Source of the DNA: Ptychodera flava | Taxonomy: Eukaryota; Hemichordata; Enteropneusta; Ptychoderidae | Reading direction: 5' to 3' | Length of the DNA stretch: 64,000 nucleotides | NCBI RefSeq assembly: GCF_041260155.1 | Contig: NC_091935.1 | Span: forward strand, 4,829,501 to 4,893,500 | Shown here: positions 1 to 64,000 of the stretch, in pieces | Position numbering within the stretch: the first letter of the stretch is position 1 | Layout of the letters: every line of letters begins with the position of its first letter | Translations under genes and position numbers: made by a program | The notes under the pieces: generated by a model | The model's database searches: none | What the model was told of the DNA's origin: nothing | Seen by the model: the letters and a program-made list of their open reading frames with translations, nothing else

Positions 1-385
1 GTTAATGCATCTTTATGTCACAGCAGACCATATATGAACTGATCACACTGCATGAAAACTCAATAATTCAGATAAATTCACATTAATAAGTTGCCTGTAT
101 TATAGTATAATACACGTGAATTCACATGAATCAACATGAATACAGGCTTGCTGAATACAAAAATGGATTCTTGACTGTATTCATCTGTATATGCACTATT
201 CAGCTAAAATTCAGGCAATAATCCATGCTAATGCAGTAAGTATTATAGCGTTTTTATGCAGTGTCACATGTTTCATTACATATTGCAGTTTTGCGTAAAT
301 TTAATCTTTTGCCACATGTTTGCAACTTCATTGAAAGTTTTTCATGATCAACATCATGAATAATATTCACCACATATTAATTCTA

Positions 386-1096
386 AAGGTCATTAAGTAT
401 ACAAATGTATAATTAGCTGAAATATACTGTCTTGGACTTCTCTCATTGTATCATCACTTTATATGGCAAGTGTAATTGCCTTTGGTCAAGTCCTTTATGT
501 TCCGTATGCCAAACTGTGAATGCTCATTAGATATGCAAATTAGATGATATAAAAATGCGAAATGACTTTCAATATTGTTTTAACCGGGTATTATCAATGT
601 ACATAGCATGTTTCACCTACTTTGATCAAGTAATCCTGGTAACTATCCATAATTAGGAAAGTTCATTAAGTGTGCAAATTAGGAATTGGTTGAAGTAAAA
701 TTGCTAAATGACTTTTAATATTATTTTATCATAGTATCTTCAATATACATAGCAAGTTTCATCAACTTTGGTTGAGTCAATAAAGATATAGATCCTTAAT
801 TAGGAAAGTTCATTAAAGATACAAATTAGGAATTGGCTGATTTAAAATGTTTAACAACTTGCAATAATGTTGTATCACAGTATCTTTAATGTAGATAGCA
901 AGTTTTGTAAACTTCGGGGTCAATTCAGATAAATATCCCTAATTTGGAAAGTTCATTAAACATGCAAATTAGGTATTGCCTGAAGTAAAAATGCTTAATG
1001 ACTTTGAATATTGTTGAATCATAGTATTTTCAGCGTATTTAGTAAGTTTCATCAACTTTGGTCAAGTCAATCAAGATATATATCCCTAATTAGACA
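386..1096. repeat. Degenerate ~133-147-bp repeat array, part 1
   Basis: Diverged tandem units start near 386, 519, 656, 803 and 946, each with a core like GTTCATTAAACATGCAAATT followed by AATTGGCTGAAGT and ending in TCCCTAATTAGG. Spacing is 133-147 bp. The array is interrupted at about 1097 and resumes near 2128. No gene is visible in it. Confidence 0.8.
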
Positions 1097-2127
1097 AGCG
1101 ACCTAGCGGCCGATATAGCTCCGCTGTATTTATGTAAAGAATAACTATTTTTGACACATGTTGATGAAGAAGGTGGAAATCTTTGATAGCTCATTTCAGT
1201 GGCCATAGCTGCTAAAATACACAATTGAAAATTTTATCATACTTTGAATATATCACATCAGATCATCCCTAGGAACATGCCAACCAAAGCTATCTGATAT
1301 GAGTAGTTTTTTGAAAATAAAATTTTCTGACCAACAATCGCCCCCAAAAAGAAAGATTGCAGATTTCATCATAATTTCAACAAATATCATTGAGTTCATC
1401 TATAGCGACCTGTATACCAAATTTCACAGCTATCAGATGAGTAGTTTTGGAAATACACATTTTTTGACCAAAAATGGCAAAAATTGCCCCAAAACTACAA
1501 ATTACAGATTTCATCAGAAATTCAATACGTATTACTTAGTTCATCTATAGAAACCTGTATACCAAATTTCAAACTATCAGACCATTACTTTTGAGAAATA
1601 CATTTTTTGACCAAAATGGCAAAAATTGCCTTAAAAATGCAAATTTGCATATTTCTGCACAATTTGAAAAAATCTGAAATAGATCATCTCAAGGGATATA
1701 TGTACCAAACATCAAAGCTATCTGATTGGTAGTTTTGTAGAAGGAGATTCTTAAAGATTTTTTTACAAAAATGACAAAAATTGCCTTAAAAATACAAATA
1801 TGCATATTTCACCACGATTCGAAGAAATCTGACTGAAGTCACCCTAAGTAAACTGTATATCAATTTCAAAGCAATCGGAAGGTGGTTCCAGAGAAGAAGA
1901 TTTTTTTACCAAAAACACAAAAAAATGCCCCAAAAATACAAATATGAAAATTTCACCACGATTTGAAGAAACTTAAGTGAGGTCACCCCAAATAAACTGC
2001 ATATAAAATTTCAAAGCAATTGGACTCGTGGTTTCAGAGGAGGAGGCAATTGTTGACGTACGACGACGGACAATGACGGAAAATCAACCTATTTGACAAG
2101 CTCCGCTTGACTGACAGCGGAGCTAAA
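1097..2127. mobile_element. Non-autonomous element inserted in the repeat array
   Basis: A ~1.03-kb block splits the array. It has short inverted ends: AGCTCCGCTGT near 1111 and ACAGCGGAGCT near 2116. Inside are about five diverged ~145-bp units, each with a TTTTTTGACCAAAAATGGC-like core, a run like ATTGCCCCAAAAATACAAAT and a phrase like ACCTGTATACCAAATTTCA. There is no open frame of note (the longest, 83 codons, lies inside the repeats), so it is taken as non-autonomous. Boundaries are good to about 10 bp. Confidence 0.6.
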
Positions 2128-2460
2128 AAGTTGATTAAACATGCAATTAGGAATTGCCATGAGTAAAAATGCTTGATAACTTTCAATATGTTATATAGTA
2201 TCTTCTATATACATTGCAAGTTTTGTTAACTTTTGTAGAGTCAATTCATATAACTATATATACCTAATTAGGACAATTCATTAAATATGCAAATTGGCTA
2301 TAATCTTTCATGTAATCCCTTACTATCCTTCACAGCTGATATGTCCTTGTGTGATCAACATTTGTAACAAATCTAATCAAATTGTGTAGTCATTCTCAAT
2401 GTAAATCAGTTATTTTAATCATTAATTATGCAAATTAGCAAAAAGTATGCAAGCCACACC
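2128..2460. repeat. Degenerate ~145-bp repeat array, part 2
   Basis: The array resumes after the inserted element: GTTGATTAAACATGCAATTAGG at 2134 and TTCATTAAATATGCAAATTGG near 2276. Units become more diverged towards 2460. Confidence 0.6.
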
Positions 2461-4356
2461 CACCAAAAACTAATCAGTCTTGCCATTTGCTAACTAAATT
2501 TATGTACCAGATTTGATTCTAATCTAATGAGCTGTTTTTGAGATATACGGCCAACAGATGGATAAATAGACACACAGACATCGCTGCGACATAAGCTCAT
2601 GTATTAACACATGAGCTAAAATGATGCATTTAAATTTGACTATCCTTAGGCTAGGTTCACATACAACGGTTAGTGGGGGCTGGAGGAATCGCGATTGAAA
2701 TTTTATTTTATCTGATCCCCCCCCAAAAAAAAAAATTTCGTAGAGCCACATATTTATTAGGTATGCACTCAAAGAAAAAAAAAACATGTATTTGGCAGTT
2801 CTGCTCAAAGATGTACAACACTGCTTGTTATTAGCATTTGTAGAGCCATATTCCTAAGGCAAGTTCTCTAATATTTAACCACATCAGTGGACTTTTTTGA
2901 TGTATCAGTCCAAGTCAACTTTAGCTAAATCCAACTCTGGCCATGCCAATGGCACCTGCTGAAGAACACACAAAATGACGATCATGAGAGTATGCAAATT
3001 GTGAATTTCTGCATACATTATATGCTTAAAGGTTTTACGAATTGACAATACTGTAAGGTAAAAATATTCTATCAAATAAACGTTTAAATCTCTGACATGT
3101 TTGGTGTAACAATGGTAAATTTGGTAAAATCAAACCAATTAGTCACATTTTTCATATAAATTAGTCTTTACTGAACAAAGTTTTACTTTAATTTGTGTTT
3201 ATTATTTTACTATGAGAATGTGAAAATTTAGAAAATTTAGCATGATAACCCCCATCTTTTTTCTTTGATTATTCTCATATGCCAGAACTCAAAACTCCCT
3301 GATAACTTTCAAGTCTCCTACTCTTCCATGTGCTGCTTTCTGGCCTGATCTTATGTACAAGTATGTTCAACCCTGCCATGAGCGTCACATGACCCAAACT
3401 CTCCTTCAGCTATTTCATAGTCAGAGCTATCTCTGTCACTGCTGGTATGCAGTGACAGTCACACTGTCCATAGGCAGCAGCAGCAGGGCAGGAGCAGTAT
3501 TAACTTTGATAATTCTGACAATAATTTTGTTCAGTTTATACAACTGCATTCTTGCTCTCTTTCCTACAGCATATTGCAATTCGAACTGTCAAGTATTCAG
3601 CTTGCGAACACAGTCTGTGAATATGTATCCTGCATTTGTATCACAGACAAATGACTTTACTCTGGAGTCTATAATTCAATTACCACCAAATATTCACATA
3701 TGCAGGCTTTTGATGACAAACTGAATATTGTGTGTTTCAGCATGCTGTAGGGAGACAGCAAGAACTGTATTTGATATATTGCATAGAAATATTGAAAAAA
3801 TTATCAACAGGTGCAAACAGATGCAGCAGTGCTCCGATACTAATGGGCCTACTTGTTTTTTATGAAAATACATACATGTACAGTGTACATCTTTTCAAGA
3901 CAAAAATAGTGAAATGCGACAAAATGCTTCTAGATCTTGTTTAATTATTGCTAACATTAGAACAATTGGATGACATTAAAATGTTATTCAATTTTCATTG
4001 AATTACCCACCAAACCTTGGAATTGTAAAAAGGGAAGCAAAATATTTTTATATCCCCCTTCAGGCGGAGCAAAATTTTCAAGTCCCCCCTCTACTACCCT
4101 AAAAGTTTTCGACTCCCCCTCATTTTTGTGAACGCAGCCATACACTGCAATGGAAAATGTGCAAATACCATCTTTCTATGCAACTGATTTACTTGTAACA
4201 AGTCATTGACAATGACATAGTCCCTACTTGTAATAGGAGTATTAGTCTTGAGGGGGCAGGGAAATGAGGTCATTAAGAAGTATCACTGGAGTGTATATGT
4301 TCAGATCTATGGACACATAGGTCTATGTCATTGTTCCCAATTTGAAACAAGAGGCA
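2461..4356. other. No gene supported
   Basis: AT-rich DNA with poly-A and poly-C tracts near 2710-2800. The longest open frame (3353-3724, plus strand) has hydrophobic stretches but no family motif, no clear splice signals and ordinary composition. I see nothing else here. Confidence 0.5.
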
Positions 4357-5480
4357 TGTCTAAGTTATGGTTCTAAATCGGGACAAAAGATCAACCTCTA
4401 GCTGTATTGGCCAGCCAAGAAATACATATGTGCATAATAAATGAGGTACAAGATGTGACATCTTAAGGTCTATTATCCTATCAAAATTGAAGCGTAAAGA
4501 ACTTGTGGTTACTGAGTTATGCTTATATATGCATATTCAAGGTCATAGGTCATCAAGGTCACGTGACATTTTGAAAAAAAACATTGTATTGCTAATTAAT
4601 CCATATATGCCAAAATTCAGACCTCTAGCTCTATTGGCTTGCCCACAATTATATATGGGCATAATTAACGAGGTAAAGCATGTGTTGTCATAAGGTCTCC
4701 CATCCTACTAAATATAAAGGACATAGCACTTGTGGTTACTTATTTATTGACATAATCGTGTATTTTAGGTAAAGGTTATCGAGGTCACATGACATTTTGT
4801 CAAAAAATTTCTATCCTATAGTCTATCCCTATATACTAAAAATCATACATTTACCTCTATTGGCTTGCTCAAAATTAGATATCCACATAATTAATGAGGT
4901 ACAATATGTGGCGTCATAAGGTGTCTCATCATGCCATATATGAAGGGTGTAGCACTTGTGGTTACTGAGTTATGGACAAATATGTATATTTGAGGTCAAA
5001 GGTCATTGAGGTCACGTGACATTTTGTCAAAAAATTGTATTGCTAAGTTATCCCTATATACCAAAAATCAGACCTCTAGCTCTATTCGCTCACTCAAAAT
5101 TAGATATGTGCATAATTAATGAGGTACAATATGTGGCATCATAAGTGTCCCATCATACCAAATATGAAGGGTGTAGCACTTGTGGTTACTGAGTTTTGGA
5201 CAAATATGTATATTTGAGGTCAAAGGTCATTGAGGTCACATTAAATTTTTTCAAAATAATTGTATTGCTAAGTTATCCCTATATACCAAAAATCAGACCT
5301 CTAGCTCTATTGGGTCGCTCAAAATTAGATATGCGCATAATTAATGAGGTAAAATATGTGGCGTCATAAGGTGTCCCATCATACCAAATATGAAGAGTGT
5401 AGCACTTGTGGTTACTGAGTTATGGACAAATATGTATATTCGAGGTCAAAGGTCACCGAGGTCACATGACATTTTTTCAA
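4357..5480. repeat. ~226-bp tandem repeat array
   Basis: The phrase ACTTGTGGTTACTGAGTTAT or a close variant recurs at about 4501, 4728, 4954, 5178 and 5404, giving a steady period of 224-227 bp. Each unit also carries GAGGTCACGTGACATTTTGT, CAGACCTCTAGCTCTATTGG and CATAATTAATGAGGTA. The last three units are the most alike. The array runs into a tail that ends in GTGGGGACT. Confidence 0.85.
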
Positions 5481-5581
5481 AGTGTCTGAGATATCTGCGT
5501 GAACGGATGGACTCACGTGGATGGACTCACGGACTGACATGACCCAATCTATGAGCCCCCTGGACTTTATCTGTGGGGACT
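5481..5581. mobile_element. Terminal tail of a repeat element, copy 1
   Basis: This tail begins GTCTGAGATATCTGCGTGAA and ends CTGTGGGGACT. It matches 6002-6100, so it is the shared end of a dispersed family; here it closes the ~226-bp array. Its inner part is made of short GGACTCAC-type repeats. Confidence 0.65.
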
Positions 5582-5648
5582 AAAAACTGTGTCACTGCAT
5601 CCTTTTTGCAATATGAATACGATGAGAAACTAATTTTTATTTTTCTTG

Positions 5649-5881
5649 GCCTTATACATGGGAGTCTATGTACTGCCTTATACATGGGAGTCTATGGACT
5701 GCCTTATACATGGGAGTCTATGGACTTCCTTATACATGGGAGTCTATGGACTGCCTTATACATGGGAGTTTATGGACTGCCTTATACATGGGAGTCTATG
5801 GTCTGCCTTATACATGGGAGTCTATGGTCTGCCTTATACATGGGAGTCTATGGTCTGCCTTATACATGGGAGTCTATGGAG
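5649..5881. repeat. 26-bp minisatellite, nine copies
   Basis: Nine head-to-tail copies of a 26-bp unit of the form GCCTTATACATGGG plus AGTCTATGGACT. Copies differ at only one or two bases. Because 26 is not a multiple of three and the unit lacks stops, all three plus-strand frames stay open and cycle through the same peptide. These frames are not genes. Confidence 0.95.
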
Positions 5882-6001
5882 GTGAAAACTAAAAGTCCTC
5901 TACCACGGCCAAATTTGATCGCATTGTGAAACAAATCGACGTGCATCTGTATGAGGTATGGTACTATCCTTGTACCAAGTTTGAACGAAATCGCTCCAGG
6001 C

Positions 6002-6100
6002 GTCTCTGAGATATCTGCGTGAACGGACGGACGGACGGACGGACGGACGCACGGACATGACCAAACCTATAAGTCCCCCCGGACGGTGTCCGTGGGGACT
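6002..6100. mobile_element. Terminal tail of a repeat element, copy 2
   Basis: Matches 5481-5581: GTCTCTGAGATATCTGCGTG at the start, a run of GGAC units in the middle, and GTCCGTGGGGACT at the end. The minisatellite-bearing stretch 5582-6001 probably belongs to this element. Confidence 0.65.
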
Positions 6101-6679
6101 AATAACGACAGGAGTCTAGATGTTTGTCAGTGATGTCAACATAGTTTGCTTAACTCACATAGATAACTAAGCCGTATATATGGTGTATTTGTAGACATCT
6201 GTCTCTCATTAGCAAACAATCAAGCAAATTATTTTTAAACAACAAAATAAAAACATTAATTTGCACCTACAGGGTATAATTTCAATGAAAAGTATTTCAT
6301 TATTGAAATAAGAATGTGACGGACATAAGAAGATTTACAGGAAGATTAGTAGAGGTATAATAGCTCACTCATGATAATTTTGATATTTATAGTGTGGTGA
6401 GAGTCAACTGCACCTGCTTGCCACTAATTATGCTGAAGTGCTTTCAGCTTTCTAAACAGTCTTGATATCCTGAACTGAAATTCACTTTTTCACAGTAACA
6501 ATGTTGACAATATACATAAGGCTGTGTTTAACAGATAAATACAAACATTTTGACATACTTTAGCCAACAGAGTAGGTGATAAACAGAACAAAATTTCCAG
6601 AAAAAATGAAATCTTGGAGCTGCATACTCTCGAATATCATTTGGCTTGAAACAGGTTTCTAATATTTTGTCACTCAAAA

Positions 6680-7115
6680 AATCCCTTTGGCTCAAAGTTG
6701 GTAGTCACGAAGATTTTTTGACCAAAACAGGAAAAACCGACCCAAAATAAAATATGCAAAATCACTGCAATTTGACAAACCTGACATGTCACCCCTAGCA
6801 ACCTGCACATCAAATTTCAAACTTGTGCAACAAACTCTTTTTAGAGATTTTTTGACCAAAAATGGGAATGTCCCAGACTTACAAATTCCACAATTGTTCG
6901 AACAAACTTGTTACCTCTAGCAAACCACATACCAAATTTCAGACCAATAGAACAAATGATTTCAGAGGCGAAGATTTTTTGACAAAAAACCAACGAATTG
7001 CTGGAAAATACAAATATGCAAAATTTGAACTTCAGTTATCCTTAAGAACCTGCAACTGAACTAGCAGTTCCTGAAAAGAAGATGAATGTTGATGGAACAC
7101 AGAGGATGGAGGACT
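6680..7115. repeat. Repeats related to the 1.1-2.1 kb element
   Basis: Three units with GATTTTTTGACCAAAA-like cores at about 6713, 6847 and 6975, spaced about 130 bp, with CACATACCAAATTTCAGACC-like phrases. They match the internal repeat of the element at 1097-2127. This copy lacks the AGCTCCGCTGT ends. Confidence 0.6.
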
Positions 7116-10100
7116 GAGGACAATCCACTTATCTGAATAAAGCTCTGTGTCATTGACAGCAGGCTAAAATCTCACTTATGAAGCAGTCTGTAAGAAGTGT
7201 TGTGCTTCAGGAGCAAAATTAGTGTGAAAGGAAGATATTGTATAGCACTGATTCTCGGTTCTCACTACATGAAAGATGAAACACACATGCAAAGAAAATA
7301 TCTGTAAAGGCATTTTTCCATCAAAAGTCACAATACTCAACATCGTCGAACTCTAAGGTGATGTTGAACTTGTTCACCCATAATGCAACTAACATTATGA
7401 CACCCCCTGAAAAGAACTCACAAAAGATGATACAGTTCAAATTGGTAAATAGGTGCTTTAATTGAAATATATAGAGACCTCTTGCATGTGATAAAAAGAA
7501 ATATGTTTGAATGAAATCTTATTTGAAATTCACAATGTTTGTGCTTGCAATTCAGTGAGAAGACTCAAAATCACCAACAAAGTTGCTGTTTTTCTGTATT
7601 GCCCTTTGCATGATAAAAAGTGAAACTGATAGCAGGCCATCACATTGACATTTCAGATCTTATCACATTTGAAGAAAATTACTGGACATACGTGGGTCAT
7701 GGTGCACTTTCCTCAGTTCACACCTGCCAAAGTAATATTTCCAGACATAAAATAATAATGGCTGGCAAATTTTGATAATATCAGAAAGAAAGTAACATTG
7801 CATATATGTATGCTCAAATACATTGTCCTTGTGTCTAGGGATTAAAAAGCTATTTAAGTTTGTGAGAATTACATCATCATATCAATTTTACTCCTTTGTA
7901 CATGTATGTATCATTTATATGAAGATGCAGTCCACATGGGGTTGGACTAATCATACCAGTGTGATAATTAATATGATCCTGCATTTGCATTGCCTGGGAG
8001 TAGTCTATGTGAAATTGTAGTCTCCTGTAAATGTTTGCTTTCCTAATGCTATGGTTCAGCTTTTAACATGCCATTTCAGTTATTTCCAGTCCCTGTTGTA
8101 CAAACTTTTCCCTGTACTAGGTAATTTTCAGCTTCAGACTTTGTTACTGTGACAAAAATGCCTGTCAATGGCTTCTTCCGCAGCCTCAGTCAGTGGTACT
8201 TTTCATCCATGAATGTAGCATGCTTCCTTCCTATGGAAAGGTAAGAAATGAGAAATTGAACAATTTAAAAATTAGAGACATGAGGACACTGAACTTTGAT
8301 CATTGTTTTAAACTCTTTATTACATGCTCAGGATGTCAGTTTGTTTCATCCTCTTTCTCCCAGGTGGTATTTATTTCTATGGTTTGTCTATGGAGCCTGG
8401 TAGAAAGATGATTATATGGATTCAAGATACTACCATGCATCAAAATTAGTGTTGTTCAATGATAGCCTACACTTGAGTATTAGCCCCTCACATTGTCTAA
8501 TATTCTATCTAACCCATGATAATTCCTTCCTAAGCCCTCCCAAGTAAAATCCATGGCATGACTCTTACAAAGGAACCAGTTTTAAAGATCCCATTCAAAG
8601 CAAACAATCACACAGATATACCTTGTTAAAGCGAAGCAGTCTGCGGTACTGTCTCAGATTTTGAAGCACTGGGGTTGAATGGAGGGAGATCACTTGCTTA
8701 ACTGACATAGTTTCTATGGAATTTAACTTGAATAATGCAATACAGTATAGATAAAAGCTACATTTAGCATCCACTACATCCTACTGAAAGGCCACTTTGA
8801 GACTGGTTTGATTAGCTGTAATACATAAACTACACATTTGTATAGACATCACAAAAACACACATCATTAGACAGTCTGATTTAAGTTTAAAACAGTACAA
8901 TACACCTGTTACTTTTCTGATTAAAAAAAAATATTTTGTTTTTGTACCAACTTAACTATCTTTTCTCCTCCCTTGAAATGTCAAGTTTTCACCTCATCAA
9001 AGTGCACTGTGAATTTTGGTGTGGACTAAAATTAATTTGCTAACAATCACAATTTAAAATATGATGTATGCTGTCTTCACAAGTTGAACACTGGACATGC
9101 AACGTGCTTTTCGCAACAGAAGAAGACAGTACAGTTGGTACAATTGAGAACAAAATTAATAATAAATCATCAAAACTTACAGCTACTGTTCTGAGGGAAC
9201 ATCAAACACAGTGTCTGAGAGTTGTTCTGAATAGATAGGTTGCAGTCAACTAGGATTGTATAGTTTGTTTTGAAAAATGGTCAATATAAAAATGGTTTCA
9301 CTGAATTTCCCTGGATACCACAGAATCTGGTTTTGATAATATGAATATATGCAACCTACATGTATTTATACACATATCTAATGGAACTCGGATGTGACAG
9401 GATCAGACTCAGAGATGGTGGAGATCTTTTCACAAAAGCAGTTTATACCTCACTTAAAAAGGGAAGAAAGGACAGGATAAAGGTCAAGAAGAGGTATTAC
9501 TGCAGAAAACTTGGAAGGAGAATAAAATTCCAGAGTTTAATATCATCATTACTTCAACGTCAGTGCCACATCCAAGCTGCCATGAGTGAGAGGAACAAAG
9601 AAACCCTATCGATGATCATTCATCCCTCACAGAACTGTAGATTTCCCATAATTCATTGTGATTTGTATCCTCGGAGATACTTGAGTGAAGTCTACTATGT
9701 CTCCCATGTGTAGACAAATTCACAGACTATCTATCAAAATTTTGAAACGTACTTTTATGCACACCATTCTTCTCAATTCTCATTTTAAATAATTTGGAAA
9801 ATTATGCATAATTGAGAGAGGAGATAGCATTTTTGTGAAATTTGCCAGAGATTGTCCTCAGCCATACAGAATAATGTGATGGAAAGTAGGGAGACTAGTT
9901 GCACCTGTTTTATGAAACAAAAGGATATTGATTTTTTGCAATGAAAATGACAAAAGAAGTTTGCATGCTAAGATTTCTGAGAGAATGACTCCTTCAGTTT
10001 GTCATAACTTGCTACCTAAAAAGTATGGCATTTGTAGTACCCGCAGAATGTGACATTTATGGTTGTTTAGTGGTTATTTTCAAAATTTCACTGAAATATC

Positions 10101-13100
10101 TAAACATACTTTTACTAGATATTATTTAAAAATTATTCTGATGCTGCACACTAGTACTTACATGCAGAACTGAAAAAGTTTTTAGAAAAGTTACCTTCAA
10201 GGATACAAATCAAAGAGTATTGTGGGTAATTTATTGTACTGTGTCCCTCTAGTGTGCATAAATGAGGTCTATATCTAGAAACATACTGACTGGCTGTAGG
10301 CCCTAATGACTGCAAGTTGCCAAAATAATTTCCCCTTAACTTAAGAATTAAAGGAAATTATTTAATTTCAGGTAACTCACAACTTAACAGGCAAACACAT
10401 GTACATGTACTGTGTTGTCCTTACAACCACTCAGTACACTGGCAAGGCGTCAGTATATCATTAACAATTCACTGACCAGTTTTATATGGCTTCTCTTCCC
10501 ATTTTCAGAAGAACATGGTGCTTTCTTTTCCTTTGCATCTTTTCCCTTGAAGCAAAGCAAAAAATAGCATACACCATGTATAAATCATTTAGCAAACTAA
10601 ATTTTTTACCTGCAGTCATGTAACTCAATATCCATCTTAGAAATGCAGAGTGTCTGTATTTTACATTGCAGAAGAAGAGATAACTTATGAGCACTACTCA
10701 ATCATGACTTGGGAACACCTGCCAGACAGTATCACTTTCCCACCTGCAGAGTCAGTAAAAGCATTATTGAGCAACTATATGTATTTTCAACCACTTGGCT
10801 TTATATGTTGTAACAGCTTTAGTCTGAAAAATCATGTGTACAGTATCTCTGTCTTCAGGGACCTTCAAATCTTCAAGTCTATGTTAAAATGCAATGTATG
10901 GGACATGTTTTGCTTCACAAGTTTTACTACCTTTTAGGTAAAAAAACAATTAACAAGGAGAATATTCCCAAATCATGATAGAGGAAAAGAAGGCTAAAAA
11001 TGAGAAGCTTTTAAAAACACAGTAACTTTCATTCTCATATTTTCAAATGACTGAACGGGAGACTTGATCTACTTACAATGCCAATATCCTTCAGTTAAAA
11101 CACTCTAGACTTTAATGAAGCCTGATCTTCCAGTCTATCAATTTCATGTTCTGTGAGCACCATGCCCTCAAGAAATTTGCAAGATGCAAGAACAAGAGCA
11201 TGTGCAGCATTCTGAGACAGTTGATGAATCCCAGGCACCGGGAAAAAGTTTATTTACCAAACATGCACACGCTATCATGTTTGCAATTTTTCTTGGCAAT
11301 TGATAGTTTCAGGTACATGTATATGGCACGTAGCCCCTGATATTTTAGGAGGGGGGTTGATGCAGTTGGTCTATATTAATAAATTGATGATGAGAAACCA
11401 ACTTCATTTTTGGCCTAAAAGATTGAAAAGCAAACAAAGTGATACTTTGGAATGAAATTTATGTATAGTATACATGTAGTTCATCATGTAAGTGTTTGAT
11501 GTTGATGACATCTTGTTTATCATTCTTTGAAGTGATCGGATTGATAGATATGCAAATGAGCCTCTGGTTATTTGAGTCCACAACTGCAGAAGTGCCTTTG
11601 CTCAACTACGACAAAACAAGGAAGTAACAACAACAAATGCATAAAATGGTCATATTTATTCCTATATGTACACACATACTGTTGCCCAGTATTTGTACCA
11701 TGATAACATGACTTCTAGGTGCATGATACTATCTGAGTCTATCTGGCATATATTTATACTGCATTAGGAAAATTATTCAGAACTTACAATATCACTTTTA
11801 TGATCAACATCCTTGGGACAGAAATTCATGACAGCGACCTCAGGACTGGGATCAATGGTAGTGTCCTAGGACAGGTATCCATGACAACATCTTCACCCAA
11901 CTCTTATAGCTTTAAAAGAACAAATCACATGCACACCGAAGTGAGTTCAAAATGAAAGCTTGTGACTCTAAGTCTTTATCACCACTTCTACACCTTGGCA
12001 CTTTCCCCCCCATGATTCAAAATAAATCAAGTTGATGAAGCCCTAAACTGCAACTTCTGTCACTAATTTAGCTACTGGACCCCATTAAAAGGTATAAAAT
12101 TGTATTTTATAATCACAGTTCTCCACAGGCCCATTAAATGTGGCAGAGTGCTGGAATTACCCACTTACAAAACATGTAACAAAATACTGTATAAGACATG
12201 TAAGGCCACTTTGGGATGTGACTCTTCTTTCAACTCTGTATTTTTAAACCTTTCAGTATTTATCATTGTCAATACTCTTACGAAGTGTTTCAACTTCAAA
12301 GGACATTTTTTTCTAGAAAACTGACCGGTTTTATGCTACATGTAACTTCACTTGATACACAGTGAAGTTCCATGTAGTATTCTCGATTGCTTTTTGAGAG
12401 TGTATTTATCATGTGATCATCATGTCTACTGTGTAGAGTGACATATTGAGGAAAGTTGTGACAGGTACTTAAATTTTATGCAAATAGTATGCTAATATTT
12501 TTATGCTAAAATATGGATGAGGCAGCACAATTTTTCAATCCAATCGTGGAGACCATTGATGTTGCAATTTGCAAGATTTATTATATTACTATGTAAACAG
12601 AATTGCTATTCCCAATATGTCAGAGAATTTGCCACCTTGATGTTAAGAAGTGAACGGTTTCATTTGATTTGTGAATACAAGCTTTGGGGAGGGCAGAATT
12701 TGAGAAAAAAAAGGATCGGAGTGTCTCCTTGAATCTCATGCATACCAATCAACCCCGAGCCATTGCTCATAATCACTGAAGTCTCCCTTAGTTTAGTTGG
12801 TACAAGAAACATAGCTTTTGATTGTTATTGGGAATTGAAACATGCCATGAGCGTTAACACACTGAAATCTTGAAAATGTATTGATAGTACAGCATGCCAG
12901 GAAATAAAGATTGTTCATGCTTCCATGTAGATTTATTCTCAGCAAAGTCAGACACGCATCTGAATTAAATTCTGAGTGAATCATAAACCATAAGACATGG
13001 AACTTGGTACATGATTATGGAATGTGAAACATAAATAAGGCTTACCCCTTCAGCATTGCTGACTTTCTGATTAATTTTTTCCCAAAGGATATGCTCGTGA

Positions 13101-13842
13101 ACTTTATATTTATAAGCCAAGACTTAGTTTCAAACTCCCAAGAACACTATAATATTAACACATAATCTAAGTATTCTTACTTCACTTGATGATATAATAT
13201 AATAAAATCTCTTTCACCCACGCCCATAGAAAAACTTCAAATATATGTAGACAAAGAGGAATATATAGGGAAAGAGCATTCCTTAAGATACAACAATTAT
13301 TGAATGTTTGGACTGGCCAAGGTATTCTAAGCTGGATTTGAATGCACATGTAGGCAATGTGACGCCAATGGTAAAGGCTTACATTCACTGGGAAAGGGCT
13401 GAACGAAGGATCATAGCGAAGGACCAAGGGACAACTGAACAAAAGAAGAGTGAGCTCTGTCTCAAAATATCTCCAGATTTCCATTGGAAGCACATGTTTG
13501 ACATGGCCCAGACGCGCACGGTTTGCGCTTCCACTGAAAGATTAGAGATTTTTGGAGACACTGGCAGAGCTCATCCCGGGCTCGGAGTAAGTCACCTCGA
13601 CACCTGTCCGTTTCGACCCCAACACTCTCTTGTCGCTAATTGTGTTCACCTCTACCTTGTCATATCTTTCTTGTTTCATGACGTTTTACTGAATATATCA
13701 TGCATCTTTCCTGGGAAAATTGGCTTCTGAATAAACAATTAGCTGTTTCGATACACAAATGCAGAGCTCAGACACTTTTACGACCAAGCGCAGCGCGCAG
13801 ACAGCTGTTCGTAGAGTTTGGTGACTTTGATAGACCCGGCCC
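7116..13842. other. No gene supported over 6.7 kb
   Basis: AT-rich single-copy-looking DNA. Open frames at 9360-9713, 10650-10937, 12100-12324 and 13308-13730 are of the length expected by chance, and none shows a protein family motif. Short ACATGTA-rich stretches occur (for example near 10390). It may be intronic or intergenic. Confidence 0.5.
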
Positions 13843-13931
13843 TAGCCCTGTGTACAATGCTGTGTGTCCCCAGAGTTATACGGACCGGGAGGCCGATAAG
13901 GCCGGAACAAACAGCGTCGTACGCTGGGCTA
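13843..13931. mobile_element. TAGCCCTG-type hairpin element
   Basis: Starts TAGCCCTGTGTACAATGCTG and ends in its imperfect inverse, ending GGGCTA. It is the same family as the 96-bp hairpin at 55595-55690. No target duplication is clear here. It is GC-rich against AT-rich surroundings. Confidence 0.65.
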
Positions 13932-13954
13932 GGACTGCGACCGGCCGTCTGCCA

Positions 13955-14625
13955 GTTGCGAGCTCGGCCAGTGCCCGCGCCGACCAACTCGGCCAGTGGG
14001 AGAGGTCGGCCACTTACATTTATATGATTGGGTACATTTTCTCTTCACATTCAAAAGTGATGTTATGATGTTATTTTGTTGAACATTCAGTAAACAACGA
14101 AAAGACGTTCCACTCTGACAAACACATTGGTGGCCCTCAGCCTTTCAGCAGATCGCGGGTAGGGCGTACGATCGAAAGGTACAAATTGGCAGTTAAACAT
14201 TGCTGCGAATCCGTAGCCTTTGCCACTCGGGTAGCTTGGTCATTCCAAAAGAACATGCCAAGGACTGGCAGGGCTCGTTTTCGCAGCAAGCAGTAACAAT
14301 GACTTAATCGTTGATCGTTGGATGAATAACGTTTTATGCTATGGTTTTTATGGTAGTAAATCGTAGGTTTTAAGGATTTTAATGGAAAGCAAAACACGAT
14401 GTACCACATACACTGCGCAGCCGATTTCATCGTGTAGTTAGCGTTGAAGCGAGGTAACCTCCATGGGGAAGGAAGTTTGCAAACATCGCGCTCTTGAATG
14501 ACATTGACATCGCTTTCACATTATAATTTTAGCGAGACCTAGAAAATAGAAGAACACTGTAGTCTCATCATATAACCATACTCCTACTGGCCGAACTCGC
14601 AACTGGCCGACCTCTTTTTTATTCG
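13955..14625. repeat. Inverted GC-rich flanks around 0.55 kb
   Basis: CCAGTTGCGAGCTCGGCCAG near 13957 is inverted as CTGGCCGAACTCGCAACTGG near 14588, and GAGAGGTCGGCC near 13999 as GGCCGACCTCTT near 14607. The stretch between them has no recognised gene. It may be a larger fold-back element next to the hairpin at 13843. Confidence 0.55.
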
Positions 14626-14654
14626 GCCCGGCCTGGCCCTGCATCAGAATTACA

Positions 14655-14760
14655 TAGCGGCCGCCGTGGTATGCACAACGGCGGCCGCTGTGTTAACCAC
14701 ACACTGTGCCCTGAATACCGTGCTGTGTGTTCCCGGCGTCCCACCGCAATGTATCTGTCG
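14655..14760. repeat. Partial GC-rich hairpin
   Basis: A short inverted repeat GCGGCCGCCGT/ACGGCGGCCGC is followed by TGCTGTGTGTTCCCGGCGT, which resembles one arm of the GGCTGTGTGTTACCGGCGTT hairpins at 18.3 and 18.65 kb. The other arm is missing or decayed. Confidence 0.45.
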
Positions 14761-14924
14761 AGCCCATTCAGGTGCGTTCCTGACGTTACAAGATTCAACT
14801 AAAGTCTTTCAAAGTGCTATTAGCATCGACAACTCTGAGGACATAATTTCGAGATGATAATGATACAAGTTTCATTCATACCGAAGTGGTCGAGACGGTC
14901 AGGGGCCTAGGGTCGGGTAGCTGC

Positions 14925-15519
14925 AAAATTGTAGCGCTACGGTGAGGCGGTCGGTGATTTTTGGTTTTTGCGACTTCGCTCACCAGTAGCGCTACAAGGC
15001 CGATGGCCCTGGGGAGTATCATATAAGCGCGTCGTACTCGACCAGGCGTTTTGATGTGGAATGCAACATATTTACTGCATTTGGTCGTACCGATTTATCA
15101 CTACTGAAGACTAACAGTATACTGCACTAACTTTGTCATTTATGGGGTTTGGAATTTGTTCAAACACGACGATCGCGTTCCGAAACATTTCTTGGAGCAG
15201 TCATTACCAACTTCCGGTAATGCGGCTCCCACAAACACCGACGCCCCACGCTCAATGTTTTCAGAACGCGATCGTCGTGTTTGAACAAATTCCAAACCCC
15301 ATAAATGACAAAGTTGGTGCAGTATACTGTTTAGTCTTCAGTAGTGATAAATCGTACGACCAAATGCAGTAAATATGTTGCATTCCACATCAAAACGCCT
15401 GGTCGAGTACGACGCGCTTATATGATACTCCCCAGGGCCATCGGCCTTGTAGCGCTACTGGTGAGCGAAGTCGCAAAAACCAAAAATCACCGACCGCCTC
15501 ACCGTAGCGCTACAATTTT
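14925..15519. mobile_element. ~600-bp near-perfect fold-back element
   Basis: The left arm starts AAAATTGTAGCGCTACGG at 14925 and runs to about 15190. The right arm is its inverse, from about 15252 to ...GTAGCGCTACAATTTT at 15519. Arms of ~265 bp differ at only a few bases and the loop is about 60 bp. There is no coding capacity. The ends are themselves palindromic (GTAGCGCTAC). The right end touches the ATTG-repeat tail of the LINE. No target duplication was found. Confidence 0.9.
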
Positions 15520-17750
15520 CAATCAATCAATCAATCAATCAATCTTTATTATACTCAACTCACACTAGCAGAGAGTGTGGTATGGTACATTCCAAAATTG
15601 GACAAAGTACAAAACTGAACACTTTCGAGAGTACAACAAAGTATCCAAGTTGTACAATAAGCAAACTGTTTAACAGTGGGAAGGCTACTGGAGGGTCAGC
15701 ACAAATCAGTGTTCTTCAAGAATATAGCAAGATCTAGAAAATTATACTCCAAACCCTTTTAGGGCCGTTTCTTTTTGTGTGACACCGGAAAAAATGGAGC
15801 AATCTATTCCACTTTCCTGTAACAATATAACTCGTTCAGTGATAAACTTTTTACATGAGAATAATAAATGAAACTCATCATCTATTTCGTTGCTATCACA
15901 TCTGAGACAAAGTCTATCTTTCAAAGGTAATTTTGGCTTTCTTTTTCCTACCCAATTCAATATTTAAACTATGATCACTCAATCTAAATTTCGATAAAGC
16001 TCTGCGAAGAGTAAATTTGACAAATTATTTAAGTATTTTTCAAAATAAAATCCGGTCTTGAAAGTTCTATATGTACGCAATTTATTACCACCTCCATTTT
16101 TTCGTGTATCGTTTGACATATTCTCTCTCCAAGAATTCAAATACTCGCTTGATATCTTCCTTTTTAATTTCTTGTTTAACTGGGCATATGATGTCACTCT
16201 TAAGGAGTTGAAGACATTCATATGATTGTAACTTCCCAAATTACAAAGAATAAAATTTGCCCAAGGGGAATTTATATCTATGTTTTCTTGAAGTGCCTGT
16301 TTCAGAATATGATTTCCTGGTAAACTATTTAACCTACACATATTTAATGACAGACATATAAAGATTGATCTTTAATGGAAATCTGCCCAATTCTGCTCTT
16401 ATCCCTTCAAGTGGAGTACGTTTACTCACTCCCAAGATAAATCTGTAATAAGACATACACAGACCTTCAAGGCAATTATCAGTACTTGTAATTTCTGTTG
16501 CCCAGATTTCTGAAGCATAAGATAAAATTGGGACAATTAACGTATCAAAAATTTTCAAACAAAGCTTTGGGCTCAACATCTTTTCACTTAAAATTGACTT
16601 TTTGATACTGAATAAAGCTTTCATTGCTTTATTTTTAAGAGTAAACTGATTTTGCTTGAATTTTCCATTTGGTGTAAAACTATACCTACATATGTATACT
16701 GATTTACAGCTTCAATTACATTTTTCTCATAATAAAATGACTTCTTTATTAAACGGTTGCCTTATTGAAAACCATTGTTTTTGTTTTTTTGGTGTTTACT
16801 GAAAGACCCCAACTTTTACTAAAAGAATGTAACTTATTCAAACAATTCTGTAAACCTTCTGCAGATTTTGACATTAAAACTAAATCGTCAGCATATAAAA
16901 TACAATTTAATTTAAGATCACCCATATCAACAGGAAAGTCAGAATGTCACCAAATATATCTGGAAGATCGTTAAGAAATATATGAACAATGTAGGTGAAA
17001 GATTACAACCTTGTTTCACCCCCCGTGAAGAAAGAAACCCATCCGAAATTTTGCTTGACGTTTTCACTTTATACTGAGTATTATCATACATGGACTTAAC
17101 AACATTATAGAAATTACCCGTTATTCCTAATCTCTGCATTTTTAAAAATAAACCCTTTCTCCAAACAGAATCAAAGGCCTTTTTGAAATCAACAAATGCC
17201 ACATAAAGATGATTTGATGAATTTTTAGTCCCTTTTTTGTATAATGTTTTATTGATTGCAGTCTTTAATAGAAACACACAATCAAAGTACGTCTGTTCTT
17301 TCTAAAACCAAACTGGCAAGGTGAGAAAAGATTTTTATCTTCAAGATAGTTGATGAGACGCTTATTCAAAATTGATGTGAACAACTTTGATAGACAACTA
17401 GAAAGAGCTATCGCTCTGTAATTACTTGGGTCAAACTTATCCCCAGATTTGTGAAGCGGAACCAATAATGTAGATTTCCAGATTTCTGGAAAATGACCAG
17501 TATCTAAAATGTGATTAAACAACTTCAGTAAGCTACTAATGCAAAGACCATCACTAGCTTTAATCATTTCATTTAGTATAGAATCCTCACCTGGTGCTTT
17601 TTTATTTTTCAGACATTTAATAGCTACTATTAACTCTGATTGTTTAATTGGGATATTAAGATATATATTCAATCTCCTTATTTTTTCCATGTCTGTTAAT
17701 TCTTTAGATACTAATTTTTACTACTATTTTATACTAAATTTTTACTACTA
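15520..17750 (-). mobile_element. 5'-truncated non-LTR retrotransposon (LINE)
   Basis: Read on the minus strand, this gives consecutive pieces of a reverse transcriptase in shifting frames. They include KKAPGEDSILNEMIKA and NYRAIALSSCLSKLF (17690-17265), VAFVDFKKAFDSVW and GVKQGCNLSPTLF (17277-16939), then a YADD-type active-site region around 16900. Next comes a thumb-like DTLIVPILSYASEIWATE (16624-16334) and a C-terminal Cys/His stretch, CLRCDSNEIDDEFHLLFSC (15960-15742). At least four frame changes show it is dead. The 3' end is a TTGA-type microsatellite tail at 15520-15543. The endonuclease part is absent, so it is 5'-truncated. The order and motifs fit the CR1/Jockey-like group; the clade is not certain. 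Confidence 0.9.
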
Positions 17751-17763
17751 ATTTTGCAGCTAA

Positions 17764-17815
17764 GGGTCGAGTGACTTGTAGAAGCCGCTGCAGCTCACAA
17801 GTCACCCGCGACAAA
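17764..17815. repeat. Small imperfect hairpin
   Basis: GAGTGACTTGT is mirrored by ACAAGTCACC around a GC-rich centre, just upstream (minus sense) of the LINE break. Function unknown. Confidence 0.4.
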
Positions 17816-18302
17816 ATGGGGAAAGGTTATAGCTTCATAACAGCCGCATAGTGTCATATAGGAATACAAAGCAGTGGGCACTTACCACTATATCCTTCTC
17901 TAACTTGAACGAAAACCAGGAACGTAGTTAATGTTCGGTAGATGTACCACGTCTCTCCGGGACCGTGGCTGTACAGTCGATCCCGCTGGCTGAAGTTGTT
18001 TGCACTAGTTACTCACACATGGCAGACATAACCATACGAGCTCAGAATGTAGTGCGTGCCGTGTTGCGCTTGATTGACACGTTCAAGTTGCCAGTTTGGT
18101 GTAATTGTTTGACATTTAGCAATTACTATATTTTTAAACAATTGCTAAGTATGATGAAAATAGATGAAACTTTGAAATTATGGTCCGCTACCTCGCTACC
18201 CTTCGCTACCCAAAATCTCATTTGCATAAATGAATCGTGCCTCGAATCATGCAATAATTGATGTGGGTATGCATAGTAAAATTGCATACCACGCAGCACG
18301 CT

Positions 18303-18411
18303 GCGGCCTAGTTCTGCATGGCAGGGCTGTGTGTTACCGGCGTGACACGGCCTCTCGTATAACGCCGGTAACACGTACACAGCCCTGCCATGCAAAGCTA
18401 GCAGCGGCCGC
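18303..18411. mobile_element. GGCAGGGCTG-type hairpin element
   Basis: The left arm includes CATGGCAGGGCTGTGTGTTA then CCGGCGT; the right arm is AACGCCGGTAACACGTACAC then AGCCCTGCCATG. The outer ends GCGGCC/GGCCGC also pair. The arms are ~40 bp. Related copies are at 18654-18750 and 22119-22359. Confidence 0.75.
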
Positions 18412-18653
18412 TATGTATCGAACCACACACGTATCCCGTGGGTTTGTCCTCTAAACGGAGTGTGGCAAAGGCAAAAATACTCGGGTTGAAACACTCCGTT
18501 TAAATTCGAGGCAACGTTTTCACTAGTACCTGTAGAACGCGAACGCGCCCGCGCCCGACTTGACAAACACTGATCAAGCAGCCGCTATTTCTCTGTACAC
18601 TGTAGCTCAACACAACCAGCAAAGGGAGTGGTAGGGCTACGGAACCGCAGCAA

Positions 18654-18750
18654 GGCCGGGCTGTGAGTTGCCGGATACGGCCAGGCCGTATAACACCGGC
18701 GTTATACGGCCAGGCGGTATAACGCCGGTAACTCACAGCCCTGCCCTGCC
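18654..18750. mobile_element. GGCTGTGAGTTGCCGG hairpin element
   Basis: The arms GGGCTGTGAGTTGCCGG and CCGGTAACTCACAGCCC enclose two further inverted copies of the GTATAAC(A/G)CCGG motif, so it can fold in more than one way. Same family as 18303-18411. Confidence 0.75.
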
Positions 18751-18865
18751 ACCCAGAGCTATGTATAGGCTACTGCACAAATATCGTAGCTCCATATATT
18801 GGACTGTGTGGATATAAAGATTTCTGCAATGGGGATCGACATGTCGTGTATGTGCCGGTCTAGCC

Positions 18866-18925
18866 CTGCGAGTATAGTGAGAGTGTCTGGCGTTGCGAAG
18901 GCCGGACACTCTCGCCATACTCGTA
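18866..18925. mobile_element. Short hairpin with CGAGTATAG arms
   Basis: GCGAGTATAGTGAGAGTGTC near 18869 is mirrored by GACACTCTCGCCATACTCG near 18905, with a ~15-base loop. The left end reads TAGCCCTGCG, like the ends of the 96-bp element at 55.6 kb. Confidence 0.65.
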
Positions 18926-18930
18926 GTCGT

Positions 18931-20379
18931 AAGGCTTGTACAGTTGCGTCGCTCGTCTTGTCGAACACGGAAAACGATGGACGTTCTCTCAACACGCGGC
19001 AGATTTCTTCAAAACTATTCATTTTATCATGATTTGGGTGATCTTTGAGGATAGACGAGGAATGGGGTGGTTTATTATCATGGTATTTGAACCCGATGTA
19101 TCGAACCATACGTATAAAACTCTGTAGAAATCATGTAGGCCAAACGGCGATGACAGTGCGGCTCGATGGAAGGCCTGCAGTGGGCTCCCTGCCATACCGC
19201 GCCTAAGGCATCGATATGTTCGCAGTGTTGCTATGAAGGGTCATGGGTTGTACGTCTCGCTCGTGATCTGACCTATGGACTGCCTGAAATCTTGGCCCAG
19301 TTAACTTGACTCTCTGGAACTATTCACTGTTAACTTGGACGTTCTTTAGGTGATATTGCCCACTTCATTTCATCAAGTATGGTTTCCAGTAGAGCAGGGC
19401 CCAGCCAAACAGAGCTAGGTTTCAAGATGTCACGTTATCACTGAAATGCTCATTCGTCAAACATTGGCGTATGTGGTGATCGGATTCCCCGCTGTTGGGG
19501 ATTCATCGATCAAAGGAAACGTGAACCATGAGTTTTTTGAATAAATAATTGTAATTTAGGGCTTTTTTTTCTGTGGCGAGTGCTCGTTTTTTTCCTTTTT
19601 TTTTCTTTTTTCTTTTTTTTTTTTGCTGTGGCGAGTCCTCATTTATTTTTTCTTTCCACAGGCCCACGCGGTTTTTTTTGTATCTATGTTCATGGCATTT
19701 TTTATTTTTTCGTTTTTTATTTATTTTATTTTCTTTTATTTTATTGTAGATGAGATCCACTTTTGTCTAGAGCCATCACTGCCGAATGTTTTCTCCGATT
19801 TTCTCTCTTTACTGTCAAAGCGGCTGGTGATTCATATTATATTTTTTATTATCTACAATACGTTTATTATGAGACGTAGTGCTTTTTAATTTTCTTAAGT
19901 ACATAAATAATTTTATGTATGCATGGCTTTTTTTGTCTGATTCTTTACAATTATTTTCTGTATGTGGTTCACGTTTTTATTTTTTGTACTATTTTTTCCG
20001 AGTGGTAGTAGTGATTTTTAGTGATTTTCTTGTGAATTTTGTGGCCGTATCACTGTATAACATATTTTTCTTTTTTCTTTTTGTAAAATCAGCACTCATT
20101 GCACCTTTTTCGCGAACTATTATACGTGTATGTATGACGATAAATATGGATGTATGACTTTTTCAAATCGTTGAAAATTATTTATTTCCTAATTACGCTT
20201 AAAAGATTTTTTCTCAAGTTAAAATGAAGTATTAAATGACATTTCTGTCTTTTGTTTTTTAATTATACTTTTCTTACTTATTTCCTTCCTAATGAGACCG
20301 AATTTTTATTTTAATTGAGAAAGACAGTTTATTTTTGCACTGAATCGATAAATATTTTTGAAACATTTGGCGCGCCGTA
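18931..20379. other. No gene; T-rich strand from 19,560
   Basis: 18931-19500 has no recognised gene. From about 19560 to 20350 the plus strand is strongly T-rich and A-poor, with many T runs. The minus-strand frame at 19503-19760 is a Lys-rich product of this composition and is not taken as a gene. This block lies directly past the 3' stem-loop of the unit at 20380. Confidence 0.55.
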
Positions 20380-20382
20380 GGT

Positions 20383-20398
20383 GGCCCTGAAAAGGGCC
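20383..20398 (-). terminator. Histone-type 3' stem-loop, copy 1
   Basis: Minus strand GGCCCTTTTCAGGGCC, then ACC. The six-pair stem, four-base pyrimidine-rich loop and ACC tail match the metazoan histone 3'-end signal bound by SLBP. No purine-rich downstream element is clear in this copy. Confidence 0.75.
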
Positions 20399-20583
20399 GC
20401 TCGGTATGGGTTTTTGTTAGCGCTTGGCGCGTTTATTTTGGCGATGAGCCTATAGCTTTTTTATGCTTCTTTTCGCCGATTCGATGTGCTTGGTAAGTAG
20501 GTGTTTGCCGCCTTCTTGTCACTGTGTGTGTGTACATGGACAGTCTGCATAGCCCTTGAATGTGGTCTCGATTTTGATCAAAC

Positions 20584-20601
20584 CATGGAGGTACCTCCAT
20601 G
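20584..20601. mobile_element. 18-bp perfect palindromic insertion with 7-bp duplication
   Basis: CATGGAGGTACCTCCATG lies between two ATCAAAC copies. The matching place in the second unit (near 39141) has a single ATCAAAC and no palindrome, so this is an insertion. The duplication can also be read as 8 bp (GATCAAAC) with a 17-bp insert. Confidence 0.8.
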
Positions 20602-20684
20602 ATCAAACTTACAATTTAGGAGTATATATCAAAACTGATAAATGATTTATGTTTTCACATGGGTTCACAAAAAGTTTCGCCCCG

Positions 20685-20846
20685 GTGTTCATTTTTGGCC
20701 CAGGAATTCCATCTACCCACCCTTTACAGAGTAGTAAGCTTATGGGGCAAGTAAATATGGATGCGCCAGTGCGATTCAACGATCAACCTCTATATCGCAT
20801 CGAAAGTCAACAATTTTACGGCACGGACTATGATTTTATAAGTTTA
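20685..20846 (+). pseudogene. Short conserved reading frame in the dispersed unit
   Basis: A plus-strand frame encodes HPLQSSKLMGQVNMDAPVRF and then RIESQQF..G.DYDFISLY. Both copies of the unit keep it. Of about nine base differences over ~49 codons, six are silent and most fall in third positions, which suggests past selection on this frame. It may be one exon, since TTCATTTTTGGCCCAG just before it looks like a splice acceptor. The family is not recognised. It runs antisense to the stem-loop. Confidence 0.4.
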
Positions 20847-20848
20847 TA

Positions 20849-20877
20849 CACAGTCCCTCGTGGATAGAGAGACTGTG
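20849..20877. mobile_element. 29-bp hairpin insertion with 7-bp duplication
   Basis: Starts CACAGTCCCTC and ends GAGAGACTGTG, flanked on both sides by GTTTATA. The second unit has one GTTTATA and no insert (near 39379). Related inserts are at 20989 and 37813. Confidence 0.85.
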
Positions 20878-20988
20878 GTTTATATAAAAATTATAAGGCG
20901 CGGGGTATTATATATTGACTGATTACTGTAGCTATAGATAGGCTACATTCAGGACGGGCAGCGACGGGCAGTAATTAGTAGGCAAAAC

Positions 20989-21014
20989 CACGGTCCCTCC
21001 ACAGAGGGACCGTG
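20989..21014. mobile_element. 26-bp hairpin insertion with 7-bp duplication
   Basis: CACGGTCCCTC, a CACA loop, and GAGGGACCGTG: a perfect 11-bp stem. The flanks are GCAAAAC and ACAAAAC; the empty site in the second unit reads ACAAAAC, so one copy has changed by a base. Confidence 0.85.
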
Positions 21015-21135
21015 ACAAAACAGGTGGTTTTCACCGTGGGCAGAACTCGGTGCAATGATACTGAACATTAATAGTAAGCCTGTCACCTTGAAGGTATGCT
21101 GTAGGTGAAACAAGTAAGCTTACTTCAAACGCACG

Positions 21136-21169
21136 ATGGTACAAACATTCCTACCTCCATGGTACAAAC
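21136..21169. repeat. 11-bp duplication around a 12-bp insert
   Basis: ATGGTACAAAC occurs twice with ATTCCTACCTCC between, where the second unit has ATGGTACAAAC once. The insert contains TACCTCC, as in the palindrome at 20584, so it may be a decayed relative. It is not itself a hairpin. Confidence 0.6.
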
Positions 21170-21494
21170 AACACCATAAGTGAAACGTACACATAGAAAT
21201 ACACGCGTTCCTACGTTGTGCCCACCCGGGCCACGCGATTAAAATATGACTGATACTGCTGGATAGTGTTAATTGGGTCGGTAAACAGTCAATTAATAGT
21301 TTAATTGACTACCTGGGTGATTGGCAGGTCGTGTCCAACGACGCATATGCAAAGCAGGCCAAAAGACAAAAGCCCCCAAAGATATTGACAGCTGGCCAGG
21401 GGTCACCATGAATACGTAATGACGCTTCACTACGCAGAAACTGCGTAGTCAAGCCCTTCTTAACCGGTCAAACTCTCTCGGCATTTTCCGGCAT

Positions 21495-21813
21495 GGGCAT
21501 TGATGTCTTGATTTAGAACTTATCCTATATTATTATTCCATTATTTGGTGATTTGGTCATTATATGTCATTATTTGGTCTTTCTTAAGCGATTATTTGGT
21601 CATGATTACAACATTATCTTGACATTAGCTTGACATTATTATGAATTTATTATGTTTATTCGATTCTTTTGCCATTATTCGGCATTGATGTCTTGATTTA
21701 GAACTTATCTTATCATTATTATTTCATTATTTGGTGATTTGGTCATTTTTGTGTCATTATTAGCCATTATTATGCGATTATTTGGTCATAATTACAATAT
21801 TATCTTGACATTA
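21495..21813. repeat. ~140-bp direct repeat, two copies
   Basis: GGCATTGATGTCTTGATTTA occurs at about 21495 and 21681 and starts two similar ~140-bp units, rich in CATTATTTGGT and TTGACATTAGCTT. No gene. Confidence 0.75.
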
Positions 21814-22118
21814 GCTTTGCTTTCAATTATTTGACCTCCTTTATTATCTGAACTCATTATTTGACCTGCATTTGAACCCTACCCAGAAATCATTGCACAT
21901 GGAGATTCACAATGGCGACGGTCTGTCCCCTCACATAGAGAGAGAAAAGCGGGCTTTGCGTAAGTTTTAAAGTTCAGCTCAGCACATCGCTTATCTAGAA
22001 TGGTTGGGCGTGCTCGAAAACTGAGATCGACCACAATTTTGGATTAAAATCGATTGTTTTCGGCGGCGGAACTGGGCTGTGGTGGGTAGCCGACGGTGGC
22101 CTATAGTAGTATTACACC

Positions 22119-22359
22119 TAGCCCAGCGTACAGGTCTGTGTACCGTGTGTTTTCGGCGTTATATGGCACAGGCCTAAGGAACGTTTCGTAGATCGTCGTC
22201 GGATGGGAAGTGACTAAAACCGAGGTTCGGCCTTCGGCCTCACAGTGTCAGTCACTTCCAATCCAACGACGATCTACGAAACGTTCCGTAGGCCTGTGTT
22301 ATATGGTGGAGGCCGTATAACACCGGAAACACACAAGACCTGTACGTATGCAGGGCTAG
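22119..22359. mobile_element. ~240-bp hairpin with TAGCCC ends
   Basis: Begins TAGCCCAGCGTACAGGTCTG and ends in CAGGGCTAG, with a long inner stem (GGAACGTTTCGTAGATCGTC mirrored by GACGATCTACGAAACGTTCC). TTACACC lies at both edges, a likely target duplication offset by one base. It sits 50 bp left of the 4.6-kb element. Confidence 0.75.
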
Positions 22360-22403
22360 TTACACCCAGCCTGCCACACAGAGATCAGTAGCCTAAAGGT
22401 ATC

Positions 22404-22410
22404 GATACCG
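22404..22410. repeat. 7-bp target duplication, left
   Basis: GATACCG directly before the left end of the 4.6-kb element; the same seven bases follow its right end at 26999-27005. Confidence 0.75.
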
Positions 22411-22791
22411 CACAGGTCCAGTAGGCATAATTTGTGATGATTTTTTCCTATTATTATCATAAAAAATAATTATGAATATTAATAAATTATTAATATGAAT
22501 GTTACAGAATATTAAAACTTTTTTACACATGCACAATGTCGTCTACTTTGTGTAAATGCCATCTGGAAACTCCATTGTTTTGATAATTATGATAATTATG
22601 ATTATGATTAATAAAGTCACATTTTACACATTGTAATGTGCATATGTGAACACCCTCTGGAAACCCTCATACTGTTTCACAATCTATGCCAAAATATACA
22701 AGTGACACCATTGCCCAGGTTCAGTCTACGGCGAGAGTTACCATTGCCCAGGTTCAGTCTACGGTGAGAGTTACTACACAGTGTATATAAT

Positions 22792-23668
22792 CAGTCCGGG
22801 TTATGTCCATAGAGAGGATATTACGATTGACCAATCAGCGAACCTACCGCCGCCAACGTCATGAATAATTAACCATGCAAACCTTGGCTCGTACATTGCA
22901 ACGAGTTTGGAACTTTTCGGCTTGATTTCGCCCTTTATTTTTAGCACTGGGTAGTTTTTAGATGTAGACATTACGCAAAATGTTCAGTACGGTCGAGATG
23001 GTGACCGACACAAGTGGTTAGTACATTGAAAATTACTTATTTGGATGAATTTTCTGGCCGGGTACGGCTCCTAGAAATCAGCATTTGACCCTCGTAAATC
23101 TACAGTAAGTTATTTGTCGCCAAATATCGCCTATTTTTGGTCAAATTTCAATTTAACCTTGCCATCTGCAGTATGGAGAATGTTTCAAGCTTTGCAAAGA
23201 TGAGTCAACTGTTTTAGTCGGTCATCGGAGCACGATGGAGCACGATTTTTTCGATCACCATGCGTTGCCCGGTACGATTGACCCTTCGCTCAGAAAAACG
23301 CGCGCCGGATCAATCGCCGAGAAGTTAACCAAAAGCTGGAAAAGAGAGCGAAAAACGTCCAATAACTCTTTGTCGAATATGGTCCAGGGTAAAGAAACTC
23401 AGAAAACCATTTCTGAAGAAATTTTCAATTTTTAACACGGTAGAACGTCGCCAATCGACTGGAGCTAAGATACTTCCGGGTAGCCAACAGTCTCACTCGA
23501 TCGGTGGATCTGTCAGGTCATATCGCGATCTGACCAAAGTGAACCAATGTAACCTTTGACCCTTGTTACATATACAGTACGTGATTGGTTCTTGCCTTAT
23601 TGTCATTACATATACGGTACGCCATTGGGTCTTCCCTACTATCCTCTATATGGACATAACCCGGACTG
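22792..23668. mobile_element. 877-bp element nested in the left arm
   Basis: Ends CAGTCCGGGTTATGTCCATA and TATGGACATAACCCGGACTG are inverse (~28 bp with one mismatch region). ATAAT is present on both sides. The right arm at 26616-26630 keeps the empty site with one ATAAT, which proves insertion after the arms formed. A 66-codon frame at 23235 has no known motif. Confidence 0.85.
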
Positions 23669-24038
23669 ATAATGAGAAGGTAGCCAGCTCCACTCGACAG
23701 TAAACTGACATAACCCATGAATTACCTCCGTTTTCTTCACTTCTGCATGTTGATTCTCACAATATCTCCCGGTGTTGGCAAGTCCATAAATCAGCCATCA
23801 AATTACCCGGTTTTGGCCACTTAGACGGAAAATTTGTGAAGTTTGGGGCTGCGAGAAGGTATATATCGCCAATGAAATGATGCAGTCTTCACGCAATCGA
23901 CAGCATCCGGGATCTTTTAGGGCCGTTTGCGAAATTTGAATGTAGCCGCCAAGCGGGGCCGAGGGCGGAGCCATGATTTAACGTTATTAGATATGCTGAC
24001 ATAATTGATCGTACGGCCAATGAACGCTCGTGACCTTT

Positions 24039-26253
24039 GATTAGACCTCTCATCAGTTGACCCGAATGTACATGTGTCTGATCAACATCAAAACGTGGAA
24101 TGAGTTTCATTTCTCTAGTTGGACGATGTATTTTTCGAACTTTATAGCAGTACTAGTTGTAAGGTAACTCTCCAAAGCAGCTTACTGGGTATGCGATCAA
24201 TGGAGTAGCTTCAGCGAAAAGGGGGACAGCATCAACTGAACAAACACCGCAGTAGGCAGCTCAATATAGATTGCTGCGATCGTGTTTGCCAGCATTATAT
24301 ACACCTTATCCATATTATTTGATGACACCGTCATCAATTACGTCCATTACAAACGTCCAGATGAAATTCCGACGACAGTGAGCACACCGTCATCAACTGT
24401 GACCGACTCCTCTCCCCTCCTCCGCCAAACACCGCGACTAATCCGTAGCAATAAATGTTTCCACTAGCTGTGATATTTGACCGTGGCGGTGACCTTTGAT
24501 TTGAACGCGTTCGCCGCTGCGATATCACAGCTAGGTTTCCACGGTATCCACCTATTCCATAAGAACCTCCGCCATGTGCACATCGTACCCACAAATACCT
24601 TGAATGGCAAGGAACACGACTAACACTTCCAGGATTACAAACGTGCTGACATTTTCTTGCCCGTTCTCGTTTCAAAATTTTAGTGTTTTTTCCATAGACC
24701 CTGCTGCATCCGTGTGTAGCGTCAATTGTTTTTCCCGAAGACAGAAAGTCCTCGCTTCAGTTTCTGAGTGTGATAAAACTGCAGAGCTTCGGTTAGGATT
24801 TCCAAATCTGCGTAAGGCTGTTCGCAAATTGTTTTTCTATTGCGTTAAATGCACCAAAAATGCGTACAACGTGACTACGTGTAAGTACCTATATATAACA
24901 GCTGTCTACGCGATATCGAAAACGGTTCAAAAGTCAATGAAAAAAGTGTTCAATAAACAACATCGGTGACAATGTTTTTTCTTTGATATTAGTTTCACAA
25001 TTTGTTCTGTTCTATTTTCTGTCGACGATTTTCATTTCTTACTAATTATTTAGACTACAACTTCCCACTATTGCCTTCGCTGCCTGACCTATCATCGCTG
25101 CTCTGAAGTCAAATTCACTTAGTCTCGGGCCTTCCATGGTTATCACCATCAGATCATTTAGATCAGGCATAGTCACTTAGACAGCTACGTTTCGATTTTG
25201 TAATCCTGTTTTGGGTACTGAACCCACGCGCTCACACGGGACAGATGAGACTGGAATCACGGCTGCAATTATGGCCATTTTGCAATATCTGGAATAAGTT
25301 TGCAGACCGCATAAAACTATTATTTTTAAGTCTGCGTAGCATTAACTTAAACTTGATATTCGACTAGGAGATCTTCAGGGTTTACAAGTATGCATTGGGC
25401 GCAGCGGAACAAAAAACATTTTTTTGCAATAACGACGAACTCTATTGAACTTGTTACATTTTTATTGGTACAGACTTGAAGGAAAACGTGATTGACAGGA
25501 TGTAGGACAAATATTGCTAAATTATGAACATTTTTATCAGCAAACAATTTATTTTTAGTCCTGGATAAACTTCACATTGGAGGGAAACTACGTGTGCTCA
25601 TGTCTTTATTACAGAGACTGCGCTTTTTAATGCGTATCGGATTATACGCAGACGTCATTTTACTTTGCGTACTTCAAAGTAATAACATGCTTGAAATACG
25701 CAGGATTTTGCGTTAACGGAAGCTCTGTAATAAAACTATTGATAATATTATTAAAATTTAACTTTTTCTCAGTATTTTTTGCAAGACATGGATATATTTG
25801 TCTAACATATTCATAAAAAAGTAACAGGTCCTCGTAACGCCAGCACGCGTACGCCTTTTCAATAAAAAAGATATCGATTTCAAGGTACATTGTCTGTGCT
25901 TTGTCTGTAAAACACGTCCGTGACTGCGTTTTTAATATTTTGTTGGGCAGCAAAATAGACGACAGTCAACGCTGCCTGTATTTTCATTGTAAATCTCTGA
26001 AAATCACAAGTTCAATTGGAAGGTGACTGCGTGTTTGTACGTACGTACGCTGTTTTGAGGTCTCCTTGCCAAGTCGCTGAACTTGACATATTTTCACAAT
26101 GTCAACCGGGTATCTATCATAAACAAACGCATCTGCAACCCGTCATCCGTTTGTAATCACACATACATAGCTTGGACCGTTGACTTGAGGCACCTCCATC
26201 CTCGGACAGACCATGAAGTAATCGTACGTTGTAAATGTAACTTTCATGTGTAA
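24039..26253. other. Centre of the 4.6-kb element, no gene recognised
   Basis: Short open frames on both strands (for example 24604-24969 plus, 25660-25953 minus) show no transposase DDE signature or zinc-finger pattern that I can see. A small inverted-end block lies at about 25606-25736 (TTATTACAGAG and CTCTGTAATAA). Confidence 0.55.
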
Positions 26254-26998
26254 AAAGGTCACGAGCGTTCATTGGCCGTACGATCAATTATGTCAGCATA
26301 TCTAATAACGTTAAATCATGGCTCCGCCCTCGGCCCCGCTTGGCGGCTACATTCAAATTTCGCAAACGGCCCTAAAAGATCCCGGATGCTGTCGATTGCG
26401 TGAAGACTGCATCATTTCATTGGCGATATATACCTTCTCGCAGCCCCAAACTTCACAAGTTTTCCGTCAAGGTGGCCAAAACTTGGTAGATTTGATGGCT
26501 GATTTATGGACTTGCCAACACCGGGAGAAATTTTGAGAATCAACATGCAGAAGTGAAGAAAACGGAGGTAATTCATGGGTATGTCAGTTTACTGTCGAGT
26601 GGAGCTGGCTACCTTCTAATTATATACACTGTGTAGTAACTCTCGCCGTAGACTGAACCTGGGCAATGGTAACTCTTGCCGCAGACTGAACCTTGGCAAT
26701 GGTGTCACTTGTATATTTTGGCATAGATTGTGAAACAGTATGAGGGTTTCCAGAGGGTTGTTCACATAAGCACATTACAATGTGTAAAATATGACTTTAT
26801 TAATCATAATCATAATTATCATAATTATCAAAACAATGGAGTTTCCAGATGGCATTTACACAAAGTAGACGACATTGTGCTTGTGTAAAAAGTTTTATAT
26901 TCTGTAACATTCATATTAATAATTTATTAATATTCATAATTATTTTTTATGATAATAATAGGAAAAAATCATCACAAATTATGCCTACTGGACCTGTG

Positions 26999-27005
26999 GA
27001 TACCG
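26999..27005. repeat. 7-bp target duplication, right
   Basis: GATACCG directly after the right end of the 4.6-kb element. Confidence 0.75.
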
Positions 27006-28108
27006 TGGACGAAAACGACAATCGCCGCGCTGTAATAAAAAATCGCCGAGCTGTGTTAAAAGGTCCGTGCTGTGTAAAAAAATGTCCGTAAGCTTATGTT
27101 ACTATACCCCAGTTCCATGGAGCGAAGCGCGACCAAGATTATGTGTTTATGTTTATTAGATGCGAAAGTTTCTGAAGTCTCTCGCGTTTTTGCCAATGCG
27201 GACGCAGTGGATGGTGACCGCCCGCGCCTAAAGCTCCAACACCGTGATCCATGTTGCAACATCCCTGTTTCCGACACCCCTATATATTCTTAAGCTTAAG
27301 GCTTCTGCAGGAGCTAGTTTTCTGGTTGTTATGTCTTATTTACAATGTAATAAATATAAAACATTTTTACATGTCACTGTAGATGCAAGACTTCAACCGG
27401 AGTTCACGCCGAAATCAATTTTTGATTCATTCCTAATGATCTATAGTTTATTATAATACTCTTTCGTAAATATGTTTGACCTTGACAAAGCGATTACATT
27501 GTCGTATTTATTTGCCAAATATAGACCACACTGCATTTGATTGTATTATTAGAATCAAAATCATCTCAACATATTCGTGCCATTATTGAAGCTTTCTCAT
27601 CCAGATGAGTCCAGATGGGAATTATGAAAAAATGAGAAAGCAATACTTTTATCTTTTATCTTATTTTACGGCCAGTTAGAGTTGCATCTGTAAGCTACAG
27701 ACTGAAAAGCCGGTACTAATAAGTATCAAGGAAATATTCGTTCAACGAAGATGTTTTATCGTAGGTATGCCACATTATATTTTTGGTTGGTCGGGAACTA
27801 TTCTCGAGCATGGTTTTTTTTTATTATAAACTCATAGGGCACGGTCGCTAACCTAAAGACTTTTTTCGTTTTTCAGAACGAACACTTTTGCTAGGGGAAA
27901 GTTACAAGGCAAAACAAAACAAAATATTTAATGAGGGTAAGTTGAAGATGAAACTGTGTGGCCGAGTGAAGACATGTTATTAAAGCTCATAATTTTTGTT
28001 ATAATCTATATTACACTCTGCAAGTTTTATTCGAGTTGTTGAATTGAGAAAAACAGGTATTCTTTGAAAGGGAACGGTATCTTTTCTATCAAACAGTATA
28101 TGTACAGT
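27006..28108. other. No gene supported
   Basis: AT-rich DNA with short frames only. 27006-27090 contains a near-repeat of AATCGCCG(C/A)GCTGT. Nothing else is recognised. Confidence 0.45.
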
Positions 28109-28235
28109 CAGGGCTCAAAATTAGCGATAGTCCCCGCGTTAACAGACTACCAACTTTTCTGTGAGGCTACTAAAATCCATGAAATGGTAGCCCAAACGGA
28201 CTACCAAAGACCGGACATAAAATTCAGTCAGTACT
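28109..28235. repeat. Interspersed repeat with GGGCTCAAAATTAGCG start
   Basis: Starts GGGCTCAAAATTAGCGATAG, then ACTACCAACTTTTCTGTGAG and GAAATGGTAGCCCAAACGGA. The phrase resembles a repeat family I associate with marine invertebrate genomes. The 72-codon frame across it is not taken as a gene. Confidence 0.45.
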
Positions 28236-30728
28236 TGGCGTGCCACGTCGGGTCCCGTCTCTTGGAACGATCTGAATTGTAGTCAAATCCAGTTGGACAC
28301 AGTGACCTGAGTAGGCCATACTGACTTTGTTATGCAAATTACAAAGACCGTGCAGTGAAACTTTTCAACGAAGTTTCAATATCTGAACTGACGCACTTGA
28401 ATGATAGGCAAAGGAAATAATGACGCGATAGTGTGCTAAACTTTATTCCCTCAATCTACTTGGTTTTGATATATTTATATGACAAAAGACTTTGTGTAAG
28501 TCTAAGAGAAAAACTGAAACACGATTTATGGAGGGACTGTGATTGACCGCATCAACACGTCAGTGAGTTTGAGTCACTCACTGTCTTGCTTTCCGTAATA
28601 TTTTCTGTCAAATTATTAAGTGACACAATTTTAAAAATGTGACTTCCCTTGCCTTGTGTACTATTTATGATTGTGTCATTAGTGTTTTCGTATTTGTGAG
28701 CAAGGTTTAGAGACCGAGAGTTTTGACTTCGACTGACAGGGAGCCATGCTTGACCGTACAGTGACCGTTTCAACTGACAAGTAAACATCAATCACTTTCA
28801 TTGGTAATTGTCAGAAAATGCCAAAACGGCTCGTGAAAAGTATGATATACAGCTACAGTGTAAGCTACAACTGTGTCAAGTTTGGAAAATTGAAGACAAG
28901 ATAAAACTTCATTTCGCACGAAAAAGCGTCCCAAACACTGACGTGTCGTTTCCTTGATGTGCAATGACGGCTGTCCGGTGACACGGCAAAGCGTTTCATA
29001 AAAAGTCGGACAGTGCTTTCACTGAAACTTCAGCAATAGGTGTTTAGCTGAAGTCAGTGGGAATGGTTATAACTAAAGCTTCTTGGCGATTGGACCGATT
29101 GATCTCTTTGGGATTAATCCTGGCGTCCCTTGAATCAACGTTGGCAGGCTACCATATGATATCAAAATCAAAATAGGAGAGTCGTTTCATTCAATGTATA
29201 GATGTATATCACTGGTGTAAGATCAATGCATTGCTGCTTGCATAGAAATTGTGTGTGGGGCAATAGTTCCTAACAGCTAATCCTTGACGAATATAGCCAT
29301 GGCTTACAAAGCGAAACGTAGGCGCATTCTTCGAAGCAGTGAGTCTTTCAAAAAGCCTTATTTATCATGCTAGACATTCCATCGATGCGCTAAAGTGGCT
29401 TGGGGACAAAATGTACCTGCTAGACTGTAACGCCTTGTCCCCTTCAGAAGATTGCTCCCAATCTAAATCAAAATCAGTGTACCGATTTCAGTATTAAGAC
29501 AAGTGGAGAATTGAGGGTATCAAATGTATGAAAGGATATATGTTCTCCGGAATTGACATTTTCGATTCAATATAAACCTGCGTGGGAGCATCCTAAAGTT
29601 TCCTCCTACAACGTCTTACATACACTAAAGAACCGCATTATTAGTCACTGGCCTGACAAAATAGTACATCTTGAAAGGGAAAGTTCCCGTGAGATTGTAG
29701 TCCTTGAGAATTGGCCCTGTTTCCTCTGTTGGAATACAAAACCCAGGAAAGTTAATTTTCTGTTGAAGTTTGATAGTCTATATCACTTCGCAAGTCGTCT
29801 TTAGAGGAATGTAAACATAAGTTACTACAGCATTATTCGTCGATAAGTTATGAATACGATCAATAAATGTCGTGTATTTAAGTAGGACGACCTGACAATC
29901 TGAAACTGGACTGATCGTTTCAAGTGAGTGATAACTACGATGAGACTTATCTTAGTCGTACAGCAAAGAAAGTACAATAATTTTAAATTATATGCGTCGA
30001 ATATTCCCTACTTGCTCAAAAATTCCTTTGTAAGATAATAAAATCGGTATTTGGGGCGTCTAAGAATATATATCAGAGACAAGGTGACTTGTACGGCCAC
30101 TATATGAAGACTGCATTGGTAGGCGCTTCAAAGATGGTCACTCTGGGAGGTACTCGAGAATTGTCTCGCATACTGGAAAAACTACGTGAGTTCGAGTTTG
30201 ACAGACCTCACAATCTTTCATGAAGGGCAAAGTTATTTTCTTACAGATAAAAATCATCCATTTCCCACCCTATATTCGTGATATTATTTTGACCCACCGC
30301 ACTGAACTTAAATTTAAACATCGTTTACATAGTCAATGTTATGGTTCTGTTTACAGAATAGATTTGAAAATTTAGATTTTTCATGAATATGCACTAAGGT
30401 CAGTGGCCATGACCCCTGACCTGAGTGTTTGATATGCCACCTAACCACTGCTTGCGTATATTCATGGGTACAATCAAGCCTAAATCAAATGTATGTGTTT
30501 GAAAGAAAATCAACTCTATTCAACTGCAAAATTGATTTCCAATGTCTGGTCAACTGAATACCTTGTTTGGCGAATAATTTGTATGGCTTCAAGCCAAATT
30601 TGCTAGAAGATTTTGGAACCCGGGGAAACACTGAGAATTCACTTATCTTTCATCACAAAATTGAAAATAAGTGACACTTTAACAAGTACACTCTAGATAT
30701 TGGTGTCTGTCTGGCCTGACTAATTGCA
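28236..30728. other. No gene supported; one possible start exon
   Basis: The only gene-like sign is ATGGCTTACAAAGCGAAACG at 29299 (MAYKAKRRRILRS), followed by a good GTGAGT donor at about 29339. I could not link it to another exon. The frame at 29553-29804 has no family motif. Confidence 0.4.
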
Positions 30729-32281
30729 GGCATCAGCGTCAACTAATCTATCCAATTTTCAACAGATATAGACTTAATAAAAATCATAGGACATACAGCA
30801 ACGAGGTGAGTAGTGTTTTTCTTGAATTGGGTCACCCTTGTTTGTTTGTTGTATTCACAGTTGCTATGAGTTTCAGGTTGTATTTTCTTTGTCCTTATTC
30901 AAGATGTATGAATGATGTTGAAAGCACCACGCCTCACTTTGACAATTGATAAAAGACCACTCCCATTATTCAAGCTTTGTGTTGATGATATCGATGAAAC
31001 ACTGAACCTCAGTTTCCTTCAGGTCAAAAGAACACAATCTTATTCAAGAGTCTTTATTGGTGTGAAAAACACCGAACCAAGGTACGTGCAGGAATGTTTG
31101 TTTGGCTTAGTGACAAGTTACCTTGGCTGGTTCATCCGAATGCCAGAACACAAACATACTAGGTGAGTACAAGGAAAAACGCCCTCTGGAGTCCATCCAA
31201 GTCCCAAACTCGACAAGTGTGATCATCACTGACACTGGCAATTTGTTGACCTTCTGTTGGTTCAAAGACAACATCATTGACATAACTTGTGTGACCATCC
31301 ATTACCTGAAAACAAAAAGGAAAAGCTGTCAAACTGTCAGAGTTTGAAGCAGTTACCCGAATGATATAAATTCACTTTTTTTGAAAATATCCTTTTGTTA
31401 GTCTTGTGAAAGCTATCAACTAATTCACAGTATGCGCTGATTTGATGTGATGAGACAATTTCACCATGCCAGTAGTAATACATATATTGATGGAGATAGG
31501 CAATCAGTTAATTTACGGGATAGGATGACAAATCAGTGAAAATAAATTGAACTGCTTGTTCTGCAATGTTGACCAGTAATATTTCATTGAAGTAAATTTC
31601 AAGATTTGAGATAAGATTTTTGTTTTAAAATAGACATTTCTGTCTTCATATGACATATTGTGCTGCACTTACTGTTTTCTTTCCAAAGGAAATATGACCC
31701 ATGTGATACCGCATGAACCTGAGTTTGAAGAAAATAATCATTATAAGAAAAAATATCACAACAGTGAAAACATGTTAAATACATTTTGTCATGAACTATG
31801 GGAGAAATAGTGAGCCTGTATATCTGCGTGTCGGCATTCGGATGAAACAGCCAAGGTAATGTGTCACTGAGCCAAACAAACATTCCTGTACGTACTTTGG
31901 TTTGGTATTTTCCACAGGAATAAAAAAATGAAAGATCTGGAATAAGATTGTGTTCTTTTGACCTGAAGGAAACTGAGGTTCAGTGTTTCATCGATATCAT
32001 CAACACAAAGCTTGAATAATGGGAGTGGTCTTTTATCAATTGTCAAAGTGAGGCGTGGTGCTTTCAACATCATTCATACATCTTGAATAAGGACAAAGCT
32101 GTCCCTACCCCTAATAAAACACAATCTGAAACTCTTAGCAACTGTAAATACAGCAAACAAACAAGGGTGACCCAATTCCAGAAAAACATTACTGATAGAC
32201 TCACTCCGTTGCTGAATGTCCTATGATTTTTATTAAGTCTATATCTGTTGAATTTGGATAGATTAGTTGACGCTGATGCCT
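30729..32281. repeat. Inverted duplication, ~430-bp arms
   Basis: The left arm 30729-31150 and right arm 31826-32281 are inverse and mostly alike, starting from GCATCAGCGTCAACTAATCT. The spacer of 675 bp holds most of a NUP37-like exon, whose last ~30 bases lie inside the left arm and are copied in the right arm. Both arms keep a frame beginning MMLKAPRLTLTIDKRPLPLF, flanked by splice-like signals (TTATTCAAG before, GTACGT after). Its family is unknown and an in-frame stop precedes its ATG. Confidence 0.85.
31122..31305 (-). pseudogene. NUP37-like WD40 exon fragment
   Basis: Minus-strand exon with acceptor TTTTGTTTTCAG and donor GTAACT. It encodes GHTSYVNDVVFEPTEGQQ, then IASVSDDHTCRVWDLDG, then (in another frame) LYSPSMFVFWHSDEPAK. 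From memory this follows vertebrate NUP37, a WD40 scaffold protein of the nuclear pore Y-complex (EGQEIASVSDDHTCR and HSPGMSVCWHPEE). The two halves are in different frames, with a one-base shift around a T run near 31180. No other NUP37 exon is visible nearby, so it looks like an isolated broken copy; a sequencing error in a live gene is the alternative. Confidence 0.7.
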
Positions 32282-32879
32282 CCACATAACTGTGAATGCA
32301 TTAAAATTACAATGCGTCTTGTCTGAAAACAAAACAAAAAAACACACAAATAATTAGCTGTTTAATTACAAAGATCATTATATGAATGCATTCAGGATGC
32401 ATTCTTCTCTTTCAAGTCTTACAAGGCTTGAAAACTTTGGGACAAAATCCTCAGTTTTGTTCATCATCTTATAAGTGAAATACAATGTATTCATCCCTGA
32501 GGAGAGATAACATTCCAATTGCATGATGTAGGATTGAAAGGAAACTTTAATCCCATCAAGAGTAAACGAATTTCGAATATTCCAAACTGTATATTTTACA
32601 AAGGAAGTAATACAGTAAATAATGTCAGATGTTTAATTATTATCATTTTCGATTCCTGCAATTGCTAATCTTTTAATATTGACTGACTTTCTCTCTCTCC
32701 TCGCTTTAGCACACAGATAAACTGAAAAGTAAACATTAGATAAAATTAATGTTAAACGTTATGTTTTCTACAGTTAACATATTCAAGAAATATGTGACCG
32801 ATGCTAGGTTCTTTGCTGAACATTAAAACAGCTTTACGAGCTTGCTGAGTTAATAGATTTAACTTCTTGTCTTATCCAG

Positions 32880-32993
32880 ATATTAACGTCCGTTATTGTC
32901 TCGATAGTATCGGCGATTGTACTCATGATGCTAGTAGTCCGGGCCAGAGAAACGCTTATTTACGACTCTATGAACTCACAGGAATTTGATAGG
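32880..32993 (+). CDS. Transmembrane exon, plus strand
   Basis: A 114-nt exon with acceptor CTTCTTGTCTTATCCAG and donor GTAAGT, phase 0 at both ends. It encodes ILTSVIVSIVSAIVLMMLVV, a clear membrane segment, followed by a charged RARETLIYDS tail. The minus-strand exon at 36144-36251 has the same size class, phase and layout. Neighbouring exons were not found, so the family is open; a multi-pass membrane protein is one option. Confidence 0.5.
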
Positions 32994-33599
32994 GTAAGTG
33001 TTGAAACCGAATTTTTTCCCTTGAAGCTAGGGAGGCTTCGTTATTTACACCAACATAAGTGACACTAATATTCACATCATAACGTACGCATTATCAGCCA
33101 ATATTAGATGAAATTTATAGTACGTTAGGAGCAAACTGATTAAAAATTCTCTATGTAAAAAATTTCGTTTGGAGAATTATCAAAATATGCAATATAAATC
33201 ACGTCACGCCAGTAGACCGATTTGCCAATTAAACGACAAATAAGCGTTAGTTTGTGGCACGATATTCTATAATTGATGAATAGTAATATGTATATTTCAT
33301 CAAAAAGAGCCATACACCGTGTTGAATTAGTCAGCTTAATTACATAAATCAGGAAATTGTTCGACTTAATTATTATTCTTTTACGATGAGTGATGTTAAC
33401 ATTTGACGTTCTCTCTCCTCACCAAGCCTGTGCCTGCCGCCAGCGGCGCTCTTCACCTTGATTATTAAATTGTGTCAGCAATCCAAAATGACGAGGTCTG
33501 GAAAGCGACACTACTAGCATGATATAAATAAACTATAGTTTTTTCGCCCAAATATAACTTCCAGAAAAAAAGCTCTGGAAATTTTAGAACTTGAAACTA
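32994..33599. other. No gene supported
   Basis: AT-rich DNA between the plus-strand transmembrane exon and the LINE fragment; nothing recognised. Confidence 0.4.
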
Positions 33600-34505
33600 A
33601 GCTCATGGTGACATGACATCCATTTTGAGCTGGTGTTGTAAATAATGACATGTGTATAAATACAGAAAAGACCAAGGTGATGTCATTGGAACCTCCCAGA
33701 AAAAATCTAGAACAGACAAATGTATAAAAGTTGTTTGTAATGACGAGCAGCTTGAATGTGTTAAGCAAGGAAACCTTTTAGGTCTGTCAATTGATGATAC
33801 TTTGACCTGGGATAAACATGTCATAATTGTTTCATTTTAACTCATTTTTGATTATTGTTCGAACATATGGGGTAATTGTTCAACCACTCTTTTTATCTCG
33901 TATAGAAAGACAGCAGAAATCTGTTGCTAGAGTGATTTTAGATCAAGACTTTAATACTCCAAGTTGTGTTTTATTTAAATCCTTAAGGTGACTGCCGATT
34001 CGTGAAAGAGTTTCATGCAATGAATCAGTTTTAATGTACAAAGTTCTGAATAACTAGAGGTATAAAGCAGATCTGCGGACGTAACACAAGCTCTGCAAAC
34101 AGAGACGATCTGTATACTCCAGGGCATAGAACCTAATTTTTCAAAAGACGTTTTATGTACAACGGGGTTAAAATATGGAATACTTTGCCTGAAGAGATCA
34201 AATCTGGCTCTTCACTTCTATCATTCAAAAGAAATTGCAAGTGCCATTTTTTTAAATAAATGGGATAATCTTACTTTTATGTAATTTTTAATCTGTTTTT
34301 AGATTTTTTTTACTTGAAGCGTTTGTACATTTTTCAGTATAAAGTTTTCTTCCTAAATTATTTTTTTTAATGTAAATATTGTAAATGTTGTTTTACTCGA
34401 CTCTGTGTGAGAAGAGCCTCAGGCTCAACAGTTTATCGAGTTTAAATAAAGTCTAATAATAATAATAATAATAATATAATAATAATAATAAATAATATTA
34501 GTATT
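33600..34505 (+). mobile_element. 3' fragment of a CR1/L2-like LINE
   Basis: Starts inside the reverse transcriptase with NNDMCINTEKTKVMSLEPP. Then come pieces such as DYCSNIWGNCST, RIERQQKSVARVILDQDFNT and LPIRERVSCNE in shifted frames, ending in a TTTCAAAAGACG...GGGGTTAAAATATGGAATA region that matches the usual YNGVKIWNSLPEEI. The 3' end is an AAT-type microsatellite at 34453-34500. Several frame changes make it dead. Only about 0.9 kb of the 3' part is left. Confidence 0.85.
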
Positions 34506-36143
34506 ATATAGAAATAATAACACGAATAATAATAGGTTCAATTTCCGTGAAAATTTCACCATACGGGTACGTACTTTGGGTCGAAAAGACCAAATATGAT
34601 ATCGATTTCACTGCCCCATGTTTCAATGATAACAATTTTAGGGTTGAAAATTTCAGTTTTTCTGATATCCAATGAAAAGTTACTTTGATTAATATGAAAA
34701 TTATCTAGCGGGGGAGTTCGGGTCAGAGAACACACAAACCAGACTTATTTTAATTTTTGAGTGGCCATGGTAACTATTCTGGGATTGAAAATGTTAGTTT
34801 TTCCTAATTCCTATTAAAGAACTATTGATTGATGTAAAAATTGATAATAAGGGTTTTTTCTGGTTAGCACACCAAAAGAAATCACACTCATTTTAATGTG
34901 AGATGTTTCCATTGCGACCATTCGGGAGTAAAAATTACCAGTTTTTCAAAGATTCCATCTAAAATCCAGGAATCAACAGAATGTTGTACGACTATTTTGA
35001 AAGCATTGGCCAATTCTTTATGTTCCGATATTTCAATGCCCTGACTGGTAAGAAATTATGTGCGCACTTTCCAATGGTGCCTGGTGTTCTGTAGTAAGAG
35101 CTTGTTTTTCCGTTGCGATGTTTTACCTGTTGGGTGAGGATACTACAAACAGCAACTGTAAACTGCCTTCTTAGGATGACGGAGATTTCAGGGGCTTGGA
35201 TAGGGATGGGAGCTTATAGTGTCGCGCTCGTAGTTATACGAGTTGCGGTATCAGTCTGGGCCGTAATGCTTTCAGTAACTGAAGCTGACACACCAAGATG
35301 TAGATTATCACACAACCTTGTACTTGTTTGCAAGATGGCGACCATGTCGTTCACCGTCCAAGGTCTGATTCCAAGTGTATATAGTCTAAGCTCTCTACAA
35401 AATTAAATACATATCTTAATCTTGCATAATTACAAAAGTTATTACGTAGTAATTTTCCCGCCAGTTTTTAATTGTTTCTTAAGATTTAATAAGATCACAC
35501 CATAGAATATCCCGTTCTCGATTGTTCTCCTTGAAATCTTAATCAATAATAAATTAAACTATCAGTCTATCTCTTATCTGCTTCTCGTACGATCTGAGTC
35601 AATGACCTTCACACGCCATGGCCACGTGAAGGACGCTTCAAGATAAATCTCTATAGGGAAGGGCGATACAATAGGAACAATAATCAACCGAAAAATGAAT
35701 ATGAATCAGATGGACCGCAAGTGGTAAACTTTTTGTCATATAACGAAAAGAAGACAACATTCCTTATTTTAACACGGCAATGTCAATTTCCCAAAAATAT
35801 GTTCATTTCAAAAATAAGGTCTTTATTCAGTGATTTAAGGCCATGGACTCAATACACTCTTATATTACATTAAGGGAAGTACATAAATTGACAGTTAAAT
35901 AGTACAAACATATACTCAACAATTGCAGAGCTGTTCAGTAGTCTGATATGTTCATTTTTCATATTTAAAGAAAATTCATCCTTTCGATATAGAATAAGAT
36001 TGTAACATTTCGTTCTGCACCGTACAATTAAAGCTATGTATACATTCAGGATGAATGAAAAGTCCTGGAAGGAAAAGGCGAGGAAGGAGCTAATGGACAT
36101 GTTGGCGACAGATATTGAAAAGGGTTGACGTCACTTTACTTAC
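34506..36143. other. No gene firmly supported
   Basis: Around 35110-35400 the minus strand encodes a Ser/Thr-rich stretch (VSASVTESITAQTDTATRIT) broken by one stop. It could be an exon of the gene with the transmembrane exon at 36.2 kb, but splice sites are unclear. Confidence 0.35.
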
Positions 36144-36251
36144 CATTTGATCTTGGTCAAAGATGAAGGCTTTGTAACAGATCATAGCTGATACAATTGC
36201 TGTAATCGTCCCGATGACAGCTACTATTGCTAAGAGAACATCAACCACGAT
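36144..36251 (-). CDS. Transmembrane exon, minus strand
   Basis: A 108-nt exon with acceptor TTGACTTGTTAG and donor GTAAGTAAAG, phase 0 at both ends. It encodes VVDVLLAIVAVIGTITAIVS then AMICYKAFIFDQDQM: one strong membrane segment and a short tail. It resembles the plus-strand exon at 32880. Other exons of this gene were not identified. Confidence 0.5.
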
Positions 36252-37440
36252 CTAACAAGTCAACGAAACAAAGAAAAGCACAATTAACAACCAGAGAAGT
36301 CATATAATATAAGCCATTATATTTATAGTGACCAAAGTTTAGACCATCTCCCATGCATATCAAGGTAATAAATGTTAAAATTTTATTTCTCATGGTAAAT
36401 AAACTACGGGTCTTTAAAACTTATGCCCTTTCGTTCACTATTATTTCGTGTGATCACATTTGTATTACACTACTTTTAGAGTCGATTAATATCTAAGGGA
36501 GTTGAGTGTTACGGTATATACCGTCAGTGATGCACACAATTTCTTACACAAACATTTACATTAATCAAAGACTGTCTCTTGCAAAGCTGTATTGACGAAA
36601 GGCCAGACGACCAAGACACAAAACTTTTCACGATTTAAGTATTTCCAGGTCACATGACTCATCATGTGACCAGAGTTGGCAAAGAATATGCTGGGAAAGA
36701 ATATTTGAAGCATCAGGACGTGTTTTGAATACATAAAATGACTCAAATTTGAATAAAGTTGCAATTTTCATGGCATTGTCTTTACATATATGTAATAATA
36801 ACTACCCTTTACTTTATTTATAAGTGTACCTGTTTAAGACTTTTCTCAGAAAAGGCAGAGTAAATGAACCACAAACAGCTTCTGACATAATTCTGTATTT
36901 GAAAATCAACACATTTTATTTGTAAATACCTTCTTTATGTCTTCCTTGCAGAAACATGCATCTAAAATGGTTATGATTTATCAAAAAATAATTCACAATA
37001 TTTAAAATACATTTTAGGGAACAACATATCACATGACCAAACACATGACCAGTCATGTGGCCAGTCATATTGACAATATGGCTGCTATAAAATTTCACTG
37101 GGTTATAGTAAAAAATTATATTTCCTCCAGTTTCATTGACAGAATATTGCTGTTAATAGAACATATTTACATATTAGTCATTTGTTTTCAATAAATAAAC
37201 ATTTCATTTCATTTCATTAAAAAAAAACCCATAAAACACAAAACTGTAAACAATCAGCGCGACGCTTCTGTGATCAGCTTGACCTTTTAGGGTCGAGGTC
37301 ATGGGTGACGACATTTGCTTCCGGATTTTGACCGTACTCGGACGTACGGGGGCGCAATCACATTCCGGCCAGGTCGGAATACATCTATCTTAGTCGCGCT
37401 GCGTGCCGATGCCGAACTTACGGGATTTTTAGGGACATAG
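36252..37440. other. No gene supported
   Basis: AT-rich to 37240, with short CACATGACCAGTCATGTG-like palindromes near 36650 and 37040. It then becomes a GC-richer 37250-37440 stretch with no recognised gene. Confidence 0.45.
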
Positions 37441-37477
37441 ATAAATCAAATGAAGCAAATACCCCTATTTAACTGTG

Positions 37478-37542
37478 CCGGATATTTCCGGCACTAAAGG
37501 TATATGGTAATTCAAATGGCACCGGATATATCCGGCGTTCAA
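37478..37542. repeat. Two 18-bp palindromes ~60 bp apart
   Basis: TGCCGGATATTTCCGGCA and CACCGGATATATCCGGCG share a CCGGATAT.TCCGG core. No direct repeats flank them, so they do not clearly belong to the 7-bp group. Confidence 0.6.
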
Positions 37543-37812
37543 GGTAGTCGATTTTAGAATCGTAGACAGTATAGCGAGATATAAAAAATGTGAAAGAGGC
37601 TCCCCACCTAACTATCCTAAATGTTTTTGTGTCGAGTTTGTGTTTGATTCGTTTCGAAAATGTGTTCCTACATTCTTATCCGATTGTTTGTGTTAATGAA
37701 ATGTTTTTTACGCTTCGAGTATTTGTATGGAAGTTTGGATTAGTGTGTACGGCAATGTTTTGTTTGTGTGGGGAAAGCTTATGGCGAGACGCAGTCGGAC
37801 CTATGGTCTGAC

Positions 37813-37834
37813 CACAGTCCCTCTATCCACAGTG
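37813..37834. mobile_element. 22-bp hairpin insertion with 7-bp duplication
   Basis: Starts CACAGTCCCTCTATCCA and ends CAGTG, flanked exactly by GTCTGAC on both sides (37806-37812 and 37835-37841). The CACAGTCCCTC start matches the inserts at 20849 and, with one change, 20989. No empty-site copy is available here. Confidence 0.7.
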
Positions 37835-37984
37835 GTCTGACAAAGTTGATAGAGTGGCCCTTTGACGCTTGCGTTTCGAAAACCGAATGTGGTTTCTCTT
37901 CAGTCTCAGTGTAGATTCTTCTCTTAGTTTGTGTCTGTGAAAATTTATTTAAATGCATTTTAGTGGTCTTGCTCTTCGATTAGC

Positions 37985-38760
37985 GAGGCAAGTATATTAA
38001 TTTTGGTCACGTTGTGAGTCCGTTTGGAGGTTCGCTTTGTTCGTTCTATTTTTCTTTACTTCGGTAATTTTGTTTTGACTGGTGTGTCTTTTAGATTTTT
38101 GCGGAGGTTTGTGAATTTTTAGGCAATAAGTACCACTGCGGGGTACGGATTTTATGTTTATTGGATCAAGATACTTACAAGTATCCTGGTTGATGTGCTT
38201 GTTCTCGTACATTTTGATTAATAGTTCGTTTACTTTGTTTACTGTTTGTTCTGGCTTGTTGTGTATAATACTGAGTGTTGCGTAATTGCCTTTCGCATTC
38301 GAGTACGTAATCGTTTGTGTTGACAATGACGAAAACCCGACCCTTGTCGAAGGTTTTTTTTTCCGTAATTTGTCTATTGTTTGCAAGCTGGTTTATCGCG
38401 ATTCTTTTGGCACGCGACATGTTTGTTTTGTTGTTTGAAAGGGCATCTCTAGAAGTGCGAGTTCAGCAGCTTCAGATAGCTTTCAAGTTTTTGGATGTTG
38501 TTCGGGAGTCCAATTTGACTTTTTCTTTGATTTGGTGTTGTTGCGATTGTTTGTGTCTCATGATGTAGCGTAGTCACATTATACGACTTTATTTGTTGAA
38601 ATCCTGAGGTGGTTTATTCTGTTTGGTTTTGTTGGTGTCCGAATGAATTTTAAGGCTTTTGCCTAGTACTATTTTCGGAGTTTCATAGTTTGAACGATGA
38701 TAGGTTCTTGCTGAATTTCATGTTGTTGTCGGCTTTTCTTTGGAAATAGCCGATTTATTT
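37985..38760 (-). mobile_element. Fragment of a Penelope-like retroelement
   Basis: Minus-strand frames give LGKSLKIHSDTNKTKQ, MSRAKRIAINQLANNRQI, FDKGRVFVIVNTNDYVLECE and NELLIKMYENKHINQDTCKY, then PRSGTYCLKIHKPP. Their order matches the region before and at the start of the Penelope-like reverse transcriptase (DKG...V...Y, then the LPKIHKP motif). The rest of the polymerase and the GIY-YIG endonuclease are missing and the frame is broken more than once. It lies just past the 3' end of the stem-loop unit at 38937. Confidence 0.7.
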
Positions 38761-38917
38761 CCACGGCCATTTTTTCTGTTACGTTACGGTGATTGTTTAT
38801 TTTGTATTTAGTTTTTTTAATGTTGTGTTTCAGTTGTTTGTTATGTGTACGATTTTTGTTATTTCTTTTAAGTGTTTGTGTGTTCTATGTCATTTTATGG
38901 TTGTTTTTTTTCGGTAG

Positions 38918-38929
38918 TTCTCTTTTTGG
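38918..38929 (-). promoter_or_regulatory. Possible histone downstream element
   Basis: Minus strand CCAAAAAGAGA, starting about 8 bases past the ACC tail of the stem-loop. Position and purine content fit a U7-pairing element. Absent from copy 1, so it may be chance. Confidence 0.35.
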
Positions 38930-38936
38930 AGTATTT

Positions 38937-39719
38937 GGTGGCCCTGAAAAGGGCCGCTTGGTATGGGTTTTTGTTAGCGCTTGGCGCGTTTGTTTTGGCG
39001 ATGAGCCTAGCTTTTTTATGCTTCTTTTCGCCGATTCGATGTGCTTGGTGAGTAGGTGTTTCCCGCCTTCTTGTCACTGTGTGTGCGTACATGGACAGTC
39101 TGCATAGCCCTCGAATGTCACTGTGGTCTCGATTTTGATCAAACTGACAATTTAGGAGTATATAACAAAACTGATAAATGATTTATGTTTTCACATGGAT
39201 TCACAAAAAGTTTCGCCCGGTGTTCATTTTTGGCCCAGAGGAATTCCATCTACCCACCCTTTGCAGAGTAGTAAGCTAATGGGGCAAGTAAACATGGATG
39301 CGCCGGTGCGATTCAACGATCAGCCTGTATATCGGATCGAAAGTCAACAATTTTGCGGCTCGGACTATGATTTTATAAGTTTATATAAAAAGTATAAGGC
39401 GCGGGGTATTATATATTGACTGATTACTGTATAGGCTACATTCAGGAGGGGCAGCGACGGGCAGTAATTAGTAGACAAAACAGGTGGTTTTCACCATGGG
39501 CAGAACTCGGTGCCATGATACTGAACATTAATAGTAAGCCTGTCACCTTGAAGGTAATACTGTAGGTGACACGAGGATTTCAAACGCACGATGGTACAAA
39601 CAACACCACAAGTGAAACGTACACATAGAAATACACGCGTTCCTACGTTGTGCCCACCCGGGCCACGCGATTAAAATATGACTGATACTGCTGGAGTGTT
39701 AATTGGGTCGGTAAACAGT
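38937..39719 (-). mobile_element. Dispersed unit with histone-type 3' stem-loop, copy 2
   Basis: Matches 20380-21289 end to end, from ACTGTTTACCGACCC (39719) to the stem-loop and ACC. It lacks the short palindromic inserts of copy 1 and so serves as the empty-site reference. It contains the conserved frame HPLQSSKLMGQVNMDAPVRF (about 39256-39400, plus strand). Confidence 0.7.
38940..38955 (-). terminator. Histone-type 3' stem-loop, copy 2
   Basis: GGCCCTTTTCAGGGCC then ACC on the minus strand, identical to copy 1. A purine-rich stretch follows downstream. Confidence 0.75.
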
Positions 39720-39870
39720 AAAAAATGAGAGTTCGAACATTCAAAATGCGATATACGAATCTAAAATACTATATTGGAATCCAAATGAGAGTTGCAAAGT
39801 TGAAAATGCGGTGTATGAATCAAAATTGCGATATACGAATCCAAAATTGGAGTTCGAATTTTGGCCTGGA
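39720..39870. repeat. Short ~60-bp direct repeats
   Basis: GAGAGTTCGAACATTCAAAATGC- and GAGAGTTGCAAAGTTGAAAATGC-like phrases with GCGATATACGAATC repeat two to three times. Confidence 0.55.
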
Positions 39871-42760
39871 TTACGCGGCATAGCGATCAGGCCCTGAAAG
39901 GTCGATCGTACCATTTTTCTCGTAGGGATGACCGCCTCTAACAATTGCAAAATAAGTATTGGCGACACAACGCGGTCGGACACAAAATTTTGACGATCCA
40001 ATTTAACGTAGTACGGAACAAATATATTTGTCGCGACTACTGCTAAGTGATCACACTCAGTTTCCCTGCAGAGATATCTTTTCAACTTTGTCTTGTGAGT
40101 AAAGTATAGTAGTAAAGTTCAGTCACAGCAGAATTCCGAATAGCATTTAGCGTTTACAGACACCAATGTTTCCTATTGTGTCCAATCTCAAAGTGATTGC
40201 ACTGGCAAAAAGGCGTGGTGGATTGGTCAAAGTTTCGACAAAATGTAACAATAGACCATGTCGAAATCCATAAGAGAAAATGCCTTCATTGAAACCCGAA
40301 ATATTGCACGTGTCGGAGCAACAACTTCAACAACAAATTATAATATACATACAACGCTCTCCCGCAACGCTTTTCGGCCGTCCGACGCAAACTGCCAGCG
40401 GAGCGCAAGAGTCGGCCTCAAGCGGTCAAATCTTTCCGTCGTTTCCCGAGTAAGTTCAATAAATCAGCATGTTTTTCCCACTTAGCTTATATACAATTAT
40501 CCTCTTGATTTTCTCTGACAAAACAGTAACCTAGCGGTTCACACTTTCGATGGAAACCTCCACAGGTTGGTATAATGAAATCAAGCAATTCAACATTTTC
40601 TCTTACCGACTTTGACGTGGTCTATTGGTCACATTTTGTCCTAATTTGGCCAATCCACCACGCCTTTTGCCAAGTCTCTGTTCCATTTCTAACGCTGCCT
40701 GTGCTGCTCACGAAAATAGGATCAGGTATGGGCTACCATTTTAGTCAGAATTGTGACTGCATATTAATGAGCACAGTCACCGTGCAAGCTCGTGTGATCA
40801 GCACGTCTGCATATAGTGGCAAGCTTGGAAATTGACGATGAAACATCTAACGTTGAAGTTATTTGCACGGCTCCACTTTTATGTCTCCGACTAGTATTTC
40901 TATGATGAAATTTAGTGGTGAAATGACGATTGTCGTCTTTGTTTCTTTATTTTCAGAAAAGACAGAATATCCCTCCCCTTGCATTTACGGCAGTGAATAA
41001 AAATTGAATGATGTTTCTTTTCTCATTCAAAAATAGGATACTTGTTTCGGGAAACCATGGAGTTAAAATTACTCTATGGGCAAAAGAAATCTAAAGTCGA
41101 AGGAGTCCCCAAGGTGGAAATAAATTGAATGCAATCACTGTGCTTGTATTATCAAGGGACTGTGAGTTGAAGGATTGTGGTACTATTGACCAATGATAGC
41201 CATGCTTACAATAGCCCATAACTGACCTTATTTTCGTGAGCAGCGCAGCTAGCGGTATAAATGGGACAGGGTACCAGGTGCCAATGCCAAGTAGACACGC
41301 GTTTGTTGAAGAAGCGAATGTATCTCATGCGAGCTCGGCCTTCCGTATTTGTCTTTGTACGTAGTGATCTAGCCACGTGCCGGGTGCAAATATTTTCGAT
41401 AACTGCATGGTTACCACAACGTACACGACGTACATGGGACATTACATTACGAGGCACTACAGAAAGAGTCTAAGACAACGACACAAGGTAACCAATCACA
41501 GTGCAGCGAGGTGATCATTATAATTATGATAATGAGACGGAAGAGAAAGGGTCCAGCCAATCAGTGAGCAGTAAACGGACCTTATGGGATCGCAATCAGC
41601 GATCACTGTTTCCGTTATGTATGCCTAGGACATTTTGAGGATATTTTGACTGAACAGGCTAATAGGACGTTCACGAGCCTGAGGTCATGAGCGTCCTTTA
41701 GACTGAATCAGATGTGCCCTAGAGAAAGCTGACTTCTCGAGAGAAGTAAGAAAATGAAAGAGTCAACATAACGTTTGACGTTCAAAGTACGTTTAGAAGT
41801 GCAAATATCCAACATTAGCAGCAACTACAGTATTCGTGTACCTTGCATGGACATTTCTTCCTCATTAGTAATTGTACGCATAGAATACCCGAGGAGATGA
41901 GTTTATTTGTACTGCAGAATTTTTTTAATTACTGACAGTGGTATGAAGTACCTACTTTTGTACTCGTTAAAAACGACCAAGTTGGTAATACTTTTCCCAG
42001 GCAGTCCTAGGCAGTAATTCGAATTAATCCATTCCATTTCAGCCCTATTTCCGGTCAGCCTCTCTACACCTTGCCAATGAATATGAATTTGCCTTTAGGT
42101 TGATGACCCCGAGTTTACCCCAGTCGAACCAATGTTGACAAAATTTGGACATTTTTGTCCTGTTCGAACTTTTTCCAATGCCAGTACAACCTTTACGAGC
42201 TAGCCTTTTCCCGAGAGTAGACTATATATCAAGCCGTCTATTGCGGGCGCTATTCGATCGGCTTTAAACGGCCGTCCGAGCAACGCAAGATCGGCTCAAA
42301 ACGGCTGAGTCTTTCCGTCATCTGCAGAGAAATATCATTTCTACTAATCTTGCATACGATCGTCTTCTTGACATTTTCCCATGAAACAGTCACCTAGCGG
42401 CTCAATTATTCGATGGAAATCCTTCACAAGTTGGTAGACTTTTCTCCGATATTGGACAATGAAGTGCCCGGTCACTCAAAGAAACCGAAATGTACAAGGG
42501 AGGGAAGGAGGTGTTGCTCAAAATATGAAGAGAAAGAAGGGGGTACGCAATTGTTTTTTGGGTGCAAAATAAATTGAAACACCTCTCAGAGTGCATCATT
42601 GTGCATATTAATTTATCGATATTTTCGATTTGAGAGGGGGACAAGTTGTTACCCGTCTTCGAATATACCATCAATAGGGAAACTGTAGCCTCTTTCAGAC
42701 AATGATAGTGGGATCAAAATATATTATCTGCTACTCTAGGCAAGGATGCATTTTTATCGT
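39871..42760. other. No gene; diverged duplicate stretches
   Basis: 40340-40590 and 42235-42440 are diverged copies (AACGGCCGTCCGA, TCTTTCCGTC, CACCTAGCGG, TTCGATGGAAA in the same order). No coding exon was recognised. This lies downstream of the lectin gene's poly(A) signal. Confidence 0.5.
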
Positions 42761-42770
42761 TGACAAAGCT

Positions 42771-42776
42771 TTTATT
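42771..42776 (-). terminator. Poly(A) signal of the lectin gene
   Basis: AATAAA on the minus strand, about 245 nt past the stop codon of the C-type lectin gene. It is the first clear signal after the stop on this strand. Confidence 0.5.
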
Positions 42777-43018
42777 GGCAGGGATATACTCTTAAATACG
42801 TTTTGTTGTAGTTCCCGACTTACCATTTTCAAAATAAAACCATGCAGGATGACGTTATTGCTTTAAAAAATGATTTATTTAAGAGTGACTTTCACAACTT
42901 GACGATAATCTCTCAGTTAGCTACAGTGAAGGGACAAAGAAGGATTCATTATCGACACTAGCTCAGATAGTGCCGGGACGTATCCTGTCTTTTATGTACG
43001 AAACGATCGGTTCAGTTT

Positions 43019-43047
43019 CTACGCTCCCAAGGAATGGCAATGAGGGT
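43019..43047 (-). CDS. Lectin gene, last coding exon
   Basis: Acceptor CTTTCTTCGTTTCAG. Encodes DPHCHSLGA (the D is split across the junction) and a TAG stop, giving a short Cys-containing tail after the lectin domain. Continues into the 3' untranslated region. Confidence 0.75.
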
Positions 43048-46000
43048 CTGAAACGAAGAAAGAAAAAAGGCCAAGATTAAGACATACGGAATGTGTGTGT
43101 GTGCTTTGCTTAAAAACTATTTTAGAAATTGCTTCCACTAATGTATAAGAAACTCTTTAGTGATGTCTTGTATCTGTGGAAGTTGCAAATGCCCGAGGAG
43201 TCAATGTAAGCTCGTACTCCCATCTATTTTGAAAATAGCAGTTTGTAAGAGGTTTGGGTATTTTGCTACCTTTAATGCGATAATTTTAACTTATGTTTTT
43301 AGCACAGATGTCTAAAAGCCAAGACAGATAGAAAATTAAAATTGCGTCTTCCGACAAGGATTTAAGATTATTGGTATACTGTCACCGGTTCCAATTTTTC
43401 TACAGTTACCATGGAAAGAGAAAATCTAGCCACTCAAAGATTTTACGCGGGTGGCCGCTTTTTAAAACAGCGCCCTCCCATGGGAATTTTGAATACCAAG
43501 AAACGACCCTTTGACCATATCTGGGAATATTTAGATTACAGGTGACTGTATACCTTCCATCGCACATAGGCTTCTTTTAATGTATCATACCATATGATAT
43601 CTTGTAATACTCCGATTTTCTAGTTTTAAAACAACTTTAACTGAATTTTTGAATCGGTCACGATTTATAGAATCTACTCTATTGCTTACATTACATGACA
43701 TAAATGACACAGTTATTTTGTTCTTACCTGGAATTTCACAGACAATGCCCTTTGGCCGGAAGTCGCAGTATTCATCGTCCCACAGACCGTTGTGAGCGCC
43801 CCTGAACCTGTTGATATTTATAAAAACGACACACTTTTTAACGGTAAATTCTGTCCCGAGGTTTTATACAAAACCTAGAGAGAATTTATAAAAAAGATGA
43901 GAAAAAGAGATAGACAAAGACAGACAAACAAACAACCATAAAAACAGACAGACAGAAAGACTGATAGAGGCACAGACAGGAAGCGAAACAGTGACAATGG
44001 GCAATTCATCGTATTACAATTATATAAAACCACACTGTGCTGAAAAATCTAGCATAAGTAATAATAGATATGGCTTTGGCTATTATACCATGGGGCAGAT
44101 ACCTAAGTACGATTCGGTGGATAAAATACTACTGTTTTTGGTTTAATCGTAAGAATGCCGAATTTTATACTCGGTTGGGAATAGAAAGGACAACGGTGAA
44201 CAAACGATCGCTTTGAGCGAGATTCGTCAGTGAGAATGGTTAATATAAGAAAGCCTTGTTTTGATGCGGTTATTGAAAGTCTTAACATTGAATATAGCTT
44301 TTACCATTCGTTTGAATTTGAGCGTATTCTTACCAAAGCTGTACGCAATCTTGTCCCGAAACGTCTTTCTTTGTGTTGTTGTTTGGCTCGCCTGGTGCCC
44401 AGTTGCGGAAGTCGAAGTCGCAATGAGCTCCTCCATCACTCCAGATGAATTCACCCTCCGTCAGGCTGTCACTAAGACCGATCCAGAAGCCGTATCTGTT
44501 AATGCATGGGCTTTGATGCATGTTATTACTTAAGATGTGGTTTCTGATTGCATCGTCGATAACGCGAGTACGTAACGCTGCAAGTCGACCTGGTGGTCCA
44601 CCAGCCTGTACTGAAAGAGTGCTGCAAAACTCAGCTGCTTTCTGTTGGTATGGATGGTCGTCAGGGTCTTGTTCACAGTATACTTCATACACCATACAAT
44701 CGCAATCTCCCTTTTCACAGTTTTCCATCGTGATAGAGCCTGTGAATAGCATAATAATGTGATAGCAGTATAATACGACGCTTGAAAGCGTAATGGTTGG
44801 GAAGTAATATGCATTCTGATGCACACACGTTTTGTTGCATACAACTGTTAAATGTACTATGGAAACAGCCGTCGTGTAGTCACACACATGTAAAGAGGCT
44901 AATAGAAAAAGTACAGGATGCTTTCTGAAATAAAATAATTCACCTTGGCTGCCTTGATATAAAAATTAGGAAACTTCATATGCTCTCATTATAAATCTGA
45001 ATTGTATTCCAGAGTACAGTTGTTTACTTTCCTATATTCATTATCTATCTGATAATCAGAAACTCGTCATATGAAGTGCTGGAGCATTATTTGATAAGCT
45101 AACATAGACAATGCATACGTCGTGCCGATTACCTATTTTGTGATAAGAGGCAAAGACTGACTATCGTACCATGTAGCTGATACCTTAATACGGTTTCGTT
45201 CGTAGCAAGATAAGAATTAGGTATATCAGACCTACAAGTAAGCTGGCGCTCAGAGCATAGAATGTAACGCATAACGCAAAGGTATATGTTTTTGATTGTA
45301 TCTTTAGACACCTTGGTTAAACGCATCTTGAAACGCCATTGCCAACAAAACGTGCATTAACACAATAATTTGGTGTTACACTCCATATAACATAGTTATG
45401 TAAATTTAGAAATGGCGCAAGGTAGTTTGACACATAATGCCTCAGATAACTAGAATGTACTAAACGAGATCACAGGCACCAATCAGTTTTCTAATATATT
45501 ATACATTTTAGTTTAAATCATGATATCGATGAAACAAATAATGGAATATAGTGAGTAAATAGAGTGACTTACTTGGACCTTGCTACTCCGGCATGATGTT
45601 AAAAAGAGAAAATACTTTGATTAGCCGATTAACGTTTTATCAAGAACGACAATATGCAATCCCTTTTAATTCCGACGAATTGTGCATTTCGTATTTATTA
45701 GCTAAATCACTTATTTTTTGCGTGATTCGAGCAAAATCGAAGCCCTACTGTAACTCCATCAGGACTTCGTTTAATCCTTCAAAAGACAAGCCAAGACTAT
45801 AAACTTGGCTCTATAACCCATTTTAAGTTTCATAAAGCGTACAAATATTCTCTTCCTAATGCGATGTGCATGTTGTTGTTCACATTGCATACATAATACC
45901 GCGAATTAAGACAAAACAATATTTATCGCTTTTGAAACTTAATAAGAATCACTGTAATACTGCTAAGAGTAGACAAAACTTGCGATAATGGTAAATGAAA

Positions 46001-46112
46001 CCAGTGTTTTTTCAAAATTCTTTTGATTTAATGGGCGATATAAATTATGTTTACTTACAGCGTAACACGTCACCGCACAGGCAAAGAAGACGGCAGCAAA
46101 TTTAAAATTCAT
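43019..46112 (-). CDS. Secreted C-type lectin, complete gene
   Basis: Five coding exons, all with GT-AG borders and matching phases: 46059-46112, 45573-45582, 44334-44739, 43728-43807 and 43019-43047. Total 579 nt, 192 residues. It starts MNFKFAAVFFACAVTCYA, a typical signal peptide with likely cleavage before QGPS. One C-type lectin domain follows, with CSTLS..., a YGFWIGLSDS core, WSDGG, WAPGEPNNN (the EPN motif of mannose-type calcium sites), DCVQLW and GLWDDEYCDF (WDD in place of WND). It ends VCEIPDPHCHSLGA. The EPN and WDD residues suggest calcium-dependent binding of mannose-like sugars, by family knowledge; a role in immunity or mucus is inference. A 5' untranslated exon and TATA box lie upstream. 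Confidence 0.88.
43728..43807 (-). CDS. Lectin gene, exon with WDD calcium motif
   Basis: 80 nt, acceptor ATATCAACAG, donor GTAAGA. Encodes FRGAHNGLWDDEYCDFRPKG then IVCEIP. The split Trp codon at the junction joins in frame to DCVQL of the previous exon. Confidence 0.9.
44334..44739 (-). CDS. Lectin gene, main lectin-domain exon
   Basis: 406 nt, acceptor GCTATTCACAG, donor GTAAGAAT. Carries the Cys-rich lead (MENCEKGDCDCMVYEVYCEQ), the first helix (KAAEFCSTLS), FWIGLSD and WAPGEPNNN. Plus-strand frames over it are shadows. Confidence 0.92.
45573..45582 (-). CDS. Lectin gene, 10-nt microexon
   Basis: CAAGGTCCAA between ...CGGAGTAG and GTAAGTCAC, with a pyrimidine tract upstream (TTTTCTCTTTTTAAC). 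Its length (1 modulo 3) exactly corrects the phase between the signal-peptide exon (phase 0) and the main exon (needs one base). Without it the two do not join in frame. Adds QGP and one base. Confidence 0.65.
46059..46112 (-). CDS. Lectin gene, signal-peptide exon
   Basis: Encodes MNFKFAAVFFACAVTCYA in exactly 18 codons; donor GTAAGTAAAC. The exon starts at 46126 after ATTTTCTGCAG, with a 14-nt untranslated lead. Confidence 0.85.
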
Positions 46113-46514
46113 GTTTGATGCAATATCTGCAGAAAAAATCAACAGCGGCGTCAATAAGTAGAAATATACATAAAATATTCTAAGTCCAGCAGCGACACTG
46201 GAAAAACTTCGCATTCGTATTGCCGATCGCATTCGTATTGCCGATGTCTTAGGTCAAGAGCTTACTGAAATACGTTTGATAAAACCACTACAATTACAAG
46301 CTTACATATTGGGAAGACTGAAGCTAACTTTTCGAAAATTGGAGATCCAATATTTTGATCTTAGTCCACTTCACAAACCGAGAAAACAACTTGCATAAGT
46401 CCTTACGACATGCAGAACATGAAAGATTCACGGCATCAGAAGACTACACATTGAAAAAGTAAGCTCACAGGCAATGTTAATAACAAATTAAAATATCGTT
46501 AGTGGTTTACTTAC

Positions 46515-46555
46515 CAGTCTCAGGAGTTACACAAGTGGTAGAGCTGGCTTCAGTG
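46515..46555 (-). promoter_or_regulatory. 5' untranslated exon of the lectin gene
   Basis: The stretch ends in CTCCTGAGACTG followed by GTAAGTAAACC, a strong donor. Its start is inferred from the TATA box ~30 bases upstream. No ATG lies in it. Confidence 0.6.
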
Positions 46556-46582
46556 ATGCTCCTGGTGTTCACTACACCTGCT

Positions 46583-46588
46583 TATATA
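46583..46588 (-). promoter_or_regulatory. TATA box of the lectin gene
   Basis: Minus strand CTATATAAGC, about 30 bases before the inferred transcription start. A focused promoter fits an inducible or tissue-specific effector gene. Confidence 0.6.
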
Positions 46589-46599
46589 GAAAAAAGAGG

Positions 46600-48590
46600 C
46601 GGGGCGTATCCGACGCTTCGTCAGTCATAAATCACAATAGGGATTTAGATTGCATTTTTTATAAACCGAAACCTTCATTTTTGCCTAGTGACATTTTATC
46701 TCAAAAACTGTCACTGAACATCTGTTCCAAACTTTGTCTATAACTCTTTCCGTTTGACCGCAAATAAACATTTTAAAGTGTTTTGCACATTATGCCAAAT
46801 CACCTTCGTATTTGGGAAGTAAAAAAATTGAGAATCAAATGTGGCATATAGTCATTAACCGGTCAGGATATACTGTTTTATTATCGATACCACCTGTAAA
46901 ATTCTTTATATGCGACAATTTTCCAACTTTTTTACAATGCGAGTATACTTACTATCATATGTTTTTGTTGCTGCTAAGGTAATCAAGTTCTTTTTACTTT
47001 TGTTACGTATATCGTAGAAAATAAGACTGGTGATGGAATGGTGCAAAAGCTGAAAGACCTGAGGAAAGAGGCAACTGTGGTTAGTAACAAAGCGTTAGCT
47101 GGGCACATTTGCAATAGTCCATGGCCAGCCTGTGTTATCATTCCATTTTCTTTTTGTATCTGAAGAGTGCCAAGTAATTTTAACATTTTGCGAAATGCTG
47201 TGGCAATTTCAGAGAAACATCATAAATATTTATAAGTTAATCTCTTCTGTGAAGTATAATGAGAAATTTGCTTATAGTCAAATATAAATTCCACTTTTTT
47301 CAATATTTTCATAATCACGGTGAGATAGCCCTTGATTTAACTTTTAAATTTTATTTCGAGTATATTTAATAATGCAGCTGTCCTTCAAGGTGAAAAATGC
47401 GAGTGATGTTTCAAACTTTAAAGATTTTAAATCATAAAAGTTTGATATCAAATCAGTATTTTACAGACGGAAACACACTTTTTGTGTAAGCAAGATGCGA
47501 ACGGGATAGATTTCTTGCAATTCTTGATTAAGCTTTAAAATCGAAGAGGTCTCATTTAAGTTAAGCTATATAGTAAATGAAAATGTACTTCCAATGTCTA
47601 TCAGCACAATTCTTGAAACATTTCAAAACATGATGCACTTCAATGTTACCCCCTAATATATAGTAATCTGTATTCTCTTTCTGATTGATTAATGATGCTG
47701 GGAACCTTTCTTACAAAAGATTGATTCTTCTTGTCTTTCTTTACAGCTTGCTTCGCTGATTGGAGCCTTCATTTTATTTTAGTTGTTACTTTCTATCTCT
47801 TTCTTGGCTGGTTTATTCGCATTTTTGTTTCCTTTCTTTGACATCTTGGTTTATTTATGTATATAGACACATCTGATGATTGTAGGATGCATGAAACAAA
47901 GTTACATTATTTTGTATTTATATATTTTTATTACTTATTAAGGTAAACCAAAGGCCAGAAAACACATTTGGGGGCACTTTAGAAAAGTATAAAACAGCAT
48001 ATAGCTCATAAAGAATAAAAAATCACGAATAGATAAATATTGCGTCACAATCAAAACAAACAAATAAAAACAATTCAGGTAAACTAGTAAAACACGCACT
48101 CTGCAGGAGTACACGCCAAAACTTGGCAGCAGAGCCAAATAAATCGATGTTCGAATCAGCTTTAAAAACGCTTACTCGGAAAAAATAGCTGTCTGTTCGG
48201 TATGTTAAAAGATAGTTTGTACAAAATTGACAGACAATTACAACATACCTTGACCAGTTTGTAAACTATAGTAGCATATCCAACTTCACACTTCCTCACC
48301 AATAGTGGAAGCTGAATCTTTTGATTAAAAACGTAGACTTTCATACATTTTGTTCCACGCAAATGATTTTATAAATTTATGTTACTTGCCATGAAAACAG
48401 TATAACACTGCAGTATCAGATCGCTTCGCAAGTGGCTTACATACAAAGGTTTCAGTGTAGAAGTGTTTGAAAATTAGCACGGGTACGCTTAATGAAACAC
48501 ATTACTCTTAAAGCTTTCCCAACAACACTGATATTTGAGTATGAAAACATCTGTGAAGTAAAAACAGTTCCAAAATTTTTGCCAATATGA

Positions 48591-48594
<4 letters not shown>
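46600..48594. other. No gene supported
   Basis: AT-rich intergenic DNA upstream of the lectin promoter; only short frames, none with motifs. Confidence 0.5.

Positions 48595-48659
<65 letters not shown>
48595..48659. repeat. GA dinucleotide microsatellite
   Basis: About 32 uninterrupted AG repeats. A minus-strand frame through it reads as Leu-Ser repeats and is not a gene. Confidence 0.97.
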
Positions 48660-48663
<4 letters not shown>

Positions 48664-49135
48664 CTGTGATCGCTTTTCTAGTACAGACAGACTGACGGAA
48701 ACTGAGGCAGGTACAAAGGATGAAGGCAACAGTAAAAAGTGACAAATGTTGCTGTTTTCAAAATACTCAAATAAATATCATTAAATTTCATTGTTTCGTG
48801 CTCGACGGGATCGTTTGAAGAAAATTGCTTATTAAAAGAGTTTAAGTTAGTAATGACGATTCTCTGTAACTCTTTTGTAATACTTTAATACTTAGAAAAC
48901 ACGTAGACCTGCACCTTGTTTATTGCTGTGCAACGGCAGCACGCTTTGCCATGTGATAACTTTGTTTTATTGTAACTAGAGTGAAATGATCAATTAATGA
49001 ATAATTATAACTTTGATTTATGACATAATACAAGTTTTCATGCATGCTCGTGAAGCGAACACAAGTTGGCTTGATTAGAGATAATGGATCATTTTAAAAT
49101 CGCTTTGATGTAACAAGTTGTTGAACAGCTTTTCG

Positions 49136-49515
49136 TAACTATCAATTACAGCAATATCACATTAGTACATAATTTGTCGTGCAATTGTTCATCTGCATGG
49201 AAAAACTAGCCGTGTCATCATACTTACGTTAAGTATATCGTCTTTGTTCCAAAACAATACAGGACAGAAAAGTTGTCGTAGTTTCATGCGTGCATTCAAT
49301 TGTTCCATGGAGTGTTTTGATCATTAGTCAAGGAATATTTTTCTTACTCTCAGGTTTCTGTTAACTCTATGTGCAAATGTGAAGTATGACAAGTAACCAA
49401 TCGCGTCCACATCAAGCCTCGTGAATAATATGACAATCACGGCACTATCACATTAGTACATAATTTATCGTTCAATTGTCCATCTCCATAGAAAAACTAA
49501 CCGTGTAATGATATA
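49136..49515. repeat. ~85-bp direct repeat, two copies
   Basis: ATCACATTAGTACATAATTT followed by GTTCATCT/GTCCATCT and GAAAAACTA.CCGTGT occurs at about 49150 and 49447. Confidence 0.75.
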
Positions 49516-49703
49516 ACCGTATGACCTATCGCTGCATGTTTGAACAAAAGTAATGTAATGATACATGGCAGTACGGCTCGCAAGCCCCTGAACAACATTT
49601 AAGTCGGCTTTGATTTCACCAAAAATTCACGTTTCTAAACGACAAATTTAGAAGTCTGTCAAAATGTACAGTGTGGATTCAATTCTACTAAACGACCCTT
49701 TCG

Positions 49704-50423
49704 CTTAAGATTCCAAGACAGAATTGACCTTTTTAAGCCAAAAATTTTCTAGTGGTTAATAAGCTCAGAACCCCCATAAATTATATATTTTCAAAAAGAC
49801 TAGATATAGGAGAACATTTTGGTTACCATAGTGTCACCATTGTTTCCATAGCATGACATATATGCATGACATATATGCATATGCATTACATGACATGTAA
49901 TTTGCATAACCTTTCAAAATCGGTTTTCCCTTTGTTTTGTTTCGATCCTTTGGATATGTGGCTGAAATTTGTATGAATGCAAACTGTCATAAGGATCTTC
50001 CAAAGTATGTCTCAGAATTTTTTAAAACCTTTTTAAACAATTTTTATGCCTTAAAAACATCTAGAGCGGTGAATTTAATCGTGGTTGATTTCTTTCAAAT
50101 TGTGCTCAAATAAAAACTAAGCAAAATATAAAAAATCTGAGACACACCTTAGAAGAACATTGTGACAGCTTGCATTCTAGCACATTTGAGTCAGATATTT
50201 TGAAGTATTAAGACAAAACATAGGGAAAACATATTTTTGAAAGGTTATGTAAATTACTTGTCACATGATAGTTATGTTAATAATGGTGACACTGTGATTA
50301 CCAAAATCTTCCCCTATATCTAGGCTTTCAGAAAATGTATAATGTACGGGGGTTCTGAGCTTATTAACCACCAGAGAATTTTTACATTAAAGAGAGTCAA
50401 TTTCTTGTCTTGGAATCTTAACT
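49704..50423. mobile_element. ~720-bp fold-back element
   Basis: TTAAGATTCCAAGACAGAAT near 49706 is mirrored by CTTGTCTTGGAATCTTAA near 50404. Both arms also share GGTTAATAAGCTCAGAACCC and a TTGGTTACCATAGTGTCACC-like stretch, about 230 bp in all. The arms are ~85-90% alike and the centre is not coding. Confidence 0.8.
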
Positions 50424-51373
50424 AGTATCTCCCTATTTACCTTGCCGTCTCGTTCCTTAGGATGTAATGTATGTATGTCCCACATATCTATATCAACTTG
50501 CTGCTTATTTGTTTGTTCATTTGTTACCTCTGCCTCCGAGATCCTGCAATAATGCCAAATCTGTCTCTGTTAGTTTTCTTAGTCAGCGATTTCCTTGTAT
50601 TAAGTCGCCGTCAATTACAAACAGAAGATGATGTGCTGGGTTGTATTACACATATTGAATGTAGATCTTTTAAACATGTGAATGAAAAAGTCGGAATGAT
50701 TCATGCAGTGGATCGTTTGGCATTTATTTAATGGAAAAAGTGATGCATATGTTTTTATTATATCTTTATTTCACTGGTCTACGACTTATTTGCAAACTAA
50801 ATTCTATAGCTATTAAGCGTATGCTGAAAGCTTTTGAGCAGCCAGAATGACTTTCCTTCATATTTAACCTGCTGTGAAAAAGCAATATGTGAGGAAGCAA
50901 TATTTCTCACTCCTACTATCAGATCCCGCATTTTACGTATTTTATACAATACATGAAAAATCTTTCGTAACATAAATGTACTCATTACCAAAAGAGCAAA
51001 ACATATTTTGTACGAAAAACAAATTGACAAAATACAACATGTCCATGAATATAGTCTGGCGATTAACAAATTAGATCTGTGTCTTTGGCCGTTTCCATAA
51101 CCGTCCATGCAGGACCAAGTTAGTACGCACTTGTCTGGAAATGCGCAGGAAAAAGTGATCGAAGATATTAGTTTAGTCACAGTTTCACAGCAATTCTCAA
51201 TGGGCGAGCACACTTTGCTTATTTAAGTTAATTAGTCGGATGAGGTGATAAACTACTCTGATATCTCTTACATACTATCTCTTACATACTAGACATTCAT
51301 CGATAACCACTTATAGCATTTTTTAGCTTTAGCTCGTGGGCTTCCTCACAAAATATTAAATGTAATAAATATC
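50424..51373. other. No gene supported
   Basis: A 138-codon minus-strand frame (51213-50797) is Cys- and Arg-containing with one hydrophobic stretch but no recognisable domain or splice context. I do not call it. Confidence 0.45.
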
Positions 51374-51833
51374 ATCGGACATCTTGATGAAATATTTTTA
51401 AAAATATAGCGAGCGATACGATATTTTTAGAGCTACATATATTGATGTTCGGTTATCATTACAACTTATTTTTCCTTTAAATTGAATTTGTCTTACTGAA
51501 CTGAATTCCAAGGTTCCTGTCTACCAAAAGTGTCAATAAATAACTTTATTTTTATCTTTTTAGGGAACGGAAAAAAGCAAAGAGATACCGTGGTTTAAGT
51601 AGGCAATTTAGGTTTGTTGTTAAATTAGATTTCCTTCTTCTCCGCCTTATATCTATCAGATAGCATTCTAAAGATTATACAGTGTCTTTTGAAAAAGAGA
51701 TCATTACAGTCATCGGACATCTTGATGAAATATAATTATTTTAAAATATAGCGGGTCATACGATATTTTTAGAGCTGCATTCATTGATATTAGGTTATCA
51801 CTACAAATTATTTGTCATTACAACTTATTCATG
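51374..51833. repeat. ~110-bp direct repeat, two copies
   Basis: CATCGGACATCTTGATGAAA starts both copies (51374 and 51713). Both share ATACGATATTTTTAGAGCT and GGTTATCA.TACAA.TTATTT. Confidence 0.8.
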
Positions 51834-51837
51834 GGGC

Positions 51838-52060
51838 AGTTGTTTGGGTATCAGACTCACTGTCGGAGGACAGTCAGTTCGACACCCCTAGGTCCGGAGT
51901 AATGGTCTCAGTCTCAAAGAATAGTGAGTTCGAGACTCCAGCACAGTGACATGTCCCTGAGCAAGGCAGTCTACTCCTCATTGCTCCACTGGGTAGTGGG
52001 TTGTGGTTACCTCATCCTGTAATTGGGCTCGCCTGTTGGATGAGTAATAAAAGGAAAAAA
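51838..52060 (+). mobile_element. tRNA-derived SINE
   Basis: The head GGGGCAGTTGTTTGGGTATC fits a degenerate A box. Two B-box-like stretches follow: CAGTTCGACACCC and GAGTTCGAGACTCC. The body has CCCTGAGCAAGGCAGTCTAC and CATTGCTCCACT, a phrase seen in many animal SINEs, and the tail is A-rich (AATAAAAGGAAAAAAAG). It is transcribed by RNA polymerase III in its family. It lies 340 bp past the end of the large extracellular gene. Confidence 0.75.
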
Positions 52061-52353
52061 AGAAACGTATAGTCATAGCGTCATGATATCCTAGTTTGCA
52101 TGATTGTTTAGGTTTAAAACAAAAACGTTGCGATATGTGAGTCGATTCATGATGTGCCAACTGCATAAAATGAATTATGGAATTTCATTAGCCACGCAAT
52201 ACGAAAATCAATATTGATTGTACGTCTTTGTTGTAGGCATTCAATCCATTGTAGAATCACCAATGGAATCACCGATCACCAACGAAGACATTTATCTCCT
52301 GTTAGGGTTGCATATCGCGGTGATATTTTCCACTATATTTCGCAGAGACAGTA

Positions 52354-52359
52354 TTTATT
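52354..52359 (-). terminator. Poly(A) signal of the large extracellular gene
   Basis: AATAAA on the minus strand, 42 nt past the TGA stop. Confidence 0.55.
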
Positions 52360-52400
52360 CTCGTTTCATTTTCTAACTTCAAACTTCACACCACTCTTTA

Positions 52401-52487
52401 TCATCTGAACGCCGCCAGAACCTCCTGGATGGCCTTGTACCATTTCTTGTAACCCTTTTTGTCTCCGTCAATCCATCGGAACGAACG
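52401..52487 (-). CDS. Large gene, last exon: short lectin end
   Basis: Acceptor TTCCTAAAGCAAAAG, phase 0. Encodes RSFRWIDGDKKGYKKW then YKAIQEVLAAFR and TGA. FRWIDG fits the middle of a lectin domain, but the usual EPN-type loop, the WND strand and the last two cysteines are missing. Confidence 0.65.
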   Translation of the reverse strand, partial: RSFRWIDGDKKGYKKWYKAIQEVLAAFR

Positions 52488-55400
52488 CTTTTGCTTTAGG
52501 AAGAAACAAAACAAATTAAAGACAAAACACAAGATTTTATAAGGTTAAGGCGGTGACGAAACTGTGTGCTGGGTGAATACATCAATCAGTTTTGTCGTGG
52601 AATGTAAAAATGCTCATATTTCTACTATAATTTATCTGACCGGCATACTGCAAGTTTTATCGAAGTTAAAGTTATTGAATTAATAAAAAAAGTATCCTTT
52701 GTAAGGAAACCCAGTGATACATCGAAATATATGATAGTATTATCTTTTCTGTCAAACATAATTTGCTCATTTTATATTAAAAGATGACATCGTATTATTT
52801 TCAATTTTTCATGACCGTTGTCATGGAAACTTAAAGATCTTACAGACACAAAGAATTACCACCATTTAATTTTAATGACCTCATTCTTGAAAGTAAAAAA
52901 ATGCAGATAACAATAATTGTCTGGGATTATTCATTTTACTTTCATATCAGCATTGGCTTCGGATCCATTGCCCTATAATTCTAAAGCAATCATTTAACCT
53001 GAACTGCGATATCTTCTGAAAAATTGGCATCTGCGAAAAGGCTTGGTGAGATTCAAGTTAATTTGTATATACCGATACAATGTATAACTTATTCTCTTTG
53101 CCAAAAACTGGTCTGAACTACACGTACCTTGATGTCGCTAAGGCCAATCCAGTATGGGTAGCGATTATCTCTTGCCGTGACTGTTGCCAGGACAACTGCA
53201 TGCTTACCCTCATTGCCGTACTTGATCAATGAACCACTGAACTCCGCGCAAAAACACTGCGCATCCTGCCATTCGTACCTAGATGCGCTGACACAGATTG
53301 TAACCGGCCCGATGTCAAAGATATCGCGACAAGCAGAAGATCCTTGAAAGTAAAAAATGTTGTATGCTATAATAAAATCTATTAAGTCCAATCTTGAGTA
53401 AAATGTTAGGCTTTATGGTAAACTTTCGCAGTAACAGCCTGAGTGTTCCTAATGAGTTCTACAGCTCACAGATATCTTCAGTCAAGTACACATGGGTATT
53501 GCAAGGCTGACCGTAGCTTATGCCAACTAAAAGGTTCTGGCCTTTACTGTTGTTTAATTGCAATCATGCACGTAGCTTTATTCTTTAGCGAAAGTGAAAT
53601 GTCGATATCAACTCAAATGTCAAGTTCAACGAGATTTAGCAGGGTGAATACGTTTGTGAGTTGGAAAGCTATTCTAACAATTTAGTTGAAGTGGTATATT
53701 CATTAATAAATTAGCAAGTGACAAGATGTCCTCGCAATTTTGTTATGAATACAGTTTTCATATCAACCGTCGCCGTCCTTAAGAATTTCGATGAAAGTCT
53801 TACTTTATTAAAAGAAATCGCCAGCGGTGAAGCGTACCTGAAAATTCCGGATTCGGTGTCGGCTGCCATTCTCCGTCTTCACATGTCAGTGATGAATAAT
53901 CAGGGTCTTGAAATGCGAGGCTGCATCGCACTCCTACTGTTTCATTATGTCGGGTAAGATTCTGCCCCACCACCATGTGCCATTCGATAAATCCCAAACC
54001 GATGGTAATATACAGGATGCTTTAAAATTACATGAACATCATCAGAACAATACAAGTCTTGCTTTGCGTCAGGCCATTGCATTAATTTGCTATTGTAGTG
54101 TAAAATTGTGTATGTGCGATATGACTGATACCAAAAAGTGAGATTTACATAATGATATAGTTTTTGCGATTTTCATTTTGTTCAAAATTGAATCCGTGAC
54201 TTTTACACAGGTAAAAACGTTGGGGGCGCTTTGTCTTCGGAATACTTGCAAAATAACAGGAGTGAATCTCTTTATACATGTTTCATGGTTTGTCGTACAG
54301 CGATTCCAAGAGACTCCTATTTTACAGCGATGAATGTAAAGAGAAACGCCACGGGGTATTATCCATAATAACAAGGATGTTTTGCTATTTCATTTTCAAG
54401 GTGAATGCGCGATAATGTAACTGAGAACGTACAGGCGCGTGCTTGCTGGCCACAGACAAAGTGGTGCCAGGATAATTCAAATAAGTTTTATTGAGTTCTA
54501 AAATGCTTTAGGTCCTCTTAATCTGTAACAGTGCATCTGAGTTTATGTACACGATGCCTTCACCTAAAGGTCTGGTGAAATGCCCATGTTGCAAAATCAC
54601 AGAAATACAGTTGATGGTCTATAAAACAGTTACATTCATTTCTTTTTTCGTTTAGCGCGCGTGATTATGAAATATGGCAAAAAAAAAATGCAATGTGGGC
54701 GTGTCCCCCGAGCCTCTCCAGTCGACTTTTTTCGGCTTTCCGAAGTTTGCCCGACTCCGTATCTCATAACGGGAAGTAAGTATTTCACACGTCCGTAAGC
54801 TCCCCACGGGGGGTAACTTCTAGGGTTTCCGCTTACATGGTCAGGACAGTGTCCTCCTTCACTATGGGAAGACGTTGTTCTTTTGGTGGCTGTGACAGCG
54901 GCAAGAGCATGAACGGCTCAACTGTAAACTTTCTCAGTGTTGAGTGTTTGAACCATAATGTGCTTGTCTCTTCTGGTTCATACGATCGGCCACGGTCCCT
55001 CGGCTGAGCCTGCCTAGCTACTCGCTACACAGAAGGTTGGGACCGTAATGCAAATCAACTGCATGGACACCAACACTGAACGTTGTGACTGCCACTTATA
55101 AAATGCACTAGTCTGAACGTCGGGACCGCAATGCAAATCAACAGTAACTTAAAACGTAAATGGGACAGTGATTAAAATGAACTACAACACGGAAGGTTGG
55201 GACCGCGATGCAAATCAGCTGCATGAACAGCAACACTGAACGTTGACCATTAAAACGAACAACAACACGGAACGTAGAGATCGCGATACAAATCATGAAG
55301 ATAGAGTCCTCCCTGATACAAATCGACAGCAACACGTAACGCGTCGTTGAGACGGCGATTAAATTGACTGAATTGAAGAACACTGAGAACAACGGGGAAT

Positions 55401-58400
55401 ACCGGATCACGAGGACTGGACCGCGATGCAAATCGACCCTCAACATGGAATTAAATGCACAACACAGAACATCTAGACCGCAATGTAATCAACTGCAACA
55501 CCGAACCTTGTTGCCTCGATTAAAAGCGTATGTCTGCTATGTATAGCAAAAGTTTCAATTCTCGCGAGCGAGCGTTCCTATGCCTGCTGTACACTAGCCC
55601 TGCGTACGATGCTGTGTGTTCTGCTACAGCTAAATGTGGTGAGCGGGGCGATTAGCTGTAGCGGAACACACAGCATCGTACGCAGGGCTAGCTGTACACC
55701 AGACAAAATTACGTCAAATTTATCGCGAGGGCTCGATTGCGTTGTCAAGTTTCAATTCTCGCGAGAGTCATTTATGCATGTTGTACACTAGACTAAATGA
55801 CGTCAAATCTCTCGCGAGACTTGGCTCGATGTACGACGGAAATAACGCAATAATACGGAAGTAGACACAGTATTTGTGAATCGCCGAGAGAGAAGCGCAG
55901 ATTAAACAAAAGACTAAAAATCCACGTTTTTTCTTTATTTTACCATATTTTTGAAACAAAAATCAGTTTCGCCACTGTGGCGAATTAGGATCGATTTTTT
56001 TCGCCACTTCGGATTTCGATTCGCATTGGCGAACGAACGTGGCGAATGGGCAGCACGGGGTACGAACACTGAGGCTGTTTTGTTAGCGGATACCGGGCAG
56101 AGATAAGGCGGCGTTGGACCGCTATTCGATGTAAATGAACACACCTGTGACGTCACAGACGGCCAACCATGATCCCCGCTGCGGGCGTGACCTGAGTGTC
56201 GCAAAATGACCCCATGAAAGCCGTGCATAGAAATATCAAAAAAATTAACACTTGCGCGTACTTTTAGGTTGCAATTATGTTGCGAGTGTAATAGTATTGA
56301 CCCCCTGGAAGATATTCAGTCACATGAACGGGACCATTTCACCAGACCTCTAAATGACCCAGAGCATGGGTTTAAACAGAGTTCTGATCAAAGCACCGTC
56401 CCTTTGAAATAAAAAAATGCAAACTTCAAAGCAGAAATAGGCAAAGAGACTGAGATACGCAGAGACGCGTAGAAGTACAGACCAACCTTTAGACTCGGGA
56501 CTGGGTGTGTCCAATATCCGTTTATACAGTGACTCGATGCCTCTCCGAACATGATCCGATATAAACCACCTCTCTGATCAGTGTCACACTTAAAAGTCTG
56601 ATATCCTTTATGGAACGGGTTTCCGGTAACAGTGCCGTCGTCGATAAAACCAAGATAAGTGCAGTCTTGCAGATTAAGGGAAACATTGAAAGTTCAAGAT
56701 TACGAACACTTATGTGAATTCTTCAATAAAGAGTATATTATACTCTAAGTTTATGATCGGTAGCTGGTAAACTCATTTCAATATAACATTAATGCAGACC
56801 AAATAATCAGTATCGTTCAAAGTAAATAAATAACTTATCAGATCCGAGAAACAAAGGGGAATAACAATAACAACAGGGTCATCTTAAGTTAATAGTCTTA
56901 AGCCAAGCAAACCACAATTTACCGTTTATCATTTGAAAGAAATTCATACTTTGATTATACAATGGAAATATCAAGCTGAAATCGTTAATGATGTTTAATT
57001 TTGGAGATGTAATGCGACAAACACCACTTTCGGGCAAGCAGCGTTTCGTAAGCTTGTTGCTTACTGGTAGACTGAATATAACTGACAGTATTTTATCATT
57101 TTAATATGTTCAAAACAGCCAATCAGCCATATATAGTATACATGCTATAGTTTTAGACTCCTTAAGTTGACCTTCACAGCCGCCGCACATTTGCCGACCA
57201 CTGTCAAAAAATGTTAAAACTTACTGCACACTCCTGGCCATATTTTGCATGGCTTTGTTTCCGTTGCATGGCCAATGCACTGCCTACCTCCATCGGCGGG
57301 AACAGGTCACGTCGCATTTCCTGGAGCGCATGCGTACGTCCCAAATGCAATGATCCTGACAACTGCTCCATGGCGACCACTTTCCCCATCCGCCATCTTT
57401 ATTGAAAGAGCAAATAAACAATTACAAACAAATGACATTGGAAAGGTCATTCAGGACTTCAAAACTCACCACTTTCTCTGTCATGAAATACATTGTTCCA
57501 CTTTGCATTCAATGATGTTGTTGACTGTTGATATCCACCTCCCACATCGATTCTGGAATTTGTTATGACAGGAGCACTTGTATCGATTGTTACCCCACTT
57601 GAAACTGCTTCAGTTGACAATCCAACGAAGTCAATACCTGGTTTCGTCGACGTACAAAGAGAAAAAAAGTGAGGCACTATGTAATTTATAACAGGCGCTG
57701 CGTTACATAGGATGAGCAGGCATTGACAACACATCGGACTTTGCTCATTTTAATTCTTATATTAAAATTTTTAGACTAATATTATAATAGATAATGTAGC
57801 ATAAGCATCCTTACGCAAAATGTTTTTTCTTCTTGCAGCGTGAATTTCCAAATCATTCACTTTAGTTTCATGTGTAACAGTAAATGCTACATTCACTTCT
57901 CTTTATGCCTACATATTTCATGTATTCAGTAAATGTAACATCTACTGCAATGGTATTTACCTCTCACTGTAGCATAGTAAGTATGTCCAGCTTGTAACGT
58001 CGATACATGTAAGTAGACCCAATTAGCAATACCAACGTCCTGGAAATCATGAACATCAAGCCCACCTGGGTATGTCCCTGCAATGATACATTAAATGTAA
58101 TAAGTATCAGATTAACAACATCACGAGGACCTACATTACCATTCCATGAAGAATAGGATTCGCTGGGCTCGGGTTCTATTTTATACGTCAAAATTAGTTT
58201 TTTTAACCATGCTAAAGATAACCCAATGCCATCTTTTCACAAAGTCGAACAATATGTTAGTTCACGACACCTTGATTGCTCGATTGATTCTCATAAATGC
58301 AATCTCACAAAGGGTTTTTCGTTTCAATTGCATATCCGACTAAGTTGGATTCTGTAAGGTTTTTGCCCTTTTCAAATCGACTGACTAAGTTAAGTTAACA

Positions 58401-61400
58401 CACATTATATACTAGTTACTGAAATAATCTTTTGTAACGTACATGAATTAATATAAAGATATGAACTATTTCAGTAGGATCTATTTTAGTTCATGGATCA
58501 TTTTTATCGATGAATGAACGTAGCAAATATTCTATAGCAGTGCTTCTCAAAGATGAACAGGGTGACGTCATAGTATAAGGTGTCGATGGAAAAACATAAT
58601 GGCAGCAAATAGGTCATTTCAACTTTGAGTGTGTAATATGCATCAACTTACCCACAGCGACTTCATAGTTATGTATCCCACTGTCATGTGAGGTACGTCC
58701 CGATTCTTCAACGTCGATAAAGCTTTCCCAGTTTATGACAAGGTGAGATGTTGACGTCTATATGGAGAATGTATGTTTTTTTTTGTCAATCTCAGTAGAA
58801 TGTATTGGACAAAATTATATTAACAGCATCATAAATAGGATGACCAACACATCGTAACACTCATTATGGGATAACGTATGGATAAAATTGAAATCAGTAA
58901 AATGGAAAGGAGACTACATGGTTCTTGTTCTGCTGACAAAGTTAGACATTATTATTACCTGATACTGCATTTGTGGCCATCCTATCCAAACTTTACCGGC
59001 CTTTGGCGGGGTCCAATCAACTGTTATTCCATCTGAACACTCTGACATCACTGGAACCTCTCCTTGACCAGCTTCTCCACCAGAATGGCTGCTATTTGCA
59101 TGTATGCATATATAATATCTGTGTCCATGTTGTAGCTGTATATTTGGAATGTTAGCAAAATTGTCCTGTCGAAAGCAATGGTAATTAATACATACATAAG
59201 CTAACCTTTGTACGTGTAGACATTTAATTGAATATTTGGCGACTTACTGTGTCTGATGGAAATCGTTCAGACAATCAGCTGAGTCAGACCTTTATTACTA
59301 GTTTAAAAGCCTTCCTGACTGTACACGACAGTGAACTACGCTGCTCGTCATCATAGTCTTTCTTGTTATCTTTCTGTTATCCCTGTCATCACAACCAATT
59401 GTGCATTTCCATTTTTACCGGTTATGACAACATGAGTGAAAATGCCGTTCGCCGTGTGAAGATTGAAAGAAAAGCATACAATATACTGTACGCTATATCA
59501 ATATAGTTAAGGAAGACAGAGCAAAGTCATAGACTTCAACCGTTGTGATACACTGAAACTTACAACTTTAAAAGACAAACCAGAATGTTATCGAGCTAAC
59601 AAATGTGACTTTAAGTTTAATCTGAAAGTGTGTCCTGACTCAGTTTTATTTTCGAAGGTCGAAAATTCCACTTTTTTACGAAGTATGGAATGCACTTGTT
59701 GTAAAATTACTACAACAGAGACGCAACTGAAGAAGATTACCCGTGTTGTTCCACATGCAATGACATTTGGTGAGTTACATCCATAAGATTCATAGTTAAG
59801 TCCATCACCGTTTTCCTTATATGCCCACGTATCAACAGCCTCATCTATAACAACTTTCCAATCATATTCTGCATATCGTAGTGTCGGCCAGACAGCCGAT
59901 AACTTATGCCTTGAAGGTGTGTACTCAACATCAGCATGGGGCCACTTGCTGTTTACCTCTAGATAGATATCTCTGAAATAAATGCATTCAGCGCTGAGTA
60001 CATAGCTAGTAAATATAAAACAAAGTTTCTAAAACGTCGATTGTATTCCATATGTTCCCTGTCAGTATACCTGTAGATGTAGGTTAATTTATTGTTGAAA
60101 TTTCTAAACGTTTCACCAAGTTAATTGCCTGTGCTGAACTTACTTTACATCGCCGTGTTCGTCAGTTTCCCCAACAGCGTCAATTACGATATTAGGAACA
60201 ACATACAGTGGATCTACTGAGTCACAGTCCACTATTGTCTTATAGATCGTTGAGTATAGACCTGCCTTGTTGTGACCACGAATTGCAAGGTTCAGACAGT
60301 CAGAAAAGATGAGTTTATCTTCCAAGGTTGCTGTGTAAGTAAGCTAAAAGTATAAACAATCATAGTGTTATGTAGAATTGTAGTTGGTAAACGCAATTTT
60401 ACAGAGGGCATGAAATATGAACCTAACAATTGTGCGATGCATTGATATTATATTTCACTGATGCGGAGTGTTATATGACTTTTTTAAGTATACAGGAGAT
60501 TTAAAATCCAGGTTTTGATCCTGTAATAAGTTTGTTTGTGTAAAGCTTTTCTACATATAAAGAAACTGTTTTTTTGAACACCAAGTATTTTTTGAAGGGT
60601 CGCAGTCAGAATAATTATAAAAACTACACCTCGGCTATTGAAGTAATCATTTTAGGGTTGGAATTCAACCGAGCGGATTTGACTGTGATGTTTTCTCTGG
60701 GTGACTAGATAAATACCATTAGTTGTGAGTTCGAATTCTAACGAGAACTTATTAAATTTGAGAGTCTTCGAAGGAGTGCGACGAAAATAAACACGTAAAT
60801 AAAAGACAACGCATTATTTAACTGCACTTGATTGAAATGAGCTTTTACGTTTCATCTTTGAAATTTGAAAAAGAAATTTATAACGTCAGAAAACATGACC
60901 TAGTGGGTTGTGTAACATGGACAAAATCTTTTAAAACGAGAGTCTATACCTTGTTTTCGTTGTGATTGGGATTGGTGATCTTCATCCATTTATACAGGAA
61001 ATTTCCATGAGTTGAAGCTTCAGTATCAACAGCAATGTTCCATTCATAGTAATCCATGTATTCCTCACTTTCAAGTTTTCCGTTTAATTCTACGTTGACA
61101 AATTCCGCCCATGTAAATTCAAGTAATAGCGAGCTAAGACAAAACAAACATACAATAATAGTGATGATTGTTGTTGTTTTAGTTGCTGTTGCTGTTGTTG
61201 TTGATATAGTTGATGCCATATAAATATCGACATAAAGCCATTGACGCTGGGTCTTATTGCGCATGTCTTGCATTTAAATACCCATGCAAAACTCCAATTG
61301 TCGGTAGATTCAAGTTCATATTGTACGATATTAACCCTACATGGATTTACATCACTTGCTGTTCGTTCTAGAAAATGTTAAACATAAAAGGTGAACTGAA

Positions 61401-64000
61401 AAAAATTAGTAGTTTAAACACATTCGTAAGAGAGCTTACCCATTGTAGAAGATGTTTTCAATTCCTTCTGAAACTGGATTGTATGGTATTACCCAAAAGC
61501 CACTGCTGTAAACTTGTTGGAAACATCCATCGGGGAAACAAAACTTGACAATTGTACGATAGCGATCGCCAGGGGTAAGGTTCATTCCAGTAAATTGCAC
61601 ATACTTGGCAACATGCATACGATCATATTGATGGACAACATCCCATGTTGGGTATGAACTATATAAAGATGCAAAATGCAGAGATAAAAACATTCATTGA
61701 TTCAAATTTGTGTCATGAAGTACTTGTTCTTTCTTTCTTTGACTTTGTAACATGGTAGGAGACGCTGGCATTACTCACCTATTTTCACAATTTTCCCTCT
61801 CAATACCAACTTCAATGTAGCTAATAAAATCCATAGTTTTATTATTTACGATCCAGTGGGCAAAAACTGTGGATTTTGACGCTTGGTACTCGATGTCATC
61901 AGAACATTGTAATCTACTGGTGTAATCATGGTGACTCCTATCAAAATAGGTATCATTCTTTCCTGAAAAGGAAAATGCACATCCCCTGTATAAAACGTTT
62001 ACGTCTCAATGTCTGAACATATCGAAAGAGACAAAAAAGAAAAATATTACCAGTGTAGGGTAGAATGAGCCTCAGGGATAGATAGTTTGACTCTCAAACT
62101 TTTGCATTATTTTGAACTACCACTTGTGGAGTTCATTTTAAAGCTCTTTGAGTAAAAACTATTAAATGTGTTGTTTTTTTGAAAATTGATAACATTATTT
62201 TTCTTCATAACGTTAACATTTGAATTTCAAATATCGGTAAATCTCGGATAATTTCTTTCTCTTCTACCAAATGTGCATGAAGACTCCCGATCTATATTCA
62301 TGATTTTGAAAGAGCATGGCCGAAATATTCCGAATGGAAACTTTGAGCGAAAGTTGAAGTCTTTCTCTTTCGAGGCACGTACTAACTTAAATGATTAAAT
62401 GAAGTTGATTCCCTCAGGTTTTCTGAAGCGATCCGCAATATGCAGTACTTGTATTGTGAGTATGCCATGGTCACATATTTAAACATTCGGATACAAGTAT
62501 AAGCTATATGTTGAAATGAATGTTCGTATGAATAGGAAGAATCTAAATTCAATTTATTATGCTTTACCTTTGTCTGCGCAACCCATGCCATCGAAAACAA
62601 AAGCACCGTCGATAACATCGTTATCCGATAAGATGGTAACGCCATCTGAACTGGCAGTTACGAAGCCCGATTCAGACTGTGCTCTTACAGTGATGAAATA
62701 TTTCTAAATTTGAAGATAAATAGACATTGAGAGATAATGCGGTGATCAGGACGCTCAAAATGAAAATAACAAGAATGTGTTTCTGAATAATTATAAGTAT
62801 TTAAGACCACAATGTGGCGAACGATTGGATCACTAAATGTTTAGAACGGATATATACTGATGAAGAGTAATAATGTATGTCATCCAAAATTCTGTACAAA
62901 TGTTTCAGCCTTCCCTAGTTCCAATACGTCGTCAACAAATTTGTTTACTAATATGTGCAAATGAACTCAAATTCAAAATGAAAAGCAAGATTACCTCATA
63001 GTGAGATAGTAGAAGTCCATATAGAGAATACTGAGTTTGAACACCAACGTTTGTAAATTTCACGATGTTGTCGTCACCTGGAGAAGATCCAACAGCTATT
63101 TCATATGACACGTCCTGGTAAGGGTGCGCAAAACCATGCCAACGTGAATGAAGCTCTGTAGATACTGACTGAAAATCGATATCCGGAAGTTCCTGTAAGA
63201 AAGACATTTTGATGAATAAGGATTTCCTCCATTTTTGTCTTGGGATGGTGGTATAAATCGAAAGTACACCTATCCTGATTTTGCGGGATCCAACTCGAGC
63301 TAAGAGTTACAGTAAGCGGGAAATTGATCTACCGTTTCTGAACCTAAGAGAAGTTACTTGTCATATTATTCCGATGAAGTTATCCATCGAGTTACAAGTA
63401 TGTGTCGTTGCGTTTAAAGAAGCATAAAAGATTGGCTAAGTTCAAAATTCAGAATTATACTAATAAAGCAATAACTCACCCCAAAAATAACACCTGCACT
63501 TTCTGGATTGACGGTATCTAAGACAACTCCAGCTGATGGCAAATCAACTAGATGTCTGTAAGGTTCTGATGTAGCGGTAACAGTTAAACCAGCAACGTTG
63601 GTAACTTTGATAGACATGTAGTAGATATGGTCACCGTGCAGGTCCCAGTCTAAGATATCTGTTGGCACGCCTACACACGACGGTTGCTGTGTTGTCTCAC
63701 ACATGCGACTTTGAAACTCACTCACGGGGGTAAATTGTAAAAGTTGAGTTCCATAGGGTGTACTACCTTCATATTCAAATATTAAGACAAAGATCGTTTG
63801 TAAGAGTATTATACTCACAGAATGCCAATATGTAAAAGCTTAAAATACCATAATACGATGAAATACAAATCTCATTTGTAAGAGATCTGCGACGATCTGC
63901 GACAACCTTATTAACTGAAACCTTCTTCTTTGTTCCTTAGAACACGGTAACGTAGCATTAACTCTTACCAACAGCAACTTTATAATCAGATAGTGGTTCG
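52401..64000 (-). CDS. Large FN3-like / sushi / C-type lectin protein, 3' part of gene
   Basis: About 18 exons on the minus strand, listed separately; the 5' end lies beyond the window. Read in order, they encode extracellular FN3-like modules with recurrent features: DIDFQSVSTELHSRW or YQ.STTSL.A.W, then E-S-G, then Y(E/K).AVG..PG, and a closing SSDGVTI or SDGITVDWTPP. Cys-containing modules lie among them (SECSDG, VIACGTT). Two sushi (CCP) domains and a C-type lectin domain follow. Almost all junctions keep phase, which supports the model. Unresolved: the join around 61280, the exon(s) between 56487 and 54019, a one-base shift in the second sushi exon and a short lectin domain. A secreted or surface adhesion or recognition protein is the likely role, by inference. 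No transmembrane exon is seen. Confidence 0.8.
53128..53342 (-). CDS. Large gene, C-type lectin exon
   Basis: 215 nt, acceptor TTTTTACTTTCAAG, donor GTACGTG. Encodes SACRDIFDIGPVTICVSASR, then WQDAQCFCAEFSGSLIKYG and YPYWIGLSDIK. WIGL and the Cys placement mark the first half of a lectin domain. The first Cys also serves as the fourth Cys of the sushi domain before it. Confidence 0.85.
53838..54019 (-). CDS. Large gene, second sushi exon with a frame shift
   Basis: Acceptor TAATTTTAAAG, donor GTACGCT. The first part reads SCILPSVWDLSNGT in one frame. The rest reads MVVGQNLTRHNETVGVRCSL then TCEDGEWQPTPNPEFS in the next frame. Joined with SSAC of the next exon, the cysteines fit a sushi domain. 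The exon is 182 nt, where 183 would keep phase, so one base appears to be missing near 53975. It may be decay or a sequence error. Confidence 0.65.
55030..55510. repeat. Degenerate ~78-bp array with ATGCAAAT
   Basis: GGGACCGCGATGCAAATCAA-like cores recur at about 55048, 55131, 55208, 55286 (ATACAAAT), 55316 and 55426. The spacing is close to 78 bp at first and then irregular. CAACACTGAACGTTG-type spacers alternate with them. It lies in a large intron, or between exons, of the extracellular gene. Confidence 0.75.
55551..55830. repeat. Tandem duplication, one copy with an insertion
   Basis: TTTCAATTCTCGCGAG starts two copies (about 55553 and 55749). Both run through TGTACAC and ACGTCAAAT to TCGCGAG. 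Only the first carries the 96-bp hairpin. Confidence 0.8.
55595..55690. mobile_element. 96-bp hairpin element with 9-bp target duplication
   Basis: Begins TAGCCCTGCGTACGATGCTG and ends in the inverse, ...CGTACGCAGGGCTA, with ~38-bp arms and a ~19-bp loop. GCTGTACAC flanks both ends (55586-55594 and 55691-55699). The adjacent tandem copy, near 55779-55800, keeps the empty site. Same family as 13843, 18866 and 22119. Confidence 0.88.
55935..56230. other. No exon seen; GTGGCG/CGCCAC-rich stretch
   Basis: Short inverted words (CGCCACTGTGGCG, GTGGCGAATGGGC) cluster at 55970-56050. The minus-strand frame here has no domain signature. It lies in the unresolved interval between the two sushi exons. 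Confidence 0.4.
56487..56665 (-). CDS. Large gene, first sushi exon
   Basis: 179 nt, acceptor TTTCCCTTAATCTGCAAG, donor GTTGGT. Encodes DCTYLGFIDDGTVTGNPFHK then YQTFKCDTD and SSHCINGYWTHPVPSLK: three of four sushi cysteines and the Gly-x-Trp pattern. The fourth Cys must come from an exon not found between here and 54019. Confidence 0.8.
57470..57637 (-). CDS. Large gene, FN3-like half-module exon
   Basis: 168 nt, phase 1 at both ends. Encodes DFVGLSTEAVSSGVTIDTSA then PVITNSRIDVGGGYQQST and SLNAKWNNVFHDRES. It ends one FN3-like module and starts another; the next exon is sushi, so the second module is cut in half. Confidence 0.85.
57961..58077 (-). CDS. Large gene, FN3-like exon
   Basis: 117 nt, acceptor TGTATCATTGCAG, donor GTAAATA. 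Encodes TYPGGLDVHDFQDVGIANWV then LQAGHTYYATVR, the second half of an FN3-like module. Confidence 0.85.
58652..58757 (-). CDS. Large gene, FN3-like exon
   Basis: 106 nt, acceptor TTCTCCATATAG, donor GTAAGTTG. Encodes TSTSHLVINWESFIDVEESG then SGIHNYEVAVG. Confidence 0.85.
58959..59165 (-). CDS. Large gene, Cys-containing module exon
   Basis: 207 nt, phase 0 both ends. Encodes DNFANIPNIQLQHGHRYYIC then MSECSDGITVDWTPPKAG and WPQMQYQ. The VDWTPP end leads into the FN3-like module of the next exon. Confidence 0.85.
59741..59972 (-). CDS. Large gene, module exon
   Basis: 232 nt, acceptor GCATTTATTTCAG, donor GTAATCTT. Encodes DIYLEVNSKWPHADVEYTPS then HKLSAVWPTLRYAEYDWKVV and GCNSPNVIACGTTR. 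Confidence 0.85.
60144..60343 (-). CDS. Large gene, module exon
   Basis: 200 nt, acceptor TTTATACTTTTAG, donor GTAAGTTC. Encodes LTYTATLEDKLIFSDCLNLA then IRGHNKAGLYSTIYKT and VVPNIVIDAVGETDEHGDV; the following Lys codon is split across the junction. Confidence 0.85.
60950..61133 (-). CDS. Large gene, module exon
   Basis: 184 nt, acceptor GTTTTGTCTTAG, donor GTATAG. Encodes LLLEFTWAEFVNVELNGKLE then MDYYEWNIAVDTEASTHGNF and ITNPNHNENK. The next exon joins in phase 0. Confidence 0.75.
61282..61354 (-). CDS. Large gene, tentative exon
   Basis: Encodes DVNPCRVNIVQYELESTDNW then SFAW. The upstream join fits phase if the acceptor is GAACAGCAAG, but the donor I see (GTATTT) leaves phase 0 where the next exon needs two bases. 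The borders are therefore not settled. Confidence 0.4.
61440..61658 (-). CDS. Large gene, module exon
   Basis: 219 nt, acceptor CATCTTTATATAG, donor GTAAGCTC. Encodes YPTWDVVHQYDRMHVAKYVQ then GMNLTPGDRYRTIVKFCFPD and GFWVIPYNPVSEGIENIFYN. Confidence 0.85.
61779..61962 (-). CDS. Large gene, module exon
   Basis: 184 nt, acceptor CTTTTCAG, donor GTGAGTAA. Encodes KNDTYFDRSHHDYTSRLQCS then KSTVFAHWIVNNKTMDFISY and IEVGIERENCEN. Confidence 0.85.
62568..62703 (-). CDS. Large gene, FN3-like end exon
   Basis: 136 nt, acceptor CAAATTTAG, donor GTAAAG. Encodes KYFITVRAQSESGFVTASSD then GVTILSDNDVIDGAFVFDGM and GCADK, the end of an FN3-like module and start of a Cys-bearing one. Confidence 0.85.
62995..63192 (-). 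CDS. Large gene, FN3-like exon
   Basis: 198 nt, phase 0 both ends, acceptor TTTCTTACAG, donor GTAATC. Encodes ELPDIDFQSVSTELHSRWHG then SYEIAVGSSPGDDNIVKFTN and SLYGLLLSHYE. Confidence 0.88.
63480..63766 (-). CDS. Large gene, FN3-like exon
   Basis: 287 nt, acceptor TTTGAATATGAAG, donor GTGAGT. Encodes STPYGTQLLQFTPVSEFQSR then DHIYYMSIKVTNVAGLTVTA and VVLDTVNPESAGVIFG. A Cys pair (MCETTQQPSC) sits in the middle. Confidence 0.85.
63969..64000 (-). CDS. Large gene, first visible exon, cut by window edge
   Basis: Encodes EPLSDYKVAV and one base of the next Gly codon, donor GTAAGAGT. It joins in phase to the next exon as VAVGSTPYG. The gene continues beyond the window. Confidence 0.8.

Follow-up and report, generated by a model that had tools for sequence, protein, structure and literature searches.

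Short inserts with inverted ends between 7-bp repeats in Ptychodera flava DNA: probable excision footprints of P-superfamily-like transposons

Five inserts of 16–29 bp, found in a 64,000-nucleotide stretch of Ptychodera flava DNA (the window, that is, the whole stretch analysed), are probably excision footprints of P-superfamily-like DNA transposons. In each of the five, both copies of the target are kept and inverted end sequence lies between them, and for four the corresponding empty site is present in a second copy of the same dispersed unit (Table 1). The middle of each insert would consist of transposon end sequence, judging from its letters. The footprint reading is preferred because one of the ends appears to have been cut back differently from insert to insert, as excision repair leaves it.

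Table 1. Positions of the inserts, the two copies of the dispersed unit and the neighbouring 4588-bp element within the window. Slashes separate the segments into which an insert was dissected.
Feature	Position	Left repeat	Insert or element ends	Right repeat	Relation to the dispersed unit
Insert 1	20577..20608	ATCAAAC	CATGGAGGTACCTCCATG (20584-20601, 18 bp)	ATCAAAC	empty site in copy 2 near 39136
Insert 2	20842..20884	GTTTATA	CACAGTCCCTC / GTGGATAGAGAGACTGTG (20849-20877, 29 bp)	GTTTATA	empty site in copy 2 near 39379
Insert 3	20982..21021	GCAAAAC	CACGGTCCCTC / CAC / AGAGGGACCGTG (20989-21014, 26 bp)	ACAAAAC	empty site in copy 2 near 39474
Insert 4	21139..21168	GTACAAA	CATTCCTACCTCCATG = CAT / TCC / TACCTCCATG (21146-21161, 16 bp)	GTACAAA	empty site in copy 2 near 39591
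Insert 5	37806..37841	GTCTGAC	CACAGTCCCTCTATCCACAGTG = CACAGTCCCTCTATCCAC / A / GTG (37813-37834, 22 bp)	GTCTGAC	outside the dispersed unit
Dispersed unit, copy 1	20380-21290				carries inserts 1-4
Dispersed unit, copy 2	38937-39722				provides four empty sites
4588-bp element	22411-26998	GATACCG (22404-22410)	CACAGGTCC...GGACCTGTG	GATACCG (26999-27005)	

The alignment of copy 1 with copy 2 contains 746 identical and 29 different positions (3.7%) together with 13 indels, one of which lies at the alignment edge. Nine of these indels measure 1–8 bp; the four that reach at least 10 bp are all gains of copy 1, have CA...TG ends and adjoin a 7-bp target duplication, and at these four sites copy 2 carries a single target copy without an insert. 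Three of them, the 18-, 29- and 26-bp inserts, had been described in the initial annotation, and all three are present at the places and between the repeats given there, with copy 2 offering the empty site that had been claimed for each. The number of inserts was raised from three to five by a scan that required a 7-bp repeat and CA..TG ends, so that for the added 16-mer and 22-mer both properties are search conditions and not results; in the 18-, 26- and 29-mers, the insert ends are set by the palindrome itself. No empty copy of the 22-mer site was found within the 64-kb window. The left edge of copy 2 is overlapped by a histone 3' UTR stem-loop (RF00032, 38915-38960, - strand); the same letters are present in copy 1 but were not reported there at the gathering score, and inspection of the two copies by eye revealed no reading frame resembling a histone.

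Given CA..TG ends, the target duplication reads as 7 bp in all five inserts, one repeat carrying a substitution. The exact repeats taken raw measure 9 bp (18-mer), 7 bp (29-mer), 9 bp (22-mer) and 12 bp (16-mer), and the longer ones resolve to 7 bp under CA..TG ends because the end bases agree with the flanking sequence, whether accidentally or through a target preference. The repeat to the left of the 26-mer is GCAAAAC, whereas the right-hand repeat and copy 2 both have ACAAAAC, a mismatch best explained by one substitution in the left repeat. The earlier proposal that a single kind of enzyme was at work and not random repair is likewise supported. Random templated insertion at staggered double-strand breaks, with no transposon involved, is judged extremely improbable: polymerase theta is described as making short templated inserts in the available part of one study (PMC5466332), but such a process would not be expected to duplicate 7 bp at sites for which an empty copy exists, nor to place one 18-nt sequence in inserts 17 kb apart.

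Comparison of the inserts with one another revealed two types of end. The start of the 22-mer, CACAGTCCCTCTATCCAC, matches the reverse complement of the end of the 29-mer over 18 nt, 17 of them identical, after which the two diverge; on the opposite side, the 29-mer retains 11 nt of the end and the 22-mer only GTG. A different end of 10 nt, CATGGAGGTA, is common to the 18-mer and the 16-mer. When at most one mismatch per side was allowed, the 29-mer was dissected into 11 nt plus 18 nt (the latter with one mismatch) joined bluntly, the 22-mer into 18 nt, 1 nt of filler and 3 nt (GTG), and the 26-mer into 11 nt, CAC and 12 nt, with one mismatch per side to the CACAG end, the 26-mer having G in place of A at the fourth base. 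The 18-mer consists of 10 nt and 10 nt of one end with a 2-bp TA overlap, and the 16-mer of CAT, 3 nt of filler and 10 nt. The five junctions therefore comprise one blunt join, one with a 2-bp overlap and three with 1–3 nt of filler, and the 26-mer and the 16-mer contain 3 unexplained nt apiece. With zero mismatches allowed, the right remnant of the 29-mer shortens to 7 nt and the remnants of the 26-mer to 3 nt on each side.

These differences in composition bear on the interpretation first given to the inserts, namely that they are ultra-short MITEs, hairpins of 16–29 bp mobile in trans through a transposase that produces 7-bp TSDs. The members of a MITE family share sequence from end to end and carry two complete ends. 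Like MITEs, the inserts have inverted ends, a TSD and no coding capacity, and a TSD of fixed length is indeed read, at 7 bp, subject to the search condition and the raw repeat lengths given above. Three of them are palindromic with CA...TG ends and 7-bp TSDs, and four are absent from copy 2. However, they are not copies of one hairpin: end-to-end identity and two complete TIRs are lacking, the ends of each insert being truncated differently, lengths range from 16 to 29 bp, there are two end types, and one end is truncated differently on opposite sides. Moreover, the 16-mer and the 22-mer are barely palindromic, with pairing at 3 of 8 positions in the former and 6 of 11 in the latter, and two transposase sites within 16–29 bp could hardly be synapsed. 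The interpretation as mobile elements is not supported and is considered very unlikely. A full-text search for ultra-short or smallest MITEs returned, among the matches listed, no title on transposons.

The sequence of events proposed for the footprints would begin with insertion into copy 1 and duplication of the target, which reads as 7 bp and is backed by an empty copy at four sites. The inserted elements are presumed to have been longer, ending in CACRGTCCCTCTATCCAC... or CATGGAGGTA..., and the junctions suggest that a transposase would have cut one strand about 18 nt inside each end, so that the excised site would retain both target copies and one single-stranded tail per end. Host end joining may then have trimmed the tails and closed the gap bluntly, through microhomology or with filler, yielding a near-palindrome of 16–29 bp. 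While insertion with target duplication, the shared ends and the classes of junction are observed directly, this route of repair is deduced from those classes, and the longer parent, the internal cut and a P-type enzyme are likewise what the scars would imply.

A precedent is provided by the P element of Drosophila. According to the available parts of the relevant reports, its transposase cleaves one strand 17 bp within the inverted repeat and thereby generates 17-nt 3' tails (PMC7776569), and after excision in end-joining flies lacking RAD51 the two target copies are separated by at most 17 nt from either end (PMC5466332, Tables 1-2). The P{wa} junctions described there were joined bluntly, by microhomology or by filler (PMC5466332), and the inserts reported here resemble them both in the retention of target copies with inverted ends between them and in the classes of join. 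The Drosophila P end, too, begins with CATG. Unlike in Drosophila P, the TSD is 7 bp and not 8 bp, and the tail is read as 18 nt and not 17 nt; furthermore, the Drosophila scars come from laboratory work on RAD51-deficient flies, whereas the present inserts are natural and have other end sequences. In Table 1 of the same study, 14 of 34 control isolates retain just 5–8 nt (PMC5466332), a class of remnant that is absent among the five inserts.

The apparent limit of 18 nt requires a qualification of its own. Two inserts match over 18 nt and then diverge, but since the reference ends were themselves derived from the inserts, longer remnants would be undetectable, and the ceiling, being the point at which these two cease to match, is partly circular. 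Alternatively, the inserts could be internally deleted remnants of an abortive gap repair in which just the outermost parts of the element were copied back, with no direct end joining. Defective copies of this kind are described for P-superfamily elements in the available passages of two papers (PMC1562414, PMC4168063), but such repair would be expected to stop at random and mostly to leave larger remnants, and all five inserts total only 16–29 bp; the 18-nt limit also opposes it, though it rests on two inserts. Abortive gap repair is regarded as a very unlikely origin.

Other members of the P superfamily offer partial parallels, as far as the available passages on them describe. In Galileo, the TSD is usually 7 bp, with 8 bp in three copies (PMC4168063). 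The inserts share this 7-bp TSD, and the neighbouring 4588-bp element has long TIRs, as Galileo does (PMC4168063, PMC2775673, PMC3688188). Unlike in Galileo, the target consensus GTANTAC is not found among the TSDs here, and the Galileo passages in these three papers describe no excision scars. The P-element MITEs of Anopheles gambiae (PMC1562414) and zebrafish Pdre2 (PMC10983969), being non-coding or short, model what the parents could be, and Pdre2 begins with CA as the inserts do (PMC10983969); they differ from the inserts in their 8-bp TSDs, their length of at least 205 bp and their ends (PMC1562414, PMC10983969). In a cell assay, excision by zebrafish THAP9 gave larger flank deletions and not neat scars (PMC10983969), which would count against a simple extension of P scars to other animals.

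The footprints might instead have been left by a non-P transposase whose cut likewise lies well within the element ends, such as one from an undescribed group with 7-bp TSDs. For such footprints to arise, it is enough that the enzyme cuts internally and inserts with a 7-bp stagger, and the 64-kb window showed no P-type (THAP) transposase. On the other hand, the 7-bp TSDs fit Galileo (PMC4168063), and of the three groups compared, P, hAT and MULE, only P is described in the passages available as cutting about 17 nt inside. The scars of the hAT element TcBuster are small indels ascribed to flanking hairpins (PMC3499496), and hAT footprints were rejected because those indels are flank-derived. 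The MULE Muta1 is reported to excise precisely in about 90% of cases, its cut being suggested to lie outside the TIR (PMC5225508), and MULE footprints were rejected in view of this mostly precise excision. A non-P source is considered unlikely, and a P-superfamily-like one remains the preferred reading.

No parent element with either type of end was detected in the 64-kb window by TSD and TIR scans. One candidate considered, the 4588-bp element (Table 1), lies 1.1 kb past copy 1, has a 7-bp TSD and CACAG ends, and carries TIRs of about 745 bp that are 97% identical. It was rejected as the parent because it has only the first five bases, CACAG, in common with the footprint end CACAGTCCCTC. It combines the 7-bp TSD and long TIRs characteristic of Galileo; however, all 23 of its ORFs of at least 55 aa were scanned, and neither a Pfam match at the curated cut-off nor a THAP domain was obtained, the best match being to DUF1796 (E 0.0097, below the curated cut-off). 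The THAP transposase that would place it with Galileo is thus missing, as it would likewise be from a non-autonomous member. Neither the 18-nt end nor the end of the 4.6-kb element had any match when viral contigs were scanned (0 matches each). A full-text search for the end sequences returned, among the matches listed, no title on DNA transposons, the matching letters probably belonging to primers, and in the mostly open-access literature no title or abstract opening among the matches listed describes such inserts.

Several further inverted-repeat sequences were noted in the window. The left TIR of the 4588-bp element is interrupted by an 877-bp insertion (22792-23668), which by eye has inverted ends CAGTCCGGGTTATG... 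and a 5-bp repeat ATAAT; the corresponding empty site is present in the right TIR. A 132-bp MITE (22167-22298) has CACAGGCC ends (CACAGGCCTA) and an 8-bp repeat, TTATATGG. A 98-bp near-perfect hairpin (55594-55691) has 40-nt arms, CTAGCCCTGCG ends and flanking repeats of 7 or 9 bp, and ends like its own surround the 132-bp MITE near 22110-22355. In addition, a 567-bp inverted-repeat element (14939-15505) contains TAGCGCTA motifs at two nested positions. By its content the window is animal-like eukaryotic DNA: besides the histone stem-loop, it includes two matches to C-type lectins and the relic of a reverse transcriptase.

The frequency with which such arrangements arise by chance was estimated from dinucleotide shuffles. 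In the 64-kb window minus a 26-bp tandem array (5623-5934), which mimics 7-bp-repeat inserts in the scans, CA..TG inserts of 14–33 bp between exact k-bp repeats numbered 10, 2, 4, 3, 0 and 0 for k=5 to 10, against means of 8.98, 2.30, 0.57, 0.18, 0.04 and 0.01 in 200 shuffles. At k=7, the shuffle maximum was 3, and the four matches observed all belong to the five inserts, the 26-mer alone dropping out of this exact count because its left repeat carries the substitution. At k=8, two of the three matches lie within a tandem repeat of the 4.6-kb element and the third is 55294-55315. Hairpins whose arms reached at least 6/7 were counted separately, a single mismatch between the repeats being tolerated from k=6 up. 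At k=7 there were 4 (three of the inserts and 31330-31346), where 100 shuffles averaged 0.41 and never exceeded 3; the one hairpin at k=8 (23400-23415) compares with a shuffle mean of 0.09. By themselves, these scan totals are modest and only suggestive. The case is made by stronger evidence, the empty sites and the terminal sequence that the inserts have in common, which together with the shuffle counts speaks against chance.

Several other scan matches were left uncounted. These include 31330-31346, which is probably a chance match, 23400-23415, the k=6 CA..TG matches at 3695 and 51373, a 44-bp insert at 51876 and a 47-bp insert at 38377, as well as matches within the 5623-5934 tandem array and the 22722-22766 repeat. 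The uncounted k=8 match at 55294-55315, CATGAAGATAGAGTCCTCCCTG flanked by exact 8-bp repeats ATACAAAT, may be due to chance or represent another type of footprint. A scan without the CA..TG condition also yielded, at 18680-18715, a 22-bp palindrome, CGTATAACACCGGCGTTATACG, with CG...CG ends and 7-bp repeats GCCAGGC, nested in a larger palindrome and likewise uncounted. Each of the 11-nt ends CACAGTCCCTC and CACGGTCCCTC also occurs as a single exact copy, at 28541 (-) and 54991 (+); these copies were rejected as further footprints and kept outside all counts, having no 7-bp repeat on reading, and are possibly decayed or one-sided footprints.

The distribution of the inserts is uneven. Four of the five lie within 911 of the 64,000 bp, for which uniform placement gives a probability of about 2e-7, a figure that is overstated, the region having been indicated beforehand and copy 2 having helped detection. 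If the footprint reading is right, four scars with at least two types of end in a 0.9-kb unit, as against one more detected in the rest of the 64 kb, would point to an insertion hot spot. One of the targets sits, by eye, in a TATA-like stretch. P insertions are described as frequent around promoters in the available part of one paper (PMC7776569), and the likeness of the two is only suggestive. It is also conceivable, though we attach only a faint likelihood to it, that a transposase with a 7-bp stagger inserts bare end fragments of 16–29 nt, in the form of hairpins freed by earlier excisions, which would spread as micro-insertions and gather at hot spots like copy 1.

If the inserts are indeed the excision footprints of P-superfamily-like transposons, at least four rounds of insertion and excision, involving at least two types of end, would have taken place in one unit during 3.7% divergence. 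Both the position of the transposase cut, about 18 nt inside the end, and the 7-bp stagger would then be readable from scars in one assembly, with no protein at hand. Such scars would provide evidence that the long internal cut of the Drosophila P transposase exists in other elements too, and annotators would be warned that short palindromic sequences flanked by 7-bp repeats may represent scars and not tiny MITEs.
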